Source of the DNA: Candidatus Methylomirabilota bacterium
Lineage (GTDB): Bacteria > Methylomirabilota > Methylomirabilia > Methylomirabilales > Methylomirabilaceae
Length of the DNA: 64,000 nt
Reading direction: 5' to 3'
NCBI GenBank assembly: GCA_003104975.1
Contig: PQAM01000009.1
Coordinates: 1-64,000, forward strand
Shown here one piece after another: positions 1 through 64,000 of this stretch. The notes under the pieces are model-generated. The model was not told the DNA's origin. It made no database searches and was given only the letters and a program-made list of their open reading frames with translations. Each line of letters starts with the position of its first letter. Within the stretch, counting starts at the first letter, position 1. Made by a program: the position numbers and the translations under genes.

Positions 1-800
1 TCAAGTCGGAAGAAGCCTGTGCCCCCTCCAGGTACGAGGAGGTCGGTGTAGCCGCCGTAGAGGTCGAGGGAGACGACTCCCGGATCGGAAGGACCATTCT
101 GAACTGTGACTGATGCAACCGGTGATGACCCGGCGTTGCCGCTGGCGTCGGTGGCGAAGGCCTGGACGGTGTGGGTGCCGGAACTTGCGGTTGAGGTATC
201 CCAGGTGACGCTGGTGGAGGCGCTGGTAGAAGCTGTGGCAGCTATAGAAGTCGCACTTACTGCGGAAGCGTTCTGGACGACGCCATCGACCGCAATCGTG
301 AGCGACGCCACGCCGCCGGCATCACTCGCGGATGCGGAGAGGGTGACGGACCCGGTGGCCGTCGAGGGGGCGCTCAGCGAGACAAACGGTGGGGTCAAGT
401 CATTGTTGACCTGTACGGTCGTTGAGGTCGAGGCCAGCACTCGCTTGCGGCTATCGAGCGCCTGGGCCGAGACCGTGTGGGACCCATTGATTTCCTGTCG
501 GGTGGGCCAGTTTACCGTGCATGAACTGCTTGCGCAACTCCCGAGTTGGACCCCGTCACGGCTGATTGTGACGCTTTTAAGTCTGCTGACGGACGCGGTC
601 GTCGTGATCGCGACGGTCCCGGAGGCGGGTGAGGGGACGGAAAGCATGATCGGCGATGTTGTGGTGGTGCGGGAAATCCTTGTGGTCCTGGTTCTTGTCG
701 TTCGCTGTCGGACGGCAGCGTCAGCGGATGGATACGAGGTTACGAGCAAGAGACCTGTCAGGGCCAGGCTTGTCAGGGTGGCAAACGAACGGCGAAACAT
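1..800 (-). CDS. Secreted Ig-like domain protein (5' part, runs off the window)
   Basis: This minus-strand reading frame opens at ATG 800 and has no stop before base 1, so only the first 266 or so residues are visible. The start is preceded by AAAGGAG at 809-815 with a 7-base gap. A signal peptide (MFRRSFATLTSLALTGLLLV, cleavage probably near SADA) is followed by a Thr/Arg-rich stretch and two Ig-like modules. The second has the usual SLSAPS...GSVTLSASASD...GTHTVQAFATDASGN pattern of bacterial extracellular Ig domains. The product is probably a large surface or secreted adhesin-like protein, but its C-terminus and anchoring signal are outside the window. A plus-strand frame over 106-870 is its antisense shadow. 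A c-di-GMP riboswitch and a sigma-54-type promoter lie upstream. Confidence 0.75.
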   Translation of the reverse strand, partial: MFRRSFATLTSLALTGLLLVTSYPSADAAVRQRTTRTRTTRISRTTTTSPIMLSVPSPASGTVAITTTASVSRLKSVTISRDGVQLGSCASSSCTVNWPTRQEINGSHTVSAQALDSRKRVLASTSTTVQVNNDLTPPFVSLSAPSTATGSVTLSASASDAGGVASLTIAVDGVVQNASAVSATSIAATASTSASTSVTWDTSTASSGTHTVQAFATDASGNAGSSPVASVTVQNGPSDPGVVSLDLYGGYTDLLVPGGGTGFFRL

Positions 801-858
801 GGTGGATCTCCTTTCTGCGAAGACCACCATGTTCCCGGGGAGTTGGTCTGTCCCTCCC

Positions 859-945
859 TTCCTTCGGTAACCCGGCCATCAGGAGTTTACCTGATCCGCG
901 GCTTTGCGTCCCCGCCTCACGACGGGTTTGCCCTTATCGGGAAGG
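859..945 (-). ncRNA. Cyclic-di-GMP class I riboswitch (GEMM-I)
   Basis: Read on the minus strand, the leader contains the GEMM-I hallmark blocks in order: AGGGCAAACC (934-925), GGGACGCAAAGCC (near 912-900) and GGCCGGGTTACCGAAGG (near 877-860). Variable hairpin sequence lies between them. This matches the conserved core of class I c-di-GMP aptamers. It sits in the 5' leader of the secreted Ig-like protein, about 60 bases ahead of its start codon. Whether ligand switches expression on or off cannot be read here; no clear terminator hairpin with a U-tract follows, so control at the ribosome-binding site is possible. Confidence 0.88.
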
Positions 946-977
946 GGCCTTCGCGTTATCCGTTACACCTGTGCGTT

Positions 978-993
978 AGCACAAGATGTGCCA
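978..993 (-). promoter_or_regulatory. Candidate sigma-54 promoter
   Basis: The minus strand reads TGGCACATCTTGTGCT, with the invariant GG and GC pairs separated by exactly 10 bases, as in -24/-12 promoters. Transcription would start about 12 bases downstream, near 968, placing the whole c-di-GMP riboswitch in the leader. It resembles the promoters of two PEP-CTERM genes in this window and fits the nearby sigma-54 activator PrsR. I found no copy of their shared upstream palindrome here. Confidence 0.55.
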
Positions 994-1149
994 GATGAGT
1001 GCGCCGTTGTGGAGTTTGTGAAGAGTGCTGTGTAATCAGTTAGTTAGGCGGTACATGCGGTGTCGCGGATGTGTTGCGAAGCGGCCAATGACGGGTGATT
1101 GACATGAAGTTCTTACACAATAGGTCAGTAGGGGTGACGAAAAATGGCA

Positions 1150-1462
1150 ATGGGGGCGTGAGGCGTGAGGCGTAAGGCGGGAGGGGGAAGGCGGAAGGCG
1201 GAAGAGAGACAGTGTTGAGTGTTAAGCGATAAGTGTTAAGCGGGGAGCGGGAGTGATAAGTGTGAAGTGTTCAGTGTTAAGCGAGAAGTGTGAAGTGTTC
1301 AGTGACTCCGGAACCAACACTTAACACCAGACACTAAACACTCAAACTGCCCTGGGCCGGAGGCGTGGGGGAGCGAAGGGTGGAGGGTGTGGGGGGAGGA
1401 GGCGGAAGGCGGGAGGCGGAAGGCGTGAGGCGGGAGGCGGAAGGCGGAAGGCCGCGTGATCT
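1150..1462. repeat. Composite low-complexity repeat block
   Basis: The block begins with degenerate units of the type GGCGTGAGGCGTAAGGCGG, passes into AGTGTTGAGTGTTAAGCG units, then their rough reverse complement (AACACTTAACACCAGACACT), then CTGCCCTGGGCC, and ends with more GAGGCGGAAGGC units. The two middle parts could pair into a long imperfect hairpin. Similar blocks with the same order recur at about 2486-2592, 5957-6115, 6742-6835, 7556-7650, 8353-8440 and 9172-9305. No gene is present between about 1000 and 1515. Confidence 0.8.
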
Positions 1463-1955
1463 CTTGCCTTGTTAAGGGCTCTGTACTACACTGGGTAAAA
1501 AGGGGGAGCCATGACATGAAGGCGCATTTGCTGGACGAACTCGTAGGCGCTCTCACGGCCGAGCGGCGCATCAAATCAAAGGGTGTGGTAGAAGAAGCGT
1601 TGCTGCTTTATCTGAATACGAATCCGACACTCAAGCTCGATGGGACCATCGCGCTGTGGCGAAAAGGGCGGCTCTCTCTGGCGAAGGCCGCAGAGGTCGT
1701 AGGACTCACCGTACCAGAGTTCAAAGATGTCCTGGCAGCCAGAGGAATCGTTCGTGAGACCGAGGGCAAAAGCACGAAAGTCATGGATGAGAAATTACAC
1801 AGTCTCCTACCATGAAGATTGCCATCGCCGATACCGATATCCTCAGCTCCTTCGGTAAGGTCGGCAGAGTGGGCCTCCTCCAGCGCCTCTTCCCGAAAAT
1901 CCATATCTCTCCAGCAGTGCACAGAGAACTTATGAAGGCCGAGCAGGCGGGATTG
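1448..1955 (+). repeat. Direct repeat of about 508 bp, copy 1
   Basis: This segment is nearly identical to 6107-6614, a constant offset of 4659 bases. It spans the promoter region, the whole UPF0175 antitoxin gene and the first 48 codons of the DUF3368 toxin. The copies diverge abruptly after the toxin sequence GCGGGATTG. A few scattered substitutions mark a fairly recent duplication. Confidence 0.9.
1516..1815 (+). CDS. UPF0175-family antitoxin (copy 1)
   Basis: The 99-residue product carries the UPF0175 core (ALWRKGRLSLAKAAEVVGLT, then a helix ending VLAARGI), a helix-turn-helix-like fold in antitoxins paired with DUF3368 PIN toxins. It should neutralise the toxin and repress the operon. 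The open frame extends upstream, but ATG 1516 is the likely start because GGGGGAG lies 7 bases before it; the ATG at 1511 hits a stop after two codons. The stop overlaps the toxin start as ATGA. An almost identical gene lies at 6175-6474. Confidence 0.85.
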   Translation: MKAHLLDELVGALTAERRIKSKGVVEEALLLYLNTNPTLKLDGTIALWRKGRLSLAKAAEVVGLTVPEFKDVLAARGIVRETEGKSTKVMDEKLHSLLP

Positions 1956-2300
1956 AGGTGGATTGCATCGGTACAAGCCGCCGTTGAGTCCCTCGCCCTT
2001 ACGAAAGCACAAACCAAGGAAGTTGGTCATCTTGTGATCGCGTATCCGCAGCTCGGGATCGGCGAAGTAGAAACCTTTGTGCTCGCGAAGGCCTATCGGG
2101 CGCTTTGTTTAACGAACGACCGTCAAGCCAAACGCGTCTGTCACGCGTTAGGCCTTCAGTTTCTTGACCTCGAAGAGATTCTGCGCGCCCTCAAGGTTAA
2201 AGAAATCATGACCTCGCAGGCCCTCGAACAACTGATCGTACAGATCGAGGATCGAGATCATACCCGCATAAAAGCGAAGAATCAAATTCTCCGCGACTGA
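1812..2300 (+). CDS. PIN-like toxin, DUF3368 family
   Basis: The 162-residue protein begins MKIAIADTDILSSFGKVGRV, where the early Asp residues match the first acidic motif of PIN ribonucleases. Later acidic and Asn/Asp positions (IGEVETFVLAKA and LTNDRQAKRV) are typical of the DUF3368 branch. It is expected to cleave RNA unless bound by the UPF0175 antitoxin encoded just upstream, with which it overlaps by 4 bases. This is the full-length copy; the second copy at 6471 has lost everything after residue 48. Confidence 0.82.
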   Translation: MKIAIADTDILSSFGKVGRVGLLQRLFPKIHISPAVHRELMKAEQAGLRWIASVQAAVESLALTKAQTKEVGHLVIAYPQLGIGEVETFVLAKAYRALCLTNDRQAKRVCHALGLQFLDLEEILRALKVKEIMTSQALEQLIVQIEDRDHTRIKAKNQILRD

Positions 2301-2329
2301 ACGTACGTTGCGGTCCAGACCATAAACGC

Positions 2330-2485
2330 GCCGCACATGACCGCACCGGTGTTGCGGCTGCTGATTTCTCGCGCATCCGCAACGCGAAACTCGGCCGGTT
2401 CACTGTCCACCGTCTTATGTCGATCATCAATCGGCTCGGCTCGCGTGTGGAGGTCAAAGTCCGGGTGCGGCCGGCTGAAGACTGA
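2330..2485 (+). pseudogene. Remnant of a HigA-like XRE antitoxin gene (3' part)
   Basis: An open stretch of 51 codons encodes the last half of an XRE antitoxin (AAHDRTGVAAADFSRIRNAK to VRVRPAED). It is closely similar in DNA to 8998-9158, the 3' half of the intact antitoxin gene at 8851-9174. The N-terminal half and start are missing, so it is a decayed copy. The same tail reappears fused to a toxin fragment at 6615-6743. Confidence 0.8.
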
Positions 2486-2607
2486 AGGCTGTAGGCTGAA
2501 GGCTGAAGGGACGGAGACAGAAGGCAGAAGGCGGAAGGCGGGAGGCGGAAGGGGCGGACACTGAAAACTAAACACTGCCCTGGGCGGGGGACGTGACGCG
2601 GTACAAG

Positions 2608-3006
2608 CTAAATTGAAACTATCGCGAGATTCTCAACCTGGTCAAAGTGACGGCGATTATTGGTTAACAGAGTGAATCCGTTGTGCAAACAGGTCGCAGC
2701 AATGAGTAAGTCGAAGTCGCCTATGGCCTTGCCCCGCTGGCGAAGCTTACCTCGCTCCCATCCGAAGATTCTACAGATGGCCTCATCTACGCCGATGACC
2801 TCCACATCGGCCAGGAAGTCCTGAAGCGACTGCTCGTTGCCTTCTGGGTCACGGGAATAGTGAACCCCTTCGTACAGCTCAGCCAGGGAAACCACGCTTA
2901 ACGCGAGACCGAGATTACGAGCCCTATCGATCTCCTCTACAATGTCGGTCCGGCCGTTGAGGTAGTGGATCACCCAGTCAGTGTCCAGCAAATAGGTCGG
3001 CCTCAT
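2608..3006 (-). CDS. VapC-type PIN-domain toxin
   Basis: The 132-residue protein has the PIN layout: LLDTDWVIHYLNG at the N-terminus, SVVSLAELYEG in the middle and IGDFDLLIAATCLHNGFTLLTNN near the C-terminus, giving the expected set of acidic metal-binding residues. It should act as an endoribonuclease toxin. Its start overlaps the stop of the upstream DUF104 gene by 4 bases, the usual coupling in these pairs. The length is normal and the gene looks intact. Confidence 0.88.
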   Translation of the reverse strand: MRPTYLLDTDWVIHYLNGRTDIVEEIDRARNLGLALSVVSLAELYEGVHYSRDPEGNEQSLQDFLADVEVIGVDEAICRIFGWERGKLRQRGKAIGDFDLLIAATCLHNGFTLLTNNRRHFDQVENLAIVSI

Positions 3007-3239
3007 AGTTTCGGTACCGACCGGGTACTGACAAGACGATCGGTATAGATATTGCGAATGAGAGTGTCCGCTGCGATGGTCCCCTTCCAGGCGCCCGCAG
3101 CGCGGCGCGAGATGTCTCTACCCTTCCGCCTCGGAATCTCTAGGATGGTGACCGTGACCTCTTCTCCCTCTGTCAGATTCAATCGAGTGGCCGGTTCAAG
3201 CCGACCTTTCACAAACCGGGCACGGATCGTCCTACCCAC
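3003..3239 (-). CDS. DUF104 / AF2212-like antitoxin
   Basis: The 78-residue protein starts MGRTIRARFVKGRLEPATRL and continues LTEGEEVTVTI, the beta-rich signature of AF2212-like (DUF104) antitoxins, which pair with PIN toxins. Its role is to bind and silence the downstream VapC. The start is preceded by a run rich in AGGAGG (plus strand CTCCTTCCTCC near 3241-3251). It forms a two-gene operon with 2608-3006. Confidence 0.82.
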   Translation of the reverse strand: MGRTIRARFVKGRLEPATRLNLTEGEEVTVTILEIPRRKGRDISRRAAGAWKGTIAADTLIRNIYTDRLVSTRSVPKL

Positions 3240-3379
3240 GCTCCTTCCTCCTTTCTTGGTCGCAATGGGGCTCCCACAAATAGGTGGGATGTAATGTCAT
3301 TTTACGCCGACTAAAGGCATTGTCAAGGTACGCGACACCGATATTCTTGTCTGTGCCCATGATCGGGTGTTCGCGCTCG

Positions 3380-3715
3380 TCAAGCGATAGCGAGCGTCAG
3401 GTGTCCGACCGGCTTGGCTGCCGGCTTGACCGTGATCTCGATGTCGTACCCGAGTCGATTCAGGCAGTCCATCAGCTTGCGCTCGGACAGGTTGGCGAAG
3501 TCGCCGCGCAGGAGCGCCGAGACCTTTGGTTGCGGAAGGCCCATGCGTCGGCCGGCCTCTTCTTGCGTCAGGCCGAGCTTGCGAATGGCGCGGGTGATTT
3601 CGATCACCAGGCCGGACTTGATCTTGAGCTTGTCGGCATCGGGCAGGCCCAAATCGGCAAAGACGTTGCCGGAACTGGGTTCAACGTCAATGCCTTCAAC
3701 GATGCGTCGTGTCAT
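3380..3715 (-). CDS. HigA-type XRE antitoxin
   Basis: The 111-residue protein has an N-terminal region SSGNVFADLGLPDADKLKIK and a helix-turn-helix (GLTQEEAGRRMGLPQPKVSA, near 50-70), typical of HTH_37/HigA-2 antitoxins that pair with Gp49-like RelE toxins. Only the 3' end of the partner toxin survives directly upstream (3697-3887) and overlaps this gene's start. The antitoxin is therefore an orphan that may still bind its operator. Confidence 0.85.
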   Translation of the reverse strand: MTRRIVEGIDVEPSSGNVFADLGLPDADKLKIKSGLVIEITRAIRKLGLTQEEAGRRMGLPQPKVSALLRGDFANLSERKLMDCLNRLGYDIEITVKPAAKPVGHLTLAIA

Positions 3716-3887
3716 CTCTCATCTCCCTTGCGATCGCCTCGGCCACCTTCAGCCGGGTGCGAATGATCTCCATGTCCTCCTTCGGCGTGGCGATTCCGCT
3801 CTTGCTCTTCTTCTGGAAGCAGTGCAGGACGAACACCGCCTCGGCGAACCGGACGGTGTAGAGTGAGGAGCGGTTTTTCTTGATCGA
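3697..3887 (-). pseudogene. Truncated Gp49-like HigB toxin (C-terminal part)
   Basis: An in-frame minus-strand stretch encodes LYTVRFAEAVFVLHCFQKK, then a Ser/Lys loop and the ATPKEDMEIIRTRLKVAEA helix. This is the second half of the phage-derived Gp49-like RelE toxins. A stop codon at 3890-3888 precedes it and there is no start, so the first 60 or so residues are gone. It ends at TGA 3699-3697, overlapping the start of the HigA-like gene as in intact operons. The intact homologue in this window is 8501-8854. Confidence 0.78.
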
Positions 3888-4065
3888 TCACACGGTGATT
3901 ATATCAGAACAGGTATGAGCAAGACAAGGCCGAACGCGGCACGCGTGAAACGTGAGGCGGGAGGAGGAAGGCGTGAGGCGGAAGGCGGGAGGCGGGAGAA
4001 TGCAATATTCTTGACTGTGATTTCACTATATAGTAAGTTTTTACCAAACGGTGAAATATCTATAC

Positions 4066-5133
4066 ATGGTGAAACACATGATGCGTGAGTCGGCGTTGAT
4101 ATCGCAGATTCAGTCGCGACTGGAAGTGGTCCTGAAAGAGGTGCCGTCGGTTCGCCTGAAGGAATCGCGGGAGGATGTCGAGGTTCGAGACGCCAGACTC
4201 GACCTCGTCCTGGATGTGGCCGTCGCACGGGAGCGATGGCGACTGCTCGTGGAAACCACAACGATCGCTGAGCCTCGGCTGATCCGAGGGGTGATTCAAC
4301 AACTTCAGTCCTATCTTGCGGATCGTCCGAAATCATATGGCATCGTGGGAGCCCCCTACATCGGCCCTCGCTCACGCGAAATCTGTAAAGAGGCCGGATA
4401 TGGGTTCGTAGACCTGGCAGGTAATTGCCGACTAGTGTTCGGACCGATATTCATCGAACGCCGAGGATTTCCAAACCCAAAGCTAGAGCGGCGCCCTCTG
4501 CGGAATCTTTTTACACCTAAAGCGAGTCGAGTGCTCCGTGTCCTGCTGGAAGACACTAAGCAGACCTGGCAGGTGCAGGCGATGGCGAAACAGGCGCGGG
4601 TCAGTCTCGGCCTGGCATTCAAAGTCAAGCAGCGCCTCCTTGACCTCGAGTACGCCCAGGAAGAGGACAAAGGGCTCCGGCTCACGAGGCCGGAAGAGCT
4701 CCTACGGCAATGGGCAACCAACTACTCCTACCTGAAGAGCGATGCGCTCGACTGCTTTGCCATCGGCGACCCTCCTGCGCTGGAACAGGCACTGACGGCC
4801 TATTGTCGTCAACAGGGGATCACGTATGCCTTGGCGCTTTTCTCTGGCGCGGCCAGAGTTGCCCCCTTTGCCCGCTATTCGCGAGGTTTCGCGTATGCGG
4901 TCTGTGACGCGGCGAGCCTGGCTCAGGAACTCGTGTGGAAGCCGGTCCCCTCGGGAGCTAACTTCACGATTCTGGCACCCTATGACGAAGGGCTCTTGTA
5001 CGGCGCCAGACAGGTCAATGGGGATATTGTCGTGAGTGATATCCAGCTCTATCTCGACTTAGTATCGTATGCGGGACGAGGAGAGGAAGCCGCCGCCTTT
5101 ATCCTGGACCAGCGGCTTCGCCCGCGATGGTAA
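4066..5133 (+). CDS. AbiEi-like antitoxin of a type IV TA system
   Basis: The product of about 355 residues has an N-terminal nuclease-like or DNA-binding region, a central winged-helix stretch (LRVLLEDTKQTWQVQAMAKQ then ARVSLGLAFKVKQRLLDLEY) and a C-terminal domain. This layout resembles AbiEi-family antitoxins, which repress their operon and oppose an AbiEii nucleotidyltransferase. The next gene, overlapping by 7 bases, encodes that kind of enzyme. The start is uncertain: GTG 4051, ATG 4066 or ATG 4081 are possible and none has a good ribosome-binding site. A separated inverted repeat (ATTTCAC 4020-4026, GTGAAAT 4051-4057) may be the operator. Confidence 0.68.
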   Translation: MVKHMMRESALISQIQSRLEVVLKEVPSVRLKESREDVEVRDARLDLVLDVAVARERWRLLVETTTIAEPRLIRGVIQQLQSYLADRPKSYGIVGAPYIGPRSREICKEAGYGFVDLAGNCRLVFGPIFIERRGFPNPKLERRPLRNLFTPKASRVLRVLLEDTKQTWQVQAMAKQARVSLGLAFKVKQRLLDLEYAQEEDKGLRLTRPEELLRQWATNYSYLKSDALDCFAIGDPPALEQALTAYCRQQGITYALALFSGAARVAPFARYSRGFAYAVCDAASLAQELVWKPVPSGANFTILAPYDEGLLYGARQVNGDIVVSDIQLYLDLVSYAGRGEEAAAFILDQRLRPRW

Positions 5134-5969
5134 CCCACCGGGACTACACCGCCGAGGCGGCGGAGGCCTGCAAGGCCGTCTTAATCGAACTGATCCATCT
5201 GATGGGCGAGTTCCGGGATCATATGGTGGTGGTCGGCGGGTGGGTGCCGGCTCTGCTGCTTCCTGAGGCTCCGGAACCGCACTCCGGTACCCTCGATATT
5301 GACCTGGCACTCGATTTTACTCGGATCCCAGATGATTCCTACCGAACCATTCTCCAGGCCCTTGCCGCCCGCGGATATCGGCAGGACCGAACACAGCCGT
5401 TCCGCTTCTTTCGTGAGGTCACGGTGTCCGGACGGGACCCTGTCGTCGTCGAGGTAGACCTCCTTGCCGGTGAATACGGAGGAACCGGCCCCGATCACCG
5501 AACACAGCCGGTCCAGGATGTACGGGCTCGGAAGGCCAGAGGGTGTGACCTGGTGTTTACCGAACCGGTCTCGGCGTCGCTGGAAGGCGAACTTCCCGGC
5601 GGAGGCCGAGACCGCGTACGGTTTCTGGTTGCGGGAATTGTTCCATGGCTCGTGATGAAGGGGATGGCGCTATCAGATCGGTTCAAGGAAAAGGATGCCT
5701 ACGACATCTATTACTGTGTCCGCTTCTACCCGGGTGGTCCCCCTGGCTTGGCTACCGCGTTCCGTCCTCACCTTGGTAACAAGCTGGTACGCGAAGGCTT
5801 AGAGAAAATCCGGGACCAGTTCTTATCGGTAGACCATGCGGGTCCGCAATGGGTGGCAGACTTTCTTGACGTGCAAGATCCGGAGGAGCGCGCTATCACG
5901 CAGCGGAGGGTATACGAGACTGTTATGGCCTGGCTCGACCAGTTGGAGAGGGGTAAGGCTGAAGGCTGA
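5127..5969 (+). CDS. AbiEii-like nucleotidyltransferase toxin
   Basis: The 280-residue protein contains VVVGGWVPALLLP followed by GTLDIDLALD, the GG/W and D-x-D active-site pattern of nucleotidyltransferase-fold proteins, then VVVEVDLLAG with a third acidic residue and a later MKGMALSDRFKEKDAYDIYY motif common in AbiEii/AbiGii toxins. Such enzymes modify tRNA or another substrate with nucleotides and can arrest growth or block phage. It overlaps the AbiEi-like gene, so the pair is probably a type IV-like TA or abortive-infection module. The last codons run into repeat sequence. Confidence 0.72.
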   Translation: MVTHRDYTAEAAEACKAVLIELIHLMGEFRDHMVVVGGWVPALLLPEAPEPHSGTLDIDLALDFTRIPDDSYRTILQALAARGYRQDRTQPFRFFREVTVSGRDPVVVEVDLLAGEYGGTGPDHRTQPVQDVRARKARGCDLVFTEPVSASLEGELPGGGRDRVRFLVAGIVPWLVMKGMALSDRFKEKDAYDIYYCVRFYPGGPPGLATAFRPHLGNKLVREGLEKIRDQFLSVDHAGPQWVADFLDVQDPEERAITQRRVYETVMAWLDQLERGKAEG

Positions 5970-6106
5970 AGACTGAAGGGGGAGAGAAGCAGTGTTGAGT
6001 GTTGAGTGAGGAGGGACGAGTGTTAAGTGATAAGTGTTGAGTGTGGAGTGAGGCAGGAACCAATACTTGACACTAGACACTAAACACTAAAACACTACGC
6101 TGGGCG
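5957..6106. repeat. Composite low-complexity repeat block
   Basis: AAGGCTGAAGGCTGAAGACT-type units lead into AGTGTTGAGTGTTGAGTG units, then the opposing ACTTGACACTAGACACTAAACACT units and CTACGCTGGGCG. The opposing halves can fold back on one another. The block joins the AbiEii-like gene to the second copy of the 508-bp TA duplication. Confidence 0.75.
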
Positions 6107-6614
6107 AAGGCCGCGTGATCTCTTGCCTTGTTAAGGGCTCTGTACTACACTGGGTAAAAAGGGGGAGCCATGACATGAAGGCACATTTGCTGGACGAACT
6201 TGTAGGCGCTCTCACGGCCGAGCGGCGCATCAAATCAAAGGGTGTGGTAGAAGAAGCGTTGCTGCTTTATCTGAATACGAATCCGACACTCAAGCTCGAT
6301 GGGGCCATCGCGCTGTGGCGAAAAGGGCGGCTCTCTCTGGCAAAGGCCGCAGAGGTCGTAGGACTCACCGTACCAGAGTTCAAAGATGTCCTGGCAGCCA
6401 GAGGAATCGTTCGTGAGACCGAGGGCAAAAGCACGAAAGTCATGGATGAGAAATTACACAGTCTCCTACCATGAAGATTGCCATCGCCGATACCGATATC
6501 CTCAGCTCCTTCGGTAAGGTCGGCAGAGTGGACCTCCTCCAGCGCCTCTTCCCGAAAATCCTTATTTCTGCAGCAGTGCACAGAGAACTTATGAAAGCCG
6601 AGCAGGCGGGATTG
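6107..6614 (+). repeat. Direct repeat of about 508 bp, copy 2
   Basis: Near-identical to 1448-1955. It carries the promoter, the antitoxin gene and the first part of the toxin gene. The match ends exactly where the toxin frame becomes joined to a HigA-like tail. Confidence 0.9.
6175..6474 (+). CDS. UPF0175-family antitoxin (copy 2)
   Basis: This 99-residue protein differs from the copy at 1516-1815 by about one residue (Ala for Thr in DGAIALWRKG). ATG 6175 has the same GGGGGAG ribosome-binding site 7 bases upstream. Its stop overlaps the next start as ATGA. Its cognate toxin is truncated and chimeric, so this copy may act only as an immunity or cross-regulatory protein for the intact copy. 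Confidence 0.82.
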   Translation: MKAHLLDELVGALTAERRIKSKGVVEEALLLYLNTNPTLKLDGAIALWRKGRLSLAKAAEVVGLTVPEFKDVLAARGIVRETEGKSTKVMDEKLHSLLP

Positions 6615-6743
6615 CGCAACGCAAATCTCGGGCGGTTCACCGTGGACCGTCTTATGTCGATTATCAATCGGCTCGGCTCGCGTGTGGAGGTCAAAGTCCG
6701 GGTGCGGCCGGTTGAAGGAGCTGTGCGCGAGGCGCGGGTATAA
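6471..6743 (+). CDS. Chimeric gene: PIN toxin N-terminus fused to XRE antitoxin C-terminus
   Basis: Residues 1-48 are almost identical to the DUF3368 toxin at 1812. From residue 49 the protein continues in frame as RNANLGRFTVDRLMSIINRL and on to VRVRPVEG, the C-terminus of the XRE antitoxin at 8851-9174. The layout equals that of 1812-2485 with about 430 bases removed, so the gene looks like a deletion product. Most of the PIN catalytic residues and the helix-turn-helix are absent, so neither activity is expected. Whether the 90-residue product is made is unknown. Confidence 0.7.
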   Translation: MKIAIADTDILSSFGKVGRVDLLQRLFPKILISAAVHRELMKAEQAGLRNANLGRFTVDRLMSIINRLGSRVEVKVRVRPVEGAVREARV

Positions 6744-6807
6744 GGCGTGAGGCGTTAGGCGGAAGGCGGGAGGAGAAGAGACTAAAAACTAAAAACTGCC
6801 CTGGGCG

Positions 6808-7263
6808 TTAGGCGTGAGGGGTGGGGGAGTCGGGAGGGGTAATGGTCACTCCGGGCAGATAACCGGAAATTCGTTGGAACTCGCCGACATTATTGGTCAC
6901 GACGGTGGCACCGATCTGCCTCGCAGTCAATGCGATCAACAGATCATCGATGGCTGCCAGTCGATCGCTTAGGCCGGAACCGTCCCCATACAACACTCGA
7001 AATAATCGTCCGGCATCATCAAATAGGGGCGGAGTCGGCGCGATAAGCCGGCCGGCAGGGAAGGCCGACTTGATCCGGTCCACAGCCCGTTTACGGCGAG
7101 GTGTGTTCGCGCCGAGACGGAGTTCCATCAAGACGATCGAGGAAAGAAAACGGACGATACCGCCCACCCGGCCACACACCCAATCGGCGTAGCGTTCGTC
7201 ACGCAGGTACCCGATAAAGATGTTCGTATCGAGCAGCACTTTTCCGTTTACAGGTACGGCCAT
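6808..7263 (-). CDS. vapC: VapC-type PIN-domain toxin
   Basis: The 151-residue protein has VLLDTNIFIGYLRDERYADW at the N-terminus, SSIVLMELRLGAN in the middle and AAIDDLLIALTARQIGATVVTNN near the end, the three acidic PIN motifs. It should be an RNA-cleaving toxin. It overlaps the upstream antitoxin gene by 16 bases. Its last residues (PPDSPTPHA) come from the adjoining low-complexity repeat, so the natural C-terminus seems to have been replaced or lengthened. Confidence 0.85.
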   Translation of the reverse strand: MAVPVNGKVLLDTNIFIGYLRDERYADWVCGRVGGIVRFLSSIVLMELRLGANTPRRKRAVDRIKSAFPAGRLIAPTPPLFDDAGRLFRVLYGDGSGLSDRLAAIDDLLIALTARQIGATVVTNNVGEFQRISGYLPGVTITPPDSPTPHA

Positions 7264-7454
7264 GGCTTCCGATCGGCCTTCAGGATTCCTTTCAATGGCT
7301 TCATCGCTTTGACGATATGGTGTTCCTCCATAAGCAGTGCCAATGCTCTGTCAATGGCCTCTTGTTCCGATGCGGCGCCGAAAAACCGCTTTGCAAAGTC
7401 GATCTTCCTTTGATCTAACCGTAGATGTTTGTGTTTTAACATGACTTCTCGCAT
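7248..7454 (-). CDS. VapB-like antitoxin
   Basis: The 68-residue product (MREVMLKHKHLRLDQRKIDF, then FFGAASEQEAIDRALALLME) is a ribbon-helix-helix-type small antitoxin by length, charge and position, directly upstream of a VapC gene. The start at ATG 7454 is chosen because TAAAGGAG lies about 8 bases before it. A longer upstream frame exists but crosses the probable operator. A perfect inverted repeat at 7469-7489 precedes it. Confidence 0.75.
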   Translation of the reverse strand: MREVMLKHKHLRLDQRKIDFAKRFFGAASEQEAIDRALALLMEEHHIVKAMKPLKGILKADRKPWPYL

Positions 7455-7468
7455 CGATGTCTCTCCTT

Positions 7469-7489
7469 TATGTACATTGATTGTACATA
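7469..7489 (-). promoter_or_regulatory. Inverted-repeat operator of the vapBC pair
   Basis: Arms TATGTACA and TGTACATA are separated by 5 bases. The site lies just upstream of the antitoxin ribosome-binding site, where autoregulating TA complexes usually bind. The sequence shows the symmetry; binding is inferred. Confidence 0.6.
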
Positions 7490-7555
7490 GCATACCGTAC
7501 GTCTTCCCCTGACACAAGTCCGGATCACCTCGCGTATATGCCCTCTGACACGAAA

Positions 7556-7655
7556 TGAGAGGGAGCGAAGGGGAACGAAGGGTGGAGGGTGTAGGGGGAG
7601 GAGGCGGGAGGCGGAAGGCGGGAGAAGACTAAGGACCCAAAACTCATAACCGCCC
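7556..7655. repeat. Composite low-complexity repeat block
   Basis: A run of GGAGCGAAGGGTGGAGGGTG and GAGGCGGAAGGCGGGAG units, then ACTAAGGACCCAAAACT and CCGCCCTGAG, a degraded form of the block ending seen at 1350, 2573 and 6792. Confidence 0.65.
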
Positions 7656-7692
7656 TGAGTTGCGATCGTGAAGAGCTCTGGAGGCCTGCTGC

Positions 7693-7908
7693 TTAATCTT
7701 GACTGCTGCCGGTCTGAAGCGTCACACTCACCTGTCCAGGCCGGATGAGCGCGCGAGCGGAGGCGTTAAGAAATTCTACGCTCACCGGCTCCTTGTCCTC
7801 CCCATAGCTTACGATCACACCTCCCGGCTCCTCAAGCGCATCCACGGGGGGGTCATCGCGAAGTATGAGCAGAAGCACATCGGCTTCAGGATCGTATCGA
7901 ATCTTCAT
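7693..7908 (-). CDS. DUF2283 family protein (probable antitoxin)
   Basis: The 71-residue protein reads MKIRYDPEADVLLLILRDDP, continues with GGVIVSYGEDKEPVSVEFLN, and matches the compact DUF2283 pattern (YDPEADVLYI...DDKGRPVGIEIL). DUF2283 genes commonly sit next to DUF4258 genes, as here, and are thought to be antitoxins. The start ATG lies one base after the stop of the DUF4258 gene and its AGGAGG ribosome-binding site lies inside that gene's last codons. Confidence 0.78.
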   Translation of the reverse strand: MKIRYDPEADVLLLILRDDPPVDALEEPGGVIVSYGEDKEPVSVEFLNASARALIRPGQVSVTLQTGSSQD

Positions 7909-7909
7909 G

Positions 7910-8167
7910 TTATCCCTCCTGCCAATATTTCGCTACCTTGGTGGTCCAGTACACGGTCACAATCTTACGATTCCCTTCCACATCGATAAACGCTACTCGG
8001 AGCAAGCCGTTATCCCTTCTGCCTTGCGCGACCCGGATTCCTCGATCTCCCGGAACAACCTGCTCTGGACTCCATAGAAGTGCTTCAACATCCGGCCGCG
8101 TGATGCCCAGCTTCTTTTGCCATTCCCTCTGACGATCTGATGCGTGTGCTGTCCAGATAATCTTCAC
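7910..8167 (-). CDS. DUF4258 family protein (probable toxin)
   Basis: With GTG 8167 as start (AGGGG 8 bases upstream) the product is 85 residues: KIIWTAHASDRQREWQKKLG, a middle helix DVEALLWSPEQVV, and NRKIVTVYWTTKVAKYWQEG. This fits DUF4258 proteins, RelE-like small proteins often encoded beside DUF2283. The frame stays open upstream to 8473 but that part is low-complexity repeat translation and is not protein-like. It forms a two-gene unit with 7693-7908. Confidence 0.72.
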   Translation of the reverse strand: MKIIWTAHASDRQREWQKKLGITRPDVEALLWSPEQVVPGDRGIRVAQGRRDNGLLRVAFIDVEGNRKIVTVYWTTKVAKYWQEG

Positions 8168-8500
8168 ACACTGACCCCTGCGACCTGCGCGGCCTTTTTG
8201 CCGAGTTGAAAGTCGTACATGGTTTGGCCTCGCTGTCTGCGCCTGCCTGTTGCGATCGCGACCCAGACAGGCGCAACACCCGGCCAGACCCGCGATATTT
8301 AGTCTACTCGCTGCGGCTCTCGACTGCAATGCCCTTTCCTTGACCGAGGAGAAGAAGGGAAGTGTTGAGTGGCGAGTGTGGGGGAGCGAAGGGTGGAGGG
8401 TGTGGGGTGTGGGGAGGGAGCAGGGAGCAGTGCATCGGCATGGCTTGACAGGTGTTAGCACATATGACAACATCGCTATGTGAGTAGTGTGGAATAGCAG

Positions 8501-8854
8501 ATGGCCGAGACCCGGAAAACACGACCTGTTTCATGGATCAAGGCGGCGCTGAGGGAATTCGAGACCTTCCCGAAAAGGGCCAGGTCCATTTGTCTCGCAG
8601 CACTGACGATCGCGGCCGAGGGCGGCAAGGCTGATATTGCGAAGCCGATGCATGGCATGGGATCCGGCGTCTTTGAGATTGTGCTGCCGTTCAAGGGTGA
8701 TGCCTTCCGCGTGGTCTATGCGGTGCAGTTCGCAGACGAGATCTGGGTGGTCCATGCGTTCCAGAAGAAGTCGACGCGGGCGATCAAGACGCCGAAGCGC
8801 GAGCTCGACGTGATCAAGGACCGGGTGAAGAGGCTGAGGGAGATGTTGCAATGA
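8501..8854 (+). CDS. Gp49-like HigB/RelE toxin
   Basis: The 117-residue protein contains WIKAALREFETFPKRARSIC, then KPMHGMGSGVFEIVLPFKGD, FRVVYAVQFADEIWVVHAFQ and a KKSTRAIKTPKRELDVIK tail, the complete pattern of phage-derived Gp49-like toxins. These are mRNA-interfering RelE-fold ribonucleases. The stop overlaps the XRE antitoxin start by 4 bases. It is the intact relative of the fragment at 3697-3887. Confidence 0.88.
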   Translation: MAETRKTRPVSWIKAALREFETFPKRARSICLAALTIAAEGGKADIAKPMHGMGSGVFEIVLPFKGDAFRVVYAVQFADEIWVVHAFQKKSTRAIKTPKRELDVIKDRVKRLREMLQ

Positions 8855-9174
8855 AAAGTGACAAATTGGAAGTGGCGCGGGGAAGCGGGAACGTATTTCG
8901 CGATCTGGGGCACGAAAACGCGGATGTGGAGCAGTTCAAGGCAATCCTGGCCGCCGAAATCATTAAGATGCTTGAGCGGGAACACCTAAGCGTACGCGCT
9001 GCCCATGACCGCACCGGTATTGCGGCTGCTGATTTCTCGCGCATCCGCAACGCGAATCTCGAACGGTTTACCGTGGACCGTCTTATGTCGATCATCAATC
9101 GGCTCGGCTCGCGTGTGGAGGTCAAAGTCCGGGTGCGGCCGGTTGAAGGAACTGCGCGCGAGGCGCGAGCATAA
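8851..9174 (+). CDS. HigA-type XRE antitoxin
   Basis: The 107-residue protein has the SGNVFRDLGHENADVEQFKA opening and a helix-turn-helix (LSVRAAHDRTGIAAADFSRI, near 49-68) of HTH_37 antitoxins, followed by MSIINRLGSRVEVKVRV. It should neutralise the toxin at 8501-8854 and repress the operon. Its 3' half has two further copies in the window, a remnant at 2330-2485 and the fusion at 6615-6743. The last residues (EGTAREARA) run into repeat sequence. Confidence 0.87.
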   Translation: MKSDKLEVARGSGNVFRDLGHENADVEQFKAILAAEIIKMLEREHLSVRAAHDRTGIAAADFSRIRNANLERFTVDRLMSIINRLGSRVEVKVRVRPVEGTAREARA

Positions 9175-9305
9175 GGCGTGAGGCGTAGGGGGCGTGAGGC
9201 GGGAGGGAGCGAAGGGTGGAGGGGGTGGGGAGGGACGAGTGTGAAGTGTTGAGTCGAAAAGCCGACAACTAGACACTAAAAACTACCAGCTTAACACTAA
9301 AAACT
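9172..9305. repeat. Composite low-complexity repeat block
   Basis: Contains AAGGCGTGAGGCGTAGGGGG and GGAGCGAAGGGTGGAGG units, a short GTGTGAAGTGTTGAGTCG part and opposing ACTAGACACTAAAAACTACC units. It separates the TA island from the exosortase operon. Confidence 0.7.
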
Positions 9306-9331
9306 GTTTTGGAAATACGCCTAATGGCTGA

Positions 9332-9358
9332 TTGACAGAGAAAGGGGTTCATTATAAC
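9332..9358 (+). promoter_or_regulatory. Candidate sigma-70-type promoter of the exosortase operon
   Basis: TTGACA at 9332-9337 and TATAAC at 9353-9358 are separated by 15 bases, slightly short of the optimum. They lie 70-90 bases ahead of the exosortase gene. Confidence 0.45.
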
Positions 9359-9424
9359 CTGAGCACAACTTCGGGGTTCGTGGCGGCATACACCGCGTGA
9401 AAGGGTTCAACCATTCCTATAGAT

Positions 9425-10354
9425 ATGGTTAACGGTCAAGGGTATGAAGGCGCCACGAGCCGGGCTTCGGCCCGAACGACGGTGCTCCTGTTCCTGTTCG
9501 GCGCGCTGCTGACCGCGCTGTACTGGCGGATCGTCCCTGATATGGTCCGACAGTGGTGGGACGATCCCAACTACTCGCACGGATTCCTGGTCCCATTTTT
9601 CAGCGGCTATCTGGTCTGGGCCGGGCGCGACCGGTTACGGGTATTGCTGAGCCGGTCCCCCTCACCCTCGCCCTTTCCCCCAAAGGGGCGAGGGGAACAT
9701 AGAGGAAGTGGGGCGGGGCTGCTGGTGCTGCTGGCCGGGCTTGGGATGCTGATCCTAGGCGATGTCGGCGCCGAAAACTGGCTGATGCGCAGTTCGCTGA
9801 TTGTCATCCTGGCCGGCTTGGTCCTGTTCCACCTGGGGTCCTCGGTTCTTCGTCAACTTTCCTTCCCGCTGGTGTTCCTCCTTTTCATGGTTCCACTGCC
9901 CGCCATCCTGTTTTATGCCGTAACATTTCCGCTGCAGAATCTGGCGGCGCACAATGCCGCGTGGACGCTTGATCTGTTCGGGATTCCGGTGTTGCTGGAT
10001 GGGAATGTTCTGCATCTCAGCCGCATTACCCTGGGTGTGACCGAGGCGTGCAGCGGCGTTCGTTCGCTGATCTCGCTCCTGGCCCTGGCGATGGCCTGGG
10101 CCTATATCACTCTCGACAGCCGCTGGGCGATGGCAGTACTGGTCGCGTCGGCCCTGCCGATCACGATTGCGGCCAATGCGGCGCGCATCGTCAGCACCGG
10201 GCTGATCGGCCAGTGGTTCGGGGCAAGCTATGCCCAGGGCTTTTTTCACTCCTTTTCCGGATGGCTGATCTTCCTGGTAGCCTTCGTCGCCCTGCTGGCG
10301 GTCCATGGCCTGATCCGCCTGGTCGGCCTTGTGCGCCCTTGGAGAACGGCATGA
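9425..10354 (+). CDS. Exosortase (XrtA/EpsH-like)
   Basis: The 309-residue protein is a multi-pass membrane protein with the three exosortase catalytic positions: Cys209 in TEACSGVRSL, Arg254 in NAARI and His275 in GFFHSFSGW. Exosortases are thought to cut and transfer PEP-CTERM proteins at the inner membrane during export. Many XrtA proteins are fused to EpsI; here EpsI is a separate overlapping gene. Residues about 77-95 (SRSPSPSPFPPKGRGEHRGS) come from a palindrome-like CCCTTTCCCCCAAAGGGGCG insertion in a loop between membrane segments. Four PEP-CTERM substrates, PrsT, PrsK and PrsR are encoded nearby. Confidence 0.92.
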   Translation: MVNGQGYEGATSRASARTTVLLFLFGALLTALYWRIVPDMVRQWWDDPNYSHGFLVPFFSGYLVWAGRDRLRVLLSRSPSPSPFPPKGRGEHRGSGAGLLVLLAGLGMLILGDVGAENWLMRSSLIVILAGLVLFHLGSSVLRQLSFPLVFLLFMVPLPAILFYAVTFPLQNLAAHNAAWTLDLFGIPVLLDGNVLHLSRITLGVTEACSGVRSLISLLALAMAWAYITLDSRWAMAVLVASALPITIAANAARIVSTGLIGQWFGASYAQGFFHSFSGWLIFLVAFVALLAVHGLIRLVGLVRPWRTA

Positions 10355-10992
10355 AGCCGTCCTCGCGCGTCGTCCTCTCGGTGGCGCTCCTGACTGCCGC
10401 CTTCGTCTTCCAGCAGCTTCGCTCGACGGGAGAGGCGGTACCGATCCGCCGGTCGCTGGATGAATTTCCGCTGTCGATCGGGACCTGGCAGGGGCGTGAG
10501 GCCACGATCTTTGAGGTCGAGATCCTGAACGTCCTGAAGGTGAAGGACTACCTGATGCGGCGGTTTGTCGATCCGGCCGACCGAAGCCTGTGGCTGTACA
10601 TCGGGTACTGGGATACGCAGCGGAAGGGCGCGTCACCGCATTCGCCGCGCAACTGCCTGCCGGGCGGGGGGTGGGAGCCGCTGGAGGCGAAAAAGGTGAC
10701 GATCCCGCTTGCCACGACTCATGCCTCGGTGACGGTGAATCGATATCTGATTCAGAAGGATCAGACGCAACAACTGGTGTTCTACTGGTATGTTGCGCAG
10801 GGCAAGCCGGTCGCCGGCGAGATCGAGGCCAGGATCGAGATGGTGCGCAACGCCATGCTGCATAATCGGACCGACGGCGCGCTGATTCGGGTGTCGAGTC
10901 CGGTGTACGACAGCGTCGAGGCCACATCCGATATGTTGACGCAGTACGTGCAATCGATGTATCCGATTCTGGGTCAATTTCTTCCGGACTAG
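10351..10992 (+). CDS. epsI: EpsI family exosortase-associated protein
   Basis: From ATG 10351 (overlapping the exosortase stop as ATGA) the 213-residue product has an N-terminal membrane anchor (VVLSVALLTAAFVFQQLRST) and an exported domain containing FPLSIGTWQG, IGYWDTQRKG, HSPRNCLPGGGWEP and LVFYWYVAQG. These are the usual EpsI motifs, including the conserved Cys in the HSP..CLPGGGW block. EpsI normally accompanies exosortase, either fused or adjacent, and is linked to exopolysaccharide formation. Upstream in-frame codons lie within the exosortase gene and are not used. Confidence 0.9.
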   Translation: MKPSSRVVLSVALLTAAFVFQQLRSTGEAVPIRRSLDEFPLSIGTWQGREATIFEVEILNVLKVKDYLMRRFVDPADRSLWLYIGYWDTQRKGASPHSPRNCLPGGGWEPLEAKKVTIPLATTHASVTVNRYLIQKDQTQQLVFYWYVAQGKPVAGEIEARIEMVRNAMLHNRTDGALIRVSSPVYDSVEATSDMLTQYVQSMYPILGQFLPD

Positions 10993-11011
10993 TCCTTAAT
11001 TACATTAATAC

Positions 11012-11092
11012 CCGTACGTCATTCCCGCAGTCCTTAAGCGGGAATCCATTGATTGTACTGGATACCCGCTTTCGCGGGTATGACGGCTTATG
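11012..11092. repeat. REP-like extragenic palindrome
   Basis: GTCATTCCCGC...GCGGGAATCCA is followed by TGGATACCCGCTTTCGCGGG and TATGAC. The two halves are inverted and the second is itself a CCCGC-TTTC-GCGGG hairpin. This resembles widespread CGTCATTCCCGC-type bacterial intergenic palindromes. It lies between epsI and prsT. Confidence 0.75.
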
Positions 11093-11156
11093 TGCGCTGA
11101 CTTTCGCAAGTAAGTACTAGTGAAGTGAGGACGGCTCAAACAGGGGGATAATCGTC

Positions 11157-13328
11157 ATGCGGAATCTGTATCGATGCGTGTCGATGCTGGTTGTCGTCGG
11201 GATCGTCGCAGTCGGGTGCAGCCGGTCTCCGGAGGCCAAGAAGGCGCGGGCGCTGGAACGGGGCGCGCGTTACTTCGAGGGGCAGCAATATCGTGAGGCG
11301 ATCATCGAGTATCGGAATGTGTTACGCGTCGACCCGAAGAACGCCAAGGCGATCGAACAGCTTGCGCTGGCGCATTTTGAGCTTGGCGAGCTGGGTCAGG
11401 CCTTCCCGCTGTTGGTCAAGGCCAAGGAGTTGGATCCCGACAATGTGACTATCCGCGCCAAGCTGGGCGCCATCGATATCCTGCGGCGCAAGCCTGAGGA
11501 GGCGAGGGCGGAGGCGGAGTTCGTCCTTGGCAAGCAGCCGGATGATTTCGAGGCGCTGTTGTTGCTGGCGGGCGCGGCCGAGTCGGAATCGGAGGTCGCG
11601 GCGGCGCTCAATCGGCTTGAGGCGACCCGCGCCACATACGGCGGCCGTGCGCGATTCCATATCGCCATCGGCGCCCTCCATCTGCGGCGGCAGGATGCGG
11701 CCAAAGGGGAGGCGGCGTTCCGCGAGGCGGTGGCGAAGGAGCCGAAGTCGGTCGAGGCGCACTCGGCCCTGGGCAATCTGCACATGATGCGGCGTGACGT
11801 CGCCGCCGCCGAGCAGGAGTACAAGATTGCGGCTGAACTGGCGCCGGCCGACTCGATCGCCAGGATGAAGCTGGCCGATCTGTATCTGATGCTGAGACGA
11901 CCGGAAGAGGCCAAGCAGGTGCTCCGCCAGATGACCGAGAAGGCGCCAGAGGCGTTTCCGGCCTGGCGTCGGCTGGCCGAGATCGCCTTTCTGGAGCGGA
12001 AGTACGACGAGAGCCTGAAGGCGCTGGATCCTGTCTTCAAGAAGAATCCGTCGGATCTGGAGGGGCGTCTGCTGCGCGGTCGGATCCACCTGGCCAAGCG
12101 TGAGACGACCGAGGCGATCCAGGAGTTTCAGCAGGTACTGAAGCTTGAGCCGCGCCTCGTGCTGGCGCGACACCAATTGGCGCTGGCGCAGATCCAGGCC
12201 GGCAACACCCAGCAGGCAAGATCGGAACTCAACGAGGCGATCAAGGCCGATCCGAGCTATGTCGATGCGATCCTGCTGCTGGCCGAGTTGGATATCCAGG
12301 GCGGCGCCGTCAAGCCGGCGATCGAGGCCCTTGAACAGGTGGTGGCCAAGCACAAAACAATCGGCCAGGCCTATGTCCTGCTCGGTTCGGCCTACCTCGC
12401 GGCCAAGGATCCCGGCAAGGCGGTGCAGACCTATCGACAATTGGTGACGCTCGCGCCGAAGGATCCGCGCCCGCCGTATCTGCTCGGGGTGGCGTTGCGA
12501 AGCCAGGGGAAGGCTGAAGAGGCAAAGAAACAGTTCGAGGCATCGCTCACCCTGGCGCCTGCCGCCATCGATCCGATCGCGCAGCTTGTGGCGATGGCCT
12601 TTGCCGAGCGCAAGCCCCAGGCGGCGCTCGATCGGGTGACGCGGCAACTGGCGGTTGCTCCGAAATCGGGAGGGCTGCAGTATGTGCTGGGGGAGGTACA
12701 ACTGGCTCGAGGCGAGCCGCAACAGGCGGAGGCGGCCTTTACGAAGGCATTAGAGCGTGAGCCGAACCTGACGGCGGCCTATGTACAACTGGCCAGGGTC
12801 TATGTGGGCTCGAAGCGGTACGATCAAGCCCTGGCGAAGCTGAATGAGGCGCTCAAGGTCAATCCCAAGAATGTGGTCGCCATGATGCTGATGGGCGCCA
12901 TCTATGAGCAGAAGCCGGATATCGCCAAGGCCAAAGAGACCTACCAGAAGGTCCTCGCGGTCAATTCGCGGTTTGCGCCTGCCGCCAACAATCTGGCCTA
13001 CCTGTACTCAGAGCATGGGGGCGACAAGGACAAGGCGCTGGAACTGGCCCAACTGGCAAAAGAGGGCCTGCCCGATGATCCGCGTGTCTCCGACACGCTC
13101 GGCTGGATCCTGTACAAACGTGGCGTACATCAACGGGCGCTCGGCCTGCTGCAAGACAGCGCGACGAAGCTTCCGGAGCATCCCGAGATCCAGTATCACC
13201 TCGGTATGACCCAGCTCAAACTCGGCAACAAAGCGGCTGCCAAGACGGCGTTGGACAAAGCGCTGACGCAGGGGGGTAACGCTCCGTGGGCTGAAGAGGC
13301 CCGAAGCACCCTGTCCCAGCTACGATGA
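11157..13328 (+). CDS. prsT: PEP-CTERM system TPR-repeat lipoprotein PrsT
   Basis: The 723-residue protein starts with a lipoprotein signal (VVVGIVAVGC, Cys21) and consists almost wholly of tandem TPR units (for example YREAIIEYRNVLRVDPKNAK). Length, lipobox and position match PrsT, the TPR lipoprotein encoded in exosortase A loci. It probably acts as a periplasmic or outer-membrane scaffold for polymer or protein export. The start has GGGGGATA upstream. A 466-codon frame on the opposite strand (11322-12722) is a shadow. Confidence 0.9.
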   Translation: MRNLYRCVSMLVVVGIVAVGCSRSPEAKKARALERGARYFEGQQYREAIIEYRNVLRVDPKNAKAIEQLALAHFELGELGQAFPLLVKAKELDPDNVTIRAKLGAIDILRRKPEEARAEAEFVLGKQPDDFEALLLLAGAAESESEVAAALNRLEATRATYGGRARFHIAIGALHLRRQDAAKGEAAFREAVAKEPKSVEAHSALGNLHMMRRDVAAAEQEYKIAAELAPADSIARMKLADLYLMLRRPEEAKQVLRQMTEKAPEAFPAWRRLAEIAFLERKYDESLKALDPVFKKNPSDLEGRLLRGRIHLAKRETTEAIQEFQQVLKLEPRLVLARHQLALAQIQAGNTQQARSELNEAIKADPSYVDAILLLAELDIQGGAVKPAIEALEQVVAKHKTIGQAYVLLGSAYLAAKDPGKAVQTYRQLVTLAPKDPRPPYLLGVALRSQGKAEEAKKQFEASLTLAPAAIDPIAQLVAMAFAERKPQAALDRVTRQLAVAPKSGGLQYVLGEVQLARGEPQQAEAAFTKALEREPNLTAAYVQLARVYVGSKRYDQALAKLNEALKVNPKNVVAMMLMGAIYEQKPDIAKAKETYQKVLAVNSRFAPAANNLAYLYSEHGGDKDKALELAQLAKEGLPDDPRVSDTLGWILYKRGVHQRALGLLQDSATKLPEHPEIQYHLGMTQLKLGNKAAAKTALDKALTQGGNAPWAEEARSTLSQLR

Positions 13329-13483
13329 TTTCGACATGGGTGTAGGCCGTTTTTTCTGAGGAATCGGCCATGTGGCGTATTGACTATCAGGTGAAAACGC
13401 CTTACTTTACCTATCAATGATGCAGGAATACCTATCCATGTATAGTGGGGTGCATGACCGGTGAGGGATAAGAGGAGAACACC

Positions 13484-14311
13484 ATGGGTACGATCATGAG
13501 GGGGGGGTGGTGGAGAGGCTTGACTGTAGGTGTTGCGTGCGTCGTTGCGACAGCCGCCGCAGGAAGAGCCGACGCCGTACCCATGACGGCCTTTGGCCAG
13601 CCGGTGACGGCGCTATCAGGACCTGGATCAAACACGCAGGCGGTTCCAACCTGCGGGACCGGGGCGTGTTACAATCCCGCGACCGGTCAGATTACCTACT
13701 TCATCCCTTTAAGTTCGGCCAATGCCGGGATCTATGGGGTCACCGTTACTCCAAGCGGCTTCAAGTCGGGTATGTTCTCGGATTTTAAGGCCGGAACATT
13801 TGACAATTCCTCAGTCCTGACGATGTACCTCCGGTTCTCACCAATCGCATCGCTGTCTCTGGACAGCGCGCATCTGACATTCGGGTTTAGCGATTTGGAC
13901 CTTAACAGCGGTAATGATCCACCCGCTTTCACCGAATCGATCAGGTTCTTCGATGTCGGCTGGAGCCCGATGACCCCGTTAATCACCGTGATCGGACAGT
14001 CAGGTGGCTCACCCGTGCCGTTTACCGTATCAGGCGATAGCAGCACCCAGACGATCGATTTTCCGGATATTACGTCGCTGATTACTGGGGATCCGTTCTT
14101 CGTCGAGCTCCAGTTCGGCAGCAAAACGACCGAGCGCAAGAAGTGGTTCAATACGCCGGAGTCGCTGATCGCCACACTCCAGACCGAGATCACACCAGCC
14201 CCCGAGCCCGGTACCCTCTTGCTGCTCGGATCCGGACTGGCAGGACTCGCGATTATGGCGCGGAATCGCGTGAGTAATCCGTCAAGATCAAAGGGTCAGA
14301 CGGAAGAGTAG
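13484..14311 (+). CDS. PEP-CTERM protein 1
   Basis: The 275-residue secreted protein has a signal peptide (GLTVGVACVVATAAAGRADA) and a C-terminal sorting region: PAPEPGTLLLLGSGLAGLAI then MARNR, i.e. the PEP motif, a transmembrane helix and a basic tail. Between them is a beta-rich Ser/Thr/Gly domain without a recognised family. It should be a substrate of the exosortase encoded upstream. The ribosome-binding site AGAGGAGAA precedes ATG 13484. Unlike two later PEP-CTERM genes, I see no sigma-54 promoter ahead of it. Confidence 0.88.
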   Translation: MGTIMRGGWWRGLTVGVACVVATAAAGRADAVPMTAFGQPVTALSGPGSNTQAVPTCGTGACYNPATGQITYFIPLSSANAGIYGVTVTPSGFKSGMFSDFKAGTFDNSSVLTMYLRFSPIASLSLDSAHLTFGFSDLDLNSGNDPPAFTESIRFFDVGWSPMTPLITVIGQSGGSPVPFTVSGDSSTQTIDFPDITSLITGDPFFVELQFGSKTTERKKWFNTPESLIATLQTEITPAPEPGTLLLLGSGLAGLAIMARNRVSNPSRSKGQTEE

Positions 14312-14317
14312 TGGGTT

Positions 14318-14434
14318 CTATTGAGGCCCTTGTGGCGAACCACCTGCTCCGGCGGTGATGTCGCGAAGCGGTTTATGCTTGCTTAGGGTCGGTTTGACGT
14401 AGGGTTGTTTGGGCGCCGGGTGCACGGTTGCCAT
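14318..14434 (-). CDS. Small ORF with a lasso-type leader-peptide motif
   Basis: A 38-codon frame starts at ATG 14434 with AAAGGAG 7 bases upstream (14442-14448) and ends at TAG 14318. The peptide reads MATVHPAPKQPYVKPTLSKH, then KPLRDITAGAGGSPQGPQ. The segment Y-V-K-P-T-L followed ten residues later by I-T-A-G matches the YxxPxL...T leader that RRE-type proteins recognise in lasso-peptide precursors. The putative core is short, Gly/Pro/Gln-rich and lacks the Asp or Glu needed for a lasso ring. No maturation genes are adjacent. It lies between a PEP-CTERM gene and prsK, on the opposite strand, converging with the PEP-CTERM gene. Confidence 0.55.
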   Translation of the reverse strand: MATVHPAPKQPYVKPTLSKHKPLRDITAGAGGSPQGPQ

Positions 14435-14771
14435 TTGGCATCTCCTTTATGGGGTGTAGATGACCTGGTCACGCGGCCGCCAGGCCTGCGGCTCGACAGG
14501 TTCAGGTAGCGTCATATTGTCAGGTCCCGCTGGGGATTGTCAACAATAATTCACAAAGAGCGAGGTGCGGTTTTTGTGGTTCTGATCGGTGCGGACGTCA
14601 TCGGTGATAAGCGGCGAATGCAAGGGCGACACGACTGATCGGCGGGAGTATCGATAACGCGCTCCTGTCGGAGAAGGATGCGAATGGCCGGTTTGAGTGA
14701 CGTGAAGCTCAACCGGCTTTTGTATCGCGGTTGCCGCACAGGAAACCGGAGCAGCCGATGCGGGGCGTAAC
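14435..14771. other. Intergenic region between the small ORF and prsK
   Basis: These 337 bases hold the ribosome-binding site of the small minus-strand gene near the left end and the unmarked start region of prsK at the right. I see no strong promoter, hairpin or conserved coding stretch. Confidence 0.5.
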
Positions 14772-14774
14772 GTG

Positions 14775-16964
14775 ATGACAACCGGTATCATCCTCCTGAC
14801 GTATGCCGGCGCACTTCTGAGTATCGTGGCGGGCACGGTTGTCCTGTATCGTGACAGGCGCTCCCCGGTCCATTGGGCATTCGCGGCCGGCATGGCAGCC
14901 TTGGGTGCGCGGGAGACGCTGATCGCCATCGCTTCCAGCGCCGCCTCGACCCATGAGCTTCTGTGGTGGAGCGGCTCGGCCCTCCTGGTCGAGGCACTCC
15001 TGCCCGGCATCTGGCTGCTCTTCAGTCTAAGTTTTGGCCGCGCTGACTACCGGGTGCTGATCGGGCGTTGGCGGTGGGCGATCGTACTCACCTTTCTCAC
15101 CCTCGTCGCGTTGGCGATCGTCGCGCAGCCTCTCGCCTCCCCAACTCATTTCTTCGCCGTCCCGTTGGATCCGGATCCATCTACGTGGGCTTTTATCCCG
15201 CTCGGCTGGCCCGGGTATCTCTTCCGTCTCGCCTCCTTGCTCGGCTCGCTCGTCGTCTTGATCAACCTCGAACAGATTCTTCGGGCGGCGGTTGGAACCA
15301 AACGGTGGCAGGTCAAGTTCGTGGTGCTCGGTATAGCGGGTGTATTTGCGGTGCGGATCTATACCGACAGCCAAGCCTTGCTGTTCGGCTTTGTCGAGGC
15401 CGCCCCTGACCCCGTCACCGCTGGGAGCGTCGTGCTGGCGAGCCTCCTCGTCCTGCTGTCCCTGGGTCGGATGCGCCTGTTCGACATCGATCTCTATTTG
15501 CACGTGTCGCCGTTCTTGCTGTACAACTCCCTGGCGGTCTCGATCGTGGGGCTCTATCTGTTAGTTGTCGGAGTGGTGGCCCTGGCCCTCAGTCGGCGGG
15601 GAGGGGATCAACTGCTGCCCCTGATCCCGCTTCTGGTATTTCTTGCTATGATGGGTGGGCTGGTCGTCCTGCTGTCGGGCCGATTCCGCCAGTATGCTCG
15701 ACGTCAGATTGCCCGTTACCTGCATCCTCCCACCCATGACTATCGGCGGCAGTGGCGGCGCTTTACCGAATGCACGACCTCACTCCTCGATATCCCTGGG
15801 CTCTGTGGCGCCGTGACACGGATGGTCTCAGAGACGTTTGCGACCCCGTCGGTGACGATCTGGTTGATGAATGAGGCTCAGGATTGCGTGACCCTCGGCG
15901 GCTCGACCGCATTGTCACAGGCCGGCAGTTGGCGCCTCAGCCCGGCGTCCCACGCGGAACCGATTCGCTCGGTCCTCGACCGGCCTACTCCTGTCGAGAT
16001 CGGTCACCCAGGGCAGGCAGACGTGGACTGGCCCGAGCGCTTCCGCGCGGCGGGCCTGGGTCCGCTATTCTGGGGCGATAGCCGCTATGCGGCGCCGTTA
16101 GTGGCCGGACGCGACGAGTTGTTGGGGCTCATGCTGCTCGGTCCGAAGTCAACCGGCGAGCGGTTGACGGTCGAGGACTTCGATCTGCTGAAGACACTCG
16201 CCGATCAGGTCGCCGGCACGCTGCTGAACCTTCAACTTTCGGCGCGGTTGGTGCGGGCCAAGGAGTTGGAGGCGTTCCAGACCGTCTCGGCCTTCTTTGT
16301 CCACGATCTGAAGAATCTGCTGTCGACCCTCTCGCTGCTCGCCTACAACCTGCCGAATCACTATGACGATCCGGACTTTCGCACCGGGGCGCTCCGGGCG
16401 ATGTCTCAGGGTGTAGAGCGGATCGACCGGATGCTGGGCAATCTGTCGCAGATCTCCCAGTCGCTGGCGCTGCAGACGGCCGAGACCGATCTGAATGACC
16501 TTGTGCGGTCCACGCTGGCCGAACTGAACGGATCGGTGAAGAGTACGCTGGTCTGCGATATGCGCCCCGTCCACAAGCTGCTCCTCGATGCAAGGCAGTT
16601 TCAGAAGGTGCTCGTGAACCTGCTGCTGAATGCCGAAGAGGCGGTAGGCGGAAGGCGTGAGGCGGAAGGCGAGAGGGGAGGCGAGAGGCGTGAGGCGGGA
16701 GGCGTGAGGGGGGAAATCAGGATTGAAACGGGGATGCAAAACGGCTCGGTCGTACTGTCGGTGAGCGATAACGGGTGCGGCATATCGCCGACATTTATGG
16801 CGCAGTCGCTCTTTCAGCCGTTCCGGACCACCAAACGGCGCGGGTTGGGGATCGGGCTGTTCCACAGCAAGCAGATTGTTGAGGCGCATCACGGCTGGAT
16901 CGAGGTGGACAGCGAAGAGGGCAAAGGCACCACCTTCCGCATCATCCTGCCAGTAGGGCAGTAA
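14775..16964 (+). CDS. prsK: PEP-CTERM system histidine kinase PrsK
   Basis: The 729-residue protein has an N-terminal block of about nine membrane segments, a GAF-like region, a dimerisation helix with the phospho-acceptor box FFVHDLKNLLSTLSLLAYNL (His510) and a HATPase domain (LLLNAEEAV, DNGCGI, GLGIGL). This order and the HDLKN box are typical of PrsK, the sensor kinase paired with PrsR in exosortase loci. In the ATPase domain, between LLNAEEAV and the strand leading to DNGCGI, is an Arg/Glu/Gly-rich insertion of about 22 residues (GGRREAEGERGGERREAGGV) translated from GAGGCG repeats. GTG 14772 is an alternative start one codon earlier. Confidence 0.9.
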   Translation: MTTGIILLTYAGALLSIVAGTVVLYRDRRSPVHWAFAAGMAALGARETLIAIASSAASTHELLWWSGSALLVEALLPGIWLLFSLSFGRADYRVLIGRWRWAIVLTFLTLVALAIVAQPLASPTHFFAVPLDPDPSTWAFIPLGWPGYLFRLASLLGSLVVLINLEQILRAAVGTKRWQVKFVVLGIAGVFAVRIYTDSQALLFGFVEAAPDPVTAGSVVLASLLVLLSLGRMRLFDIDLYLHVSPFLLYNSLAVSIVGLYLLVVGVVALALSRRGGDQLLPLIPLLVFLAMMGGLVVLLSGRFRQYARRQIARYLHPPTHDYRRQWRRFTECTTSLLDIPGLCGAVTRMVSETFATPSVTIWLMNEAQDCVTLGGSTALSQAGSWRLSPASHAEPIRSVLDRPTPVEIGHPGQADVDWPERFRAAGLGPLFWGDSRYAAPLVAGRDELLGLMLLGPKSTGERLTVEDFDLLKTLADQVAGTLLNLQLSARLVRAKELEAFQTVSAFFVHDLKNLLSTLSLLAYNLPNHYDDPDFRTGALRAMSQGVERIDRMLGNLSQISQSLALQTAETDLNDLVRSTLAELNGSVKSTLVCDMRPVHKLLLDARQFQKVLVNLLLNAEEAVGGRREAEGERGGERREAGGVRGEIRIETGMQNGSVVLSVSDNGCGISPTFMAQSLFQPFRTTKRRGLGIGLFHSKQIVEAHHGWIEVDSEEGKGTTFRIILPVGQ
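16645..16712 (+). repeat. GAGGCG-type repeat inside prsK
   Basis: Units such as AGGCGGAAGGCGTGAGGCGG run through the ATPase-domain coding sequence without breaking the frame. The same unit type fills many intergenic gaps in the window. Confidence 0.8.
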
Positions 16965-16967
16965 AGG

Positions 16968-17082
16968 AGCAGTGTGGAGACAAGGCAGTGTTAAGACAAG
17001 GCAGTGTCGAGACAACTCAACACTTCACACTTAACACTCACTCACCACTTAACCACTTCACACTCAACACCCTTTCACACTC
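16968..17082. repeat. CACTTAACACT-type repeat ahead of the IVP gene
   Basis: After ACAAGGCAGTGTTAAGACAA comes a run of CACTTCACACTTAACACTCA-like units up to the ribosome-binding site of the four-helix-bundle gene. Similar units (TACCACTCAACACTTAACAC) form the last codons of that gene at about 17468-17494, so it is bracketed by the repeat. Confidence 0.75.
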
Positions 17083-17090
17083 AGAGGAAG

Positions 17091-17507
17091 ATGATTACGA
17101 GCTTTAAATATCTCAAGGTGTGGGAGCGAGCCGATCAACTCGCTCATAAGATCTTCGACATGACTGAGGCATTTCCAAAAGTCTATCTCTATGATTTAGT
17201 GAGTCAGTTACGAAGAGCGGCATTGTCGATACCGACAAACATTGCCGAGGGGTGCGCAAGTGTTCATTCCAGTGAATTCCTGCAGTTTCTTAATATCGCT
17301 AGAAGGTCGCTGAGTGAAACACAGTATCTTGTAGGTTTCGCGTTCAGGCGTCAGCTCATACAGCAGGCTGAGTTGCTGGAGCTGGAGTCGCTCTTCATCG
17401 AGATCAGCAAGATGCTGAATAGCCTGATGGCTTCGATTCGGCGCAAAAAACGCCCACTTTCCTCGTTACCACTTACCACTCAACACTTAACACTTCCCCC
17501 TGGTTGA
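17091..17507 (+). CDS. Four-helix-bundle protein (IVP / S23 family)
   Basis: The 138-residue product (FKYLKVWERADQLAHKIFDM, then RRAALSIPTNIAEGCA, FLNIARRSLSETQYLV) is a clear member of the four-helix-bundle family first seen as open frames in 23S rRNA intervening sequences. The function is unknown. It has a good GAGGAAG ribosome-binding site. Its last residues (LPLTTQHLTLPPG) are translated from CACTTAACACT repeats, and its TGA overlaps the ATG of prsR. The gene splits what is normally an uninterrupted prsK-prsR pair. Confidence 0.88.
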   Translation: MITSFKYLKVWERADQLAHKIFDMTEAFPKVYLYDLVSQLRRAALSIPTNIAEGCASVHSSEFLQFLNIARRSLSETQYLVGFAFRRQLIQQAELLELESLFIEISKMLNSLMASIRRKKRPLSSLPLTTQHLTLPPG

Positions 17508-18886
17508 TGACTCGCCCTTCGCTTCTCATCGTAGACGACGACGCCGAGCTGCGCGGACAGCTCCGTTGGGCCTTGGCCCAGGAGTACGACGTCCTGGAGG
17601 CCGGCGACGGGGCGGCGGCGATCGAGCAGTGCCGGCGCGGCAGACCTGTGGTGGTCATGTTGGACCTGGGCCTTCCGCCGGCGCCGAACGGCGTGGAGGA
17701 GGGGTTTCGCACCCTCGGCGCACTGCTCGAGATCGATCGGATGGTCAAGGTGGTGATCGCCACCGGCCAGGCGGCGCGGGTCCATGCCATTCGGGCGATC
17801 GATCAGGGGGCCTACGATTTCTTTTATAAGCCGGTACAGATCGACGAACTGAAGGTGGTGCTTCGGCGCGCGTTTCACCTGGCCGGGATCGAGCGGGAGA
17901 TCAGGGGACTTCAGCAACAGCTTCATGGCGAGCCGTTCAGCGAGATGCTGGGGCGATGCCCCCAGATGGAGCGGATATTTGCCGTCGTTCGAAAGGTGGC
18001 CGATACGGACCTCCCGGTATTGATTATCGGGGAGAGCGGAACCGGGAAGGAGCTGGTTGCCCGCGCCATTCACCGATTAAGCGTCAGACAACACGGGCCG
18101 TTCGTGCCGATCAACTGCGGCGCAATTCCGGAAACGCTGCTTGAATCCGAGCTGTTCGGTCATGAGAAGGGCGCATTCACCGGCGCCCACATCCAGCGTA
18201 AAGGGCAGATCGAGCAGGCGCAGGGCGGGACACTCTTTCTTGATGAGGTCGGCGAGCTGAGTCTGCCGCTGCAGGTCAAGCTGCTCCGCTTCCTGCAGGA
18301 GCGGCGGTTCGCCCGCGTCGGGGGACGAGACGAGATTGTCGTCGATACGCGAATACTGGCGGCCACCAATAGCGATCTGAAGCAGGCGATGGAGAGCGGC
18401 CACTTTCGGGAGGATCTCTACTATCGGTTGGGCGTCGTCGTCGTGTCGCTTCCACCGTTGCGCGAGCGCGGCGAGGATCTGCTGATACTGGCCGCGTCGC
18501 TACTCGCCCGATACGCGGCCGAGTACAGAAAGCCGGTCTCCGGGTTTACCCCGCAGGCGCTTCACGCCGTCGAGGCCCACCCGTGGCCCGGCAATGTTCG
18601 GGAGCTGGAGAACCGCATCAAGCGGGCGGTGGTCATGACGGACGGGCCGAGGTTGACGGCGGAGGACCTCGAGTTGGTCCAGACCTCCGAATCGGTTGCC
18701 GGCAACACCCTTAATCTGAAAGAGGCCAGAGAGGTGCTCGATCGGCGACTGGTACGCGAGGCCTTGACGCGATCTCAGGGGAATATGACGCAGACCGCAG
18801 CCGCCTTGGGCATTAGCCGCCCGACGCTCTACGAACTAATGGAGCGATTGGGGATCGCGAAGGAGGACGTCGAGCGCAAGGTGTAA
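17507..18886 (+). CDS. prsR: PEP-CTERM-box sigma-54 response regulator PrsR
   Basis: The 459-residue protein has a receiver domain (LIVDDDAELR, phospho-acceptor in VVMLDLGLP near residue 52, K in FFYKPV), a sigma-54 AAA+ domain (GESGTGKELV near 174, GAFTGA near 223) and a C-terminal Fis-type helix-turn-helix (NMTQTAAALGISRPTLYELM). This architecture and context identify PrsR, the NtrC-like activator of PEP-CTERM genes. ATG 17507 overlaps the stop of the IVP gene (TGATG) and no separate ribosome-binding site is visible, so translation may now depend on coupling to that gene. Confidence 0.92.
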   Translation: MTRPSLLIVDDDAELRGQLRWALAQEYDVLEAGDGAAAIEQCRRGRPVVVMLDLGLPPAPNGVEEGFRTLGALLEIDRMVKVVIATGQAARVHAIRAIDQGAYDFFYKPVQIDELKVVLRRAFHLAGIEREIRGLQQQLHGEPFSEMLGRCPQMERIFAVVRKVADTDLPVLIIGESGTGKELVARAIHRLSVRQHGPFVPINCGAIPETLLESELFGHEKGAFTGAHIQRKGQIEQAQGGTLFLDEVGELSLPLQVKLLRFLQERRFARVGGRDEIVVDTRILAATNSDLKQAMESGHFREDLYYRLGVVVVSLPPLRERGEDLLILAASLLARYAAEYRKPVSGFTPQALHAVEAHPWPGNVRELENRIKRAVVMTDGPRLTAEDLELVQTSESVAGNTLNLKEAREVLDRRLVREALTRSQGNMTQTAAALGISRPTLYELMERLGIAKEDVERKV

Positions 18887-18944
18887 CACACGGGAATCAA
18901 TGACCTTGTCCAGAACCCTGACCATTCCCTCCGTGGCAGTCCTG

Positions 18945-19385
18945 TCACGCCGATCGTGAGCCCATCGAGGCGAACGGGTCTTCGATCGTGATGCCTTCAA
19001 TCATTCTGCCGGACTGGAGATCTTCGGATAGGATCTTTGCGGCATGGCCTGCCAGGGCCGCGGTGACGATGAGGGCATCCCAGAAGGAGAGCTGATGCCG
19101 TTCCTCGATCTCCGAAGCGCGAAGGATCATCTCGGGTTTCAGGACCTGGACCGGCCACGCACAATAGCTGCGAACGATCTCCCTGGCGACGACCGGGGAG
19201 AGGGGCGAGGGAATCTTGCGGGTCACGTTCACATAGAACTCTTGCAACACCTGGGCGCTGAGCAGCCCAAGGCGGGTTGACCACAACTCCTCGAGGATCG
19301 CTGCCGCGACCGCGCGTTTTGGGCCGGCATCGAGGTCATGCGCATAGATCAGCACATTGGTATCGACAAAGACCTTACCGGTCAT
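18945..19385 (-). CDS. PIN-domain toxin
   Basis: From ATG 19385 the 146-residue protein reads MTGKVFVDTNVLIYAHDLDA, later SAQVLQEFYVNVTRK, LSFWDALIVTAALAGHA and KILSEDLQSGR, the motif order of PIN ribonuclease toxins with acidic residues conserved. It overlaps the upstream antitoxin gene by 11 bases. The frame opens further upstream but those codons lie within the antitoxin gene. Confidence 0.85.
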   Translation of the reverse strand: MTGKVFVDTNVLIYAHDLDAGPKRAVAAAILEELWSTRLGLLSAQVLQEFYVNVTRKIPSPLSPVVAREIVRSYCAWPVQVLKPEMILRASEIEERHQLSFWDALIVTAALAGHAAKILSEDLQSGRMIEGITIEDPFASMGSRSA

Positions 19386-19608
19386 GCCACTGCTCGCGGG
19401 GACAGGGGATCTTCCCGCCGAGATGGAACCCGCGCTCCAGTACGTCAAGCGCATGCCGCCTGGCGGTTTCGTATGCCTCCTCTTCGTTGATGAGCTGTTC
19501 GAGGCGCCGTGCTAAAAGGCCGCTCACTGAGGTCCCTTGCTGCGCGGCCAGAACCTTGGCCTTGCGGATCAGTTCTTTGTCCAGACGTAAGGTGATATTG
19601 TGTCCCAT
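19375..19608 (-). CDS. VapB-like ribbon-helix-helix antitoxin
   Basis: The 77-residue protein begins MGHNITLRLDKELIRKAKVL, then QQGTSVSGLLARRLEQL, a short beta strand followed by two helices as in ribbon-helix-helix antitoxins. It should bind the downstream PIN toxin and its own operator. An AAGGAGAT ribosome-binding site lies just ahead (plus strand ATCTCCTT near 19613-19620). Confidence 0.8.
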   Translation of the reverse strand: MGHNITLRLDKELIRKAKVLAAQQGTSVSGLLARRLEQLINEEEAYETARRHALDVLERGFHLGGKIPCPREQWHDR

Positions 19609-19792
19609 CGCAATCTCCTTCCTGGCATTTCACCCTCTCCACGCGAATCAGTATAGCACGTAATCTACGTGCAATCAAGACTGGACGACGCACTAACCAT
19701 AGCGACCATGGTATTACGTCACGTATAAAATAGCTCGCGTTTTCCGCCTGTGAGGGAGGGTACGGGGGACTTGGATCCAAAGTGTAAAATCT

Positions 19793-19811
19793 GATCGACG
19801 ACCGTCGGAAT
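19793..19811 (+). promoter_or_regulatory. Shared upstream element A of PEP-CTERM gene 2
   Basis: TGATCGACGACCGTCGGAA occurs here and at 24274-24292, both about 235-240 bases ahead of a sigma-54 promoter. It contains the inverted repeat CGACG-AC-CGTCG. A role as an activator site is inferred. Confidence 0.6.
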
Positions 19812-19916
19812 CCTTTACAACCGTGTCTTTTTTGACCTGTCCCATTAGAACTAGTGATGTTTAAAGGGATTAACGAAACGTCGCTAGTTCTCAGTCGTCC
19901 AAGCTCTGGTCGATAG

Positions 19917-19935
19917 GTGTCGGCAATCCGAACAG
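19917..19935 (+). promoter_or_regulatory. Shared upstream element B of PEP-CTERM gene 2 (candidate PrsR site)
   Basis: GTGTCGGCAATCCGAACAG, with the core TCGG-CAAT-CCGA palindrome, is identical at 24397-24415. Both copies lie 112-116 bases upstream of a -24/-12 promoter, a usual distance for an enhancer of an NtrC-type activator. Confidence 0.65.
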
Positions 19936-20032
19936 GTGACCCTGTTCCGGCCAATTCCAGTCATCCCGACTGGTACCTGTCAAGCGCGTAATTTCAATAC
20001 GTTAACGCCGCTAAACTGTCGCCACTCCGCTT

Positions 20033-20048
20033 TGGCACGGATTCTGCT
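20033..20048 (+). promoter_or_regulatory. Sigma-54 promoter of PEP-CTERM gene 2
   Basis: TGGCACGGATTCTGCT has GG and GC pairs exactly 10 bases apart and a perfect TGGCACG -24 box. It lies about 90 bases before the gene start and fits control by PrsR. Confidence 0.78.
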
Positions 20049-20138
20049 TCAAGCTACGACAGATTAGTCGAATTATGGTTCGAATGCATATCACACATTG
20101 GTAGTTTTGGCAGTCTGTTTATGGAAGGGAGAAGCGCT

Positions 20139-20888
20139 ATGAGGACGAAGAGTAGTTGGAGAACGAAAGGGCTATTGCTGGTTGCCGTCATACCGGCGTT
20201 TGCTGCGGCCCTCTTGGTCGGGTCTGAATCTCCTTCTCATGCCGTCACGATCAGTTTGGATGATCCCGCAACAGGTGGCGTGGACGTAATACTTGCTGAT
20301 GGTGCCGTTGGTGACGTCAGCCCGGCTGCCGGGGTCGTAACCTATGCGGGCTCTATAGCCGGTACGTTCTGGACTGTTAATGTCACGACAGCGCTAACTT
20401 ATCCCGCTCTCGGCACTCCTGGCCTTGCGATCTTGGATCTGAATAGCGTCAATGCTACTAGTTCTGGTGCCGGGGCTGCAAGCCTTACAATTATGGCTAG
20501 TGAAACCGGCTATACTGGTCCCATCTCAGGTGGCTCGGCGTCTTTTACGCACAACGTAGGTGGTACGACGGTGGGCACGGCTTCATTCGCCGCTTACCTT
20601 GATCCCGGCAACGCCCTTTTTACGACGACCAGTCTGCTTGGAGCGCTGGGTCCATTTGGGCCTGGAGCGTTCTCTGGTACCACAACCGGCTCGGCTGCTA
20701 CAGGCAGTCCTTTCTCGCTGACGCTAGTAGCGAGCATATCGCATGGAGCAGGTGGCGGCTCTACCAGCTTTGATGATGAGCTGACCAGCGTACCGGAGCC
20801 TGCTACCCTGTTGCTGCTCGGATCCGGTCTGGTTGGTATGGGCTGGTTCGGGCGGAAGCGGCTCAAGAAAAATGATCGTGAGGCGTGA
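20139..20888 (+). CDS. PEP-CTERM protein 2
   Basis: The 249-residue secreted protein has a signal peptide (GLLLVAVIPAFAAALLVGSE) and the C-terminal signal VPEPATLLLLGSGLVGMGWF followed by GRKRLKKNDREA. The middle is Gly/Ser/Thr/Ala-rich and low in charge, with no family I recognise. ATG 20139 is preferred over ATG 20121 because GGGAG lies 8 bases before it. It should be sorted by the exosortase and switched on through the sigma-54 promoter at 20033. Confidence 0.87.
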   Translation: MRTKSSWRTKGLLLVAVIPAFAAALLVGSESPSHAVTISLDDPATGGVDVILADGAVGDVSPAAGVVTYAGSIAGTFWTVNVTTALTYPALGTPGLAILDLNSVNATSSGAGAASLTIMASETGYTGPISGGSASFTHNVGGTTVGTASFAAYLDPGNALFTTTSLLGALGPFGPGAFSGTTTGSAATGSPFSLTLVASISHGAGGGSTSFDDELTSVPEPATLLLLGSGLVGMGWFGRKRLKKNDREA

Positions 20889-20953
20889 GGCGTTAGGCGT
20901 TAGGCGGAAGACACTAAAAACTAAAAGCTGCTCCGTTAGACAAAAGCCAGAGG

Positions 20954-20978
20954 GCCAGGGAGGGACCTCCTCCTTGGC
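20954..20978 (+). terminator. Rho-independent terminator after PEP-CTERM gene 2
   Basis: GCCAGGGAGG pairs with CCTCCTTGGC across a 5-base loop and is followed by TTTCTCTGTTTC. Related hairpins preceded by CTGCTCCGTTAGACAAA follow PEP-CTERM genes 3 and 4. Confidence 0.75.
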
Positions 20979-21060
20979 TTTCTCTGTTTCTTTGAAGCGC
21001 GGTAGCGGCGGCCATGCGGCTACGTTACACATCGACCATGGAAAGAGGCGCCGGACAGGA

Positions 21061-21145
21061 TGTAGGGGCGCAATTCATTGCGCCCTGCAGGGGCGATCAT
21101 GACAACGGCGCCGGTCAAGAGGGCGTGATGAATCACGCCCCTACA
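21061..21145. repeat. REP-like palindromes
   Basis: GTAGGGGCGCAATTCATTGC begins one unit and GGGCGTGATGAATCACGCCC followed by CTAC is its inverted partner. They belong to the same family as the array at 29368-30320. They lie between the PEP-CTERM gene 2 terminator and gene 3. The rest of 21146-21355 holds a GC-rich hairpin near 21228-21257 and no gene. Confidence 0.75.
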
Positions 21146-21355
21146 ATCGGGGGAGACTGCAGGATGAACAACATCAGGTTGCTTAACAGGGAGGGGGTGC
21201 AAGGCGCCGACTGTCATATCCACGGGCGGGCGCACGGCGGGTGCTCCGCCCGCCGATGATCGCATGGGGAGAGGGTTACGAGTCCAAAGTGGGGGGGGGT
21301 CGTGAGCCTCTTCCTGCTGATGAGAGACATCACGCTGAGTCACTGGAGGTGGGAA

Positions 21356-22312
21356 ATGGGTAAGGGGGGAGAGCCTTGGCAGTCCCGCCATACGTTGGTG
21401 GTTCGGGTCGCAATTATCCTCGGAGTTGTGTGTATGCTTGGCAAAGGGCACGACGCGTACGCTACGTTGTTATATAGCGCATCCCTGAAAAACGGTTCAT
21501 ACGGCGACGGTTTCATTGTCGATACCTTCGGATCCTGCAGTGACCCTGATGGGTCGAGTTGTGGCGACGGTAACCTCAGTAATATCGGTATTTCCAACTC
21601 GCCCAGTGGTGTAAACTATACCTCCAGTAACGCCGTCATCAACTACTCCATCGGACGGGATTATGGAAGCGCGACACAGACCTCGTTCCGCTCGCATGGG
21701 ACGGCATCGGTGCTCTTCAGGGCGGATCTCCAGGCCTTTGTCGGTGGAGAGCCGTTCGGCGAAAACTTCGGCTTCAACCAGTTCGCTTCCGGCCAGGGTG
21801 CATTCGGTACGGGGCTGAGCCGATTTGCGGGGGCGGACGGGACGGCTATGACCGCCGATGACCGGGTGGCAATCAACTGGTCGACCTGGCATAACAATGT
21901 CTGGTATCCACATGCCCAGGTGACGCCGGTGCGTGTTGGCTTCGACGAGTGGCATCATCTCGGATTCGCATGGGGCGGTCCTGTCAACCAGTTCGAGGTC
22001 TGGGTGGACGGCGTGCTGATGGCGTCGCACAACCTGCCCGCCGGCGTGTCGCTGCCTTGGGGAGCGAGCTATCTTGGGCTGGGCAGCGCCTACAACTTTG
22101 CCCTCGGTGGGATCCATCAGCGCGCCTCGATCACCAGCTCCCCGTACGGCGTCATGTTCTCCGATCTCCAGATCTGGGACGAGTACCGTGCCCAAGGTGC
22201 AACATCCGCTCCAGTTCCAGAACCGGCGACGCTCCTGCTGCTTGGCTCAGGCTTGGTTGGGATGGGCTGGTTCGGGCGGAAGCGGCTCCAGAAAAATGAT
22301 CGGGAGGAGTAA
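21356..22312 (+). CDS. PEP-CTERM protein 3 with LamG-like domain
   Basis: ATG 21356 has a GGAGGTG ribosome-binding site; an upstream GTG at 21302 is less likely. The 318-residue product has a signal peptide (LVVRVAIILGVVCMLGKG), a domain with EWHHLGFAWGGPVNQFEVWV and DGVLMASHNLP strands typical of LamG/concanavalin-type jelly rolls, and the sorting tail VPEPATLLLLGSGLVGMGWF plus GRKRLQKNDREE. It is probably a carbohydrate- or matrix-binding surface protein processed by exosortase. Confidence 0.87.
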   Translation: MGKGGEPWQSRHTLVVRVAIILGVVCMLGKGHDAYATLLYSASLKNGSYGDGFIVDTFGSCSDPDGSSCGDGNLSNIGISNSPSGVNYTSSNAVINYSIGRDYGSATQTSFRSHGTASVLFRADLQAFVGGEPFGENFGFNQFASGQGAFGTGLSRFAGADGTAMTADDRVAINWSTWHNNVWYPHAQVTPVRVGFDEWHHLGFAWGGPVNQFEVWVDGVLMASHNLPAGVSLPWGASYLGLGSAYNFALGGIHQRASITSSPYGVMFSDLQIWDEYRAQGATSAPVPEPATLLLLGSGLVGMGWFGRKRLQKNDREE

Positions 22313-22481
22313 GGCGGAAGGCGTGAGGGGAAGAAAAACAGAGTTGAGCGTTAAGCGAAGTGTCAAGTGTTGAGTGGGGAGGGACGAGTGGGGACCGATC
22401 AGTATTAAGTGATAAGTGTTGAGTGTGGGGTACTTGACACTTAACACTAAACACTAAAACACTGCCCTGCGCGTGAGGCGT
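22313..22481 (+). repeat. Composite repeat, 169 bp, copy 1
   Basis: This segment appears identical to 25381-25549. It begins GGCGGAAGGCGTGAGGGG, passes through GTTGAGCGTTAAGCGAAGTG, then ACTTGACACTTAACACT and CTGCCCTGCGCG. It starts at the stop codon of PEP-CTERM gene 3 and lies before that gene's terminator. More repeat follows to about 22535. Confidence 0.9.
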
Positions 22482-22558
22482 GAGGGGTAAGGCGTTGGGC
22501 GGCAGAGACTAACCACTCAAAACTAGAAACTGAAAACTGCTCCGTTAGACAAAGTCAC

Positions 22559-22589
22559 AGGGCCAGGGAGGGACTTCCTCCTTGGCCCT
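22559..22589 (+). terminator. Rho-independent terminator after PEP-CTERM gene 3
   Basis: AGGGCCAGGGAGG pairs with CCTCCTTGGCCCT around a 5-base loop, followed by TGTTATTT. It is separated from the stop codon by about 250 bases of repeats. Confidence 0.82.
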
Positions 22590-22628
22590 TGTTATTTACC
22601 CTTCTGGCCTCCCGCCGCTCGCGGATCC

Positions 22629-22901
22629 TGTAGGGGCGCCATTCATGGCGCCCTGCCCGGCAAACGGGCGCGAGGAATCCCGTCCCGACGCAGTACAATA
22701 CGACTGGCGACGCCGCCAGCCCATGGCGAATCGATCGCCACACCGGGTGTAGGGGCGCAATTCATTGCGCCCTGCCGGGTCGGCCGCGGGCCATCGGCAT
22801 TGTCGGGCCGCCATTCATGGCGTCCTGCCCGGCAAACGGGCGCGAGGAATCCCGTCCCGACGCGGGACACTACGGTGGGCGTGATCAATCACGCCCCTAC
22901 G
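22629..22901. repeat. REP-like palindrome cluster
   Basis: At least four units are present: GTAGGGGCGCCATTCATGGC, GTAGGGGCGCAATTCATTGC, a degenerate CGGGCCGCCATTCATGGCG and GGGCGTGATCAATCACGCCC plus CTAC. Copies of CGGCAAACGGGCGCGAGGAA lie between them. No gene is present from 22313 to 22992. Confidence 0.78.
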
Positions 22902-22992
22902 GTCGCGCCCCAATCGGCACACAATCGCGTAACCCTCGCCATGCCGCATCGTCCGACAAGACAATTGACGCTTGTCACTAGACATGCTATGA

Positions 22993-23139
22993 ATGCTTAT
23001 GATTGCAGGCTTCAAGCCGCACCGTCTTACAGGCAACCTAAAACCCTTTTGGGGTGTGACCGTTCGGGCAAACTGGCGGATTATTTTTCGCTTCGAGGAA
23101 AGCGACGTCCATGATGTCGATTTGATCGACTATCATTAG
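22993..23139 (+). pseudogene. Truncated HigB toxin
   Basis: The frame encodes MIAGFKPHRLTGNLKPFWGV, then TVRANWRIIFRFEESD and VDLIDYH, the C-terminal half of HigB/RelE-type toxins (normal length about 92 residues). A stop just upstream (TGA at 22990-22992) removes the first half, including the usual KxLKKF helix. The HigA antitoxin follows after 26 bases. It is probably inactive. Confidence 0.75.
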
Positions 23140-23165
23140 TCAGCACGATGAAAGGGGAACTCGTT

Positions 23166-23471
23166 ATGGGTATGAAGAACCCCCCGCATCCCGGCAGGAT
23201 TGTTCGCCAGGAGTGCATTGAGCCGCTTGGCTTGACAGTTACTGACGCTGCGGCGCGGCTCGGCATCACGCGTCAGGCCCTGAATAACCTGGTCAATGGG
23301 AAGGCCGGAATTTCCCCAGAAATGGCCATTCGACTTTCCAAGGCCTTCGGCAGCAGCCCAGAGGTGTGGCTTGGGATACAGATGGAGTACGATCTTGCTC
23401 AGGCGGTCAAACAGGCCGGACAGATCAAGGTGAAAAGGATCACAGTCGCCATATCGGCGCATCGCCCTTAA
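23166..23471 (+). CDS. higA: HigA antitoxin
   Basis: The product of about 101 residues has MKNPPHPGRIVRQECIEPLG, a helix-turn-helix (TDAAARLGITRQALNNLVNG) and MAIRLSKAFGSSPEVWLGIQ, the standard HigA addiction-module pattern. ATG 23166 has AAAGGGGA 7 bases upstream; ATG 23148 is possible. Its toxin partner is truncated. The gene's 3' flank (near 23478-23502) contains only the right half of the GGGACCTCCTCCTTGGCCC terminator seen after PEP-CTERM genes. Confidence 0.88.
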   Translation: MGMKNPPHPGRIVRQECIEPLGLTVTDAAARLGITRQALNNLVNGKAGISPEMAIRLSKAFGSSPEVWLGIQMEYDLAQAVKQAGQIKVKRITVAISAHRP

Positions 23472-23635
23472 ACCTGTTGAGGGACCTCCTCCTTGGCCCT
23501 TTACTTGGTTCAACGGTCCCCCGGTTCCCATCCCCTTTCAAGTCTCTCAGCAAGAGCGTGTCGCTCAGACCGCATGACAATCACTGAGAATTCTGGCACA
23601 ATGACCGTGCGTGACAATTCGCGGAGGGGAGACGA

Positions 23636-23887
23636 ATGTGCGGGATTACACTGTCGATACCGGATGAGGCGTTGGCAGCGCTCAAGGTGAGTCCCGAGCA
23701 ATTGGGCGCGGAACTGCGACTGGCGGCGGCGATCAAGTTGTACGAGTTGGGCCGCCTGTCTTCCGGCGTGGCAGCGAAGCTTGCTGATGTGCCGCGAGTG
23801 GTGTTCCTCGCCAAGCTTGCCGACTACGGGGTGGAGACGTTTCGCCTGATCGAAGAGCAACTTGCACGCGAGACTCGCCTTGCCTGA
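23636..23887 (+). CDS. UPF0175-family antitoxin
   Basis: The 83-residue protein contains AELRLAAAIKLYELGRLSSG and VAAKLADVPRVVFLAKLADYG, the UPF0175 core. GGAGGGGAGACG precedes the ATG. The following gene starts as a DUF3368 toxin but is internally deleted (23880-24006), leaving this antitoxin without a working partner. Confidence 0.82.
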   Translation: MCGITLSIPDEALAALKVSPEQLGAELRLAAAIKLYELGRLSSGVAAKLADVPRVVFLAKLADYGVETFRLIEEQLARETRLA

Positions 23888-24006
23888 AATTATCTGCAAC
23901 ATCTCCCCGATTCAGTATCTCCACCAGTTGAACCCTCGGATTCCGATTGGCTTCACATACGCGCGACGCCGTATTGAAACTCGCAGGGGAGCGCGGGAAC
24001 TCCTGA
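23880..24006 (+). pseudogene. DUF3368 toxin gene with a large internal deletion
   Basis: TTG 23880 opens PEIICNISPIQYLHQLN, the N-terminus of DUF3368 toxins. The DNA then continues in another frame as LGFRLASHTRDAVLKLAGE, the usual C-terminus, ending at TGA 24004. About 100 central codons are missing and the join shifts the frame. The start overlaps the antitoxin stop, as in intact modules. Confidence 0.75.
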
Positions 24007-24273
24007 ACCTTTTCCCTTAGTGAGAGAGCCGCGCTCGACGATGTTCGGGCAACGGCAATCCCAGCGGCTGTCCCCGAGCCGGCGAGGTGGGCGGCGACAA
24101 GATGAGGTAGATCGTGGGGGTCGGCCTGCCGGTCATCACCGCCACGGTGACGGCACATCGCGCATAGTGCTTTCAGCAGAGCCGTAAACCAGATGGAGGC
24201 GCGAAATTTCTCTAAAAAAATCGTTCTCACGCGGCGGACAACGACAGGCCGTTTTTGGAAAAACGTAAAAAGT

Positions 24274-24292
24274 TGATCGACGACCGTCGGAA
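24274..24292 (+). promoter_or_regulatory. Shared upstream element A of PEP-CTERM gene 4
   Basis: Matches TGATCGACGACCGTCGGAA at 19793-19811, with the same spacing to the promoter. Confidence 0.6.
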
Positions 24293-24396
24293 CGCCTTAC
24301 AATCACACCCGGTGCGTGATCAGCAGTATAACTAGCGAGACTTATTGCGTTAGCAGCATCACACCGATCGATCATCGGATTGAATGCGCTTGGTAA

Positions 24397-24415
24397 GTGT
24401 CGGCAATCCGAACAG
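24397..24415 (+). promoter_or_regulatory. Shared upstream element B of PEP-CTERM gene 4 (candidate PrsR site)
   Basis: GTGTCGGCAATCCGAACAG, identical to 19917-19935, lies 112 bases before the -24 element. Confidence 0.65.
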
Positions 24416-24508
24416 ATGATGGCGTCACGGCAGGTAGCCTCGCAAACTGGATGCCCTGAACTGCCTTGTTTTCGGTATGTTAACATCCTTAAGTTGCGCT
24501 CAGCATGG

Positions 24509-24525
24509 TGGCGCGAATTTTGCTT
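24509..24525 (+). promoter_or_regulatory. Sigma-54 promoter of PEP-CTERM gene 4
   Basis: TGGCGCGAATTTTGCTT has GG and GC 10 bases apart and a TTTTGCTT -12 region. Start of transcription is expected near 24535, about 35 bases ahead of the gene. Confidence 0.75.
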
Positions 24526-24570
24526 GATTCTCTAAGTGAAGGCTCAGCAAAGAAAAGATAAAAGAGGAAG

Positions 24571-25380
24571 ATGAAATATAGTGTAAGTTCGCTTCTTTCG
24601 CGGGTGCAAAGGAGAGAAAGGAGAGAAAAGGTGAAACGTCTAGCGATGAACGTCTTAGAACGTCATGTGAACTTGGGACGGTTTTTGAGGATGGTACTTT
24701 TTACGATGATGGCGATGGGACTGGTGCTGTGGGGGAGTCCAGCGCGGGCGACGTCTTTAACTTTTGATCTAAATTTCGAATTTAGCGGAGCAACACCACC
24801 GGCAGGCACGCCGCCTTGGTTAAGGGCGACATTTGACGATACCCTAGACGGTGCTGGGGCAAATGGCGTCAGGCTAACCATGACTGCGCTTAATCTAACG
24901 AATGTTGAATTTATCAGTGAGTGGTCTTTCAATTTTGACCCGAGTCTCAACCCGACCTTGCTGACATTTACTGCTGTTAACAATGCTGCTTCTGTGCCGA
25001 ATTCTATTTCCACAGGTGTTAATGCTTTTCAAGCCGATGGAGACGGCAACTTCGATATTCTCTTCGATTTCCCCCCACCGCCGGGCAGCTTTGCCGGGGA
25101 GTTCACGGCAGGGGAGACAGTAGTTTATGATCTCGTTTATACCTCGGCGATTAGTGTTGCAGCGTTCGACTTTGACAGTGCCCCTGGCGGTGGTGCCGGT
25201 GCCTTCAGAACTGCGGCGCACGTCCAGGGCATCGGAACCAGCGGTGCTGGCAGTGGATGGATTGGACCTACGCCGGTTCCGGAGCCGGCGACGTTGCTGC
25301 TGCTTGGTTCCGGCCTGATGGGGATGGGCTGGTTCGGACGGAAGCGGATGAAGGGCAAAGATGACGATCGTGAGGCGTGA
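24571..25380 (+). CDS. PEP-CTERM protein 4
   Basis: The 269-residue secreted protein has an unusually long basic N-terminus before its hydrophobic signal (MVLFTMMAMGLVLWGSPARA), a beta-rich Asn/Thr/Phe-rich domain of unknown family, and the tail PVPEPATLLLLGSGLMGMGW followed by FGRKRMKGKDDDREA. AGAGGAAG precedes ATG 24571; internal ATGs at 24646 or 24691 would give a more usual signal length. It is a probable exosortase substrate under sigma-54/PrsR control. Confidence 0.85.
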   Translation: MKYSVSSLLSRVQRRERREKVKRLAMNVLERHVNLGRFLRMVLFTMMAMGLVLWGSPARATSLTFDLNFEFSGATPPAGTPPWLRATFDDTLDGAGANGVRLTMTALNLTNVEFISEWSFNFDPSLNPTLLTFTAVNNAASVPNSISTGVNAFQADGDGNFDILFDFPPPPGSFAGEFTAGETVVYDLVYTSAISVAAFDFDSAPGGGAGAFRTAAHVQGIGTSGAGSGWIGPTPVPEPATLLLLGSGLMGMGWFGRKRMKGKDDDREA

Positions 25381-25549
25381 GGCGGAAGGCGTGAGGGGAA
25401 GAAAAACAGAGTTGAGCGTTAAGCGAAGTGTCAAGTGTTGAGTGGGGAGGGACGAGTGGGGACCGATCAGTATTAAGTGATAAGTGTTGAGTGTGGGGTA
25501 CTTGACACTTAACACTAAACACTAAAACACTGCCCTGCGCGTGAGGCGT
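25381..25549 (+). repeat. Composite repeat, 169 bp, copy 2
   Basis: Appears identical to 22313-22481 and placed the same way, directly after the stop codon of a PEP-CTERM gene and before its terminator. Degenerate repeat continues to about 25625. Confidence 0.9.
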
Positions 25550-25652
25550 TAGGCGGAAGAGACTAAGAACTCAAAACTAGAAACCGCCCCGAGCGTGAGG
25601 CGTTAGGCGAAAGACACTAAAAACTAAAAGCTGCTCCGTTAGACAAAGTCAG

Positions 25653-25683
25653 AGGGCCGGAGAGGAAGTTCCTCTCCGGCCCT
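25653..25683 (+). terminator. Rho-independent terminator after PEP-CTERM gene 4
   Basis: AGGGCCGGAGAGG and CCTCTCCGGCCCT form a perfect 13-bp stem with loop AAGTT, followed by TATCGTTTATCC. Confidence 0.85.
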
Positions 25684-25914
25684 TATCGTTTATCCTTCAG
25701 GGCTCCCACCGTTTGCGTATCCTTGCAGGCTGAGGACCCGTTCCCGACCGGCGGGCGCGATGAATCACGCCCCTACGAGTCCGGACGGACGATGGCGCGC
25801 GACGACACGTCGTGCCGCCCTTCGACTTTTCCGTACCCTGGAACCGGTCATGTGGCGTCACTTCGCTTGTTTCCTTTCCCCCTTTCTGATATAAACGACT
25901 GAAGGAGCTATCTT

Positions 25915-26153
25915 GTGCTTGCAGAGTTCATCGACAAGGCTATGGAACAAGCCGTGTACGACATCATTGAAGATGAAGGAACGTACTGGGGGGAAATTCC
26001 CAAGGTGTGTGGGCGCGGCACCGCACGCTGGAGGGTTGCCGGCGTGAACTCCGAGAGGCGCTCAGCGACTGGATCGCGATGCGTCTGCGCTTAGGGCTGT
26101 CGATACCCGTCGTGGCGGGCATCGACTTAAACCGACCTATCCAGCCTGTGTGA
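25915..26153 (+). pseudogene. HicB-like antitoxin with a one-base frameshift
   Basis: GTG 25915 (GAAGGAG upstream) opens LAEFIDKAMEQAVYDIIEDE, GTYWGEIPKVCG. The DNA then continues in a different frame as RHRTLEGCRRELREALSDW, then LSIPVVAGIDL, ending at TGA 26151. Together these make a standard HicB antitoxin of 79 residues if one base is restored near GTGTGTGGGCGCGG (about 26007-26020). No hicA is present upstream. It may be a real mutation or a sequencing error. Confidence 0.75.
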
Positions 26154-26163
26154 GTCGGATCTG

Positions 26164-26574
26164 TCATGCCGAGCGATGTGGCCGGAGGTACTGCGCAGGC
26201 GAGAGGATCAGGACGCCCTCTATGGTCTGTCCATAGAAACTGCCAAAATGGGAAAAGTCGCCGGTCAACAGATGGGTTGCCCGCGAGGCTATCGCGGCCA
26301 ACAGGATCGGGCGATCTTTTTCAGGGAGCTGACCACACCCGACAATCGGTCGATCCGGTGGAGCGATCACGATCACACGAACGGCCTGGAGTAGCTGTTC
26401 GAGATCTTTACGTTGCTCGGAGCCGTGGAGGTTTCGCCGCGCCTCTTCGATGGCGTAGGCCGAGGTTAGTAATTGTAGGTCGGGTAGGTTCCAGAGCCGA
26501 CGAAGACCGGCGTTCGGTCGACACGCGGCGGAATAGAGAATATTGGCATCGAGGAAGACACGGTCCACCCTCAA
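26164..26574 (-). CDS. PIN-domain toxin
   Basis: The 136-residue protein (MRVDRVFLDANILYSAACRP, EEARRNL, EKDRPILLAAIASRATHLLT, GDFSHFG) has the acidic PIN motifs in order, including the LLTGD.SHFG C-terminal form. It is coupled by a 4-base overlap to the AbrB-type antitoxin upstream. Confidence 0.85.
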   Translation of the reverse strand: MRVDRVFLDANILYSAACRPNAGLRRLWNLPDLQLLTSAYAIEEARRNLHGSEQRKDLEQLLQAVRVIVIAPPDRPIVGCGQLPEKDRPILLAAIASRATHLLTGDFSHFGSFYGQTIEGVLILSPAQYLRPHRSA

Positions 26575-26867
26575 TCCCCGGCCGGCTTATGATGACGAAT
26601 GGCGGCCGGATCGAGGCCCATTTTGCGGACCTCTTCGAGTGCGCGGGTGTAATCGTCTACATCAACTGCGTTCGAGAGGAGGAATTCCGCTCGACGCTCT
26701 GGCGTGTAGATTTCGACGGGCATGACGACGGCTGGACGAATTAACACCCCATCCTCTCGCTCCTCTGCGATCACCAGCGATCCCTCTTCGATCCCAAAAC
26801 GGTGTCGAAGAGCGGAGGGAATCACGACCGTTCCGCGCTTTCCTATTTTGCTGACCTCGACCATCAT
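26571..26867 (-). CDS. AbrB/SpoVT-type antitoxin
   Basis: The 98-residue protein opens MMVEVSKIGKRGTVVIPSAL then RHRFGIEEGSLVIAEEREDG, the swapped-hairpin AbrB DNA-binding fold used by MazE/VapB-like antitoxins. The C-terminal helix-rich tail should contact the PIN toxin. An inverted repeat TCTGA-ATA-TCAGA at 26897-26909 lies just upstream and may be its operator. Confidence 0.85.
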   Translation of the reverse strand: MMVEVSKIGKRGTVVIPSALRHRFGIEEGSLVIAEEREDGVLIRPAVVMPVEIYTPERRAEFLLSNAVDVDDYTRALEEVRKMGLDPAAIRHHKPAGD

Positions 26868-27157
26868 AATTCCTCACCCCTTTGTTGACGAGAATATCTG
26901 AATATCAGACAGTAGGATTGTCATTCTTAATATAGGCGATGGACATCCCAAAATCAAGATCTACTCACCTTCGTCCTCAAGTTAATCCCTGACCCACTCC
27001 TTGAGGAGGTGTGGTCTTCCATGTCCGGTGAACGTGACGACGTCCGTTGGTGAGAGGGGAGTCCGATGTCTGGGAAAAGGAGCAGGCGTGGGGGGAGAAT
27101 AAAGCGAGGTTCCACTCACCACTTCACACTTCACACTCAACACTTAACACTGCCTTC

Positions 27158-28399
27158 TCAGTCGACGCGGTAGGGGTAGCTGACGACAAGCTGCAGGAAA
27201 CCGACGTTTCGGAGGATATCTCGGCTGGTGCTTCCGCCTGTTGTATCGTCGAGTGTCCCATCCTGGAAACTGAATCGGTACGAACCGACCAGATTTAACC
27301 ACCTGGTCATCTGGTAGGTGGCGTTGAGCCCAAAACTGTAGACGTCTGACTGGTCGTTCTGTCGGTCGTTCCGGTAGTAACTCGGTGTTACGCTGAACGA
27401 GAGAAACCGGATCGGCTGATACGAAGCGCTGGCGCTGAAGCTCTCCGTATCGATGGTTCCGCCCTGCCCGATGGCGGTGGTCTGGCTGCGCGCATAGGTG
27501 AACGAGAGTCGGCCTTTCTGGAGCCGGTGTTGAATGGTAGCCGACACCTCGGGATTGGTGCTCCCTTCGCTGAAACGGGCGCCGCCGTGGAGTGTGACGC
27601 TGGTCAGCGGGGTAAACTCATGGCTCCAGATAAGGCTGCCCACATGGCTGGTGGTCGTCGAGCCCTCATCGGATACGGGTGAGGGCTCTTGGTCGTTAAA
27701 CTTATAATGGCGATAGGTGTAGCCGACACCCCATGTGTCCTGCCGTCCGAACTGCCGCTTCAGGTCGATGGAGGCGTTGTGCGTGTCGGTCTGGGTCCCG
27801 CCGGCCCGTTTGTCGTTCGTAAAGCTGTACAGCCCATTAACCGACGTCAACGGATCGACCTCATAGCTGAATGACGGGCTGGCGTTGTAGCTCCTGGCAC
27901 GCCTTCTGGCCGACTCGATGCCGGTAGTCAGGTTGAGGTCCTGGGGGGTTTCGGTTCTTGTGTAGGCGCCGCTCAGAGAGAGGGTCAAGGGCCGGATCGG
28001 GAGGTAACGGGCCTGCGCGGTGGCACGCCGCCTGAGTTGGGCGTCGTTCAACTCGGTATGCCTGGCGTAGACCTCGGCGTCGAAGTCGTACTTTGCGAAT
28101 AGCGTAAACGGGATGGAATAATAGCCGGCCTGGAGCCCGGGGGTCACGCGGGTAATGAAGTCGGATTTGCGCCCACGGCCTTCTCCGCGAGAGAAGATAT
28201 TGTCATCGAACACCTCGGCGACCGCCATCGAGGGGGTAACCGTCCATCCCACCTCCTGCTGCGCCCACCCCGTCGAGGGCAGGAGTGCGCCAACAATGAG
28301 GACGACAACCGCCAAGGCAGCGGCGGACCATCGGGTGTCATGTCTTATGAGCGCCTTTACGCACCGCTGAAGCGTTATGGTATTCTCTGCACTACACAC
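27158..28399 (-). CDS. Outer-membrane beta-barrel protein of the polysaccharide export locus
   Basis: The protein of about 413 residues has a signal region (LAVVVLIVGALLPSTGWAQQ) and then many amphipathic strands with aromatic girdles (FTLFAKYDFDAEVYARHTEL, LTLSLSGAYTRTE, GVGYTYRHYKF), ending in a strand with a C-terminal VVSYPYRVD. This is an outer-membrane barrel of the type found beside exosortase/EPS loci. The start is unclear: GTG 28399 lies in repeat sequence. It follows the export gene at 28428 by 28 bases, and its 3' flank is AGTGTTAAGTG repeat. Confidence 0.75.
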   Translation of the reverse strand: MCSAENTITLQRCVKALIRHDTRWSAAALAVVVLIVGALLPSTGWAQQEVGWTVTPSMAVAEVFDDNIFSRGEGRGRKSDFITRVTPGLQAGYYSIPFTLFAKYDFDAEVYARHTELNDAQLRRRATAQARYLPIRPLTLSLSGAYTRTETPQDLNLTTGIESARRRARSYNASPSFSYEVDPLTSVNGLYSFTNDKRAGGTQTDTHNASIDLKRQFGRQDTWGVGYTYRHYKFNDQEPSPVSDEGSTTTSHVGSLIWSHEFTPLTSVTLHGGARFSEGSTNPEVSATIQHRLQKGRLSFTYARSQTTAIGQGGTIDTESFSASASYQPIRFLSFSVTPSYYRNDRQNDQSDVYSFGLNATYQMTRWLNLVGSYRFSFQDGTLDDTTGGSTSRDILRNVGFLQLVVSYPYRVD

Positions 28400-28427
28400 T
28401 CAACACTCATAACGAGTCTTTCACTCT

Positions 28428-29261
28428 CTATGGGACCACGACGGTGTCCCCCGGCTTGAGGACGACCCCCTTTGCCGACTCCGGATACTTCAGCAACTCC
28501 TTCACATCGACCCGGATCGTCGATTTCTTGGCGCCCTCATCCCGGATGACCGTGACCCGGCTTTGGGAGGCGAAGGGCGTGAACCCCCCCGCCAGGGCGA
28601 TCGCCTGGACCGTACTCATCTCCTCGTCCTTATTGAGGGGGTAGACGCCGGGCTTGTTGACCTCGCCCATCACCACGATAAGATTCTTCAGTTTCGGCGT
28701 ATCGGGGAGGACAATGATGTCCTCTGGCATCAGCGGCGGGTTATGGGCCGTATCGACCTCACGCAACAGCTTGATGAGATTGACGGGGATCCGCTGGGTT
28801 CCCCGCACAATGTAGGCGGACGAGAGATCGGTCCCCTCGGCGATACCGCCCGCCATCGCCAGCGCCTGCAGCAGCGTGAGTTCACTTCTGCTGTAGTAGA
28901 CGCCCGATTTGGTCGCCTGACCCAGGACATAGACACGGTAACTGCCGACCTCCCTCAACGAGACCGTGACCGACGGGTTCTTCACCTTGGCTGCCAGTTC
29001 CTTGGTCAGATTCGCCGCTAACTCCTGGGCGGTCAGTCCGGCGGCCTGAAGGTCGCCGATCAGGGGGAAGGTGATCTTGGTGTCGGGCCGGACCGTGACG
29101 ATGGTGTCCAGGTCCTTATTGTCCACGACGGAGATGAAGAGGATGTCGCCGGCGCCGATGATGTATTCCTTTGACCACGACGGAGAGGCGGCCGTTATCA
29201 GTATCAGAAGAGCCGGCAAAACGGGGTGAAACAGGCGTGCCCAGAAGACGTTGCGCATCAT
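28428..29261 (-). CDS. Polysaccharide export protein (Wza family)
   Basis: From ATG 29261 (GGAGAG upstream) the 277-residue product has a signal peptide (LFHPVLPALLILITAASPSW), a Poly_export domain (YIIGAGDILFISVVDNKDLD, VRPDTKITFPLIGDL) and two SLBB domains (YRVYVLGQATKSGVYYSRSE, VVMGEVNKPGVYPLNK). It should form the outer-membrane or periplasmic exit of an exopolysaccharide. The frame extends upstream through REP palindromes to 29567, but that part is not protein-like. No lipobox Cys is visible, unlike classical Wza. Confidence 0.88.
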   Translation of the reverse strand: MMRNVFWARLFHPVLPALLILITAASPSWSKEYIIGAGDILFISVVDNKDLDTIVTVRPDTKITFPLIGDLQAAGLTAQELAANLTKELAAKVKNPSVTVSLREVGSYRVYVLGQATKSGVYYSRSELTLLQALAMAGGIAEGTDLSSAYIVRGTQRIPVNLIKLLREVDTAHNPPLMPEDIIVLPDTPKLKNLIVVMGEVNKPGVYPLNKDEEMSTVQAIALAGGFTPFASQSRVTVIRDEGAKKSTIRVDVKELLKYPESAKGVVLKPGDTVVVP

Positions 29262-29310
29262 AGGAACTCTCCATGCAGCGTATCCGCGTAACGTTGGAAA
29301 GAATGACGCG

Positions 29311-29339
29311 ACTATAATCAGTCGACGATACCCTGTCAA
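29311..29339 (-). promoter_or_regulatory. Sigma-70-type promoter of the polysaccharide export operon
   Basis: On the minus strand TTGACA (29339-29334) and TATAGT (29316-29311) are 17 bases apart, close to consensus. The start site would lie about 45 bases ahead of the export gene. Confidence 0.75.
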
Positions 29340-29367
29340 GTCAAATAACCCACGCCTCGGTAATTCC

Positions 29368-29863
29368 GTAGGGGCGCAATTTATTGCGCCCACGACCCGG
29401 CGCGGGCGCAATCGCATACGTCGAACATCCGCCCCATCCACAGGGCGTGATGAATCACGCCCCGACGACGGGCGACAACCCAACGGGCGCGATGAATCGC
29501 GCCCCGACGACGGCCACGCGGGGATACGGCCAATCGGGCGTGGAAAGCCCTTTCGGCTTGACATCACCGGATCGCTTCGTTAGGCTCCATTTGTCTGAAC
29601 ATGCCTATTGTCATTGTAGGGGCGCAATTTATTGCGCCCACGACCCGGCGCGGGCGCAATCGCATACGTCGAACATCCGCCCCATCCACAGGGCGTGATG
29701 AATCACGCCCCGACGACGGGCGACAACCCAACGGGCGCGATGAATCGCGCCCCGACGACGGCCACGCGGGGATACGGCCAATCGGGCGTGGAAAGCCCTT
29801 TCGGCTTGACATCACCGGATCGCTTCGTTAGGCTCCATTTGTCTGAACATGCCTATTGTCGTT
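29368..29863 (+). repeat. Tandem pair of 248-bp units built of REP-like palindromes
   Basis: Unit 1 is 29368-29615 and unit 2 is 29616-29863, differing by only a few bases; a third begins at 29864. Each unit opens with GTAGGGGCGCAATTTATTGC, contains GGGCGTGATGAATCACGCCC and GGGCGCGATGAATCGCGCCC palindromes, and ends with a GGCTTGACATCACCGGATCG stretch. Confidence 0.9.
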
Positions 29864-30325
29864 GTAGGGGCGCAATTTATTGCGCCCACCACGCGGCACG
29901 GGCGCGATGAATCGCGCCCCTACGACGGTGACCGAACAGGCGGGCGCGATGAATCACGCCCCTACGGTGGGTGATATTGTTCGCACGTTTAAGGCCCTTT
30001 CGACCCATGAGATTCGGAAGCAATGGGCTCCAGCGTTTGCCTGGCAACGCAACTACTACGAACATATCATTCGAGATGAGCGATCGCTCAACGGCATCCG
30101 CAGTTACATCCAGGCCAATCCGGCGCTTTGGACATATGACAAAGAAAACCCTGAAGCGGGACACGTGACGAACATAGAGATCAACCGCGTGCTGGCCGAT
30201 TACCACGGTATCATCGCTGTAGGGGCGCAATTTATTGCGCCCACCACACGGCACGGGCGCGATGAATCGCGCCCCGACGACGGGCGACAACCCAATGGGC
30301 GCGATGAATCGCGCCCCTACGGGGG
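29864..30325 (+). repeat. REP-like palindromes flanking a transposase remnant
   Basis: GTAGGGGCGCAATTTATTGC units start at 29864 and 30219, with GGGCGCGATGAATCGCGCCC and GGGCGCGATGAATCACGCCC plus CTAC units between and after. They bracket the transposase fragment and run up to the ribosome-binding site of bioB. Confidence 0.85.
29950..30219 (+). pseudogene. Truncated REP-associated tyrosine transposase (RAYT / Y1_Tnp)
   Basis: The frame encodes VGDIVRTFKALSTHEIRKQW, then FAWQRNYYEHIIRDERSLNG and IRSYIQANPALW, the C-terminal third of RAYT proteins, with the catalytic Tyr in WQRNYYEH. The N-terminal half with the HUH metal site is missing, and the frame begins and ends inside REP palindromes. 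RAYTs mobilise REP sequences, so this is probably a decayed member of the enzyme family behind this array. Confidence 0.82.
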
Positions 30326-30330
30326 GTGAT

Positions 30331-31362
30331 GTGATAGATGGGATGACGGCGCGGGTGCGGCGGATCGGCGAACGGGTGCTGGCCGGGGGGGCGCCGACGT
30401 TCGAGGATGCCGCGCTGCTCTTCGAGCGATCCGACTACGACGTCCATGAGCTGTTCCAGACGGCCAATCGCCTCCGGCTGGATCGGTTCGGCAATCGGAT
30501 CCATTTGTGCGGCATCGTCAACGCCAAGAGCGGCGGTTGTCCGGAAGATTGTGGGTTTTGCAGCCAGTCGTCCCGCCAGGCCACCGATATTGCGCGATAC
30601 AGTGTGATCGCTGCAGGCGACGTGGTGCTGGCTGCCAGGCAGGCGCGGACGTATGGCGCCTGGGCGCTTGGGGTTGTAACCGCGGGACGCGGCTACGACG
30701 CCGCATCCGAGGATTTCCGTCGGCTGGTCGAGGGGATCCGAGCTGTTGCGCGGGACGGCGCGGCTGAGGCGCACGCCTCGCTTGGGATCATGGGCGACGA
30801 GGAGTGTCGTCAGCTTAAGGCGGCCGGCCTGACGACCTTCAATCACAACCTGGAAACCGGCCGGTCATACTTTCCCAACGTCTGCACGACCCACAGCTAT
30901 GACGAGCGGGTTGCGACTATCAGGGCAGCCAAGGCCGCGGGCCTCAGGGCGTGCAGTGGGGGAGTGTTCGGAATGGGGGAGGAGCCCAGACATCGCGCCG
31001 AGTTGGCCTTTGCCCTGAAAGCGCTGGATGTGGACGAGGTCCCCCTGAACTTTCTGATCCCGGTTGAGGGAACCAGACTGGCGAACGTTACCCCAATTTC
31101 ACCCATTGAGATACTGAAGATCATCGCCCTCTTTCGCTGGATCCTCCCGACCAAGAATATCTTTGTCTGCGCCGGGCGGCAGCATCTGGGCGAGTTGCAC
31201 CCGATGATCTTTTTTGCCGGCGCCAGCGGCGTGATGGTGGGCGACTTCCTGACCACCAAAAACCGGAGCGTGGCCGACGACCTGAAGATGCTTCGTGACC
31301 TGGGGTTCGAGTTCGGCGAACCGTTGTCCGCCCACGAGCGTCACGCCGCCGCCTCGCGTTGA
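30331..31362 (+). CDS. bioB: Biotin synthase
   Basis: This radical-SAM enzyme of about 343 residues inserts sulfur into dethiobiotin. It shows the CxxxCxxC cluster motif in GGCPEDCGFCSQSS, then YDERVATIRAAKAAGLRACS, GGVFGMGEE and PLNFLIPVEGT, all typical of BioB. GTG 30331 lies 5-10 bases after a GGGGGG stretch that belongs to the last REP palindrome; ATG 30343 is the alternative start. bioA and bioD follow in the same direction. bioF is not in the window. Confidence 0.93.
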   Translation: MIDGMTARVRRIGERVLAGGAPTFEDAALLFERSDYDVHELFQTANRLRLDRFGNRIHLCGIVNAKSGGCPEDCGFCSQSSRQATDIARYSVIAAGDVVLAARQARTYGAWALGVVTAGRGYDAASEDFRRLVEGIRAVARDGAAEAHASLGIMGDEECRQLKAAGLTTFNHNLETGRSYFPNVCTTHSYDERVATIRAAKAAGLRACSGGVFGMGEEPRHRAELAFALKALDVDEVPLNFLIPVEGTRLANVTPISPIEILKIIALFRWILPTKNIFVCAGRQHLGELHPMIFFAGASGVMVGDFLTTKNRSVADDLKMLRDLGFEFGEPLSAHERHAAASR

Positions 31363-31385
31363 CGCCTTTAATGCCTATGCGATTG

Positions 31386-31505
31386 CATGGAATTCATCTG
31401 ACCCCCTTCACCTTCATCCTCTCCCCCAGGTGAGGGGAGAGGAGGTTTTCTTGTTGCCCCTCGCCCCGGGTACCCTCTGGGTGCGGAGAGGGTGCGGGTG
31501 AGGGG
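31386..31505. repeat. CCCTCACC/GGTGAGGGG-type palindromic repeat
   Basis: CTCTCCCCCAGGTGAGGGGA and GCCCCTCGCCCCGGGTACCC, followed by GGGTGCGGGTGAGGGGAC, form opposing GC-rich arms between bioB and bioA. A similar element is inserted in the exosortase gene near 9655-9710. Confidence 0.65.
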
Positions 31506-31517
31506 ACTTTCGAATCA

Positions 31518-32879
31518 ATGGCCTCACGCAGTCGGCGGCTCCGGCAGGACGACAAACGGTACGTCTGGCATCCCTTCACCCAGATGCAGGACTGGCTGCT
31601 GGAGCGCTATCCGATCATCGAACGGGGCGAGGGGAGCTACCTGATCGACGTCGACGGACGTCGCTACCTGGACGGCGTCTCCTCCCTCTGGGTGACGGTC
31701 CACGGCCACCGCAAGCAAACGATCGACCGGGCCGTCCGCGCCCAACTCGATAAGATCGCGCACACCACCTTCCTGGGACTGTCGCATCCGCCGGCCATTG
31801 AGCTGGCCGGGGCGCTTGTCCGGATTGCCCCAAAAGGACTCGCAAAGGTCTTTTACTCCGATAACGGCTCGACCGCCGTCGAGATCGCGCTGAAGATGGC
31901 GTTTCAGTACTGGCAGCAGAGGGGCGGGGCCTGTGCCCGCAAGACCCGGTTCATTGCGCTGAAAGAGGCGTATCACGGCGATACCCTGGGCGCGGTCAGC
32001 GTCGGCGGGATCGACCTGTTCCACCAGTTGTACCGGCCGCTCCTGTTCCCGATCTGGCGAATCCCCTCGCCGTATCGGCCGCCATGGGACCGCCGCCGCC
32101 GGGCGGATGCGCTCGCGCGGCTCGAGTCGATCCTGGCGCGCCGTCACGACCGGGTGGCGGGGGTCGTGCTGGAGCCGTTGATGCAGGGGGCGGCGGGGAT
32201 GCTCCCATCGCCGCCCGGTTTTTTGAAGGCCGTCCGCAAGCTCTGCTCACAGTACAACGTCCTCCTGATCCTGGACGAGGTGGCCACCGGATTCGGGCGG
32301 ACCGGGACGATGTTTGCCTGTGAGCGGGAGGGGGTCACGCCCGACCTGCTCTGTCTGGCAAAGGGGCTGACGGGAGGGTATCTGCCGCTCGCCGCGACGC
32401 TGACGACACAGGCGATCTTCGACGGTTTTTGCGCCCCGTATGAGAAGAAGAAGAGCTTCTTTCACGGCCACAGCTACACCGCCAACCCGCTGGCCTGCGC
32501 CGCGGCGCTTGCAAACCTCGAGTGCTTTCGGCGGGAGCAGACGCTCACGCGGCTGCAACCGAAGATCGCCCTGTTGCGTCGCGAGCTTGAGACGCCGCGA
32601 ACGCTTCTGCATGTGGCCGATATCCGGCAGGTGGGGTTCATGGTCGGCATCGAATTGATGCAGGATCGGGACAAAGGGACCCCGTACCCGTATGAGGCGA
32701 AGATGGGGATCCGGACGATCCTGGAGGCTAGACGACGAGGATTAATTATCCGGCCGCTGGGTAATGTCATCGTCCTGATGCCGCCGCTCTCGATCTCGCC
32801 CAAGGACCTCATTCGAATGGTGCGCATCGTCGGCGAGTCGATCAGGGCGGCCACGGAAGGCGTGAGGCGGGAGGCGTGA
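31518..32879 (+). CDS. bioA: Adenosylmethionine--8-amino-7-oxononanoate transaminase
   Basis: The 453-residue PLP enzyme makes 7,8-diaminopelargonate in biotin synthesis. It shows VWHPFTQMQDW and YLDGVSSLWVTVHGH near the N-terminus, YSDNGSTAVEIALKMAFQYW, LILDEVATGFGRTG (Asp binding PLP) and CLAKGLTGGYLPLAATLTT with the PLP lysine. The last residues (TEGVRREA) are translated from the GAGGCG repeat between bioA and bioD. Confidence 0.94.
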   Translation: MASRSRRLRQDDKRYVWHPFTQMQDWLLERYPIIERGEGSYLIDVDGRRYLDGVSSLWVTVHGHRKQTIDRAVRAQLDKIAHTTFLGLSHPPAIELAGALVRIAPKGLAKVFYSDNGSTAVEIALKMAFQYWQQRGGACARKTRFIALKEAYHGDTLGAVSVGGIDLFHQLYRPLLFPIWRIPSPYRPPWDRRRRADALARLESILARRHDRVAGVVLEPLMQGAAGMLPSPPGFLKAVRKLCSQYNVLLILDEVATGFGRTGTMFACEREGVTPDLLCLAKGLTGGYLPLAATLTTQAIFDGFCAPYEKKKSFFHGHSYTANPLACAAALANLECFRREQTLTRLQPKIALLRRELETPRTLLHVADIRQVGFMVGIELMQDRDKGTPYPYEAKMGIRTILEARRRGLIIRPLGNVIVLMPPLSISPKDLIRMVRIVGESIRAATEGVRREA

Positions 32880-32898
32880 GGGGCGGACTTGTGACGCA

Positions 32899-33633
32899 AT
32901 GAACCTCGTGAAACATTCCGGTCTGTTTGTGATCGGGACCGATACCGGCGTCGGGAAGACGCTGGTCACGGCGGGGCTGGCGTATGCGTTGCGGGCCTGC
33001 GGGGTCGATGTCGGGGTGATGAAGCCGGTCGAGACCGGCTGTTCGACTCGAGACGGACGATTGCGACCGCCGGATGCCTTGGCGCTGCGTGAGGCGGCCG
33101 GCACGCGGGATGCCCTTGACCTGATCAACCCCTATCGCTTCCGTGAGCCGTTGGCGCCGATGGTGGCGGCTGAGCGGTTACGACGGACTATTGACGTCGA
33201 CCGGTTGCTGGAGCGCTTCGACCGGCTGGCCGATCGACATACGGTCATGCTGGTGGAGGGCGCGGGCGGCCTGTTGGTACCCGTCACAGAAAAGGTGTCG
33301 TTCCTCGATCTCGCGGTCCGGCTGCAACTGCCCCTGCTTATCGTCATCGGGTCCAGGCTTGGGGCGCTGAACCACGCCAGGCTGACGGTCGAGGCGGCGT
33401 GTGCTGCCGGTGTCCCGGTGGTCGGGGCCATCGTCAATCGCGTGACTGCCGAGCGGTCGCTTGCTCGAACGACCAACGTATCGGCCCTCCGCCGCCTCTT
33501 ACCGATCCCAATATTCGGTGAAATCCCTCACCTATCGGATATCAGGGGAAATCCCCTATGGCGCAGTCCGTCGCTGCACCGCATCCTGGCATCATCTCTC
33601 GACGATCTATTTGTGCGACCGATCAGGAGGTGA
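32899..33633 (+). CDS. bioD: ATP-dependent dethiobiotin synthetase
   Basis: The 244-residue protein has the P-loop-like GTDTGVGKTLVTAGLAYALR, VGVMKPVETGC, VEGAGGLLVPV and VGAIVNR motifs of BioD, which closes the ureido ring with CO2 and ATP. It follows bioA by 19 bases, and its ribosome-binding site lies in the GAGGCGTGAGGGGCGGA repeat. Length is normal. Confidence 0.93.
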   Translation: MNLVKHSGLFVIGTDTGVGKTLVTAGLAYALRACGVDVGVMKPVETGCSTRDGRLRPPDALALREAAGTRDALDLINPYRFREPLAPMVAAERLRRTIDVDRLLERFDRLADRHTVMLVEGAGGLLVPVTEKVSFLDLAVRLQLPLLIVIGSRLGALNHARLTVEAACAAGVPVVGAIVNRVTAERSLARTTNVSALRRLLPIPIFGEIPHLSDIRGNPLWRSPSLHRILASSLDDLFVRPIRR

Positions 33634-33637
33634 ATCA

Positions 33638-34303
33638 GTGCGCAAATCATACAGATCCGCGATCCCTGCACTTTCCCTGCTGTTGCTGTTGTTTCTGACC
33701 TCGTGCGCGTCGATCAGTCAGGGGCCGCGCGCGTGGGAAGACCCGTCGGGCGAGCAGGGGCTGGCGTCCTGGTACGGCCACCCCTACCATGGGCGCCGCA
33801 CGAGCAGCGGCGAGGTCTACGACATGTATCAGCTCACGGCCGCGCACCGCGAGATTCCCCTCGGAAGCTGGGTGGAGGTGGTCAACCTCGGCAACGGTCG
33901 TTCGCTGACGGTTCGGATCAACGACCGCGGGCCGTTCATTGACGGTCGGATCATCGACCTGTCGTATGCCTCGGCCCAGTTGCTCGGCGTCGTGGGACCC
34001 GGAACGGCGCCGGTCAGGGTTCGACTCACCCAGGCGCCGCCGCAGCGGCAGGCGCCGGAACCCACCCGATATTCGGTACAGGTGGCCTCATTTGTCTCGG
34101 AGTCGAACGCGCGTACCCTGAAGGCGGAGTTGGAGCAGAAGATGACCGGTGTGTACCTGGTGAAGGCCCAGGTCAACGGGGACGTCTATTTCCGGGTCCG
34201 TGTCGGCCGGTTTGCCTCGCACGCCGAGGCGAGGACCGCCGCCGAGCGGCTGGCGTCGTTCGGCTATCGCGTCCTGATCCTGGGTTCTGACGACCGCTTC
34301 TGA
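33638..34303 (+). CDS. rlpA: RlpA-family septal lipoprotein with SPOR domain
   Basis: GTG 33638 has AGGAGG 7 bases upstream. The 221-residue product has a lipoprotein signal (LSLLLLLFLTSCASISQG), the RlpA double-psi barrel (GLASWYGHPYHGRRTSSGEV, RINDRGPFIDGRIIDLSYAS) and a C-terminal SPOR domain (YSVQVASFVSESNARTLKAE to FGYRVLIL). RlpA proteins cleave denuded peptidoglycan glycans at the septum. The last 60 or so bases are repeated after the downstream TA pair. Confidence 0.9.
   Translation: MRKSYRSAIPALSLLLLLFLTSCASISQGPRAWEDPSGEQGLASWYGHPYHGRRTSSGEVYDMYQLTAAHREIPLGSWVEVVNLGNGRSLTVRINDRGPFIDGRIIDLSYASAQLLGVVGPGTAPVRVRLTQAPPQRQAPEPTRYSVQVASFVSESNARTLKAELEQKMTGVYLVKAQVNGDVYFRVRVGRFASHAEARTAAERLASFGYRVLILGSDDRF
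34243..34303 (+). repeat. Direct repeat of the rlpA 3' end, copy 1
   Basis: GCCGAGCGGCTGGCGTCGTT through the rlpA stop is repeated at 35047-35109 with a handful of mismatches. The two copies bracket the TA cassette at 34384-35033. Confidence 0.82.
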
Positions 34304-34383
34304 GTCATGCGGACAGCGGGCGCTTGACAGGTGAGCGTGTGTGTAGGACACTATATTATATATCGTCATACAAAGGAGGGTCC

Positions 34384-34623
34384 ATGCCCACAAGCGTACG
34401 TCTGAATTCGGCGCTGGAAACACGGCTGAGGAAGCTGGCTGAGCGCGAAGGGGTTCCCCTATCGGCGCTGCTGCGGCGGGCGGCAGCGCGGTACTGTGAC
34501 GAGGCCGCCGCCGCGTCTTTGGATGTGAGGCTTGCCGATGTGATCGGCGCGGCACACTCGGCAGGCGGGCAGGCTCGCCGGACCGGCGAGGCCTTTCGCA
34601 AGAGTCTGCGCCGCCGCCGGTGA
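34384..34623 (+). CDS. Ribbon-helix-helix antitoxin
   Basis: The 79-residue protein starts MPTSVRLNSALETRLRKLAE, then REGVPLSALLRRAAARY, a ribbon-helix-helix DNA-binding domain, with a basic C-terminal tail. AAAGGAGGG precedes ATG 34384. It overlaps the PIN gene by 4 bases. An AT-rich segment (CTATATTATATATCG near 34351-34365) marks the promoter region. Confidence 0.82.
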   Translation: MPTSVRLNSALETRLRKLAEREGVPLSALLRRAAARYCDEAAAASLDVRLADVIGAAHSAGGQARRTGEAFRKSLRRRR

Positions 34624-35033
34624 TCCTGACCGACGCCGGTCCCCTGGTAGCGCTCATCGACCGCGGGGAGTCTGATCACGTGCGGTGTCGCAAGGCGCTC
34701 ACCGAATTACAGGGTCCTCTACTGACCACCTGGCCGGCATTTACCGAAGCCATGTATCTGCTTGGGGAAGCGGCGGGGTGGACAGCCCAGGAAGCGCTCT
34801 GGCGTCTGCTCAACCGGGGCGACCTGGTCATCGATACGCCACGGCACGTGCCGCATATTGCAACCCTGATGGCGAAGTATCAGAACGTCCCGATGGATCT
34901 GGCCGACGCCTCGCTGGTTGCGCTGGCTGAAGACCGGGGCCTGTCGGTGATTTTTACGTTGGACCACGATTTCCACATTTATCGACTTCCGCGCGGGAAA
35001 GCCTTCACAATCATTCCAGCCGCATCCCCGTAG
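34620..35033 (+). CDS. PIN-domain toxin
   Basis: GTG 34620 overlaps the antitoxin stop. The 137-residue protein reads MILTDAGPLVALIDRGESDH, TWPAFTEAMYLLGEAAGW, MDLADASLVALAEDRGLSVI and FTLDHDFHIYR, the full set of PIN motifs. It is a probable ribonuclease toxin of a VapBC-like pair. Confidence 0.86.
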   Translation: MILTDAGPLVALIDRGESDHVRCRKALTELQGPLLTTWPAFTEAMYLLGEAAGWTAQEALWRLLNRGDLVIDTPRHVPHIATLMAKYQNVPMDLADASLVALAEDRGLSVIFTLDHDFHIYRLPRGKAFTIIPAASP

Positions 35034-35046
35034 TTGCCTCGCCAAC

Positions 35047-35109
35047 CGCCGAGCGGCCGGCGTCGTTCCGCTATCGCGTCCTGATCCTGGGTGCCGATGA
35101 CCGGTTCTA
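35047..35109 (+). repeat. Direct repeat of the rlpA 3' end, copy 2
   Basis: GCCGAGCGGCCGGCGTCGTT and the following CTATCGCGTCCTGATCCTGG reproduce the end of rlpA, including a stop codon, downstream of the TA pair. The region from 35110 to 35317 is AT-richer than its surroundings and probably holds the promoter of the chemosensory operon; a TTGACT lies at about 35228-35233. Confidence 0.8.
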
Positions 35110-35317
35110 AGGATTCATGGTTGATCCGTTTCACCAGTCGTGTGTCTGTTGCTGCGTTAGCTCATACTACTGTTCTCAGGGAAAATCACGTTCATATATC
35201 CGGAATATACCCTATTGAGAAATATTTTGACTTATCGTAAATAGCTATGGGAAACTACCTATTCCAGTCATGAAGGCAGTGAGGAGCGATTCGTTCTGCG
35301 TCAACGGAGGTCACAAG

Positions 35318-35791
35318 GTGACCGTACAAGGTTCTCCGCTCCGGTTAGTTGTGTTCGGTATCGAGGGTCAGCGTTACGCCCTGCGTCTCGATACGGTGGA
35401 GCGGGTGCTGCCGATGGCGGCTGTCTCGCCGCTGCCGAAGGCGCCCTCTGTGGCGCTCGGCGTGATCAACCTGCACGGGCAGGTTGTGCCGGTTCTTGAC
35501 ATCCGAAGCCGCTTCAGCTTGCCGTCCTGCGACTATGGCATTACCGGACGCCTCCTGGTCGCTCGGACGCATCGGCGAATCCTGGCCTTGCCGGTGGATG
35601 AGGTCGTTGGGGTGACGGAGGTGGCCGGAGATACTGTCATGCCTCCGGGCACTGTCCTTCCCGGGATCGGGTACGTAGCGGGAATCGTCGCGCTCGCAGA
35701 CGGCCTCATCTTCATCCATGACCTGGGCACCTTCCTGTCCCTCGACGAAGAGCAATCGTTGGCCGAAGCCCTGGAGGAACGAGCAGGATGA
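35318..35791 (+). CDS. CheW-like coupling protein (WspB-like)
   Basis: The product of about 157 residues is a single CheW domain (LRLVVFGIEGQRYALRLDTV, ALGVINLHGQVVPVLDIRSR). CheW proteins join receptors to CheA. GTG 35318 is preferred since GGAGGT lies about 8 bases upstream; ATG 35270 would add 16 residues. It opens an operon of CheW, CheR-TPR, CheW, MCP, CheA-REC and CheB, the gene set of Wsp-type systems. Confidence 0.87.
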   Translation: MTVQGSPLRLVVFGIEGQRYALRLDTVERVLPMAAVSPLPKAPSVALGVINLHGQVVPVLDIRSRFSLPSCDYGITGRLLVARTHRRILALPVDEVVGVTEVAGDTVMPPGTVLPGIGYVAGIVALADGLIFIHDLGTFLSLDEEQSLAEALEERAG

Positions 35792-37146
35792 GGCTATCTG
35801 ACGAGGCATGCCGGGAGATGCAGGAATTGATCGCCAGGCGGTTGGGGCTGGACTTTCCTGAGAATCGTCAGGCTGACCTCGAGCGGGGGCTCGCGCGGGC
35901 GCTCCGAGGCGCATCGATTCGGTCGCCGGACGCGTATCTGGCATGGCTGGCTACCTTGCCGGATGAGAGTCCGGAGTGGAGGCGGCTGGCCGACCACCTT
36001 ACGGTGGGCGAAACCTACTTCTTCCGCGACCCGGGCTGCTTTGAGGCGCTGGAGCAGCAGGTCCTTCCCTCCCTTATTGCCGAACGCCGGTCGGCGGGTA
36101 ACCTCAGGCTCCGGTTCTGGAGCGCCGGATGCGCCACCGGCGAAGAGCCGTACTCTCTCGCCATCCTGCTGGATCGCTTGCTCCCAGACCTCGCGGATTG
36201 GTCGCTGACGATTCTGGCGACAGACATCAATTCGGAGGCTCTGGAGGTGGCCCGGCGAGGGGTATATCGGCAGTGGCCGCTCCGCGAAACCCCTTCATGG
36301 GTTCGGGATCGATACTTCTACCGCCACGAAACAGAGGCGTATGAGGTAGACCCAAGGATTCAACGAATGGTCAGTCTTGCCCCGCTTAACCTGGCCGAGG
36401 ATGGGTATCCGGCCGTCGTCACCAATACCACCGCTATGGATCTGATCCTTTGTCGCAACGTCCTGATGTACTTTACCGACGAGGCCCAACGGGCGTGCGT
36501 CACGCGTTTGCAACGGGCGCTTGTACCCGGAGGATGGCTAGTCGTCGGTCCGGCTGAAGCCTCTACCGATCTGCTCAGCCCGCTGGCCCCCGTGACCTTC
36601 CCCAACGCCATCTTGTATCGGAAGGAGCAGCCATCGGCTAGCAGCCATCAGCCATCAGCTTTCGTCCCCTCGCCCCCATTTGCTTTTCCCCAACCCCTAT
36701 CCCCCAACTCCCAACCCCCGTCTTCTGCTCCCCAACCCCTATCCCCCAACCCCCAGCCCCTGCTCGAGCGCGCGCGAGCGTTGGCCGATCAAGGCAACCT
36801 GGAGGAAGCCTACCATTTGTGTAAGACCGCGCTGGCGAAGGATCAGCTTGACCCCGAAGCCCACCTTCTTTTGGCTGCGATCTGTCAGGAACGAGGGGAG
36901 ATCTCCGAAGCGCTTGAAACGCTCCGTCGGGTTATTTACCTGACGCCGGATTCGGCGTCGGCCTACTTCCTCATGGGGAGCCTGCTGCTGCGACAGGGGA
37001 AGCGCGGCCAGGGACGGCGATCCATGGAGACGGTGGTGAGCCTCTTACAGACCGTTCCCGGCCATGAGACAGTGGCGGGCAGTGCCGGCCTGACGGCGGG
37101 TCGGCTTCTGGAGACCGCCCGGGCGTATCTGGAGTTGTCCGCATGA
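35788..37146 (+). CDS. CheR-type methyltransferase with TPR domain (WspC-like)
   Basis: The 452-residue protein has a CheR domain (LTVGETYFFRDPGCFEALEQ, RFWSAGCATGEEPYSLAILL, DLILCRNVLMYF) using S-adenosylmethionine to methylate receptor glutamates, and a C-terminal TPR region (RALADQGNLEEAYHLCKTAL on). The linker, roughly residues 285-328, is a Pro/Ser/Gln tract (PQPLSPNSQPPSSAPQPLSP) from C-tract repeats at 36632-36763. It overlaps both neighbours by 4 bases. Confidence 0.9.
   Translation: MRLSDEACREMQELIARRLGLDFPENRQADLERGLARALRGASIRSPDAYLAWLATLPDESPEWRRLADHLTVGETYFFRDPGCFEALEQQVLPSLIAERRSAGNLRLRFWSAGCATGEEPYSLAILLDRLLPDLADWSLTILATDINSEALEVARRGVYRQWPLRETPSWVRDRYFYRHETEAYEVDPRIQRMVSLAPLNLAEDGYPAVVTNTTAMDLILCRNVLMYFTDEAQRACVTRLQRALVPGGWLVVGPAEASTDLLSPLAPVTFPNAILYRKEQPSASSHQPSAFVPSPPFAFPQPLSPNSQPPSSAPQPLSPNPQPLLERARALADQGNLEEAYHLCKTALAKDQLDPEAHLLLAAICQERGEISEALETLRRVIYLTPDSASAYFLMGSLLLRQGKRGQGRRSMETVVSLLQTVPGHETVAGSAGLTAGRLLETARAYLELSA
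36632..36763 (+). repeat. C-tract repeat inside the CheR linker
   Basis: CAGCCATCAGCCATCAGC is followed by CCCCAACCCCTATCCCCCAA-type units in frame. The units are related to those in the cheA gene at 39688-39964 and 40861-40905. Confidence 0.82.
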
Positions 37147-37754
37147 GTGAGACACGACAGGCGATCGACTGGCAGGAGATCTACTCCAGGCTGGCGCAGA
37201 CACGGAGGCATCTCGAAACCAGCGAACGTCGTTCTCTTGACGAGGTCGAGCGGATTTTGAGGGATCGGGCTTTCGTGTTGGCGCAGCCGTTGCCGGAGGT
37301 CCAGAGCCCGCGAGAGCTCCTCGACATGCTGGTCTGCGCTATTGCGCGAGAGCAGTACGGAATTGAAATGGCGTTCGTCCTGGAGGTGATCCCCTTCCGG
37401 GAGCTGACACCGGTGCCCTGCGCACCGCCGTTTCTGCTCGGTGTAGTCAACCACCGCGGCCGGATCCTTCCAGTCTTAGACCTCCGAAGGTTGCTCGAGC
37501 TGCCGGGACAAAAGGACACCGAGGCGGGCCAAATCGTGGCGGTCCAGGCCGTGGGGATGACACTAGGAATCTCTGCCGACAGCATGGTGGGCACGGTCCA
37601 AGTTGCGCTGCAAGACGTGTCACTGCCTCCGGTCACCCTCACAGGCGAGCGTCACAAGATCGTCAGAGGCGTGACGAAGGAGATGGTGGCGGTGCTGGAT
37701 CTCGAGGCGCTGGCTCGAGACCCGCGGATCACAGTCAACGAAGAGGTCACATGA
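37143..37754 (+). CDS. CheW-like coupling protein with N-terminal extension (WspD-like)
   Basis: The 203-residue protein has an N-terminal helical segment (SRLAQTRRHLETSERRSLDE) and then a CheW domain (LLDMLVCAIAREQYGIEMAF, LLGVVNHRGRILPVLDLRRL). Two CheW genes of different length flanking a CheR-TPR gene is the Wsp arrangement. Confidence 0.87.
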   Translation: MSETRQAIDWQEIYSRLAQTRRHLETSERRSLDEVERILRDRAFVLAQPLPEVQSPRELLDMLVCAIAREQYGIEMAFVLEVIPFRELTPVPCAPPFLLGVVNHRGRILPVLDLRRLLELPGQKDTEAGQIVAVQAVGMTLGISADSMVGTVQVALQDVSLPPVTLTGERHKIVRGVTKEMVAVLDLEALARDPRITVNEEVT

Positions 37755-37781
37755 CGGGGCCTCTTCAGGAGGAGATGGAAG

Positions 37782-39281
37782 ATGAGATGGACAGTCGGTC
37801 AGCGGATTGCGGTCGGATATGCGGTGATTCTACTGCTCCTGGCGGTGATCGCGGGCGCCGGCATCTATGCGCTTCCGCGTACGGCTGATACGTTCTTCAG
37901 CGCGGTGCGCCAGCAGGAGCAGAGCCTCGAGGCCCTGCGTGCCGACGAACGGCTCACCTCAGCGAATGCGAACTTCCTCCGCTATCTCCTCACCGGGGAC
38001 CAGAAGTTCCTAAAGGTGATGGAGGACAGACTTTCGAGCGGCCGCCGGAGCCTCACAGCGCTCCGCGACGCAAGCACCACTTCAGCATTGAAAAGCGAGT
38101 GGGAGGAGGTGCTGGGTCTCGTGACGTTGCTTGACCAAGGGCAGAATGCGGCGATTGCAGCCAAGGCGGCCCGTCGAGAGGCCGAGGCGCTCCGTATCGG
38201 TGCAGAACGGGTGTACCCGATACGTGAACGGCTGTCATCCTTGATTGACCGCCTTGTCGCTTCCGACCGGGCTCGTGCCAAAGAGGCCGCACAGTCGGCG
38301 GCCGCGGCGGCCTCTCGCGCCTTCTGGGTCATCGTCTTCGTGTCGGCGTTCGCGCTGGCCGCCGGGGTCGTGATCGCCTGGGCGTCCGCTCGTTCCATCA
38401 TCGGTCCCTTGCGCGACGCCATTGCGATGTTGGGTTCTGCATCCTCAGAGATTGTTGCCTCGACGACCCAGCAGGCGTCGGGCACGGCCGAAGAGGCCAC
38501 TGCGGTCCAGGAGACCGCGACGACCGTGGACGAGGTCAAGCAGACCGCGCAGGTGTCGGCTCAGAAAGCGCGAGCGGTGACGGACGCCGTGCAGAAAACG
38601 GCCCAGGCCTCTCAAGAGGGGCGGGGGGCGGTGGAAGCAGGCATCAAGGGGATGCAGGAGCTGAAGGCGCGGATGGAGGCGATCGCGGAGCGGATTCTGG
38701 CCTTGAGCGAGCAGGGTCAGGCCATCGGTGAGATCATCGCCGTCGTCAACGATCTGGCTGAGCAGTCGAACCTGCTGGCGGTGAACGCGGCGATTGAGGC
38801 GGCCAAGGCCGGCGAAGCGGGGAAGGGGTTTGCGGTGGTGGCGGCCGAGGTGAAGGCGTTGGCCGAGCAGTCCAAGCAGGCCACCGCACAGGTGCGCGGC
38901 ATCCTGAACGAGATCCAGCGGGCGACGCAGGCAGCGGTCATGGCGGCGGAGCAGGGGGTCAAGACCTCGGATGCCGGGGTCGGGATGGCCGGTCGAAGCG
39001 GCGAGGCGATCCGGTTGCTGAGCGAGGGCTTGACCGAATCGGCGCAGGCGGCGCAACAGATCCTGGCCTCCGCCCAACAGCAGGCGGCGGGGATGGATCA
39101 GGTGGCGATCGCGATGCAGAACATCCGGCAGGCCTCCACGCAGAACATGGCTTCCACCCGACAAGTAGAACAGGCGGCCCAGAACCTGAATGAGCTGGCC
39201 CAGCGGCTGAGCACGCTGATTTCGGGGAACGGCGCCGGTGGGCGGCTGCCGGTCAGCCGTCGGCTCCATGCCGAGGACTGA
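37782..39281 (+). CDS. Methyl-accepting chemotaxis protein (WspA-like)
   Basis: The 499-residue receptor has a membrane segment near 10-30, a periplasmic CHASE3-like helical domain ([20 protein letters not shown]), a second membrane segment near 178-203 and a long signalling coiled coil with the conserved tip ([20 protein letters not shown]). A HAMP domain is not obvious. An AGGAGGAGATGG ribosome-binding site precedes ATG 37782. A signal related to surfaces or stress is inferred only from the Wsp-like operon. Confidence 0.88.
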
Positions 39282-39296
39282 GTTCGTGATAACCAC

Positions 39297-41513
39297 ATGA
39301 CGGCGAGTCGGAACCAAGAAATCAAGGCGCGGCTGCTGGCCACGTTTCGGGTGGAGGCCGAAGAGCACTTGCAGGCGATCACGACGAACCTCCTGGCCTT
39401 GGAAGGGGGTCCGCCGCCTGCTCAGACCCGTGAGCTGGTGGAGGCGACGTTCCGCGAGATGCACACCCTGAAAGGCGCCGCCCGCTCTGTGAGCCTGATG
39501 GATGTGGAGGCGCTCTGCCAGGCGTGTGAATCGGTCCTGAGTCAGGTTGTTCAGGGTCGCCTAGTACTCAATCGTTCGCTTGTGGATGGCGTGCAGGAGG
39601 CGGTCGATGGCGTGGCCCGCCTGCTGTCCGGACACGCCGATTCGACGACGGCGTCCGATCTGATCCGGCGCCTCGAAGAGACGGGGGATAGGGGTCGGGG
39701 GTTAGGGGTTGGTCCCCAATCCCCAACCCCCAATCTCCAACCCCCAACACCTGTCCCCTACGGGGACACCGTCCGGCTATCCACGGCCAAGCTGGATGCG
39801 CTGCTGCTGCAGGCCGAGGACCTCCTGGTCCCAAAGCTCGCTGCCGGGGAGCGAGCGCGAGAAGCACAAGGGTTGCTCGAGGCGGTGAAGCGGCTGAGAG
39901 CAGGGGATAGGGGATGGGGGTTGGGGGTTAGGAAACCATCCCCCAACCCCCATCCCCTATCCCCTGGTCTTTATGCCCCATCCCCCGCTCTTCGGGCGTT
40001 GGAGGCTCAGGCCGAGGCGCTGTGCCGGCATCTCGCCGTGGACCAACGAACGATCGGCAGGGCGGTGGATGGTCTGCAGGAAGAGTTGCGGCAGATACGG
40101 CTGATGCCCGCTTCGACGATCCTGGATCTCTTTCCGCGGATGATTCGCGACCTGGCAAGCGAGCGCGGTAAAGAGATAGAGTGGGCGACTCAAGGCGCCG
40201 ATCTGGAGGTGGATCGGAAGATCCTGGAGGCGATGAAAGAGCCGCTCATCCATCTGGTGCGAAACGCCGTTGATCACGGTATCGAGTCGTCCGAGACCCG
40301 GGCGCAGACAGGCAAGACCGGCCATGGTCGCGTCGCGGTGACCATCGCCTCACTGGAGGGCGGGCGGGTCGAGATCCGCGTGGAGGACGACGGGCGCGGG
40401 ATCGATTTCGCGGGGGTCAGGGCAGCGGCCGTCCGGATCCGTGTCCTGACGGCCGAGGCGGCGGAGACCCTGACCGATGCCGAGGCAATGGAACTGATCT
40501 ATCGCTCCGGCCTCAGTACGAGCCCGATTATTACCGATCTCTCCGGGCACGGCTTGGGGCTGGCCATCGTGAAGGAGCGGGTCGAGCGGCTGGGCGGCGA
40601 GATCGGGGTCGAGACGCGGGCGGGGGTGGGGACAACGGTGCGGATTATCGTCCCAGCCAGCATCGCGACCTTCCGCGGCCTTCTGGTTCGGGTCGGCGAG
40701 CAGCCGTTCCTCCTTCCGATGGAGGGGATCGAGCAGGCGATCCGGGTGGGCGCGGATGCGATCGAGCGTGTGGAGGGCCGCGAAGCGATTCGTTGGAGCG
40801 GTCATCCCCTTCCTGTCGCCCGGCTCTGCGACCTGTTGGGGCTCCCGCAGCAGCAGAACTCAGACCCTCCCCATCCCCCATCCCCTAACCTCCACCCCCC
40901 GTCATTCGGCGTCGTCGTGCAGTCCGGCGACGAACGGGCGGGACTCCTGGTTGATGAGATCCTGGGGGAGCGGGAGGTACTGGTTAAGGAGTTCGGACCA
41001 CCGCTTGTCCGGGTGAAGAACGTGGCAGGGACGGGTCTCCTGGGGGGCGGCGAGGTCGTGTTGATCCTCCGCACGGCCGATCTTTTGAAGTCAGCCCGGC
41101 GACTCTATCGCGCCCCTGCGCCCCCTGCAGAGAAGGGGGAGCAGCGTGGCCAGGCGGTCATTCTCGTGGTCGACGACTCCATTACAACGCGGACGATGGA
41201 GAAGAACCTCCTGGAGGCGGCAGGCTACCGGGTGTGCACGGCGGTGGACGGAATGGAGGCCTGGACGCTGCTCAAGAGCGAGGAGGTCGATCTGGTGGTG
41301 TCAGACCTGGACATGCCCCGGTTGGACGGCTTTGAGCTGACGGCCCGGATCCGGGCCGACCGGAAGCTGGCCGACCTGCCGGTGGTGCTGGTGACGGCGC
41401 TCGAGTCGCGGCAAGACAAGGAACGGGGGGTTGAAGTGGGCGCCAACGCCTACATCATCAAGTCGAGCTTTGACCAGTCGAACCTCCTCGAGATCATTGG
41501 GCGACTGATATAA
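39297..41513 (+). CDS. CheA-type kinase fused to a receiver (WspE-like)
   Basis: The 738-residue protein has an HPt domain (EMHTLKGAARSVSLM, His near 56), a dimerisation/HATPase core (LVRNAVDHGIE, DDGRGIDFAG, GHGLGLAIVKERVE), a CheW-like P5 domain and a C-terminal receiver (ILVVDDSITTRT, LVVSDLDMPRLDGFE). The CheA-REC fusion is typical of Wsp-like systems. Three low-complexity tracts interrupt it in frame, near residues 130-158, 202-228 and 522-540, all translated from G/C-tract repeats. Two antisense frames over this gene are shadows. Confidence 0.9.
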   Translation: MTASRNQEIKARLLATFRVEAEEHLQAITTNLLALEGGPPPAQTRELVEATFREMHTLKGAARSVSLMDVEALCQACESVLSQVVQGRLVLNRSLVDGVQEAVDGVARLLSGHADSTTASDLIRRLEETGDRGRGLGVGPQSPTPNLQPPTPVPYGDTVRLSTAKLDALLLQAEDLLVPKLAAGERAREAQGLLEAVKRLRAGDRGWGLGVRKPSPNPHPLSPGLYAPSPALRALEAQAEALCRHLAVDQRTIGRAVDGLQEELRQIRLMPASTILDLFPRMIRDLASERGKEIEWATQGADLEVDRKILEAMKEPLIHLVRNAVDHGIESSETRAQTGKTGHGRVAVTIASLEGGRVEIRVEDDGRGIDFAGVRAAAVRIRVLTAEAAETLTDAEAMELIYRSGLSTSPIITDLSGHGLGLAIVKERVERLGGEIGVETRAGVGTTVRIIVPASIATFRGLLVRVGEQPFLLPMEGIEQAIRVGADAIERVEGREAIRWSGHPLPVARLCDLLGLPQQQNSDPPHPPSPNLHPPSFGVVVQSGDERAGLLVDEILGEREVLVKEFGPPLVRVKNVAGTGLLGGGEVVLILRTADLLKSARRLYRAPAPPAEKGEQRGQAVILVVDDSITTRTMEKNLLEAAGYRVCTAVDGMEAWTLLKSEEVDLVVSDLDMPRLDGFELTARIRADRKLADLPVVLVTALESRQDKERGVEVGANAYIIKSSFDQSNLLEIIGRLI
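39688..39765. repeat. G-tract/C-tract inverted repeat in cheA, first
   Basis: GGGGATAGGGGTCGGGGGTT is followed by TCCCCAATCCCCAACCCCCA, giving an imperfect long hairpin within the coding sequence. Confidence 0.82.
39903..39964. repeat. Perfect 25-bp inverted repeat in cheA
   Basis: The left arm (39903-39927) consists of four G-tracts of 4, 4, 5 and 5 G separated by ATA, AT and TT. The right arm (39940-39964) is its exact complement and the loop is 12 bases. The left arm also satisfies the four-tract pattern of a G-quadruplex. It is in frame and encodes DRGWGLGV...PSPNPHPLSP. Confidence 0.92.
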
Positions 41514-41554
41514 GGCAGGCGTGAGGGGTAAGGGGTGAGGCGGGAGGCGGCTTC

Positions 41555-42589
41555 GTGATTCGGATAGTTGTGGCGGACGATTCGGCGACGGTGCGGGAGT
41601 ATCTGGTCTACCTGCTCAGACAGGACCCCACACTTGAGGTGGTGGGCGCTGCCAAGGAGGGTCTTGAGGTTGTGGAACAGGCCGAGCGGCTGAAGCCGGA
41701 CATCATCCTCATGGACGTCAACATGCCGCGACTGAACGGCTTCGAGGCGACACGACGGATCATGGAGCGGGTGCCTACGCCCATCGTAATGGTAAGCGCC
41801 AGCTTCAGCCGCGACGAGATGGCCATGACATTTGAGGCCCTCAAGGCGGGAGCGCTCATGGTGGTGGACAAGCCCGGCGGACCCGATCATCCGAACCACG
41901 TGGAGAGTGCCCGGAGGCTGGTCGAGGCGGTCAAACTGATGGCGGAGGTGAAGGTGGTCCGGCGTTGGCGACGCGCGGAACGGCTATCGGCGGTACGAGG
42001 GATGATCGAATGGGCAACCGCCCGGCCGTGTCGGCTTATTGCAATCGGCGCGTCCACCGGCGGTCCGCCGGTGATGGCAGAGATTCTGCGTGGACTGCCG
42101 CGCGACCTAATGGTTGCCGTTCTGGTCGTCCAACATATCGTACCGGGATTCATCGGGGGATTATGCGACTGGCTCGGCATGGAGACTCGCCTGACGGTGA
42201 AGCCGGCCGAGACGGGCGAGGCGATTCGGTCCGGAACCGTCTATCTCGCCCCCGACGGCTTGCAGATGGGGGTGACGCCGAACGGCCGAATCCGGCTGAC
42301 GAAAGGGTCGGAAGGGGGGAGTTTTTGCCCCTCGGTTTCGTACCTGTTTCAGTCGGTGGCGGACAGCTATGGGCGATCGGCTGTCGGGATCCTCCTGACC
42401 GGGATGGGTCGGGACGGCGCGGACGGCCTCAAGCGGCTTCGGGACGCGGGCGGGATGACCATCGCCCAGGATGAGGCGAGCAGTGCGGTGTTCGGGATGC
42501 CGGGGGAGGCCATCCGCCTTGGAGCGGCCGAGTACGTGCTCTCCCCGGAACAAATCGCAGCGACGATCCGCTCCCTGGCGACCCGTTGA
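41555..42589 (+). CDS. CheB-type protein-glutamate methylesterase (WspF-like)
   Basis: The 344-residue protein has a receiver (RIVVADDSATVREYLVYLLR, IILMDVNMPRLNGFE) and a methylesterase domain with the catalytic Ser in IGASTGGPPV, His in VVQHIVPGF and Asp in GMGRDGADGL. It removes receptor methyl groups. The start is GTG 41555, and the only visible ribosome-binding site (GGGAGGCGG, 41541-41549) is part of a GAGGCG repeat that fills the gap after cheA. Confidence 0.92.
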   Translation: MIRIVVADDSATVREYLVYLLRQDPTLEVVGAAKEGLEVVEQAERLKPDIILMDVNMPRLNGFEATRRIMERVPTPIVMVSASFSRDEMAMTFEALKAGALMVVDKPGGPDHPNHVESARRLVEAVKLMAEVKVVRRWRRAERLSAVRGMIEWATARPCRLIAIGASTGGPPVMAEILRGLPRDLMVAVLVVQHIVPGFIGGLCDWLGMETRLTVKPAETGEAIRSGTVYLAPDGLQMGVTPNGRIRLTKGSEGGSFCPSVSYLFQSVADSYGRSAVGILLTGMGRDGADGLKRLRDAGGMTIAQDEASSAVFGMPGEAIRLGAAEYVLSPEQIAATIRSLATR

Positions 42590-42613
42590 AGGGACCGGTT
42601 GGAGGAGGTGGAC

Positions 42614-43960
42614 ATGGCGCAACGCAGGATTCTTGTCGTCGAGGATAGCCCGACGCAGGCGGAACGAGTCCGCCTCCTACTGGAGTGCGAGGGCTACCGC
42701 GTTGAAACGGCTGCGAATGGTCGGGAGGGGCTCCGGCGGATTCAGGCGTCGCCACCGGATATCATCATTTCCGATGTCGTCATGCCGGAGATGGACGGCT
42801 TTGCGCTCTGCCGGGCGGTGAAGTCGGCCGAGGCCACGCGTCGGATCCCCTTCGTCCTGCTGACCCAGCGGAGCGCGCCCCCGGATGTCATCCAGGGATT
42901 CGAGGCCGGCGCCGATAATTTCATCCCCAAGCCATTCGACGACGATGCGCTGCTGGAGCGCGTGCGGCGGATTTTCGAGCAGATGGACCGACAGGCGTGC
43001 GAAGGGCCGGAGCCCGAGGTGGCCCTACAGATCGGCGGCCACCGATTCGTCGTGTCGGCGCGCAAGGCACAGATCGTGGAACTGCTCCTCTTTACCCTGG
43101 AGGATCTGGCGCGGGTCAATGCGCTGCTGCAGGCGCGCGAGCGAGACCTGGAGGCCAAGGCGCGCGAGTTGGAGACCTTCGCCTACACGGTCTCCCACGA
43201 CCTGAAGGCGCCGCTGCGGGGGATGGAGGGGTTTGCCAAAGCCCTGTACGAAGACTACGCCGACCGGCTGGACGAGACGGGCCGCCACTATCTTGACATG
43301 GTCCAAGGGTCGGCCCGGCGCATGGGCGCCCTGATCGACGATCTGCTCCGCTACTCCCGTGTCGAGCGGCGGGCGATGCGGTGGGAGCCGGTTGATCTGG
43401 AGCGGCTGCTGCACGAGCTGCTGAGGGACCGGCGGGCCGAGATCGAGAGCCGCGGCGTTCGGATCGAGGTCAAGCCGACGGTTTATCGGATCGCCGGTGA
43501 GCGGGAGGGCCTTCAGGAGGCGTTGACCAATCTGCTGGACAATGCCTTGAAGTTTACGCGGAAGACGGCGCAGCCTGTGATCACGATCACCGCCGGCGTG
43601 AAACGTGAGGCGTTAGGCGTCAGGGGACAGGACACCTCTCCTCACGCCTTACCCCTTACGCCTGACGAGAGGCACCGGGAGACAGGCGCCGGGACGCAGG
43701 AGGCAGGAGGGGGCGATTTCGTGGAAATCGCCGTCGCCGATAACGGCGTGGGGTTTGACCCACAGTACCGGGAAAAAGCATTCACCATCTTTGAGCGGTT
43801 GCACCCCCAGGACGAGTATGAAGGGACCGGGATCGGCCTGGCCATTGTCCGCAAGGTGGCGGAACGCCACGGCGGACACACCTGGGCGGACAGCGCCCCG
43901 GGACAGGGAGCGACGTTTTACCTGGCGATCCCGATTCGCAAGGAGGATTCTGACGCATGA
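42614..43960 (+). CDS. Response regulator-histidine kinase hybrid
   Basis: ATG 42614 has GGAGGAGGTG upstream. The 448-residue protein has an N-terminal receiver (ILVVEDSPTQAERVRLLLEC, IIISDVVMPEMDG), a HisKA helix (FAYTVSHDLKAPLRGMEGFA) and a HATPase domain. In the ATPase domain, just before GDFVEIAVADNGVGF, is an insertion of about 36 residues (VKREALGVRGQDTSPHALPL, then TPDERHRETGAG) from a GAGGCG repeat and its inverse at 43597-43700. A bacteriophytochrome-like or Wsp-linked role is possible but no sensor domain is visible. Confidence 0.88.
   Translation: MAQRRILVVEDSPTQAERVRLLLECEGYRVETAANGREGLRRIQASPPDIIISDVVMPEMDGFALCRAVKSAEATRRIPFVLLTQRSAPPDVIQGFEAGADNFIPKPFDDDALLERVRRIFEQMDRQACEGPEPEVALQIGGHRFVVSARKAQIVELLLFTLEDLARVNALLQARERDLEAKARELETFAYTVSHDLKAPLRGMEGFAKALYEDYADRLDETGRHYLDMVQGSARRMGALIDDLLRYSRVERRAMRWEPVDLERLLHELLRDRRAEIESRGVRIEVKPTVYRIAGEREGLQEALTNLLDNALKFTRKTAQPVITITAGVKREALGVRGQDTSPHALPLTPDERHRETGAGTQEAGGGDFVEIAVADNGVGFDPQYREKAFTIFERLHPQDEYEGTGIGLAIVRKVAERHGGHTWADSAPGQGATFYLAIPIRKEDSDA
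43597..43700. repeat. GAGGCG-type inverted repeat in a histidine kinase
   Basis: GTGAGGCGTTAGGCGTCAGG is followed after a short gap by CCTCACGCCTTACCCCTTAC and GCCTGACG, opposing copies of the same unit, all in frame. Confidence 0.82.
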
Positions 43961-44490
43961 ACAGACGGTCGCTGGCGATCCTGATGGTGGAAGACAACCC
44001 GATGGATGTGGAGCTGACGCTGCGGGCGCTGCGGAAGCACAAGGTCTCCAACCCGATGACGGTGGCCCGGGACGGCGAGGAGGCGCTCGACTACGTCCAT
44101 CGGCGGGGGCGGTTCGCCGCCCACGCCCCGATCCCATCGCTCATCCTGCTGGACATACGGCTTCCCAAGCGGGACGGGATCGAGGTCCTCCGGGAGATCA
44201 AGGGACACCCCGTCTATCGTACGGTTCCCGTCGTCATGCTGACCACTTCGCAGGAGGAGGCGGACGTCCGGACCAGTTACGAGCTGGGCGCCAATTCATA
44301 TATCGTCAAGCCGGTGGACTTCGACAAGTTTCTGGAGGTCGTTCGACAGATCGACCTCTACTGGCTGCTGACGAACCTACCTCCGGTAGCGGCTGCGCGC
44401 CTGCGAGACCTGTCCGCGCCGGGCGAGCTCGATTCGACCACGGCCGGGTCCGACGCGCTGCAGGAGCCATTGTCACAGGAGGATGCCTGA
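43957..44490 (+). CDS. Rcp1-type single-domain response regulator
   Basis: The 177-residue protein is a receiver of the Rcp1/phytochrome-linked kind (ILMVEDNPMDVELTLRALRK, LILLDIRLPKRDGIEVLREI, GANSYIVKPVDFDKF) with a short Thr/Ala-rich tail and no output domain. It overlaps the kinase gene by 4 bases and the next gene by 1, so it is probably phosphorylated by the adjacent kinase. Confidence 0.88.
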   Translation: MNRRSLAILMVEDNPMDVELTLRALRKHKVSNPMTVARDGEEALDYVHRRGRFAAHAPIPSLILLDIRLPKRDGIEVLREIKGHPVYRTVPVVMLTTSQEEADVRTSYELGANSYIVKPVDFDKFLEVVRQIDLYWLLTNLPPVAAARLRDLSAPGELDSTTAGSDALQEPLSQEDA

Positions 44491-46646
44491 TGGACAACAT
44501 CCGGGTACTGTACGCCGAGGACGATCCGGCGGATCGCGAATTGACACTGCACCATCTGCGTCGGTCCGCTCCGGACATACAGGTGCGGGTGGCGGGCACC
44601 GGTCAAGAGACGCTGGAGGCCTTGAGAGACGAGGCCTTCGATGTCGTCCTCCTGGACTACCGTCTGCCGGACGTCGATGGCCTGCAGCTTCTGCGAGATG
44701 TCTTGTCCGCCGCTCCGAACGTCCCGGTCTTGATGGTGACAGGGAGCGGAGACCATGAGGTCGCGGTCGCGGCGCTGAAAACCGGGGCCATGGATTACGT
44801 TATCAAGAAGCCCGGCCACCTGGACCGCCTGCCGAGCGCGATTCGGGAGGCGCTGAGCCGGTTTCGGTATGAGCGGAGTCGTCGCGCGGCCGGCCTTCGC
44901 GTCCTATACGCCGAACATGATCCCGTGGATGTAGATCTGACCCTACGCCATCTGGCAGCTCATGCGCTTCATTTGCAGGTCGAAACGGTCGGAACGGGCG
45001 TCTCCGCCATGCAGCGACTTCAGACCGGTAAATATGATCTCCTGCTCCTGGACTACCGGATGCCCGGTCTGAATGGCGTAGAGATTCTCCAGGAGATGCG
45101 CGAGCAGGGGATCCGCGTCCCCGTGGTGATGGTCACCGGCCACGGCGACGAAGAGACCGCCGCCCAGGCGCTCAAGCTGGGGGCGGTGGACTATCTCGTC
45201 AAGCGGGAGGGGTATCTGAGGCAGCTTCCCTCGACCATCGAGAGCGCTATCGCCCAGCAGGCGCTCGCTGACGAGAAAGCGGCCCTCCTTACCCTGAACG
45301 GCCTCGCGGTGAAGGTTGCGTCAACCCTGGATCTCAATGAACTGTTGTCCCAAGTGGCCACTGCTGCAACCACCTTGCTCCGGGTGGATCATTCGCTGGT
45401 TTCCCGCTTGAGCGATGACAGCGCAGAGCTGCTCCCCGCTGCCTGGCATGGCATTCCGACTGAGGTAGCCTCGTGCCTGCGGTTCAGGTTAGGTCAGGAC
45501 GCCCCCGGTCAGGCCGCGGCATGGCAACGGGCCGTCAGCGTCCGGGACATCAGACAAGAAGTGACTATCTGCCGGAAGCTGGCGGTCCTCAATGGGATCG
45601 GGGGTGTGCTCGGCGCCCCGATGCTGGCCCGCGGCAGGCTCCTTGGCGTACTGACGGTCGCCGCCACCGGGCCGCGCGCCTATACCCACGTAGAGGAGAA
45701 GCTGCTGACGGCCCTGGCTGCTCATGCCGCCGTGGGGATCGAGAATGCGCAACTGCTCGCGGAGGTCAAGCGGTATGCTGTCGGGCTGGAACAGATGGTT
45801 CTGGAACGTACGGAGGAGCTGATGGCGACCAACCGACGGCTCGAGGTGGTCTCCCGCCACAAGTCGGAGTTTCTGGCCAACATGTCGCATGAGTTCCGGA
45901 CGCCGCTCAACTCGATCATCGGCTTTTCCGAGATCATCCGGGATCCCGCCTTCGGCCCATTGACCGACAAGCAGGCCCGATTTGCCCGGAATATCCTGAC
46001 GGCGGGGGAGCATCTCTTGGTGCTGGTCAACGACCTGCTGGATCTTTCGCGGGTCGAAGCGGGACGGATCGACCTGCAGATCGAGCCGTTCGGGCTGCCG
46101 GAGGCGTTGCAGGCCGCTGTGGCGGACATCCGGCCCCAGGCCGACCGAAAACGACTTGACCTGCGGCTTCAAATCGATGAGGCGCCGCCAACCCTGACGA
46201 CCGATCCTCTCCGCTTCAAGCAGATCATGTTGAACCTGCTCTCGAACGCCGTCAAGTTTACGCCCGACGGGGGGCGGATCACCGTCACCGCCCGGAGCGG
46301 CGGGAGGCGTGAGGGGGAAGGCGTAAAGGGGGAGGAGGCAGGAGGCAGGCTTCAGGATGCAGCGCCCCTACCCCCTACCCCCCACACCCTACACCCTGGC
46401 GATTTCGTAGAAATCGCCGTCATCGACACGGGGATCGGGATCAGGGGGGACGACCTGCCGCGCCTGTTCCAGGAGTTTACCCGTCTCGACGCGGCGACGA
46501 CCCGGCGCATCCCGGGGACCGGACTGGGCCTCGCCTTGACCAAGAAACTGGTTGAATTGCACGGCGGCACCATCGCTGCTGGCTCAGAGGGCGAAGGACA
46601 GGGGAGCACCTTCACGATCCAGCTTCCGCTGACCGCCACCGGATGA
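44490..46646 (+). CDS. Hybrid kinase with two receivers, GAF and histidine kinase domains
   Basis: Starting at ATG 44490 (CAGGAGGA upstream; earlier in-frame codons overlap two other genes), the 718-residue protein has two receivers in tandem (VLLDYRLPDVDG near 55, LLLDYRMPGLNG near 186), a GAF domain, a HisKA box (FLANMSHEFRTPLNSIIGFS) and a HATPase domain. In the second receiver the acidic pair reads AEHDP rather than AEDDP. Before GDFVEIAVIDTGIGI is an insertion of about 30 residues from GAGGCG and C-tract repeats (46300-46405). Confidence 0.9.
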   Translation: MDNIRVLYAEDDPADRELTLHHLRRSAPDIQVRVAGTGQETLEALRDEAFDVVLLDYRLPDVDGLQLLRDVLSAAPNVPVLMVTGSGDHEVAVAALKTGAMDYVIKKPGHLDRLPSAIREALSRFRYERSRRAAGLRVLYAEHDPVDVDLTLRHLAAHALHLQVETVGTGVSAMQRLQTGKYDLLLLDYRMPGLNGVEILQEMREQGIRVPVVMVTGHGDEETAAQALKLGAVDYLVKREGYLRQLPSTIESAIAQQALADEKAALLTLNGLAVKVASTLDLNELLSQVATAATTLLRVDHSLVSRLSDDSAELLPAAWHGIPTEVASCLRFRLGQDAPGQAAAWQRAVSVRDIRQEVTICRKLAVLNGIGGVLGAPMLARGRLLGVLTVAATGPRAYTHVEEKLLTALAAHAAVGIENAQLLAEVKRYAVGLEQMVLERTEELMATNRRLEVVSRHKSEFLANMSHEFRTPLNSIIGFSEIIRDPAFGPLTDKQARFARNILTAGEHLLVLVNDLLDLSRVEAGRIDLQIEPFGLPEALQAAVADIRPQADRKRLDLRLQIDEAPPTLTTDPLRFKQIMLNLLSNAVKFTPDGGRITVTARSGGRREGEGVKGEEAGGRLQDAAPLPPTPHTLHPGDFVEIAVIDTGIGIRGDDLPRLFQEFTRLDAATTRRIPGTGLGLALTKKLVELHGGTIAAGSEGEGQGSTFTIQLPLTATG
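46300..46405. repeat. GAGGCG-type and C-tract repeat in a histidine kinase
   Basis: GCGGGAGGCGTGAGGGGGAA and GGAGGAGGCAGGAGGCAGGC lead into CCCCTACCCCCTACCCCCCA and CACCCTACACCCTGG. The frame stays open. Confidence 0.82.
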
Positions 46647-46652
46647 ACACTG

Positions 46653-46682
46653 ATCACAATATATCATAAGAAGTATTGTGAT
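46653..46682. promoter_or_regulatory. AT-rich inverted repeat 1
   Basis: ATCACAATA and TATTGTGAT are exact complements around a 12-base spacer, just downstream of the hybrid kinase gene and upstream of the HD-GYP gene. It could be an operator or an mRNA-end hairpin. Confidence 0.6.
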
Positions 46683-46695
46683 ATCGAAACTACTT

Positions 46696-46714
46696 TGTTA
46701 TAGTTACTATAACA
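46696..46714. promoter_or_regulatory. AT-rich inverted repeat 2
   Basis: TGTTATAG-TTA-CTATAACA is a perfect 8-bp-arm palindrome 14 bases after the first. The pair marks an AT-rich regulatory island in otherwise GC-rich DNA. Confidence 0.65.
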
Positions 46715-46784
46715 TACTAAATGCCATATTTAACACTTGATACTTGACACTCAGCCCTGTTACCCTCTCATACGCGAGTGAGCC

Positions 46785-47798
46785 ATGGATAAGCAACTCG
46801 ATTCGGTATCCTCGAAATCGTCGCGACTGCTTGTCGTCGACGACAACGCCCAGAACGCCGAACTGCTGACGGCCCTCATGGAGGCCGAGGGGTATACGGT
46901 TGAGGTCGCCACCGATGGGCAGGAGGCCTTGAGTCAGGTGGTGACCGCTCCTCCGGACCTGATCCTGCTGGATGTCATGCTGCCGAAGGTGGACGGCTAC
47001 GCCGTCTGCCAACGACTGAAGAAGGAAGCGGCCACCCGCCTGGTGCCGATCGTGCTGGTGACGGCGCTAGGGGCGGAGGAGGCGAGGATTCGAGGGATTG
47101 AGGCGGGGGCGGACGACTTTATCACGAAGCCGTTCAGCCGGACCGAACTGAAGGCCCGGGTCCGGTCGTTGCTGCAGCTCAAGACCTTTACCGACGAGTT
47201 GGAGCACGCCGAAGCGATGCTGCTGATGTTGGGCCGGACCGTTGAGGCCAAGGATCCGTACACCCGGGGCCACTGCGAACGGCTGTCGGCCTGCTCGGTT
47301 GCCCTGGGCAAATGGCTCGGCCTGCCGTCGGAGGATCTGACCGCGCTGGATCGAGGGGGGTCGCTCCACGATCTGGGAAAGATCGGCATCCCCGATGCGA
47401 TCCTCCTGAAGCCTGGGGGGCTCAGCGACTCGGAGTGGACGGTCATGCGCGAGCATCCGCTGATTGGCGAACGGATCTGTCTGTCGCTCAAGTCGCTGGA
47501 CCGGGTCCGGCCGATCATCCGCCATCATCACGAGCGGTGGGATGGGAGCGGCTACCCGGACCGTCTGACGGGTCAGGCGATCCCGGTCACAGCGCGTATC
47601 ATGCAGGTTGTCGATATTTATGACGCGCTGAGGATTGCCCGGCCCTATAAACCGGCCCTGTCGGTACAGGCCGCGTGCGATATCCTCCGGGATGAGACGG
47701 CGCGCGGCTGGCGCGACCCGGATGTCGTGCGCCCGTTCATTGAGATGGTCGAGCACAGCAACAGTAACCCGTGGGGATCGGAGGATCGTGCGCCCTGA
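46785..47798 (+). CDS. Response regulator with HD-GYP domain (c-di-GMP phosphodiesterase type)
   Basis: The 337-residue protein has a receiver (LLVVDDNAQNAELLTALMEA, LILLDVMLPKVDG, FITKPF) and an HD-GYP domain with GHCERLSACSVALGKWLG, LHDLGKIGIPDAILLKPG and HHERWDGSGYPDRLTG. Intact HD-GYP domains hydrolyse c-di-GMP. It is the only c-di-GMP enzyme visible in the window and follows the Wsp-like operon and its kinases, so it may be the output of this signalling block. Confidence 0.92.
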   Translation: MDKQLDSVSSKSSRLLVVDDNAQNAELLTALMEAEGYTVEVATDGQEALSQVVTAPPDLILLDVMLPKVDGYAVCQRLKKEAATRLVPIVLVTALGAEEARIRGIEAGADDFITKPFSRTELKARVRSLLQLKTFTDELEHAEAMLLMLGRTVEAKDPYTRGHCERLSACSVALGKWLGLPSEDLTALDRGGSLHDLGKIGIPDAILLKPGGLSDSEWTVMREHPLIGERICLSLKSLDRVRPIIRHHHERWDGSGYPDRLTGQAIPVTARIMQVVDIYDALRIARPYKPALSVQAACDILRDETARGWRDPDVVRPFIEMVEHSNSNPWGSEDRAP

Positions 47799-47906
47799 TC
47801 ACGCCCGGTTGTGTTTCATGATTGCCTCGAAGATCTGCTGTCGTCTCCTCCGCCTGTTCTGATATCATATTCGATGTCATCACACCTCGAGCAATGCCCC
47901 CACACT

Positions 47907-50021
47907 ATGGAGATCGGCCTGTACGCGATGTTACACATAAAGAAATGGAGCATCCGGGCGCGGGTACTCTTGGCCTTTCTCGCCATCCTGGCCCCCTTTG
48001 TGGGGTTCGCCGGCATCGCCGCCCTTCATTTCGGGACCCTCATGCATACCCACCTCCGGACCCAGGAGGAGGCAAGCGTCGATCTCATGCGGACGTCTGA
48101 TGTCATGGCGGCCGCCGATGGTCTGATGCTGTCCGTCGAGGCGTATGTGGCCAGTGACGATCAGCAAGCGCAGCAGCAGGTGAGCGGCTACCTGACCCGT
48201 CTCCGTGAGGCATTCCGAATGCTGCACACCACCCCGCTAAAGGGCGACGAGGAGCGGGCGTTCGTCGATGCGCTGCGAGAGCCGGTCTCCCGGCTGGAGG
48301 CGCTCGGACGAGAGGTCGTCGCACCGACGCCATTCCCGGCCAACCATGAGAGGGCCGACAAGGCCGCCGCGCTGGCGCGATTGCACAATCGCATCGATGC
48401 GACACTGCATCGGCTCATGACGGTCCACGTGCGCGAGATCGATGACGCGAAACGGCGGGTCTCCGATGTGGGCCGCCAGGTCATCGTGGTCATGTTTGTG
48501 ACCCTGATCGTGAGCGGGTTGGGGGCGTTGAGTATCGGCGTCCCGTTGGCCGACTGGCTGAGCGGGCCGATCCGGGCCATCGCGCACGGCAGTCGCCGGG
48601 TGGCCGAAGGCGATCTCTCGCATCGGGTCGAGATCGGGGGCGGCGGCGAGCTTGAGGAGGCGGCTCAGGCGTTCAACACCATGGCCGAGCGGTTGGAACG
48701 GTCGGCCGTCGAGAACGCCGCGCTCTACGGCGCCGCGCGCGAGCGCGCCGATCGGATCGCGGCCGTCAACCGACTGACCAAGATCATCAGCGCCTCCCTC
48801 GATATCGGCGCCGTCTATGAGACCTTTGCCGCGGAATTGAAGCGGTTTATCCCCTATACGCGGATGGGGATTGTGCTGTCTGAAGAGTCCGGCGCGCGAC
48901 TGAAGCTCTTCCAGCTTGTCGGTACACCGCTCGCCGAGGTGCCGCTCGGGATGATCTGGCCGAACGGGCAGGGGACCGGTGTCGCGTGGGTCATGTCCCA
49001 TCGACGCCCCCATTGTGAGTCGGACCTCGCGACGGCGGGCCGATTTGTCGAAGACGGGATGCTGACGAAAGAGGGGATTCGCTCGACCGTTCGCCTGCCG
49101 TTGATTGCCGGGGGGCAGGTCATCGGCGTCCTGTTTTTGGATGATGTCGCATCCGGCCGCTATACCGAGCACGATCTTGATCTGCTCGTCCCGCTTGGGG
49201 AACAGTTGGCTATCGCCATCGAAAACGCGAGACTGCATCGCGAGATGGAGCAGAAGGTGGAGGAGCGGACCCGGACACTCAAACAGACCCAGGCGCAACT
49301 CATCCAGTCGGGAAAGCTGGCTGCCGTGGGAACGCTGGCTGCTGGGGTGGCCCACGAGCTGAACCAGCCGCTGATGATCATCAGGGGCTACGCCCAGGAA
49401 CTGCTCGGCGACGGACGGATCGCCGATGCAGAGACCCGCGACGACCTGCGGCGGATCGAGGCGCAGACGACCCGGATGGCCGCCATCATCACCCACCTGC
49501 GCGACTTCTCGCGCCAGTCCACGGGGAGGCGAGAGGCGACCGACCTGAACCGGATCGTCGCGGACGCGCTGGCCTTCCTTCATCAGCAGCTCAAGACCAG
49601 AAATATCGTCGTGACGCAGGATGTGGATCCCGCGCTGCCGCCGGTGTCGGTCGATTCGCTGCAGATCGAGCAGGTGCTGCTCAACCTGATCACCAACGCC
49701 CGGGATGCCATCGAGGCGACCGGGACGGGGGCCATCGCCATCCGGACCCAACGCGCGTCAGACGGCCGGATCGCCCTGAGCGTGACCGATACCGGTCCGG
49801 GTATCCCGGCCGAGATTCAACCCAGGATCTTCGATCCATTTTTTACCACAAAAGAGGTCGGGAAAGGGACGGGTCTCGGCCTGAGCATCTGTTATGGGAT
49901 CGTCGACGCGCACGGCGGGGAGCTGACTATGGAGAGTCCGGTCGCCGACGGCCGGGGCGCCCGCTTTACGATGCGCCTGCCGTCCGCCGGCCAGGCTGAT
50001 CGCGTGGAGGATCAGGTATGA
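47907..50021 (+). CDS. Membrane sensor histidine kinase (HAMP-GAF-HisKA)
   Basis: The protein of about 704 residues has a membrane segment near 13-35, an extracytoplasmic helical domain, a second membrane segment near 190-215, a HAMP domain (ADWLSGPIRAIAHGSRRVAE), a GAF domain (ITKIISASLDIGAVYETF-like region), a HisKA box (GVAHELNQPLMIIRGYAQEL) and a HATPase domain ending before a short tail. The start is uncertain among ATG 47874, 47907 and 47928. Its stop overlaps the next response regulator by 4 bases. Confidence 0.88.
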   Translation: MEIGLYAMLHIKKWSIRARVLLAFLAILAPFVGFAGIAALHFGTLMHTHLRTQEEASVDLMRTSDVMAAADGLMLSVEAYVASDDQQAQQQVSGYLTRLREAFRMLHTTPLKGDEERAFVDALREPVSRLEALGREVVAPTPFPANHERADKAAALARLHNRIDATLHRLMTVHVREIDDAKRRVSDVGRQVIVVMFVTLIVSGLGALSIGVPLADWLSGPIRAIAHGSRRVAEGDLSHRVEIGGGGELEEAAQAFNTMAERLERSAVENAALYGAARERADRIAAVNRLTKIISASLDIGAVYETFAAELKRFIPYTRMGIVLSEESGARLKLFQLVGTPLAEVPLGMIWPNGQGTGVAWVMSHRRPHCESDLATAGRFVEDGMLTKEGIRSTVRLPLIAGGQVIGVLFLDDVASGRYTEHDLDLLVPLGEQLAIAIENARLHREMEQKVEERTRTLKQTQAQLIQSGKLAAVGTLAAGVAHELNQPLMIIRGYAQELLGDGRIADAETRDDLRRIEAQTTRMAAIITHLRDFSRQSTGRREATDLNRIVADALAFLHQQLKTRNIVVTQDVDPALPPVSVDSLQIEQVLLNLITNARDAIEATGTGAIAIRTQRASDGRIALSVTDTGPGIPAEIQPRIFDPFFTTKEVGKGTGLGLSICYGIVDAHGGELTMESPVADGRGARFTMRLPSAGQADRVEDQV

Positions 50022-50698
50022 GCGCCGCGCGCGTCCTGCTGGTCGATGACGAGCCGGATATTCGCCGATTGTTATCGCGCCACCTGCGGCGTCTGGGGTA
50101 CACTGTGGGGGAGGCCGCGGATGGCGAAGAGGCGCTTGCGCTGGTGCCGCGCGAGGGTCCGGACGTCGTCATCACCGATATGGCGATGCCTCGGCTCGGC
50201 GGACTGGAGCTGATCGAACGGCTTCGGGATCTCGCGCACGATCTCCCGGTGATCGTGCTGACCGGGCACGGATCGTTCGAGAACGCCATCGCGGCGATGC
50301 GCAAGGGGATCCTCTTTGACTATCTGGTCAAGCCGCTCGAGGACCTGAGCCTGCTGGAGGTCGCCGTCGCGCGGGCCGTGGAGGTGAGGACGCTGCGCGT
50401 CAAGGCCCGCGAGGCGGATCAGGTCGCCGCCATCCGGGAGTTGGCGGTGACCGCCAGCGACCGGATCCTGAATCCGCTGAACGTCATCAGTCTGAGCGTG
50501 GAGCGGCTGACCCGCGAAGGGGTCACGGCCGAGGTGAAGGCTACGGCCGTCGCCAACATCGAGGCGGCCGTCCGGTCGATCACCGGGATCATCCGGCAGA
50601 TGCGATCGGTGGCGCGATATACGCCCCGCGAGGTCATTCCGGGACTGCGGGAGATCGACCTGGATCGGGCCGCATCAGATAAGGCGAACGATGAATAG
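50018..50698 (+). CDS. Response regulator with a degenerate kinase-dimerisation tail
   Basis: The 226-residue protein has a receiver (VLLVDDEPDIRRLLSRHLRR, VVITDMAMPRLGGLELIERL, FDYLVKPLEDL) and a C-terminal helical pair, IRELAVTASDRILNPLNVIS then VANIEAAVRSITGIIRQMRS. The tail resembles a HisKA dimerisation domain, but the phospho-acceptor His of the AHELNxPL box is missing. It is probably the partner of the kinase encoded just upstream. No DNA-binding domain is seen. Confidence 0.85.
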   Translation: MSAARVLLVDDEPDIRRLLSRHLRRLGYTVGEAADGEEALALVPREGPDVVITDMAMPRLGGLELIERLRDLAHDLPVIVLTGHGSFENAIAAMRKGILFDYLVKPLEDLSLLEVAVARAVEVRTLRVKAREADQVAAIRELAVTASDRILNPLNVISLSVERLTREGVTAEVKATAVANIEAAVRSITGIIRQMRSVARYTPREVIPGLREIDLDRAASDKANDE

Positions 50699-50707
50699 AG
50701 AGAGACG

Positions 50708-51397
50708 ATGACGCTGAGGGCGGTGATCTTCGACGCCGGCAACACAGTGATGCTTCTCAACTATGGTGTGGTCGTTGAGGTGTTGGCGGCTGAAGGGTAT
50801 AAGGTGAGCGAGGCGGCCCTACGGGAGGCGGAGTATCGCGCCAGGGTCGATCTCGATCGGATCCTGGCGCGGCGCCATTCCACCGAGGCGCCGGAGATCT
50901 TTCAGACCTACCTGCGCCTGATCTGCGAGGGGATTGAGGTGCCGTGGGGGTCGGTCGCCGAGCGGGCGCTGGGTCGACTCGCCGCCTATCATCGGGAGCA
51001 GAACCTCTGGAATCGGCCTCATCCGCAGGCCGGTCCGGTGCTGCAGTTGCTGCGAACACGCGGGCTCATCGTGGGTATGATCTCAAACTCGAATGGGTGG
51101 GTCGAACGGCTGGTGACGGAAAGCGGGCTGCGCCCATATTTTGACTTTGTGCTGGATTCCCGGTTGATTGGGATAGAGAAACCCGATCCTCGGATCTTTC
51201 AGATTGCGCTGGACCGGGTCGGAATCGATCCGCGCGAAGCGCTGTATATCGGCGACCTCTACTCCATCGATGTCGTTGGGTCGAGGGCGGCCGGCATGCA
51301 CGCGATCCTGCTCGATCCCGCCGGTCTGTGGGGCCACGTCGACTGTCCCAGGGCGCGCGACCTGCTGGAGGCCGCCGACCTGATCTTGACGCTGTAG
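50708..51397 (+). CDS. HAD-superfamily hydrolase
   Basis: The 229-residue protein has the HAD motifs: motif I appears as IFDAGNTVMLLNYG (one Asp where many enzymes have DxD), motif II as MISNSNGW, the Lys in GIEKPDPRIFQIAL and the acidic motif in ALYIGDLYSIDVVGSRAAGM. It is probably a phosphatase, with substrate unknown. Its TAG stop is formed by the first bases of the palindrome at 51395-51462. Confidence 0.85.
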   Translation: MTLRAVIFDAGNTVMLLNYGVVVEVLAAEGYKVSEAALREAEYRARVDLDRILARRHSTEAPEIFQTYLRLICEGIEVPWGSVAERALGRLAAYHREQNLWNRPHPQAGPVLQLLRTRGLIVGMISNSNGWVERLVTESGLRPYFDFVLDSRLIGIEKPDPRIFQIALDRVGIDPREALYIGDLYSIDVVGSRAAGMHAILLDPAGLWGHVDCPRARDLLEAADLILTL

Positions 51398-51462
51398 GGA
51401 CGGGGTGTACCCCGCCGAAGGGCAGGGGTGCTTCGCCCAAGGGCAGGATCAGTCTGTCCCTA
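51395..51462. repeat. REP-like palindrome that closes two converging genes
   Basis: TAGGGAC (51395-51401) and GTCCCTA (51456-51462) are the outer arms, with an inner CGGGG-TGTA-CCCCG hairpin. The outer TAG of each strand is the stop codon of the gene entering from that side. It could also act as a bidirectional terminator. Confidence 0.8.
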
Positions 51463-52122
51463 CCCGAACAGGAAGCGCCGCGTATGGGGCGCGGTGTCGG
51501 TCGCTGTGGTCGCCAGATCGCGCCGAAGTCTGGTCAAATCGTTCGGTCTGTCCACGTCGAACCAGGACGGCAGTACGGTCGCCTGGAGCCGATGCGCCGC
51601 CGCACGCTGGAGCGTCTCGGCAAGAACGGTCGGGCTGCTCCACGGGATATCATCGAAGAGCGTGCGGTAGGGGCGCTTAAGACCGATGAGGTAGTAGCCG
51701 CCGTCGTCGGTCGGACCGAGTACGAGGTCCGTACTCCCATCCTGCAGTCGTGCAACAGCATCCGACAGGAAGGAGGTGGGGAGCGTTGGGCTGTCGCTGT
51801 CGATCAGGATGACCGCCGGGTGGCCCCGTTCCAGCAGGATCGCCGACAGCCGGTGAAGCCGGTCTCCGAGGGTCGAACCGGCCTGCGGGATCAGCGTAAA
51901 GCCCGCGGGTACCAGTGTCATCATCGACGGCCGCGCCTGAAGCGGTGTGTAGGCCAGGTACGGATCGATATCGGGAAGCCCGGCCACCTGCTGCAGCTTA
52001 TCCGCGAGGAGGCATCGGTATAGGGCTGCCGCCTGCTCATAGCTTAACGGCGGGACGAGGCGTGTCTTGACCCGGCCGGGTTCCGGCGCCCTGCCCATCA
52101 CTGCGATGGCGTATCGTCGCAT
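51460..52122 (-). CDS. DUF2064 / TIGR04282-type glycosyltransferase
   Basis: The 220-residue protein reads YAIAVMGRAPEPGRVKTRLV, later VILIDSDSPTLPTSFLSDAV and DLVLGPTDDGGYYLIGLKRP, followed by FDDIPWSS, the hallmark of DUF2064 nucleotide-diphospho-sugar transferase-like proteins, some linked to arsenosugar synthesis. Substrate is unknown here. The gene converges with the HAD hydrolase and stops inside the shared palindrome. Confidence 0.87.
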   Translation of the reverse strand: MRRYAIAVMGRAPEPGRVKTRLVPPLSYEQAAALYRCLLADKLQQVAGLPDIDPYLAYTPLQARPSMMTLVPAGFTLIPQAGSTLGDRLHRLSAILLERGHPAVILIDSDSPTLPTSFLSDAVARLQDGSTDLVLGPTDDGGYYLIGLKRPYRTLFDDIPWSSPTVLAETLQRAAAHRLQATVLPSWFDVDRPNDLTRLRRDLATTATDTAPHTRRFLFG

Positions 52123-52254
52123 GCGCGAAGCCTACCGAACCTCCGCCCGCTTGTCAACCGAATGCCGTACCCCGCACCCGGCGATTTGCGAAAAAGAAGT
52201 TCATTGCTACATTGCAAAACCGGTGATCGGTCTACAGTCGTTCCCCTCTCCGTC

Positions 52255-53409
52255 TCACGATTCATCGCCTCGCACATAGGTGAGAAAGCTCGGTAGATCG
52301 CAGGAGACGCGGCGCTTATCGCCGGTCGGCCGGCGCGTCTGTGAGATCAAAAAGCGGCGCGACGCCGCGATCATGTCGGCGGCGCTGTCCAACCGCGCCA
52401 TATCCTCAACCGTGGGTCCAGAGGTCAGCTTGATCTCGACAGCCCATAATTCGTTTCCGAAGTCCAGTACCAGGTCCAGTTCATATCGATCGGCCGTGCG
52501 GAAGTGGTAGGCGTTAACGTGTCGTCCCCGTGACGACAGTTCGCCCAGCACCTGTTCGATTACGAACCCTTCCCAGCTTGCGCCTACCCACGGTTGGGCC
52601 AGCAATGCGCGCTGGTCCGGTACGTTCAGCAGCGCGTGGAGCAGACCGCAATCGCGCCAGTAGACCTTAGAGCGCTTGATCAATCGCTTACGGATGTTGG
52701 TGTGATAGGGCGGTAACTGCCGGATGAGGAACGCGCCGGTGAGATACTCGAGGTACCCGTCGACGGTATGATACGAAAGGCCCAGACTTTGTCCGACCTG
52801 TGAGGCGTTCCATGTCTGGCCATGCAGCGCGGCCAGCATACGCAGCAGCCGATCGGTTGTCTGCGGCTTGGCGGGCAGGCCCCAGGTCGGCAGATCACGC
52901 TGACTCAGGAGCGAGAGGTAGTCCATCTGCCATTGCGGATATCGCTCGGGTTCCAACACGCCGCCGTCGGGGTAACCGCCGTACAACCACCGCCGCTCCC
53001 GCGATGCCTTTGTCGGAAGTTCGGACAGGAGGAACGGCGTCAGTTCGACCAACGACAGGCGCCCCGCCAGCGACTCCGACACCTGGATCATCAGCGCGGG
53101 GGACACGGAGCCCAGAAGTAAAAACCGGCCCATGCGCGCGCGATTCCGGTCGATGGCCCCGCGTACGCGCGCAAAGACGTCGGGCCACGATTGGGCCTCG
53201 TCGAGGACGATCAGCGTCCTGCCGGTCGCGAGTCGGTCCCACTCGAGGTCCAGACGCAGACGCTCGGGTTCCTGTTCCAGATCGAAATGGACACCGCCCA
53301 GCGACCGTGCCAAGGTCGTCTTCCCGCTCTGACGCGGTCCGATCAGCGCCACGGCCGGATAGCGCGCCAGTCTCTCTCGTAGCTGGTCTCTGACCAATCG
53401 CCGAATCAT
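52255..53409 (-). CDS. AAA ATPase with DUF4143 domain
   Basis: The 384-residue protein has a Walker A (IGPRQSGKTTLARSLGGVHF), Walker B (TLIVLDEAQSWPDVF), a sensor region (RFLLLGSVSP) and a C-terminal DUF4143 nuclease-like part (YWRDCGLLHALLNV, SWEGFVIEQVLGEL, YELDLVLDFGNELWAVEIKL). Such proteins are common mobile accessory genes of unknown function. The gene sits in the 3' part of a recQ-like gene in a different frame of the same strand, and recQ homology stops where this gene begins. Confidence 0.88.
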   Translation of the reverse strand: MIRRLVRDQLRERLARYPAVALIGPRQSGKTTLARSLGGVHFDLEQEPERLRLDLEWDRLATGRTLIVLDEAQSWPDVFARVRGAIDRNRARMGRFLLLGSVSPALMIQVSESLAGRLSLVELTPFLLSELPTKASRERRWLYGGYPDGGVLEPERYPQWQMDYLSLLSQRDLPTWGLPAKPQTTDRLLRMLAALHGQTWNASQVGQSLGLSYHTVDGYLEYLTGAFLIRQLPPYHTNIRKRLIKRSKVYWRDCGLLHALLNVPDQRALLAQPWVGASWEGFVIEQVLGELSSRGRHVNAYHFRTADRYELDLVLDFGNELWAVEIKLTSGPTVEDMARLDSAADMIAASRRFLISQTRRPTGDKRRVSCDLPSFLTYVRGDES

Positions 53410-55312
53410 AGTGTGTATTATAGAAGTTAATTTCTAATCTGCAAAACCAAAAAGCGTATGGGCAGTCGCGCCCCGCCCTTCCCGCCTCCTGCAGGTAATT
53501 TTCGAGTGATCCCGGGATATCGGCGTGGATCACCAGGCGAACATCTTCCTTGTCGATCCCCATGCCGAAGGCGGTAGTGGCACAGATCACCTGCGTTGTC
53601 CCTGCAATGAAATTGTCTTGTACGTGCCTCTTGCGGGGCGGCTCCAGCCCGGCATGAAACGCCTCGGCCTGGCGGCCCTGCCTGGTCAGATATTCGGCGA
53701 CGATCTCAGTGCGAGCCCGCGTTGCGCAGTAGATGACGGCGCAACCGGCACCGTCTGAAGGCAGATGCTCTGCAAGGATATCGTGCAGTCTCTGAAACTT
53801 TTCATGGGGACCGACCAATTGCACCTCGAAGCTCAGGTTGTTTCGCTCCACCCCTCCCTCGAAAACGGTGAGTTCCTGACCCAGCTCTCTGCGAAAATGG
53901 TTCAGGATCTCCGCCTTGACGTCCGGTTTTGCGGTAGCAGTGAAACACTGTACCGGCGGGATTTCTGTGCCCTGCTTTGAGGCGAACTCCTTGATGAAAC
54001 GGGCCGCATACAGATAATCAGGGCGGAAATCGTGCCCCCACTTCGAAAGACAATGGGCTTCGTCAAAGACCCAAGCGCCGATCTCCCGGTAGCTGATCGC
54101 CTCCCGAAAGGAGCGGTTGCGCAACTGCTCGGGCGAGACGTACAACAGGGCCACGTCCCCCAGACGGATCCCGTTCAGCACCTCGCCGCGTTCGGGCGCC
54201 GTCAATAGGCCGCACAGGGTTGCCGCATTCGGTACTCCCGTCCGGTTGCGGAGATTCTCTACTTGATCCTTCATCAGGGCTTGTAGGGGAGAGATGACCA
54301 CCGTGAGGACGCCGCGCCTGGCATACCGTGCGAGGGCAGGAAGCTGATAGCAGAGCGACTTACCACCCCCCGTGGGTAAGATCGCGAGGATCGGCCTGTC
54401 CGCCATCGCATGTCGCACAATAGCGCGCTGGAGGCTGCTCCCGTCGGATGCCGCCGGTGTGGAACGGAAAGTCGGATATCCGAAAAACCTCCGTAGTTGT
54501 GCGGTCGGGTCGTGGACCTCCGGACAATAGCCGCATATTGAGAGGCTGCACGGGGTATCCCTCATTCGATGTAAGAGTGCGGCGACGTTAGGGAACCGGC
54601 CGCGCACCCATGGCGGCAGAACGGAGTTACCGCCCGCCACGCGCAGCCAGGCGATACAGTAGGCGAGCGTCGGGCCCATCTCAGGGTCCGGCAGGTACTC
54701 ATCAGCAACCCAGTCTACCGCACTGCTGCAGGCCCTTCCGTACATCAAGGCCCTGAACCGTTCGGACGCTTGAGCAGGCGTGATCTGGTCGGCGCCCATC
54801 GACGCCAGCGCGGCTTGCAAGCCGGCGAAAGAGCCATCGCCTTGAAAGCAATAGCTGCAAAGAGACAGAATGCCCGGTTCGCGCCGATGCATCGAGGTGA
54901 GACTGGCCCATTGATCGCGAAATAGGACTGCGGCGAGTCGCGCATCGGCAACCGGATCGTTCAGCGCATCCCTTACGAGCTTGTAGTCTTTGACCAGACG
55001 ATGGTAGGGGTTCTGTGGAAAGGCGATGGGGGAAAGATAGAGGGTATCGACGACCGGTTTCTCGAAGAGCCGCAAGGATGGCGCCAGCGCCCTGAGGATC
55101 GGCAGGTCATGGCCAAGGAGATTATGACCCAGCAGGTAGTCGGCTTCATAGGCATGCGCGTCCAGTTCCAAAAGCGCCTGCTGTATGTCGAACCGCTCGG
55201 TACGTCTGAACAACCTTTCGCTAATGATGCCGCCGATCGCATACACTTCTCCGCGTTCGTTGGTTTCAATGTCCAGAAGAAGGCATTTGCCAAGGAAGAC
55301 ATCCGGTTCCAT
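52895..55312 (-). CDS. Exonuclease-RecQ helicase fusion, C-terminally truncated
   Basis: From ATG 55312 the protein has an N-terminal DEDD-type exonuclease domain (LLLDIETNERGEVYAIGGII, LLGHNLLGHDLPILRAL) and a RecQ helicase domain (LPTGGGKSLCYQLPALARYA, VFDEAHCLSKWGHDF, CFTATAKPDVKAEIL, FGMGIDKEDVRLVIHADIPG, YLQEAGRAGRD). Helicase homology stops right after motif VI, near 53450. The remaining 180 or so residues to 52895 are an alternative-frame reading of the AAA/DUF4143 gene. The zinc-binding and winged-helix parts of RecQ are missing, so the gene is probably damaged. Confidence 0.82.
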   Translation of the reverse strand: MEPDVFLGKCLLLDIETNERGEVYAIGGIISERLFRRTERFDIQQALLELDAHAYEADYLLGHNLLGHDLPILRALAPSLRLFEKPVVDTLYLSPIAFPQNPYHRLVKDYKLVRDALNDPVADARLAAVLFRDQWASLTSMHRREPGILSLCSYCFQGDGSFAGLQAALASMGADQITPAQASERFRALMYGRACSSAVDWVADEYLPDPEMGPTLAYCIAWLRVAGGNSVLPPWVRGRFPNVAALLHRMRDTPCSLSICGYCPEVHDPTAQLRRFFGYPTFRSTPAASDGSSLQRAIVRHAMADRPILAILPTGGGKSLCYQLPALARYARRGVLTVVISPLQALMKDQVENLRNRTGVPNAATLCGLLTAPERGEVLNGIRLGDVALLYVSPEQLRNRSFREAISYREIGAWVFDEAHCLSKWGHDFRPDYLYAARFIKEFASKQGTEIPPVQCFTATAKPDVKAEILNHFRRELGQELTVFEGGVERNNLSFEVQLVGPHEKFQRLHDILAEHLPSDGAGCAVIYCATRARTEIVAEYLTRQGRQAEAFHAGLEPPRKRHVQDNFIAGTTQVICATTAFGMGIDKEDVRLVIHADIPGSLENYLQEAGRAGRDCPYAFWFCRLEINFYNTHYDSAIGQRPATRETGALSGRGADRTASEREDDLGTVAGRCPFRSGTGTRASASGPRVGPTRDRQDADRPRRGPIVARRLCARTRGHRPESRAHGPVFTSGLRVPRADDPGVGVAGGAPVVGRTDAVPPVRTSDKGIAGAAVVVRRLPRRRRVGTRAISAMADGLPLAPESA
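53415..53443 (-). promoter_or_regulatory. Promoter of the AAA/DUF4143 gene, probably leaderless
   Basis: On the minus strand TTTGCA and TATAAT are 17 bases apart, and TATAAT ends only 7 bases before the ATG. Transcription would begin at or beside the start codon, giving a leaderless mRNA; no ribosome-binding site is visible. The spacer contains AGAA...TTCT symmetry. Confidence 0.65.
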
Positions 55313-55593
55313 ATCGATTCTTACGACACCGAGATCAGAATTAAGATGCTAACCATACGTCATGTAGTTCAGTACACTATAGCATATCTGAGCATATAAC
55401 TCGACCAGACAACTTAACTGGATAACAGATACCATCGTCTATTTTGCCGTAAAGGCAAACGGCCAATTGGTGGAGGTAGGCAAGTCGGAAAGAGAGTGAA
55501 TGCATGAAGTGGGAACATGACGTCGAGTGGGGAAGCGGAGAGTGGTGAGTTCGCTGCTGGAGAGCGTTGCCCAGCCTATCCGGGTGCTAATTA
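55313..55593. other. Intergenic region between recQ-like gene and glucokinase
   Basis: The part next to recQ is AT-rich and probably holds its promoter. I see no gene, hairpin or repeat in the rest. Confidence 0.5.
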
Positions 55594-56616
55594 TCACGTT
55601 CCTAATAGCCGGAGGGCGTAGTGGGCGGCGCCGATCACGGGCGCGCGGGGGTTGAGCGCGACCGTGATTTCGATGGATCGAAGCAGATCGGTGAAGCGTC
55701 CCTTGTCGGTGAACGTGCGTGCGAACGTGTTGCGGAGGGGCGCGTGGCCACGCGCCCCTACCAGGATCTTCGGTGCGATTCCCCCTCCGATGTAGACCCC
55801 GCCGACGGCGAACGCCTTCAGGGCCAGATTGCCCGCCTCTGCGCCATAGATTGAGACGAACAGTTCGAGCGCGTTCGTGCAGAGCGGGTCGCTCCCTGCC
55901 AGTCCGATCTCAGAGATCGCCGCGCTGGGATCGCCGGTTGTAAGCCGCTCACGCAGCCACTCGGGCTCCGACGAGACGCCGCTATCTCGCAGGAACCGAT
56001 AGATATTGAAGAGCCCTGGTCCGGACAGCAGACGCTCGTAACTGACGTGGCCGTAGTCTTGCTGGAGATAGCGCAGCAGGCCCATTTCGAGATCGTTGCG
56101 CGGGGCGAAGTCGGCGTGGCCTCCCTCGGTGGCCATTGGGTGATGACGCGTCCCATCCCAATAGAGGATCGCCTCTCCCAGACCTGTTCCGGCCGCGATG
56201 ACGGCAAGGTTCCCTTTGCGCGGCAGGCCCGGCTGAAGCAGAGAGAGATCGGTCGGCTCGAGATGGAGCATCCCATAGCCCATGGTCTCCAGATCGTTCA
56301 GCAGCTTCACCCGCGGAATATGAAGGGCCCTGGCCAGTCTGCGTTCGTCCAGTTCCCAGGGGAGATTTGTCGGGTGACTTGTGCCGTCGATCACCGGTCC
56401 GGCGACGCCGAAACAGGCGGCGTGAATGGACGGACAGGACCCGGGTTCCAGGAATCGACCGAGGATCTCGTCGAAGGTGCGGTATTGTCGACTGGGGAAC
56501 GTCTCTTCGCGGACGAGGCGTAGCCGCTTCCCGACCTGTTCAAACAGGCCGATGACGGTCTTGGTGCCCCCGATGTCGCCGGCCAGGATCATGGTCATCA
56601 TGCAAAGGCGGTTCAC
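55594..56616 (-). CDS. glk: Glucokinase
   Basis: The product of about 338 residues has the Glk pattern: MILAGDIGGTKTVIGLFEQV (ATP-binding), CFGVAGPVIDGTSHPTNLPW, VIAAGTGLGEAILYWDG, EGGHADFAPRNDLE and AVGGVYIGGGIAPKIL. It phosphorylates glucose. ATG 56616, 56601 or 56595 could be the start; MILAGDIGG at 56592 is closest to family N-termini. A 24-bp palindrome (55738-55761) is inserted in frame after GGGIAPKIL and encodes about eight extra residues (GARGHAPL). Confidence 0.88.
   Translation of the reverse strand: MNRLCMMTMILAGDIGGTKTVIGLFEQVGKRLRLVREETFPSRQYRTFDEILGRFLEPGSCPSIHAACFGVAGPVIDGTSHPTNLPWELDERRLARALHIPRVKLLNDLETMGYGMLHLEPTDLSLLQPGLPRKGNLAVIAAGTGLGEAILYWDGTRHHPMATEGGHADFAPRNDLEMGLLRYLQQDYGHVSYERLLSGPGLFNIYRFLRDSGVSSEPEWLRERLTTGDPSAAISEIGLAGSDPLCTNALELFVSIYGAEAGNLALKAFAVGGVYIGGGIAPKILVGARGHAPLRNTFARTFTDKGRFTDLLRSIEITVALNPRAPVIGAAHYALRLLGT
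55738..55761. repeat. Perfect 24-bp palindrome inside glk
   Basis: AGGGGCGCGTGG is followed directly by its exact complement. It ends in CGCCCCTACC, like the REP-like elements elsewhere in the window, but lies inside a coding sequence without breaking the frame. Confidence 0.9.
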
Positions 56617-56969
56617 GATCTCTCGGACCCCCGAATGTCTCGCGTAGATTTCTTCGCGCCATTGTTCATCTTACCCCGGGATGAACGGTAGATCAAGGTG
56701 CGCGAGGCCGTCGTCATTTCCCTTGACATCCTCATCGCGGTCAACTTAGCATAGGTCGGACAACATGGGATCTTCCGTGTCCCGGTTCCGCATCGCACCT
56801 GGCGCATATCGGCCGAGAGAGGTTCGAGGAGTCCGGGCGGTCATTCGAATGTATTCGAGACAGCAAGGACGATCCCGGTGCACGGCGGATCTTTACGAAC
56901 ATAAGCCCGCTCCCGGCGATTCCGGCGGGTCGGATATTTACAACCGGTACTGTTAAAGGAGAAGCAGCG
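56617..56969. other. Intergenic region downstream of nothing recognised
   Basis: These 353 bases separate two divergently transcribed genes and should contain both promoters. I see no repeat, hairpin or conserved short gene; a GGAGAAGC ribosome-binding site closes the region. Confidence 0.45.
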
Positions 56970-57374
56970 ATGAAGTTTCTGAAAAAGATATTCAGCAAGC
57001 AACAGATGGGAGACACGCAGGAAGATCAACAGGGCGGTGACACCTCGGACGAGTCGACGGAGGCAACCGGAACACCGCAGGTACAGGGGGTGTTGATTCT
57101 GACCCGGCACCATCTGAACGATTCGTGGGGATTACTGGAACAGATCACGGCGCTGCAACGATCCAAGGGCTACCGCATTGCCGTCAACATGATCTCGAAG
57201 GCCGCAGTCTCCGAACGCTTCGATGATGATACGTACCTCCACGAAAAGATACGCAAAGAGTTCGCCAAGCTGGGCGGCGACGATCTCATCGCGCGGACCA
57301 AGGTATTTCCCTGTCAAGCGTCGGGCGGCAACTCCGGCGTCTATTGCATCATCTTCAACCGTCCTCAGCCGTGA
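56970..57374 (+). CDS. Hypothetical protein
   Basis: I do not recognise this 134-residue protein. A basic N-terminus (MKFLKKIFSKQQMG) is followed by a Glu/Asp/Gln/Thr-rich low-complexity stretch (17-40) and a compact domain (VLILTRHHLNDSWGLLEQIT to VYCIIFNRPQP) with alternating strands and helices. AAAGGAGAAGC precedes the ATG. It is probably cytoplasmic. Neighbours give no clear hint. Confidence 0.6.
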   Translation: MKFLKKIFSKQQMGDTQEDQQGGDTSDESTEATGTPQVQGVLILTRHHLNDSWGLLEQITALQRSKGYRIAVNMISKAAVSERFDDDTYLHEKIRKEFAKLGGDDLIARTKVFPCQASGGNSGVYCIIFNRPQP

Positions 57375-57689
57375 TGTCCGGTGCGTAGCGCCTGCCGGAG
57401 CAACCATCACCCGAGGCAGGTCCGAGATTGGCTGACGGCCGATCAATGGGCGGAGGTGTTCTGACCGATTCCATGCGCCTCCGCAGCCGGCGCCTTTTCT
57501 TCGAGCGTTCATCCTTTTTGGAACGCCACGGGTCCGGCAGACGGCCGGCGCGGCCTTCGCCGGGCGAGCCGAAATTTCCGTGAAGAATAATCGAACCTTT
57601 CGAAAGCCGACGTGTCTAAGCAACAGACCGCGCGGTGCGAACGCGTCCGTGGTCCGCTGTTCGCCGTAATCGGGCCGGGAGAGAAACCC
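57375..57689. other. Intergenic region
   Basis: The stretch contains GC-rich local hairpins (for example GCCTGCCGG...GAGGCAGG near 57393-57423) but no structure I can assign and no credible gene. Confidence 0.4.
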
Positions 57690-58025
57690 ATGCACAATCT
57701 GTATCGCCGCATGATGAGTCTGGGCAGTCTGCTGCTCCTGCTTGCCGGATGCGTGTCGTTGGGTGAGGAGTTTCGGACGCCGACGGCTGAGATGATCAAG
57801 AACGGGGTGACGACGCGGTCGGAACTGCTTCAACTGTTCGGATCTCCGACCCAGGTCGGAATCGAGGATGGAAATCAGACCTGGACGTGGCTGTATGTGA
57901 GGGCGGGCGGTTTCGGCAAAAATCTCTCCAAGGAACTGCACGTGACATTCGGCGCGCGAGGGATCGTGAAGTCGTACTCCTATACATCCAACCTGCCGGA
58001 GGAGGTTCAGCGAGACACCCGGTGA
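57690..58025 (+). CDS. BamE/SmpA-like small lipoprotein
   Basis: ATG 57690 gives a 111-residue product with a lipoprotein signal (LGSLLLLLAGCVSLGEEFRT) and a domain containing IKNGVTTRSELLQLFGSPTQ, then WTWLYVRAGGFGKN and LHVTFGARGIVKSYSY, which resembles the two-helix/three-strand BamE (SmpA/OmlA) fold. A role at the outer membrane is likely. The frame opens at 57612 but those codons are not signal-like. It precedes the tol operon by about 100 bases. Confidence 0.72.
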   Translation: MHNLYRRMMSLGSLLLLLAGCVSLGEEFRTPTAEMIKNGVTTRSELLQLFGSPTQVGIEDGNQTWTWLYVRAGGFGKNLSKELHVTFGARGIVKSYSYTSNLPEEVQRDTR

Positions 58026-58128
58026 GACGCTGGAGCAGGGCGCCGCAGCCGGAAAAGCGCGATCGGGCAAATAGGCTTGACCATGATACAGGGTGGTGGT
58101 ATAAGCACGATTTGGGGACAATGATAAG

Positions 58129-58845
58129 ATGAGTGTCGTCAGTCTCGTTGCGCAGGCAGGACTGGTTGCCAAGGCGGTACTGCTCATTCTGGTAGGGTTT
58201 TCCTTGCTGAGCTGGACGCTGATCTTCATGAAGCTCGGGATGTTCCGACGCAGCCAACGAGAATCGGCGCAGTTTATCCAGATCTTTCGTTCTGCCAAAA
58301 ACCTGACGACTGTCTTTGAGGAATCAAAGCGATTTACCGGAAGTCCTGTCGTCAACGTATTTCAAGAGGGGTATCGCGAACTCAGCCAGTTAGTGAAAGG
58401 GGGCAGCGCGGCTGCACCATGGCCGGCCGCCAATGAGCCGAGGACCACGGCTGTCGACCTCCCACTGCACAAAGAACCGATCGAACTCATCAGCCGGACC
58501 CTCCGACATGCAAGTATGAAGGAGGTGGCGCAACAGGAACGAAACCTGATCGTCCTGGCGACGACGGGCAACGTGACCCCCTTCGTCGGTCTCTTTGGCA
58601 CCGTCTGGGGGATCATGGACGCCTTTGCGAGCATCGGCCAGGCGGGCTCCGCGAATCTGGGCGCCGTGGCGCCCGGGGTCGCCGAGGCCCTGATCACCAC
58701 GGCGGCCGGGCTTGGGGCGGCCATCCCGGCGGTCATCGCGTACAATTACTTCGTGAATCGGGTCAGAAGGCAGGCAACGGAAATGGAACTGTTCGGTCTG
58801 GAGTTTCTCACCTTGGCCGAACGAATTCTGGCCAGGAGCCGCTGA
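58129..58845 (+). CDS. tolQ: TolQ proton channel subunit
   Basis: The 238-residue inner-membrane protein has three membrane segments (LVAKAVLLILVGFSLLSWTL, VTPFVGLFGTVWGIMDAF, VAEALITTAAGLGAAIPAVI) in the MotA/TolQ/ExbB pattern. With TolR it uses the proton gradient to energise TolA. A 1-base overlap joins it to tolR. Confidence 0.93.
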   Translation: MSVVSLVAQAGLVAKAVLLILVGFSLLSWTLIFMKLGMFRRSQRESAQFIQIFRSAKNLTTVFEESKRFTGSPVVNVFQEGYRELSQLVKGGSAAAPWPAANEPRTTAVDLPLHKEPIELISRTLRHASMKEVAQQERNLIVLATTGNVTPFVGLFGTVWGIMDAFASIGQAGSANLGAVAPGVAEALITTAAGLGAAIPAVIAYNYFVNRVRRQATEMELFGLEFLTLAERILARSR

Positions 58846-59288
58846 TGGCGATGGTCTCACCGGGTCCGGGTTCAACTGAGCGGCCCGGCGGCGGTGCGCT
58901 ATCCGAGATCAATATCACGCCGTTTGTCGATGTGGTCCTGGTACTCCTGGTCATTTTCCTGATTACGGCGCCGATGATGCTCAGAGGCATCGACGTCAAG
59001 GTGCCGAAGACCGAGACCAAGAACGTCGGACCCGAAGAGCGGCTGATGCTGACGGTGACGAAGGAGAAGGCGATCTATCTGGATAGCCAGCCGATTACCC
59101 TCGGCAGATTGGAGAAGGTCCTTGTCGGACTTCGACAGCGTGACACGAAGGCGGCGGTCTTCCTCCGGGCCGATGAGGGGGTTCCTTACGGCGTGGTCGT
59201 CAAGGTGATGGATACGGTGAAGAAGGCCGGGATTGAACGGTTGGGGATGGTGACCGAACCGATTCAGCCTCCGGCGAAGGGGCAGTAG
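58845..59288 (+). CDS. tolR: TolR
   Basis: The 147-residue ExbD/TolR protein has SEINITPFVDVVLVLLVIFL with the conserved membrane Asp, then a periplasmic domain (MLRGIDVKVPKTETKN, VFLRADEGVPYGVVVKVMDT). It forms the stator with TolQ. tolA starts 1 base after its stop. Confidence 0.93.
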   Translation: MAMVSPGPGSTERPGGGALSEINITPFVDVVLVLLVIFLITAPMMLRGIDVKVPKTETKNVGPEERLMLTVTKEKAIYLDSQPITLGRLEKVLVGLRQRDTKAAVFLRADEGVPYGVVVKVMDTVKKAGIERLGMVTEPIQPPAKGQ

Positions 59289-59289
59289 C

Positions 59290-60123
59290 GTGACGGCGGG
59301 GACGACCGAGCGACGCCTGTCGTTGTCGGTGATGTCGTCCTCGTGCGGGCTGTCGTGTGCGCTTCACGCATTGCTGGCGCTTGCGGTGGTGTACGGCCCG
59401 CAATGGTTTTACGGCAAGCCGTTCAAGGTGCCGCTGAACTATGAAGTCACGCTGGTGTCTCCCAGGCAGACCGATAACGCGCGGCGATCGGATGCGTCGT
59501 TGCGGGCGGGACCGAGAGCGGCCGCTACAACCGCGACCGCGAAGGCTGCCGCACCGCCGCGGGATCTGCTGGCGCTGCCCTCACCGCCGAAGGCTGGTCT
59601 GCGGAGCGAAGACCTGGTCTTGTCGAGCAGGCGCCGAACCTCCGAACGCTCGCCCGTTGCACCTGCCCCGATGCCGCAGGCGCCTCCACGGATCGTTGCC
59701 CCCCAGGTCGCCGCTGTGCCGACCATTGCCCAGGCGGCGATCACTGTGCCGACGACGAACACGGAGCAGGCAGGAGCGGGTCAGAGTCCGGTCGGGGGTA
59801 CAGAAACCGGGGTGATGGTGGGCAATGGCGATCCGGCGTTGGCCTATTACTTCGTCCTGATACAGGACAAGATCACCAGCAACTGGACGCCGCCCAAGAT
59901 GAGCCCCGGTGCGACGGCCAGTGTGAGCCTGTCGCTCAGGATTCTCCGTTCCGGGCAGGTTCGTGGGTTGGCGGTCGGATTGTCGTCGGGAGACCGGCTG
60001 CTTGACGATTCCGCCCTCCGTGCCGTGGGCCTGTCGAACCCGCTGCCGCCGCTGCCGCCGCTGTATAAGGCCGAGGCGCTTTCACTCGATTTGCGCTTTA
60101 CGTTTGTGGGGGAGAAAAGTTGA
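59290..60123 (+). CDS. tolA: TolA/TonB-type energy transducer
   Basis: GTG 59290 opens a 277-residue protein with one N-terminal membrane segment (SCALHALLALAVVYGPQWFY), a Pro/Ala-rich periplasmic linker and a TonB/TolA C-terminal domain (YYFVLIQDKITSNWTPPKMS, LRILRSGQVRGLAVGLSSGD). It reaches through the periplasm to Pal and TolB. TonB function cannot be ruled out, but the tol context argues for TolA. Confidence 0.88.
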   Translation: MTAGTTERRLSLSVMSSSCGLSCALHALLALAVVYGPQWFYGKPFKVPLNYEVTLVSPRQTDNARRSDASLRAGPRAAATTATAKAAAPPRDLLALPSPPKAGLRSEDLVLSSRRRTSERSPVAPAPMPQAPPRIVAPQVAAVPTIAQAAITVPTTNTEQAGAGQSPVGGTETGVMVGNGDPALAYYFVLIQDKITSNWTPPKMSPGATASVSLSLRILRSGQVRGLAVGLSSGDRLLDDSALRAVGLSNPLPPLPPLYKAEALSLDLRFTFVGEKS

Positions 60124-61457
60124 TGCGATCGTCCGCTTACCTGCGTATCCGTCGCGCGCTCTGCCTCTTGGGCCTCGCAACTGTCACGACACTTCCGCTT
60201 TCGGTCGTCTCCGCAGAGGAGAGATATACCGTAGACATCGTCCGGAAAGAGGCGCAGAAGATCACCATTGCGATCGCCGGCTTTCCGCCGCTGAAGTCCG
60301 GTTTGACGAACGAGGATCCTGGCACCCGGGCGGGCTCGATCTTGACCGATGATCTGAAGAGTACGGGAATGTTTGATGTCGTCGATCCGTCCTTTCTTCC
60401 GGTCGAGGCCGCCCGCGTCGAGTTGGGACAGGAAAAGGGGTTGCTGCCGGCATTGTCCACCTTGAAGGTCCAGGCGCTGGTGGTGGGCAGGCTGTCGTCC
60501 CGAGACGGCGGGTTGGTGTTGGAAGGTCAGCTTTTCGAGGTCGCGAAGGGTGAGATGCTGTCCGGCAAGCGGTATGCGGGTGATACGCGGACCTTGCGGA
60601 CGATGGTGCATCGTCTGGCCGACGAGATCGTCTTTCGGTTGACGGGGGAAAAGGGGATCGCCTCCTCTCGAATTGCCTATGTTTCCTCTGTCAATGGCGC
60701 CAAAGAGATCTATGTCATGGACTACGATGCGTATAACCCGCTCCTGATCACCGGTAATCACTCCATCAACCTCTCCCCGCGATGGTCTCCGGACGGCAAG
60801 AAGATCGCCTACACTTCTTATCGTGACCGGAATCCCGACCTGTTTGTCATTGACCTGGAGACCGGACGGCGTCAGAAGATCTCATCGAATCCGGGACTCA
60901 ATGTAGCCCCGGCGTGGTCTCCGGACGGTAAATGGCTGGTCTTTTCCATGAGCAGCAGGACCGGCACCAATCTCGTTATGATCAGGCCGGACGGGACCGG
61001 ACTTCGTCAACTGACGCATGGGCCGCATATCGATATCTCTCCATCGTTCGCGCCGAACGGGCGGCAGATTGTGTTCAGCTCGGATCGGGGTGGGACGCCT
61101 CAGATCTATGTCATGGATATTGAGGGGACGAATATTCGGCGTCTGACCTTCGGGGCCGGAGACTATAGCGTGTCGCCTCGATGGTCTCCGCGCGGAGATA
61201 AGATCGCCTTTGTAGGCAAGGCGCGCGGCAGCTTCGATATCTTTCTGATCAGTCCCGATGGGACTGGACTCATACAGTTGACTGCAAGCTCGCGTCACAA
61301 CGAGGAGCCGTCGTGGTCGGCTGACGGTCGGCACATTCTCTTCACCTCGACGCGGAACGGGTCTCGGCACCTGTACATGATGCGGGCCGACGGATCGAAT
61401 CAGCGACAGGTGACCAGGAGCGGAGGCGAAAACTACCTCGCCGACTGGTCGCCATAG
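60123..61457 (+). CDS. tolB: TolB
   Basis: The 444-residue periplasmic protein has a signal peptide (LCLLGLATVTTLPLSVVSAE), an N-terminal TolB domain (KITIAIAGFPPLK, LTDDLKSTGMFDVVDPSFLP) and a beta-propeller with repeated PRWSPDGKKIAYTSYRDRNP-like blades. It binds Pal. ATG 60123 overlaps the tolA stop (TGATG) with GGGGGAG upstream. Confidence 0.94.
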   Translation: MRSSAYLRIRRALCLLGLATVTTLPLSVVSAEERYTVDIVRKEAQKITIAIAGFPPLKSGLTNEDPGTRAGSILTDDLKSTGMFDVVDPSFLPVEAARVELGQEKGLLPALSTLKVQALVVGRLSSRDGGLVLEGQLFEVAKGEMLSGKRYAGDTRTLRTMVHRLADEIVFRLTGEKGIASSRIAYVSSVNGAKEIYVMDYDAYNPLLITGNHSINLSPRWSPDGKKIAYTSYRDRNPDLFVIDLETGRRQKISSNPGLNVAPAWSPDGKWLVFSMSSRTGTNLVMIRPDGTGLRQLTHGPHIDISPSFAPNGRQIVFSSDRGGTPQIYVMDIEGTNIRRLTFGAGDYSVSPRWSPRGDKIAFVGKARGSFDIFLISPDGTGLIQLTASSRHNEEPSWSADGRHILFTSTRNGSRHLYMMRADGSNQRQVTRSGGENYLADWSP

Positions 61458-61639
61458 GCGAGGACAGCGTCCTACCGGGTGGTTCCAGGCTAAAGACTCC
61501 CTCGCCCCCACTTGGAGGGTAGGGGGTGTAACTCAGACGATATCCGAGGGAGCCCCTTCCAGAAGATATCGTAACGATGTGGCGAAGAAATTTGGAGAAC
61601 AGTGCAGAACTGATCGTTGGCGAGAATAAGAGGAGGGAT

Positions 61640-62275
61640 ATGGAGATGAGATGGACGCAGCGGATAGGGGTCGGTTCCACCATAACATTGGCGCTGATGG
61701 CAACGTTGCTGGCCGGTTGTCCGAAACGGCCGGAAGTGGTCGAAACGGTTCCGAGGCCGGCAGCGCCGGCTGAGATGAGTACGCCGGCGCCAAAAGTGGC
61801 TACCCCAGAGGAGAAGTCCCCCACTGAGGTTGCGGTCCAGACGCCGGAGGCCAAGCTGCCCTCCGAGACCGGTGCGGCGCCAGAGGCGAGAATCGCCGAG
61901 GCGGAGATCAGACCGGATGCGGCCGCCGAGGCGGCGGCGACGGCGCTGAAAGACATCTATTTCGACTACGATCAGTCCGCCATTCGAGACGATTCGCGGA
62001 AGCTGATGAATGAGAATGTCGAATGGCTCAGGAACAACCCTGCGGCCAAGTTGACCATCGAAGGTCACTGCGACGAGCGTGGCTCCAGCGAGTATAACCT
62101 TGCGCTGGGCGAACGACGCGCCAGGGCTACGCGAGACTACCTGGTTGCCGCCGGGATCGCGACAAATCGGATCAATACGATCAGCTATGGCAAGGAGCGA
62201 CCCTTTGTGCTCGGGCACGACGAATCCGCCTGGAGGTGGAATCGGCGGGCGCACTTTACCGTCGGCGTAAAATGA
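61640..62275 (+). CDS. pal: Pal, peptidoglycan-associated lipoprotein
   Basis: ATG 61640 has AGGAGGG upstream and gives a 211-residue lipoprotein (LALMATLLAGCPKRPEVVET) with a Pro/Ala/Glu-rich linker and an OmpA-like peptidoglycan-binding domain (DIYFDYDQSAIRDDSRKLMN, LTIEGHCDERGSSEYNLALG, NRINTISYGKERP). It tethers the outer membrane to the wall. The 180 bases before it contain a short CTCCCTCGCCCCCACTTGG repeat. Confidence 0.94.
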   Translation: MEMRWTQRIGVGSTITLALMATLLAGCPKRPEVVETVPRPAAPAEMSTPAPKVATPEEKSPTEVAVQTPEAKLPSETGAAPEARIAEAEIRPDAAAEAAATALKDIYFDYDQSAIRDDSRKLMNENVEWLRNNPAAKLTIEGHCDERGSSEYNLALGERRARATRDYLVAAGIATNRINTISYGKERPFVLGHDESAWRWNRRAHFTVGVK

Positions 62276-62311
62276 CGAATCATCCGATAGACTGATTGCG
62301 GGGCCTCGCGC

Positions 62312-63544
62312 ATGAGACGGTATTACTTATCGGCGGCGGCAGCCCTCGGGATGTTAACGGTAGGATGTGAGGGCGACCTGCCGCTGCGGATGGTGCAGCA
62401 GGATGTGGACGCCATGCGGGGCGAGGTGGCGGCTGTCGCGGGAACCCGGCAGCACATGGAGGACCGCCTGCGGAGGATCGAGGACCGTCTGGAGAAGAGC
62501 GAACGGACCAGGGCGGTCCTGGAGGAAAAGCTGGGGAGGGCGGAGGCGGAGCTCAAGAGCCAATCAGCGAAGACGGTCCAGGAACGACAGGCGTTCCTTC
62601 AGTCTCAGGCCGCGCTCACGGTCAAGTTGGATGAATTGGCTACCAGTGTCCGCCTGTCCCAGGGGCAGACGGAAGGGACCGGTCATGGCATCACGGAGGC
62701 CAACCGACGGGTCGATGAGCTGGGGCGTCGTCTTGATCAGATCGGACAACGGCTGGCCGGATCGGATAAGCAGACCGGTCAGGCGGTCGCGGCTGCGCAG
62801 GAGGCGGCGGCCGTAGCCCGCCAGGCGTCGGCCGCGTCCCAGCAGACCGCTCAACAGGTGACGGCGGCGCTTCAGCAGATGGCCCAGCAGACCAACGCCG
62901 CGATCGAACAGATCAATGCGACCGCACAGCTCGCCCTGACCGAGGCCAGAAAAACAGGAAAGGGCAAACCGATCACCGGTCCTGGTTCGTCCCGCGCGGC
63001 GCCCCGGCCGGTGGCCCCCGCGGTGGCCTCGATCACGACGCCCCCCCCGATTTCGCCGACGCCCGCGACCCAGGCGCCGGTTCCGGAGACCGCACCGGCT
63101 GTGTCTGCCGGACGGACGACCGAACCGGCTCTACCTCCGGCCCAGACGACGAAACCGGCGCCAAGGGTTGGGAGCGCGGATGAGCTGTATCGGAATGCCC
63201 TGAACGATTACGCGAAGGGCGAGTACGATCTGGCGATCAGCGGCTTTCGAAATCATCTCGAGATCTACCCCAACTCCAGTCTCGCCCCGAATGCCCGCTA
63301 CTGGCTTGGCGAGTCGTATTACAGTCAGAAGGCCTACGATCAGGCGATCAGGGAGTTTGCGCTGCTCGTCAAGCAACATCCGGATAATCCGAAGGTTGCG
63401 AGCGCCATGCTGAAGCAGGGGCTGGCCTATCTGGAGATCGGGGACAAATCCAAGGCGCGGACGGTCCTCGACAACCTGCTGAAGCAGTACCCCAAGTCGC
63501 AGGAGGCGAGACGGGCGAAGGAGCGGCTGAGCCAGGTCAAATGA
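62312..63544 (+). CDS. cpoB: CpoB/YbgF Tol-Pal coordinating protein
   Basis: The 410-residue protein has a signal region with a possible lipobox ([10 protein letters not shown]), a long coiled coil (residues about 30-205), a Pro/Thr/Ala-rich linker and C-terminal TPRs ([60 protein letters not shown]). This is the CpoB layout and it closes the tol-pal operon. Its last 8 bases overlap the end of the converging leuB. Confidence 0.92.
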
Positions 63545-64000
63545 CAAGACGCTCGACGACGAGATCGCCCATCTGCGCCGTACCGACAAGACGTGTCGGA
63601 CTGGGTTCCCGGATATCGAGGGTTCGGTAGCCGTCATCGAGGACCCGACCGACAGCCGTTTCGACAGCCGTTGCCGCCGCCTCGCAGTGGAGCGAATACC
63701 GCAGGAGCATGGCGGTCGACAGGATCGTGGCCAGGGGGTTGACCGTATCCTGCCCGGCAATATCCGGGGCGGAGCCATGGATCGGTTCATACAGACCCGG
63801 TCCGTCCCCCAGGCTGGCGGAGGGGAGCATCCCGATGGAGCCGGCAAGCATGGCGGCCTCATCGCTCAGGATGTCGCCGAAGGTGTTCTCGGTCAGCACC
63901 ACGTCAAAGCGCCGAGGGTCACGGATCAGTTGCATGGAGCAGTTATCCACCAGCATGTGGTCCAGCTCGATGTCCGGAAACGCCTTGGCGGTATCGACGA
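63537..64000 (-). CDS. leuB: 3-isopropylmalate dehydrogenase (C-terminal part)
   Basis: The visible 154 codons encode [60 protein letters not shown] and [20 protein letters not shown], unmistakable LeuB motifs including the metal-binding Asp residues and the NAD-binding [10 protein letters not shown] segment. It works in leucine synthesis. The 5' part lies beyond base 64000. Confidence 0.95.

Follow-up and report, generated by a model that had tools for sequence, protein, structure and literature searches.

Rickettsia palindromic elements (RPEs) are palindromic repeats that lie in frame within unrelated protein genes, at positions tolerated by the fold, and also between genes (PMC10969869, PMC2229807). 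The 23S rRNA intervening sequence (IVS) of Coxiella contains an S23 open reading frame (ORF), a 28-bp terminal inverted repeat and tandem GACAGAT heptamers immediately before the ORF; S23 itself is a small four-helix protein reported without a known function (PMC4990558). The heptanucleotide repeats of cyanobacteria and Xanthomonas (STRRs; GGGAATC, GGGGA(C/T)T) are tandem 7-bp units that are G-rich and mainly intergenic (PMC4692102). In the open-licence papers that we searched, heptads in kinase loops are not reported, and neither are S23 genes between heptad arms, except for the Coxiella heptamers.

In-frame heptad inserts in kinases of the window

We analysed a 64,000-nucleotide stretch of DNA (the window) from a Candidatus Methylomirabilota bacterium (contig PQAM01000009.1, assembly GCA_003104975.1). 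A preliminary description had reported that three histidine kinases encoded here each carry a repeat-derived insertion, in frame, between the N-box helix and the strand that leads to the DxGxG box. Translation bears out both the frame and the placement in all three kinases (Table 1). The further statement that the inserts occupy the same point is correct for the two hybrid kinases, W43 and the double-receiver kinase, in which they sit at the tip of a hairpin between the strand ITVTAR or ITITA and the strand (D)FVEIAV, before DxGxG. It does not extend to the PrsK-like kinase: when this is aligned with L076, a homologue without repeats (40% identity), the insert falls between the N-box helix (NAEEAV) and the strand EIRIET, in the loop that precedes the hairpin tip. 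The PrsK array consists of 7-bp units of the GGCGGAA/GGCGTGA type, with the frame open throughout, and the gene has candidate start codons at 14772 (GTG) and 14775 (ATG). No close PrsK orthologue was found within the genus; the best relative is 40% identical.

The host kinases possess HisKA and HATPase_c domains with N and DxGxG boxes, except that PrsK has HATPase_c with no HisKA match in Pfam. In both hybrid kinases the Pfam HATPase_c match is split or shortened by the insert. An AlphaFold2 model of the double-receiver kinase (277 amino acids, mean pLDDT 86, pTM 0.77, from 36 aligned sequences) has a strand at residues 155-163, a low-confidence coil at 164-197 that corresponds to the insert, and a strand at 198-205, the remainder being mostly well folded. 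The insert is predicted by this model to be the tip of a beta-hairpin, and the sequence and fold of the kinase agree with those of the solved histidine kinases GacS and HK853.

The codons for GDFVEIA form a perfect 9-bp inverted repeat, GGCGATTTCGTNGAAATCGCC, at 43712-43732 and again at 46398-46418, and this inverted repeat recurs in kinases of several species.

Table 1. Kinase, chemotaxis and S23 genes of the window with their heptad arrays. Positions count from the first letter of the window.
Feature	Position	Strand	Remarks
PrsK-like histidine kinase (7TM, GAF, HATPase_c)	14772..16964	+	Pfam HisKA_7TM, GAF, HATPase_c 606-729
One-directional in-frame heptad array in PrsK	16639..16709	+	between N-box helix and strand EIRIET
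Upstream heptad-like arms of S23 gene: AGTGTTA type, then inverted CAACACT/TAACACT type	16974..17082		read directly, below array threshold
S23 / 23S rRNA intervening-sequence protein (IVP) gene, PF05635	17091..17507	+	E 9.7e-33, 113 bits, cut-off 33.8
Downstream C-rich heptad arm of S23 gene	17466..17497		within S23 C-terminal coding end
CheR-TPR protein, in-frame heptad arrays	36642..36760	+	between CheR and TPR domains
CheA-like kinase, in-frame heptad arrays	39713..39965	+	outside domains, between Hpt (12-107) and HATPase (316-454)
Receiver-HisKA-HATPase hybrid kinase W43	42599..43960	+	Pfam; start may be ATG at 42614
W43 in-frame insert at hairpin tip	43595..43714	+	not in orthologues of G001, G005, G017
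W43 G-rich heptad arm, GGCGTGA type	43597..43631	+	
W43 C-rich inverted heptad arm CCTCACGCCTTACCCCTTACGCC	43638..43670	-	
W43 second G-rich array, degenerate	43677..43713	+	
GGCGATTTCGTGGAAATCGCC, 9-bp inverted repeat encoding GDFVEIA in W43	43712..43732		
Double-receiver, GAF, HisKA, HATPase kinase	44490..46646	+	Pfam
Double-receiver kinase in-frame insert, predicted disordered hairpin tip	46302..46403	+	AlphaFold2 model
Double-receiver kinase G-rich heptad arm	46302..46350	+	
Double-receiver kinase C-rich inverted heptad arm	46365..46397	-	

An Rfam search of the window returned nothing on the inserts, its sole match being a c-di-GMP-I-GGC riboswitch on the minus strand at 862-941 (RF03167, 71.7 bits). 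The window also contains another palindromic repeat family between 21049 and 30349 (GGGCG(C/T)GATGAATC(G/A)CGCCCC and GTAGGGGCGCAATTTATTGCGCCC, at least 13 copies), a perfect tandem duplication of 248 bp (29368-29863), and a 300-bp direct repeat (1447-1746 and 6106-6405, 99% identical) beside heptad arrays, with a small open frame in each copy.

Distribution, gain and rewriting of the kinase loops

Pfam family PF02518 has 46 matches in this genome, representing about 44 HATPase_c domains (two domains are split in two). Hairpin-tip heptad inserts are present in six of these: alongside the two window hybrids, kinases on contigs C1, C4, C6 and C18 carry one. Insertions at random kinase sites, which would have counted against the preliminary description, were not seen in this genome. 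All six kinases belong to the class that reads [IVL]KFT after the N box, of which three further members have loops of 10-12 residues. In other kinase classes the longer loops show neither palindromes nor a signal at period 21. Nearly all members of the large HKSEFL family in this genus and order have a long loop. We also compared 80 distant homologues from many phyla; among those that were readable, nearly all have 25-32 amino acids between the boxes and a few have 35-47, which are not palindromic. The natural insert of equal length that would have undercut the preliminary description was not found among them.

The DNA of 52 loops from the order, which exceed those of distant homologues in length, is strongly periodic, with identities of 0.53, 0.47 and 0.40 at lags of 7, 14 and 21 against a level of about 0.27. 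Halves of one loop are more complementary to each other than are mixed halves (8.9 versus 5.8, p<5e-5); the corresponding values for long loops of other kinase classes are 5.5 and 5.3 (p=0.24). The 5' half is the more G-rich in 46 of the 52. In a first test, palindromicity lay above every shuffle in only about half of 38 loops; the double-receiver insert and the one-way PrsK array do not beat every shuffle, and folding z-scores reach -6 in some loops. The idea that a hairpin is needed in every copy is not supported, as many loops show none above shuffles. Core loop lengths peak at 17, 24 and 31 amino acids and are uneven modulo 7 (p=6e-7); the steps of seven residues, equal to three heptads, are in line with the need to keep the frame. 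Across the order the position is kept and the repeat unit changes between species, and the loop sequence varies even among orthologues (VSSSEFQVSSSQPETRNPKPETPTSP in G006 versus VASGKREVSSTDPPPSVQDTQHSTLNTFP in the orthologue from this genome).

We built a tree of the kinase core without the loop. On this tree, which was made by a quick method and has some long branches, at least ten gain or loss changes are required. Most insert-bearing kinases fall in one large family (39 tree rows). W43 groups with orthologues from three other genomes (G001, G005 and G017). Their loops have 8-9 residues, and that of W43 is about 36 residues longer. The W43 insert is therefore a recent gain. The strand that follows it reads DFVEIAV, as in other insert-bearing kinases, in place of the ERVVQV or ERVLQV of the orthologues, and this changed strand suggests that the insert region may have been copied from another insert-bearing kinase. 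Over 74 bp, the W43 loop has 84% identity to that of the non-orthologous C1 kinase (E 1e-14), the sole long shared copy found among kinase loops in the DNA examined. Elsewhere on the tree, the C4 kinase and its orthologues, which have inserts, are sister to a G022 kinase whose loop has 6 residues. The earlier reading of the inserts as independent hits thus holds for W43 and fits the number of changes on the tree, but most of one kinase family inherited the insert and then had it rewritten. The insert was thus gained separately several times and was also inherited over long periods while being rewritten.

Heptad arrays in genes, linkers and around S23 loci

We scanned 2.04 of the 3.0 Mb of this genome, contigs C4, C6 and some small contigs being seen only through their kinase loci, and found 151 period-7 arrays, compared with 1-7 for each of periods 5, 8, 10, 11 and 13. 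Because other periods give almost none, a chance origin of the arrays is ruled out. They are tandem, degenerate 7-bp units, mostly intergenic: by our own gene calls (1,930 genes, 86% coding), 53 of the 151 lie in genes, against 130 expected, and arrays are thus depleted in genes. The GGCG-type unit has 147 matches here and is near control level in 14 genomes of the same genus, but several genomes from a different family of the order again have it in abundance.

The genes that bear arrays include those for CarA, dihydroorotase, a radical SAM-DUF2344 protein, a HemD-URO-D fusion, FlhF, the CheA-like and CheR-TPR proteins of the window and a molybdopterin oxidoreductase. Internal arrays lie mostly between or outside Pfam domains, as they do in these genes, in linkers or termini, and a few are within domain loops (a glycosyltransferase and the head domain of a CCA enzyme). 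This distribution, together with the variable length and predicted disorder of the hairpin tip, supports the earlier suggestion of a loop that tolerates insertions. Targeting of kinases, the other suggestion made at the time, is not needed, given that similar inserts occur in many other genes and, throughout the genus, in CarA. The kinase loop is a tolerated harbour for a genome-wide element and not a kinase-specific target.

The interdomain linker of CarA (L435-L461, from much of the order) provides a second alignable site. In all 13 readable members of the genus it contains two heptad arms around a QLxLF-like core; comparable arms in a more decayed state are present in families f2 and f3, and family f4 has no heptads in this linker. 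The units differ by species, complementarity between the two arms is often lacking, and linker length is almost constant, that of this genome being 21 bp shorter. CarA linkers resemble kinase loops more closely within a genome than between genomes (17.5 versus 11.0, p<2e-4), and kinase loops likewise match the S23 flanks of their own genome (18.4 versus 12.6, p<2e-4). Controls with reversed, uncomplemented sequence gave no same-genome effect. These matches between unlinked loci therefore indicate one shared repeat family per genome, a pattern that point mutation alone does not produce.

Directly downstream of prsK, between heptad arms, lies an S23 gene, which scores below the cut-off on the bAvd model (27.5 of 40 bits). 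In the 2.04 Mb scanned, all five S23 genes have an array within 50 bp, an arrangement expected for 4-8% of genes (p about 1e-7 to 3e-6), and most of the five show, by eye, inverted arms on both sides. The association recurs in eight relatives (21 of 28 S23 genes versus 7 of 101 control windows, p 1e-12) and on cyanobacterial plasmids from Nostoc, Calothrix and Anabaena (11 of 14 versus 1 of 56 controls, p 2e-9), although some S23 loci are related and these adjacency p values are consequently too strong. In the relatives, the two flanks of each S23 gene share an inverted unit of their own: the inverted match scores 19.3 between flanks of one locus and 8.6 with those of other loci (p<5e-5).

Wherever the neighbours of an S23 locus are known, the locus is flanked by protein genes and does not lie in a 23S rRNA helix. 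On the cyanobacterial plasmids (L467-L480), S23 genes with inverted heptad arms are slotted into tight operons. An AGTAGGG...CCCTACT pair surrounds one between nrdB and nrdA (L469), and another with inverted arms lies between cas6 and cas4 (L468). At a third locus, between cas10 and cmr3 (L480), no array exceeds the threshold. The kinase and CarA inserts carry no ORF of their own.

Origin of the inserts and relation to described systems

We propose that the kinase inserts are solo, non-autonomous remains, in the form of arms, of S23/IVS-like mobile elements, kept where the protein tolerates them. We regard this explanation as probable because the same kind of arms flank S23/IVP genes. In the genome-wide element, a G-rich heptad arm would be opposed by an inverted, C-rich one, and the inserts would be its solo copies. 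Copies would land throughout the genome, mostly between genes, and those in genes would survive only in frame and where a floppy segment is tolerated, as at the HATPase beta-hairpin tip, in interdomain linkers and at termini. The current heptad family of the genome would then overwrite the resident units with the frame preserved, the probable means being template switching or recombination among copies. Mobility of the element is what we infer from these patterns, and the S23 protein may act on the arms, although adjacency alone is no proof of such a role. Neither target-site duplications nor strain-level presence or absence of copies was seen, which counts against the proposal, as do the loops whose palindromicity does not exceed every shuffle, the frequent lack of complementarity between CarA arms and the fact that no solo copy was traced to a specific S23 parent.

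The same loops could also have arisen by descent and slippage alone, from a single ancestral gain that spread by gene duplication and whose units were altered by replication slippage with no mobile element involved. The concentration of inserts in one kinase family and their conserved lengths fit such a history, and slippage by the polymerase has already been put forward to explain heptamer repeats in bacteria (PMC4692102). However, W43 lies in a different clade whose other members lack the insert, which already weakens this account, and the 74-bp copy common to W43 and the C1 kinase, the sharing of one unit by unlinked loci of a genome and the number of changes on the tree are also against it, leaving it unlikely. 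Even less probable is site-specific targeting of the HATPase hairpin by an enzyme or by hairpin recognition, perhaps at the palindrome encoding GDFVEIA. Insert position is very constant, a palindrome of 9-11 bp adjoins the insert in several kinases from several species, and IVSs replace a small rRNA loop (PMC4990558). Against this, the palindrome is missing from the repeat-free orthologues of W43 and is thus not a needed target, so that we reject it as the insertion site for this kinase; it may merely reflect common codons for DFVEI, and the many unrelated genes that carry arrays have no evident site in common.

A selected function, whether of an RNA or DNA hairpin (in translation pausing or as an RNase III site) or of a useful flexible peptide, would account for the conservation of position over the order, the near-constant CarA linker and the loops with the lowest folding z-scores. 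But many loops have no hairpin above shuffles, neither sequence nor peptide is conserved, and the f4 CarA and the W43 orthologues manage without an insert; we think such a function improbable as the explanation. That the loop is naturally long, or its repeats a product of chance, has next to no probability: some unrelated kinases do have 35-47 residues at this place, but the lack of palindromes in them, the lengths in nearly all distant homologues and the strong 7-bp period refute it.

The proposed origin from S23/IVS-like elements can be taken a step further, to an unrecognised class of mobile element comprising an S23 gene between inverted 7-bp arms, with a unit private to each copy, whose solo arms spread through genomes, become lodged in frame in tolerated protein loops and stay similar within a genome through overwriting. 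We offer this class tentatively, giving it somewhat less than an even chance. If real, it would unite cyanobacterial heptanucleotide repeats, rRNA intervening sequences and the kinase-loop inserts, and such a common element would be informative about where bacterial heptanucleotide repeats come from and what role S23/IVP plays. The kinase loop and the CarA linker are clean, alignable sites for following the turnover of in-frame repeats across species, and they show selfish DNA becoming protein in core signalling and metabolic enzymes. For annotation, the inserts explain the splitting of these HATPase domains in Pfam and advise caution in reading function into peptides such as PETRNPKPET.

Among described systems, the STRRs resemble the arrays in being tandem, degenerate 7-bp units that are mostly intergenic. 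However, the STRR study treats single arrays and reports no associated gene (PMC4692102), whereas here we find inverted pairs, in-frame genic copies and an association with S23 that extends to the plasmids of Nostoc, Calothrix and Anabaena. MITEs and REP/RAYT systems likewise pair short, inverted copies that are non-autonomous with a partner presumed to be autonomous, but the arrays have no fixed terminal sequence, and S23 is a small four-helix protein.

The RPEs share with the inserts in-frame copies inside conserved protein genes. They differ in being about 105-150 bp long with conserved family sequences, whereas the inserts are 7-bp arrays whose unit varies by species and locus, which hold one conserved position across orthologues and paralogues, and which have counterparts of the same kind beside S23 genes. 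The likeness to the 23S rRNA IVS lies in an S23 ORF inside inverted repeats, in a dispensable loop, with heptamers adjoining the ORF in Coxiella (PMC4990558); terminal inverted repeats are present at our S23 loci too, and the S23 gene of the window does lie between arms. The loci described here, however, stand between protein genes instead of in a 23S rRNA helix, their arms are heptad arrays, and short copies in protein-coding loops, such as the kinase and CarA inserts, contain no S23 ORF. IVSs are cut from rRNA by RNase III, whereas the kinase inserts are translated. In summary, the mode of action is like that of the RPEs and the rRNA IVSs, yet a defining feature of each is absent here.
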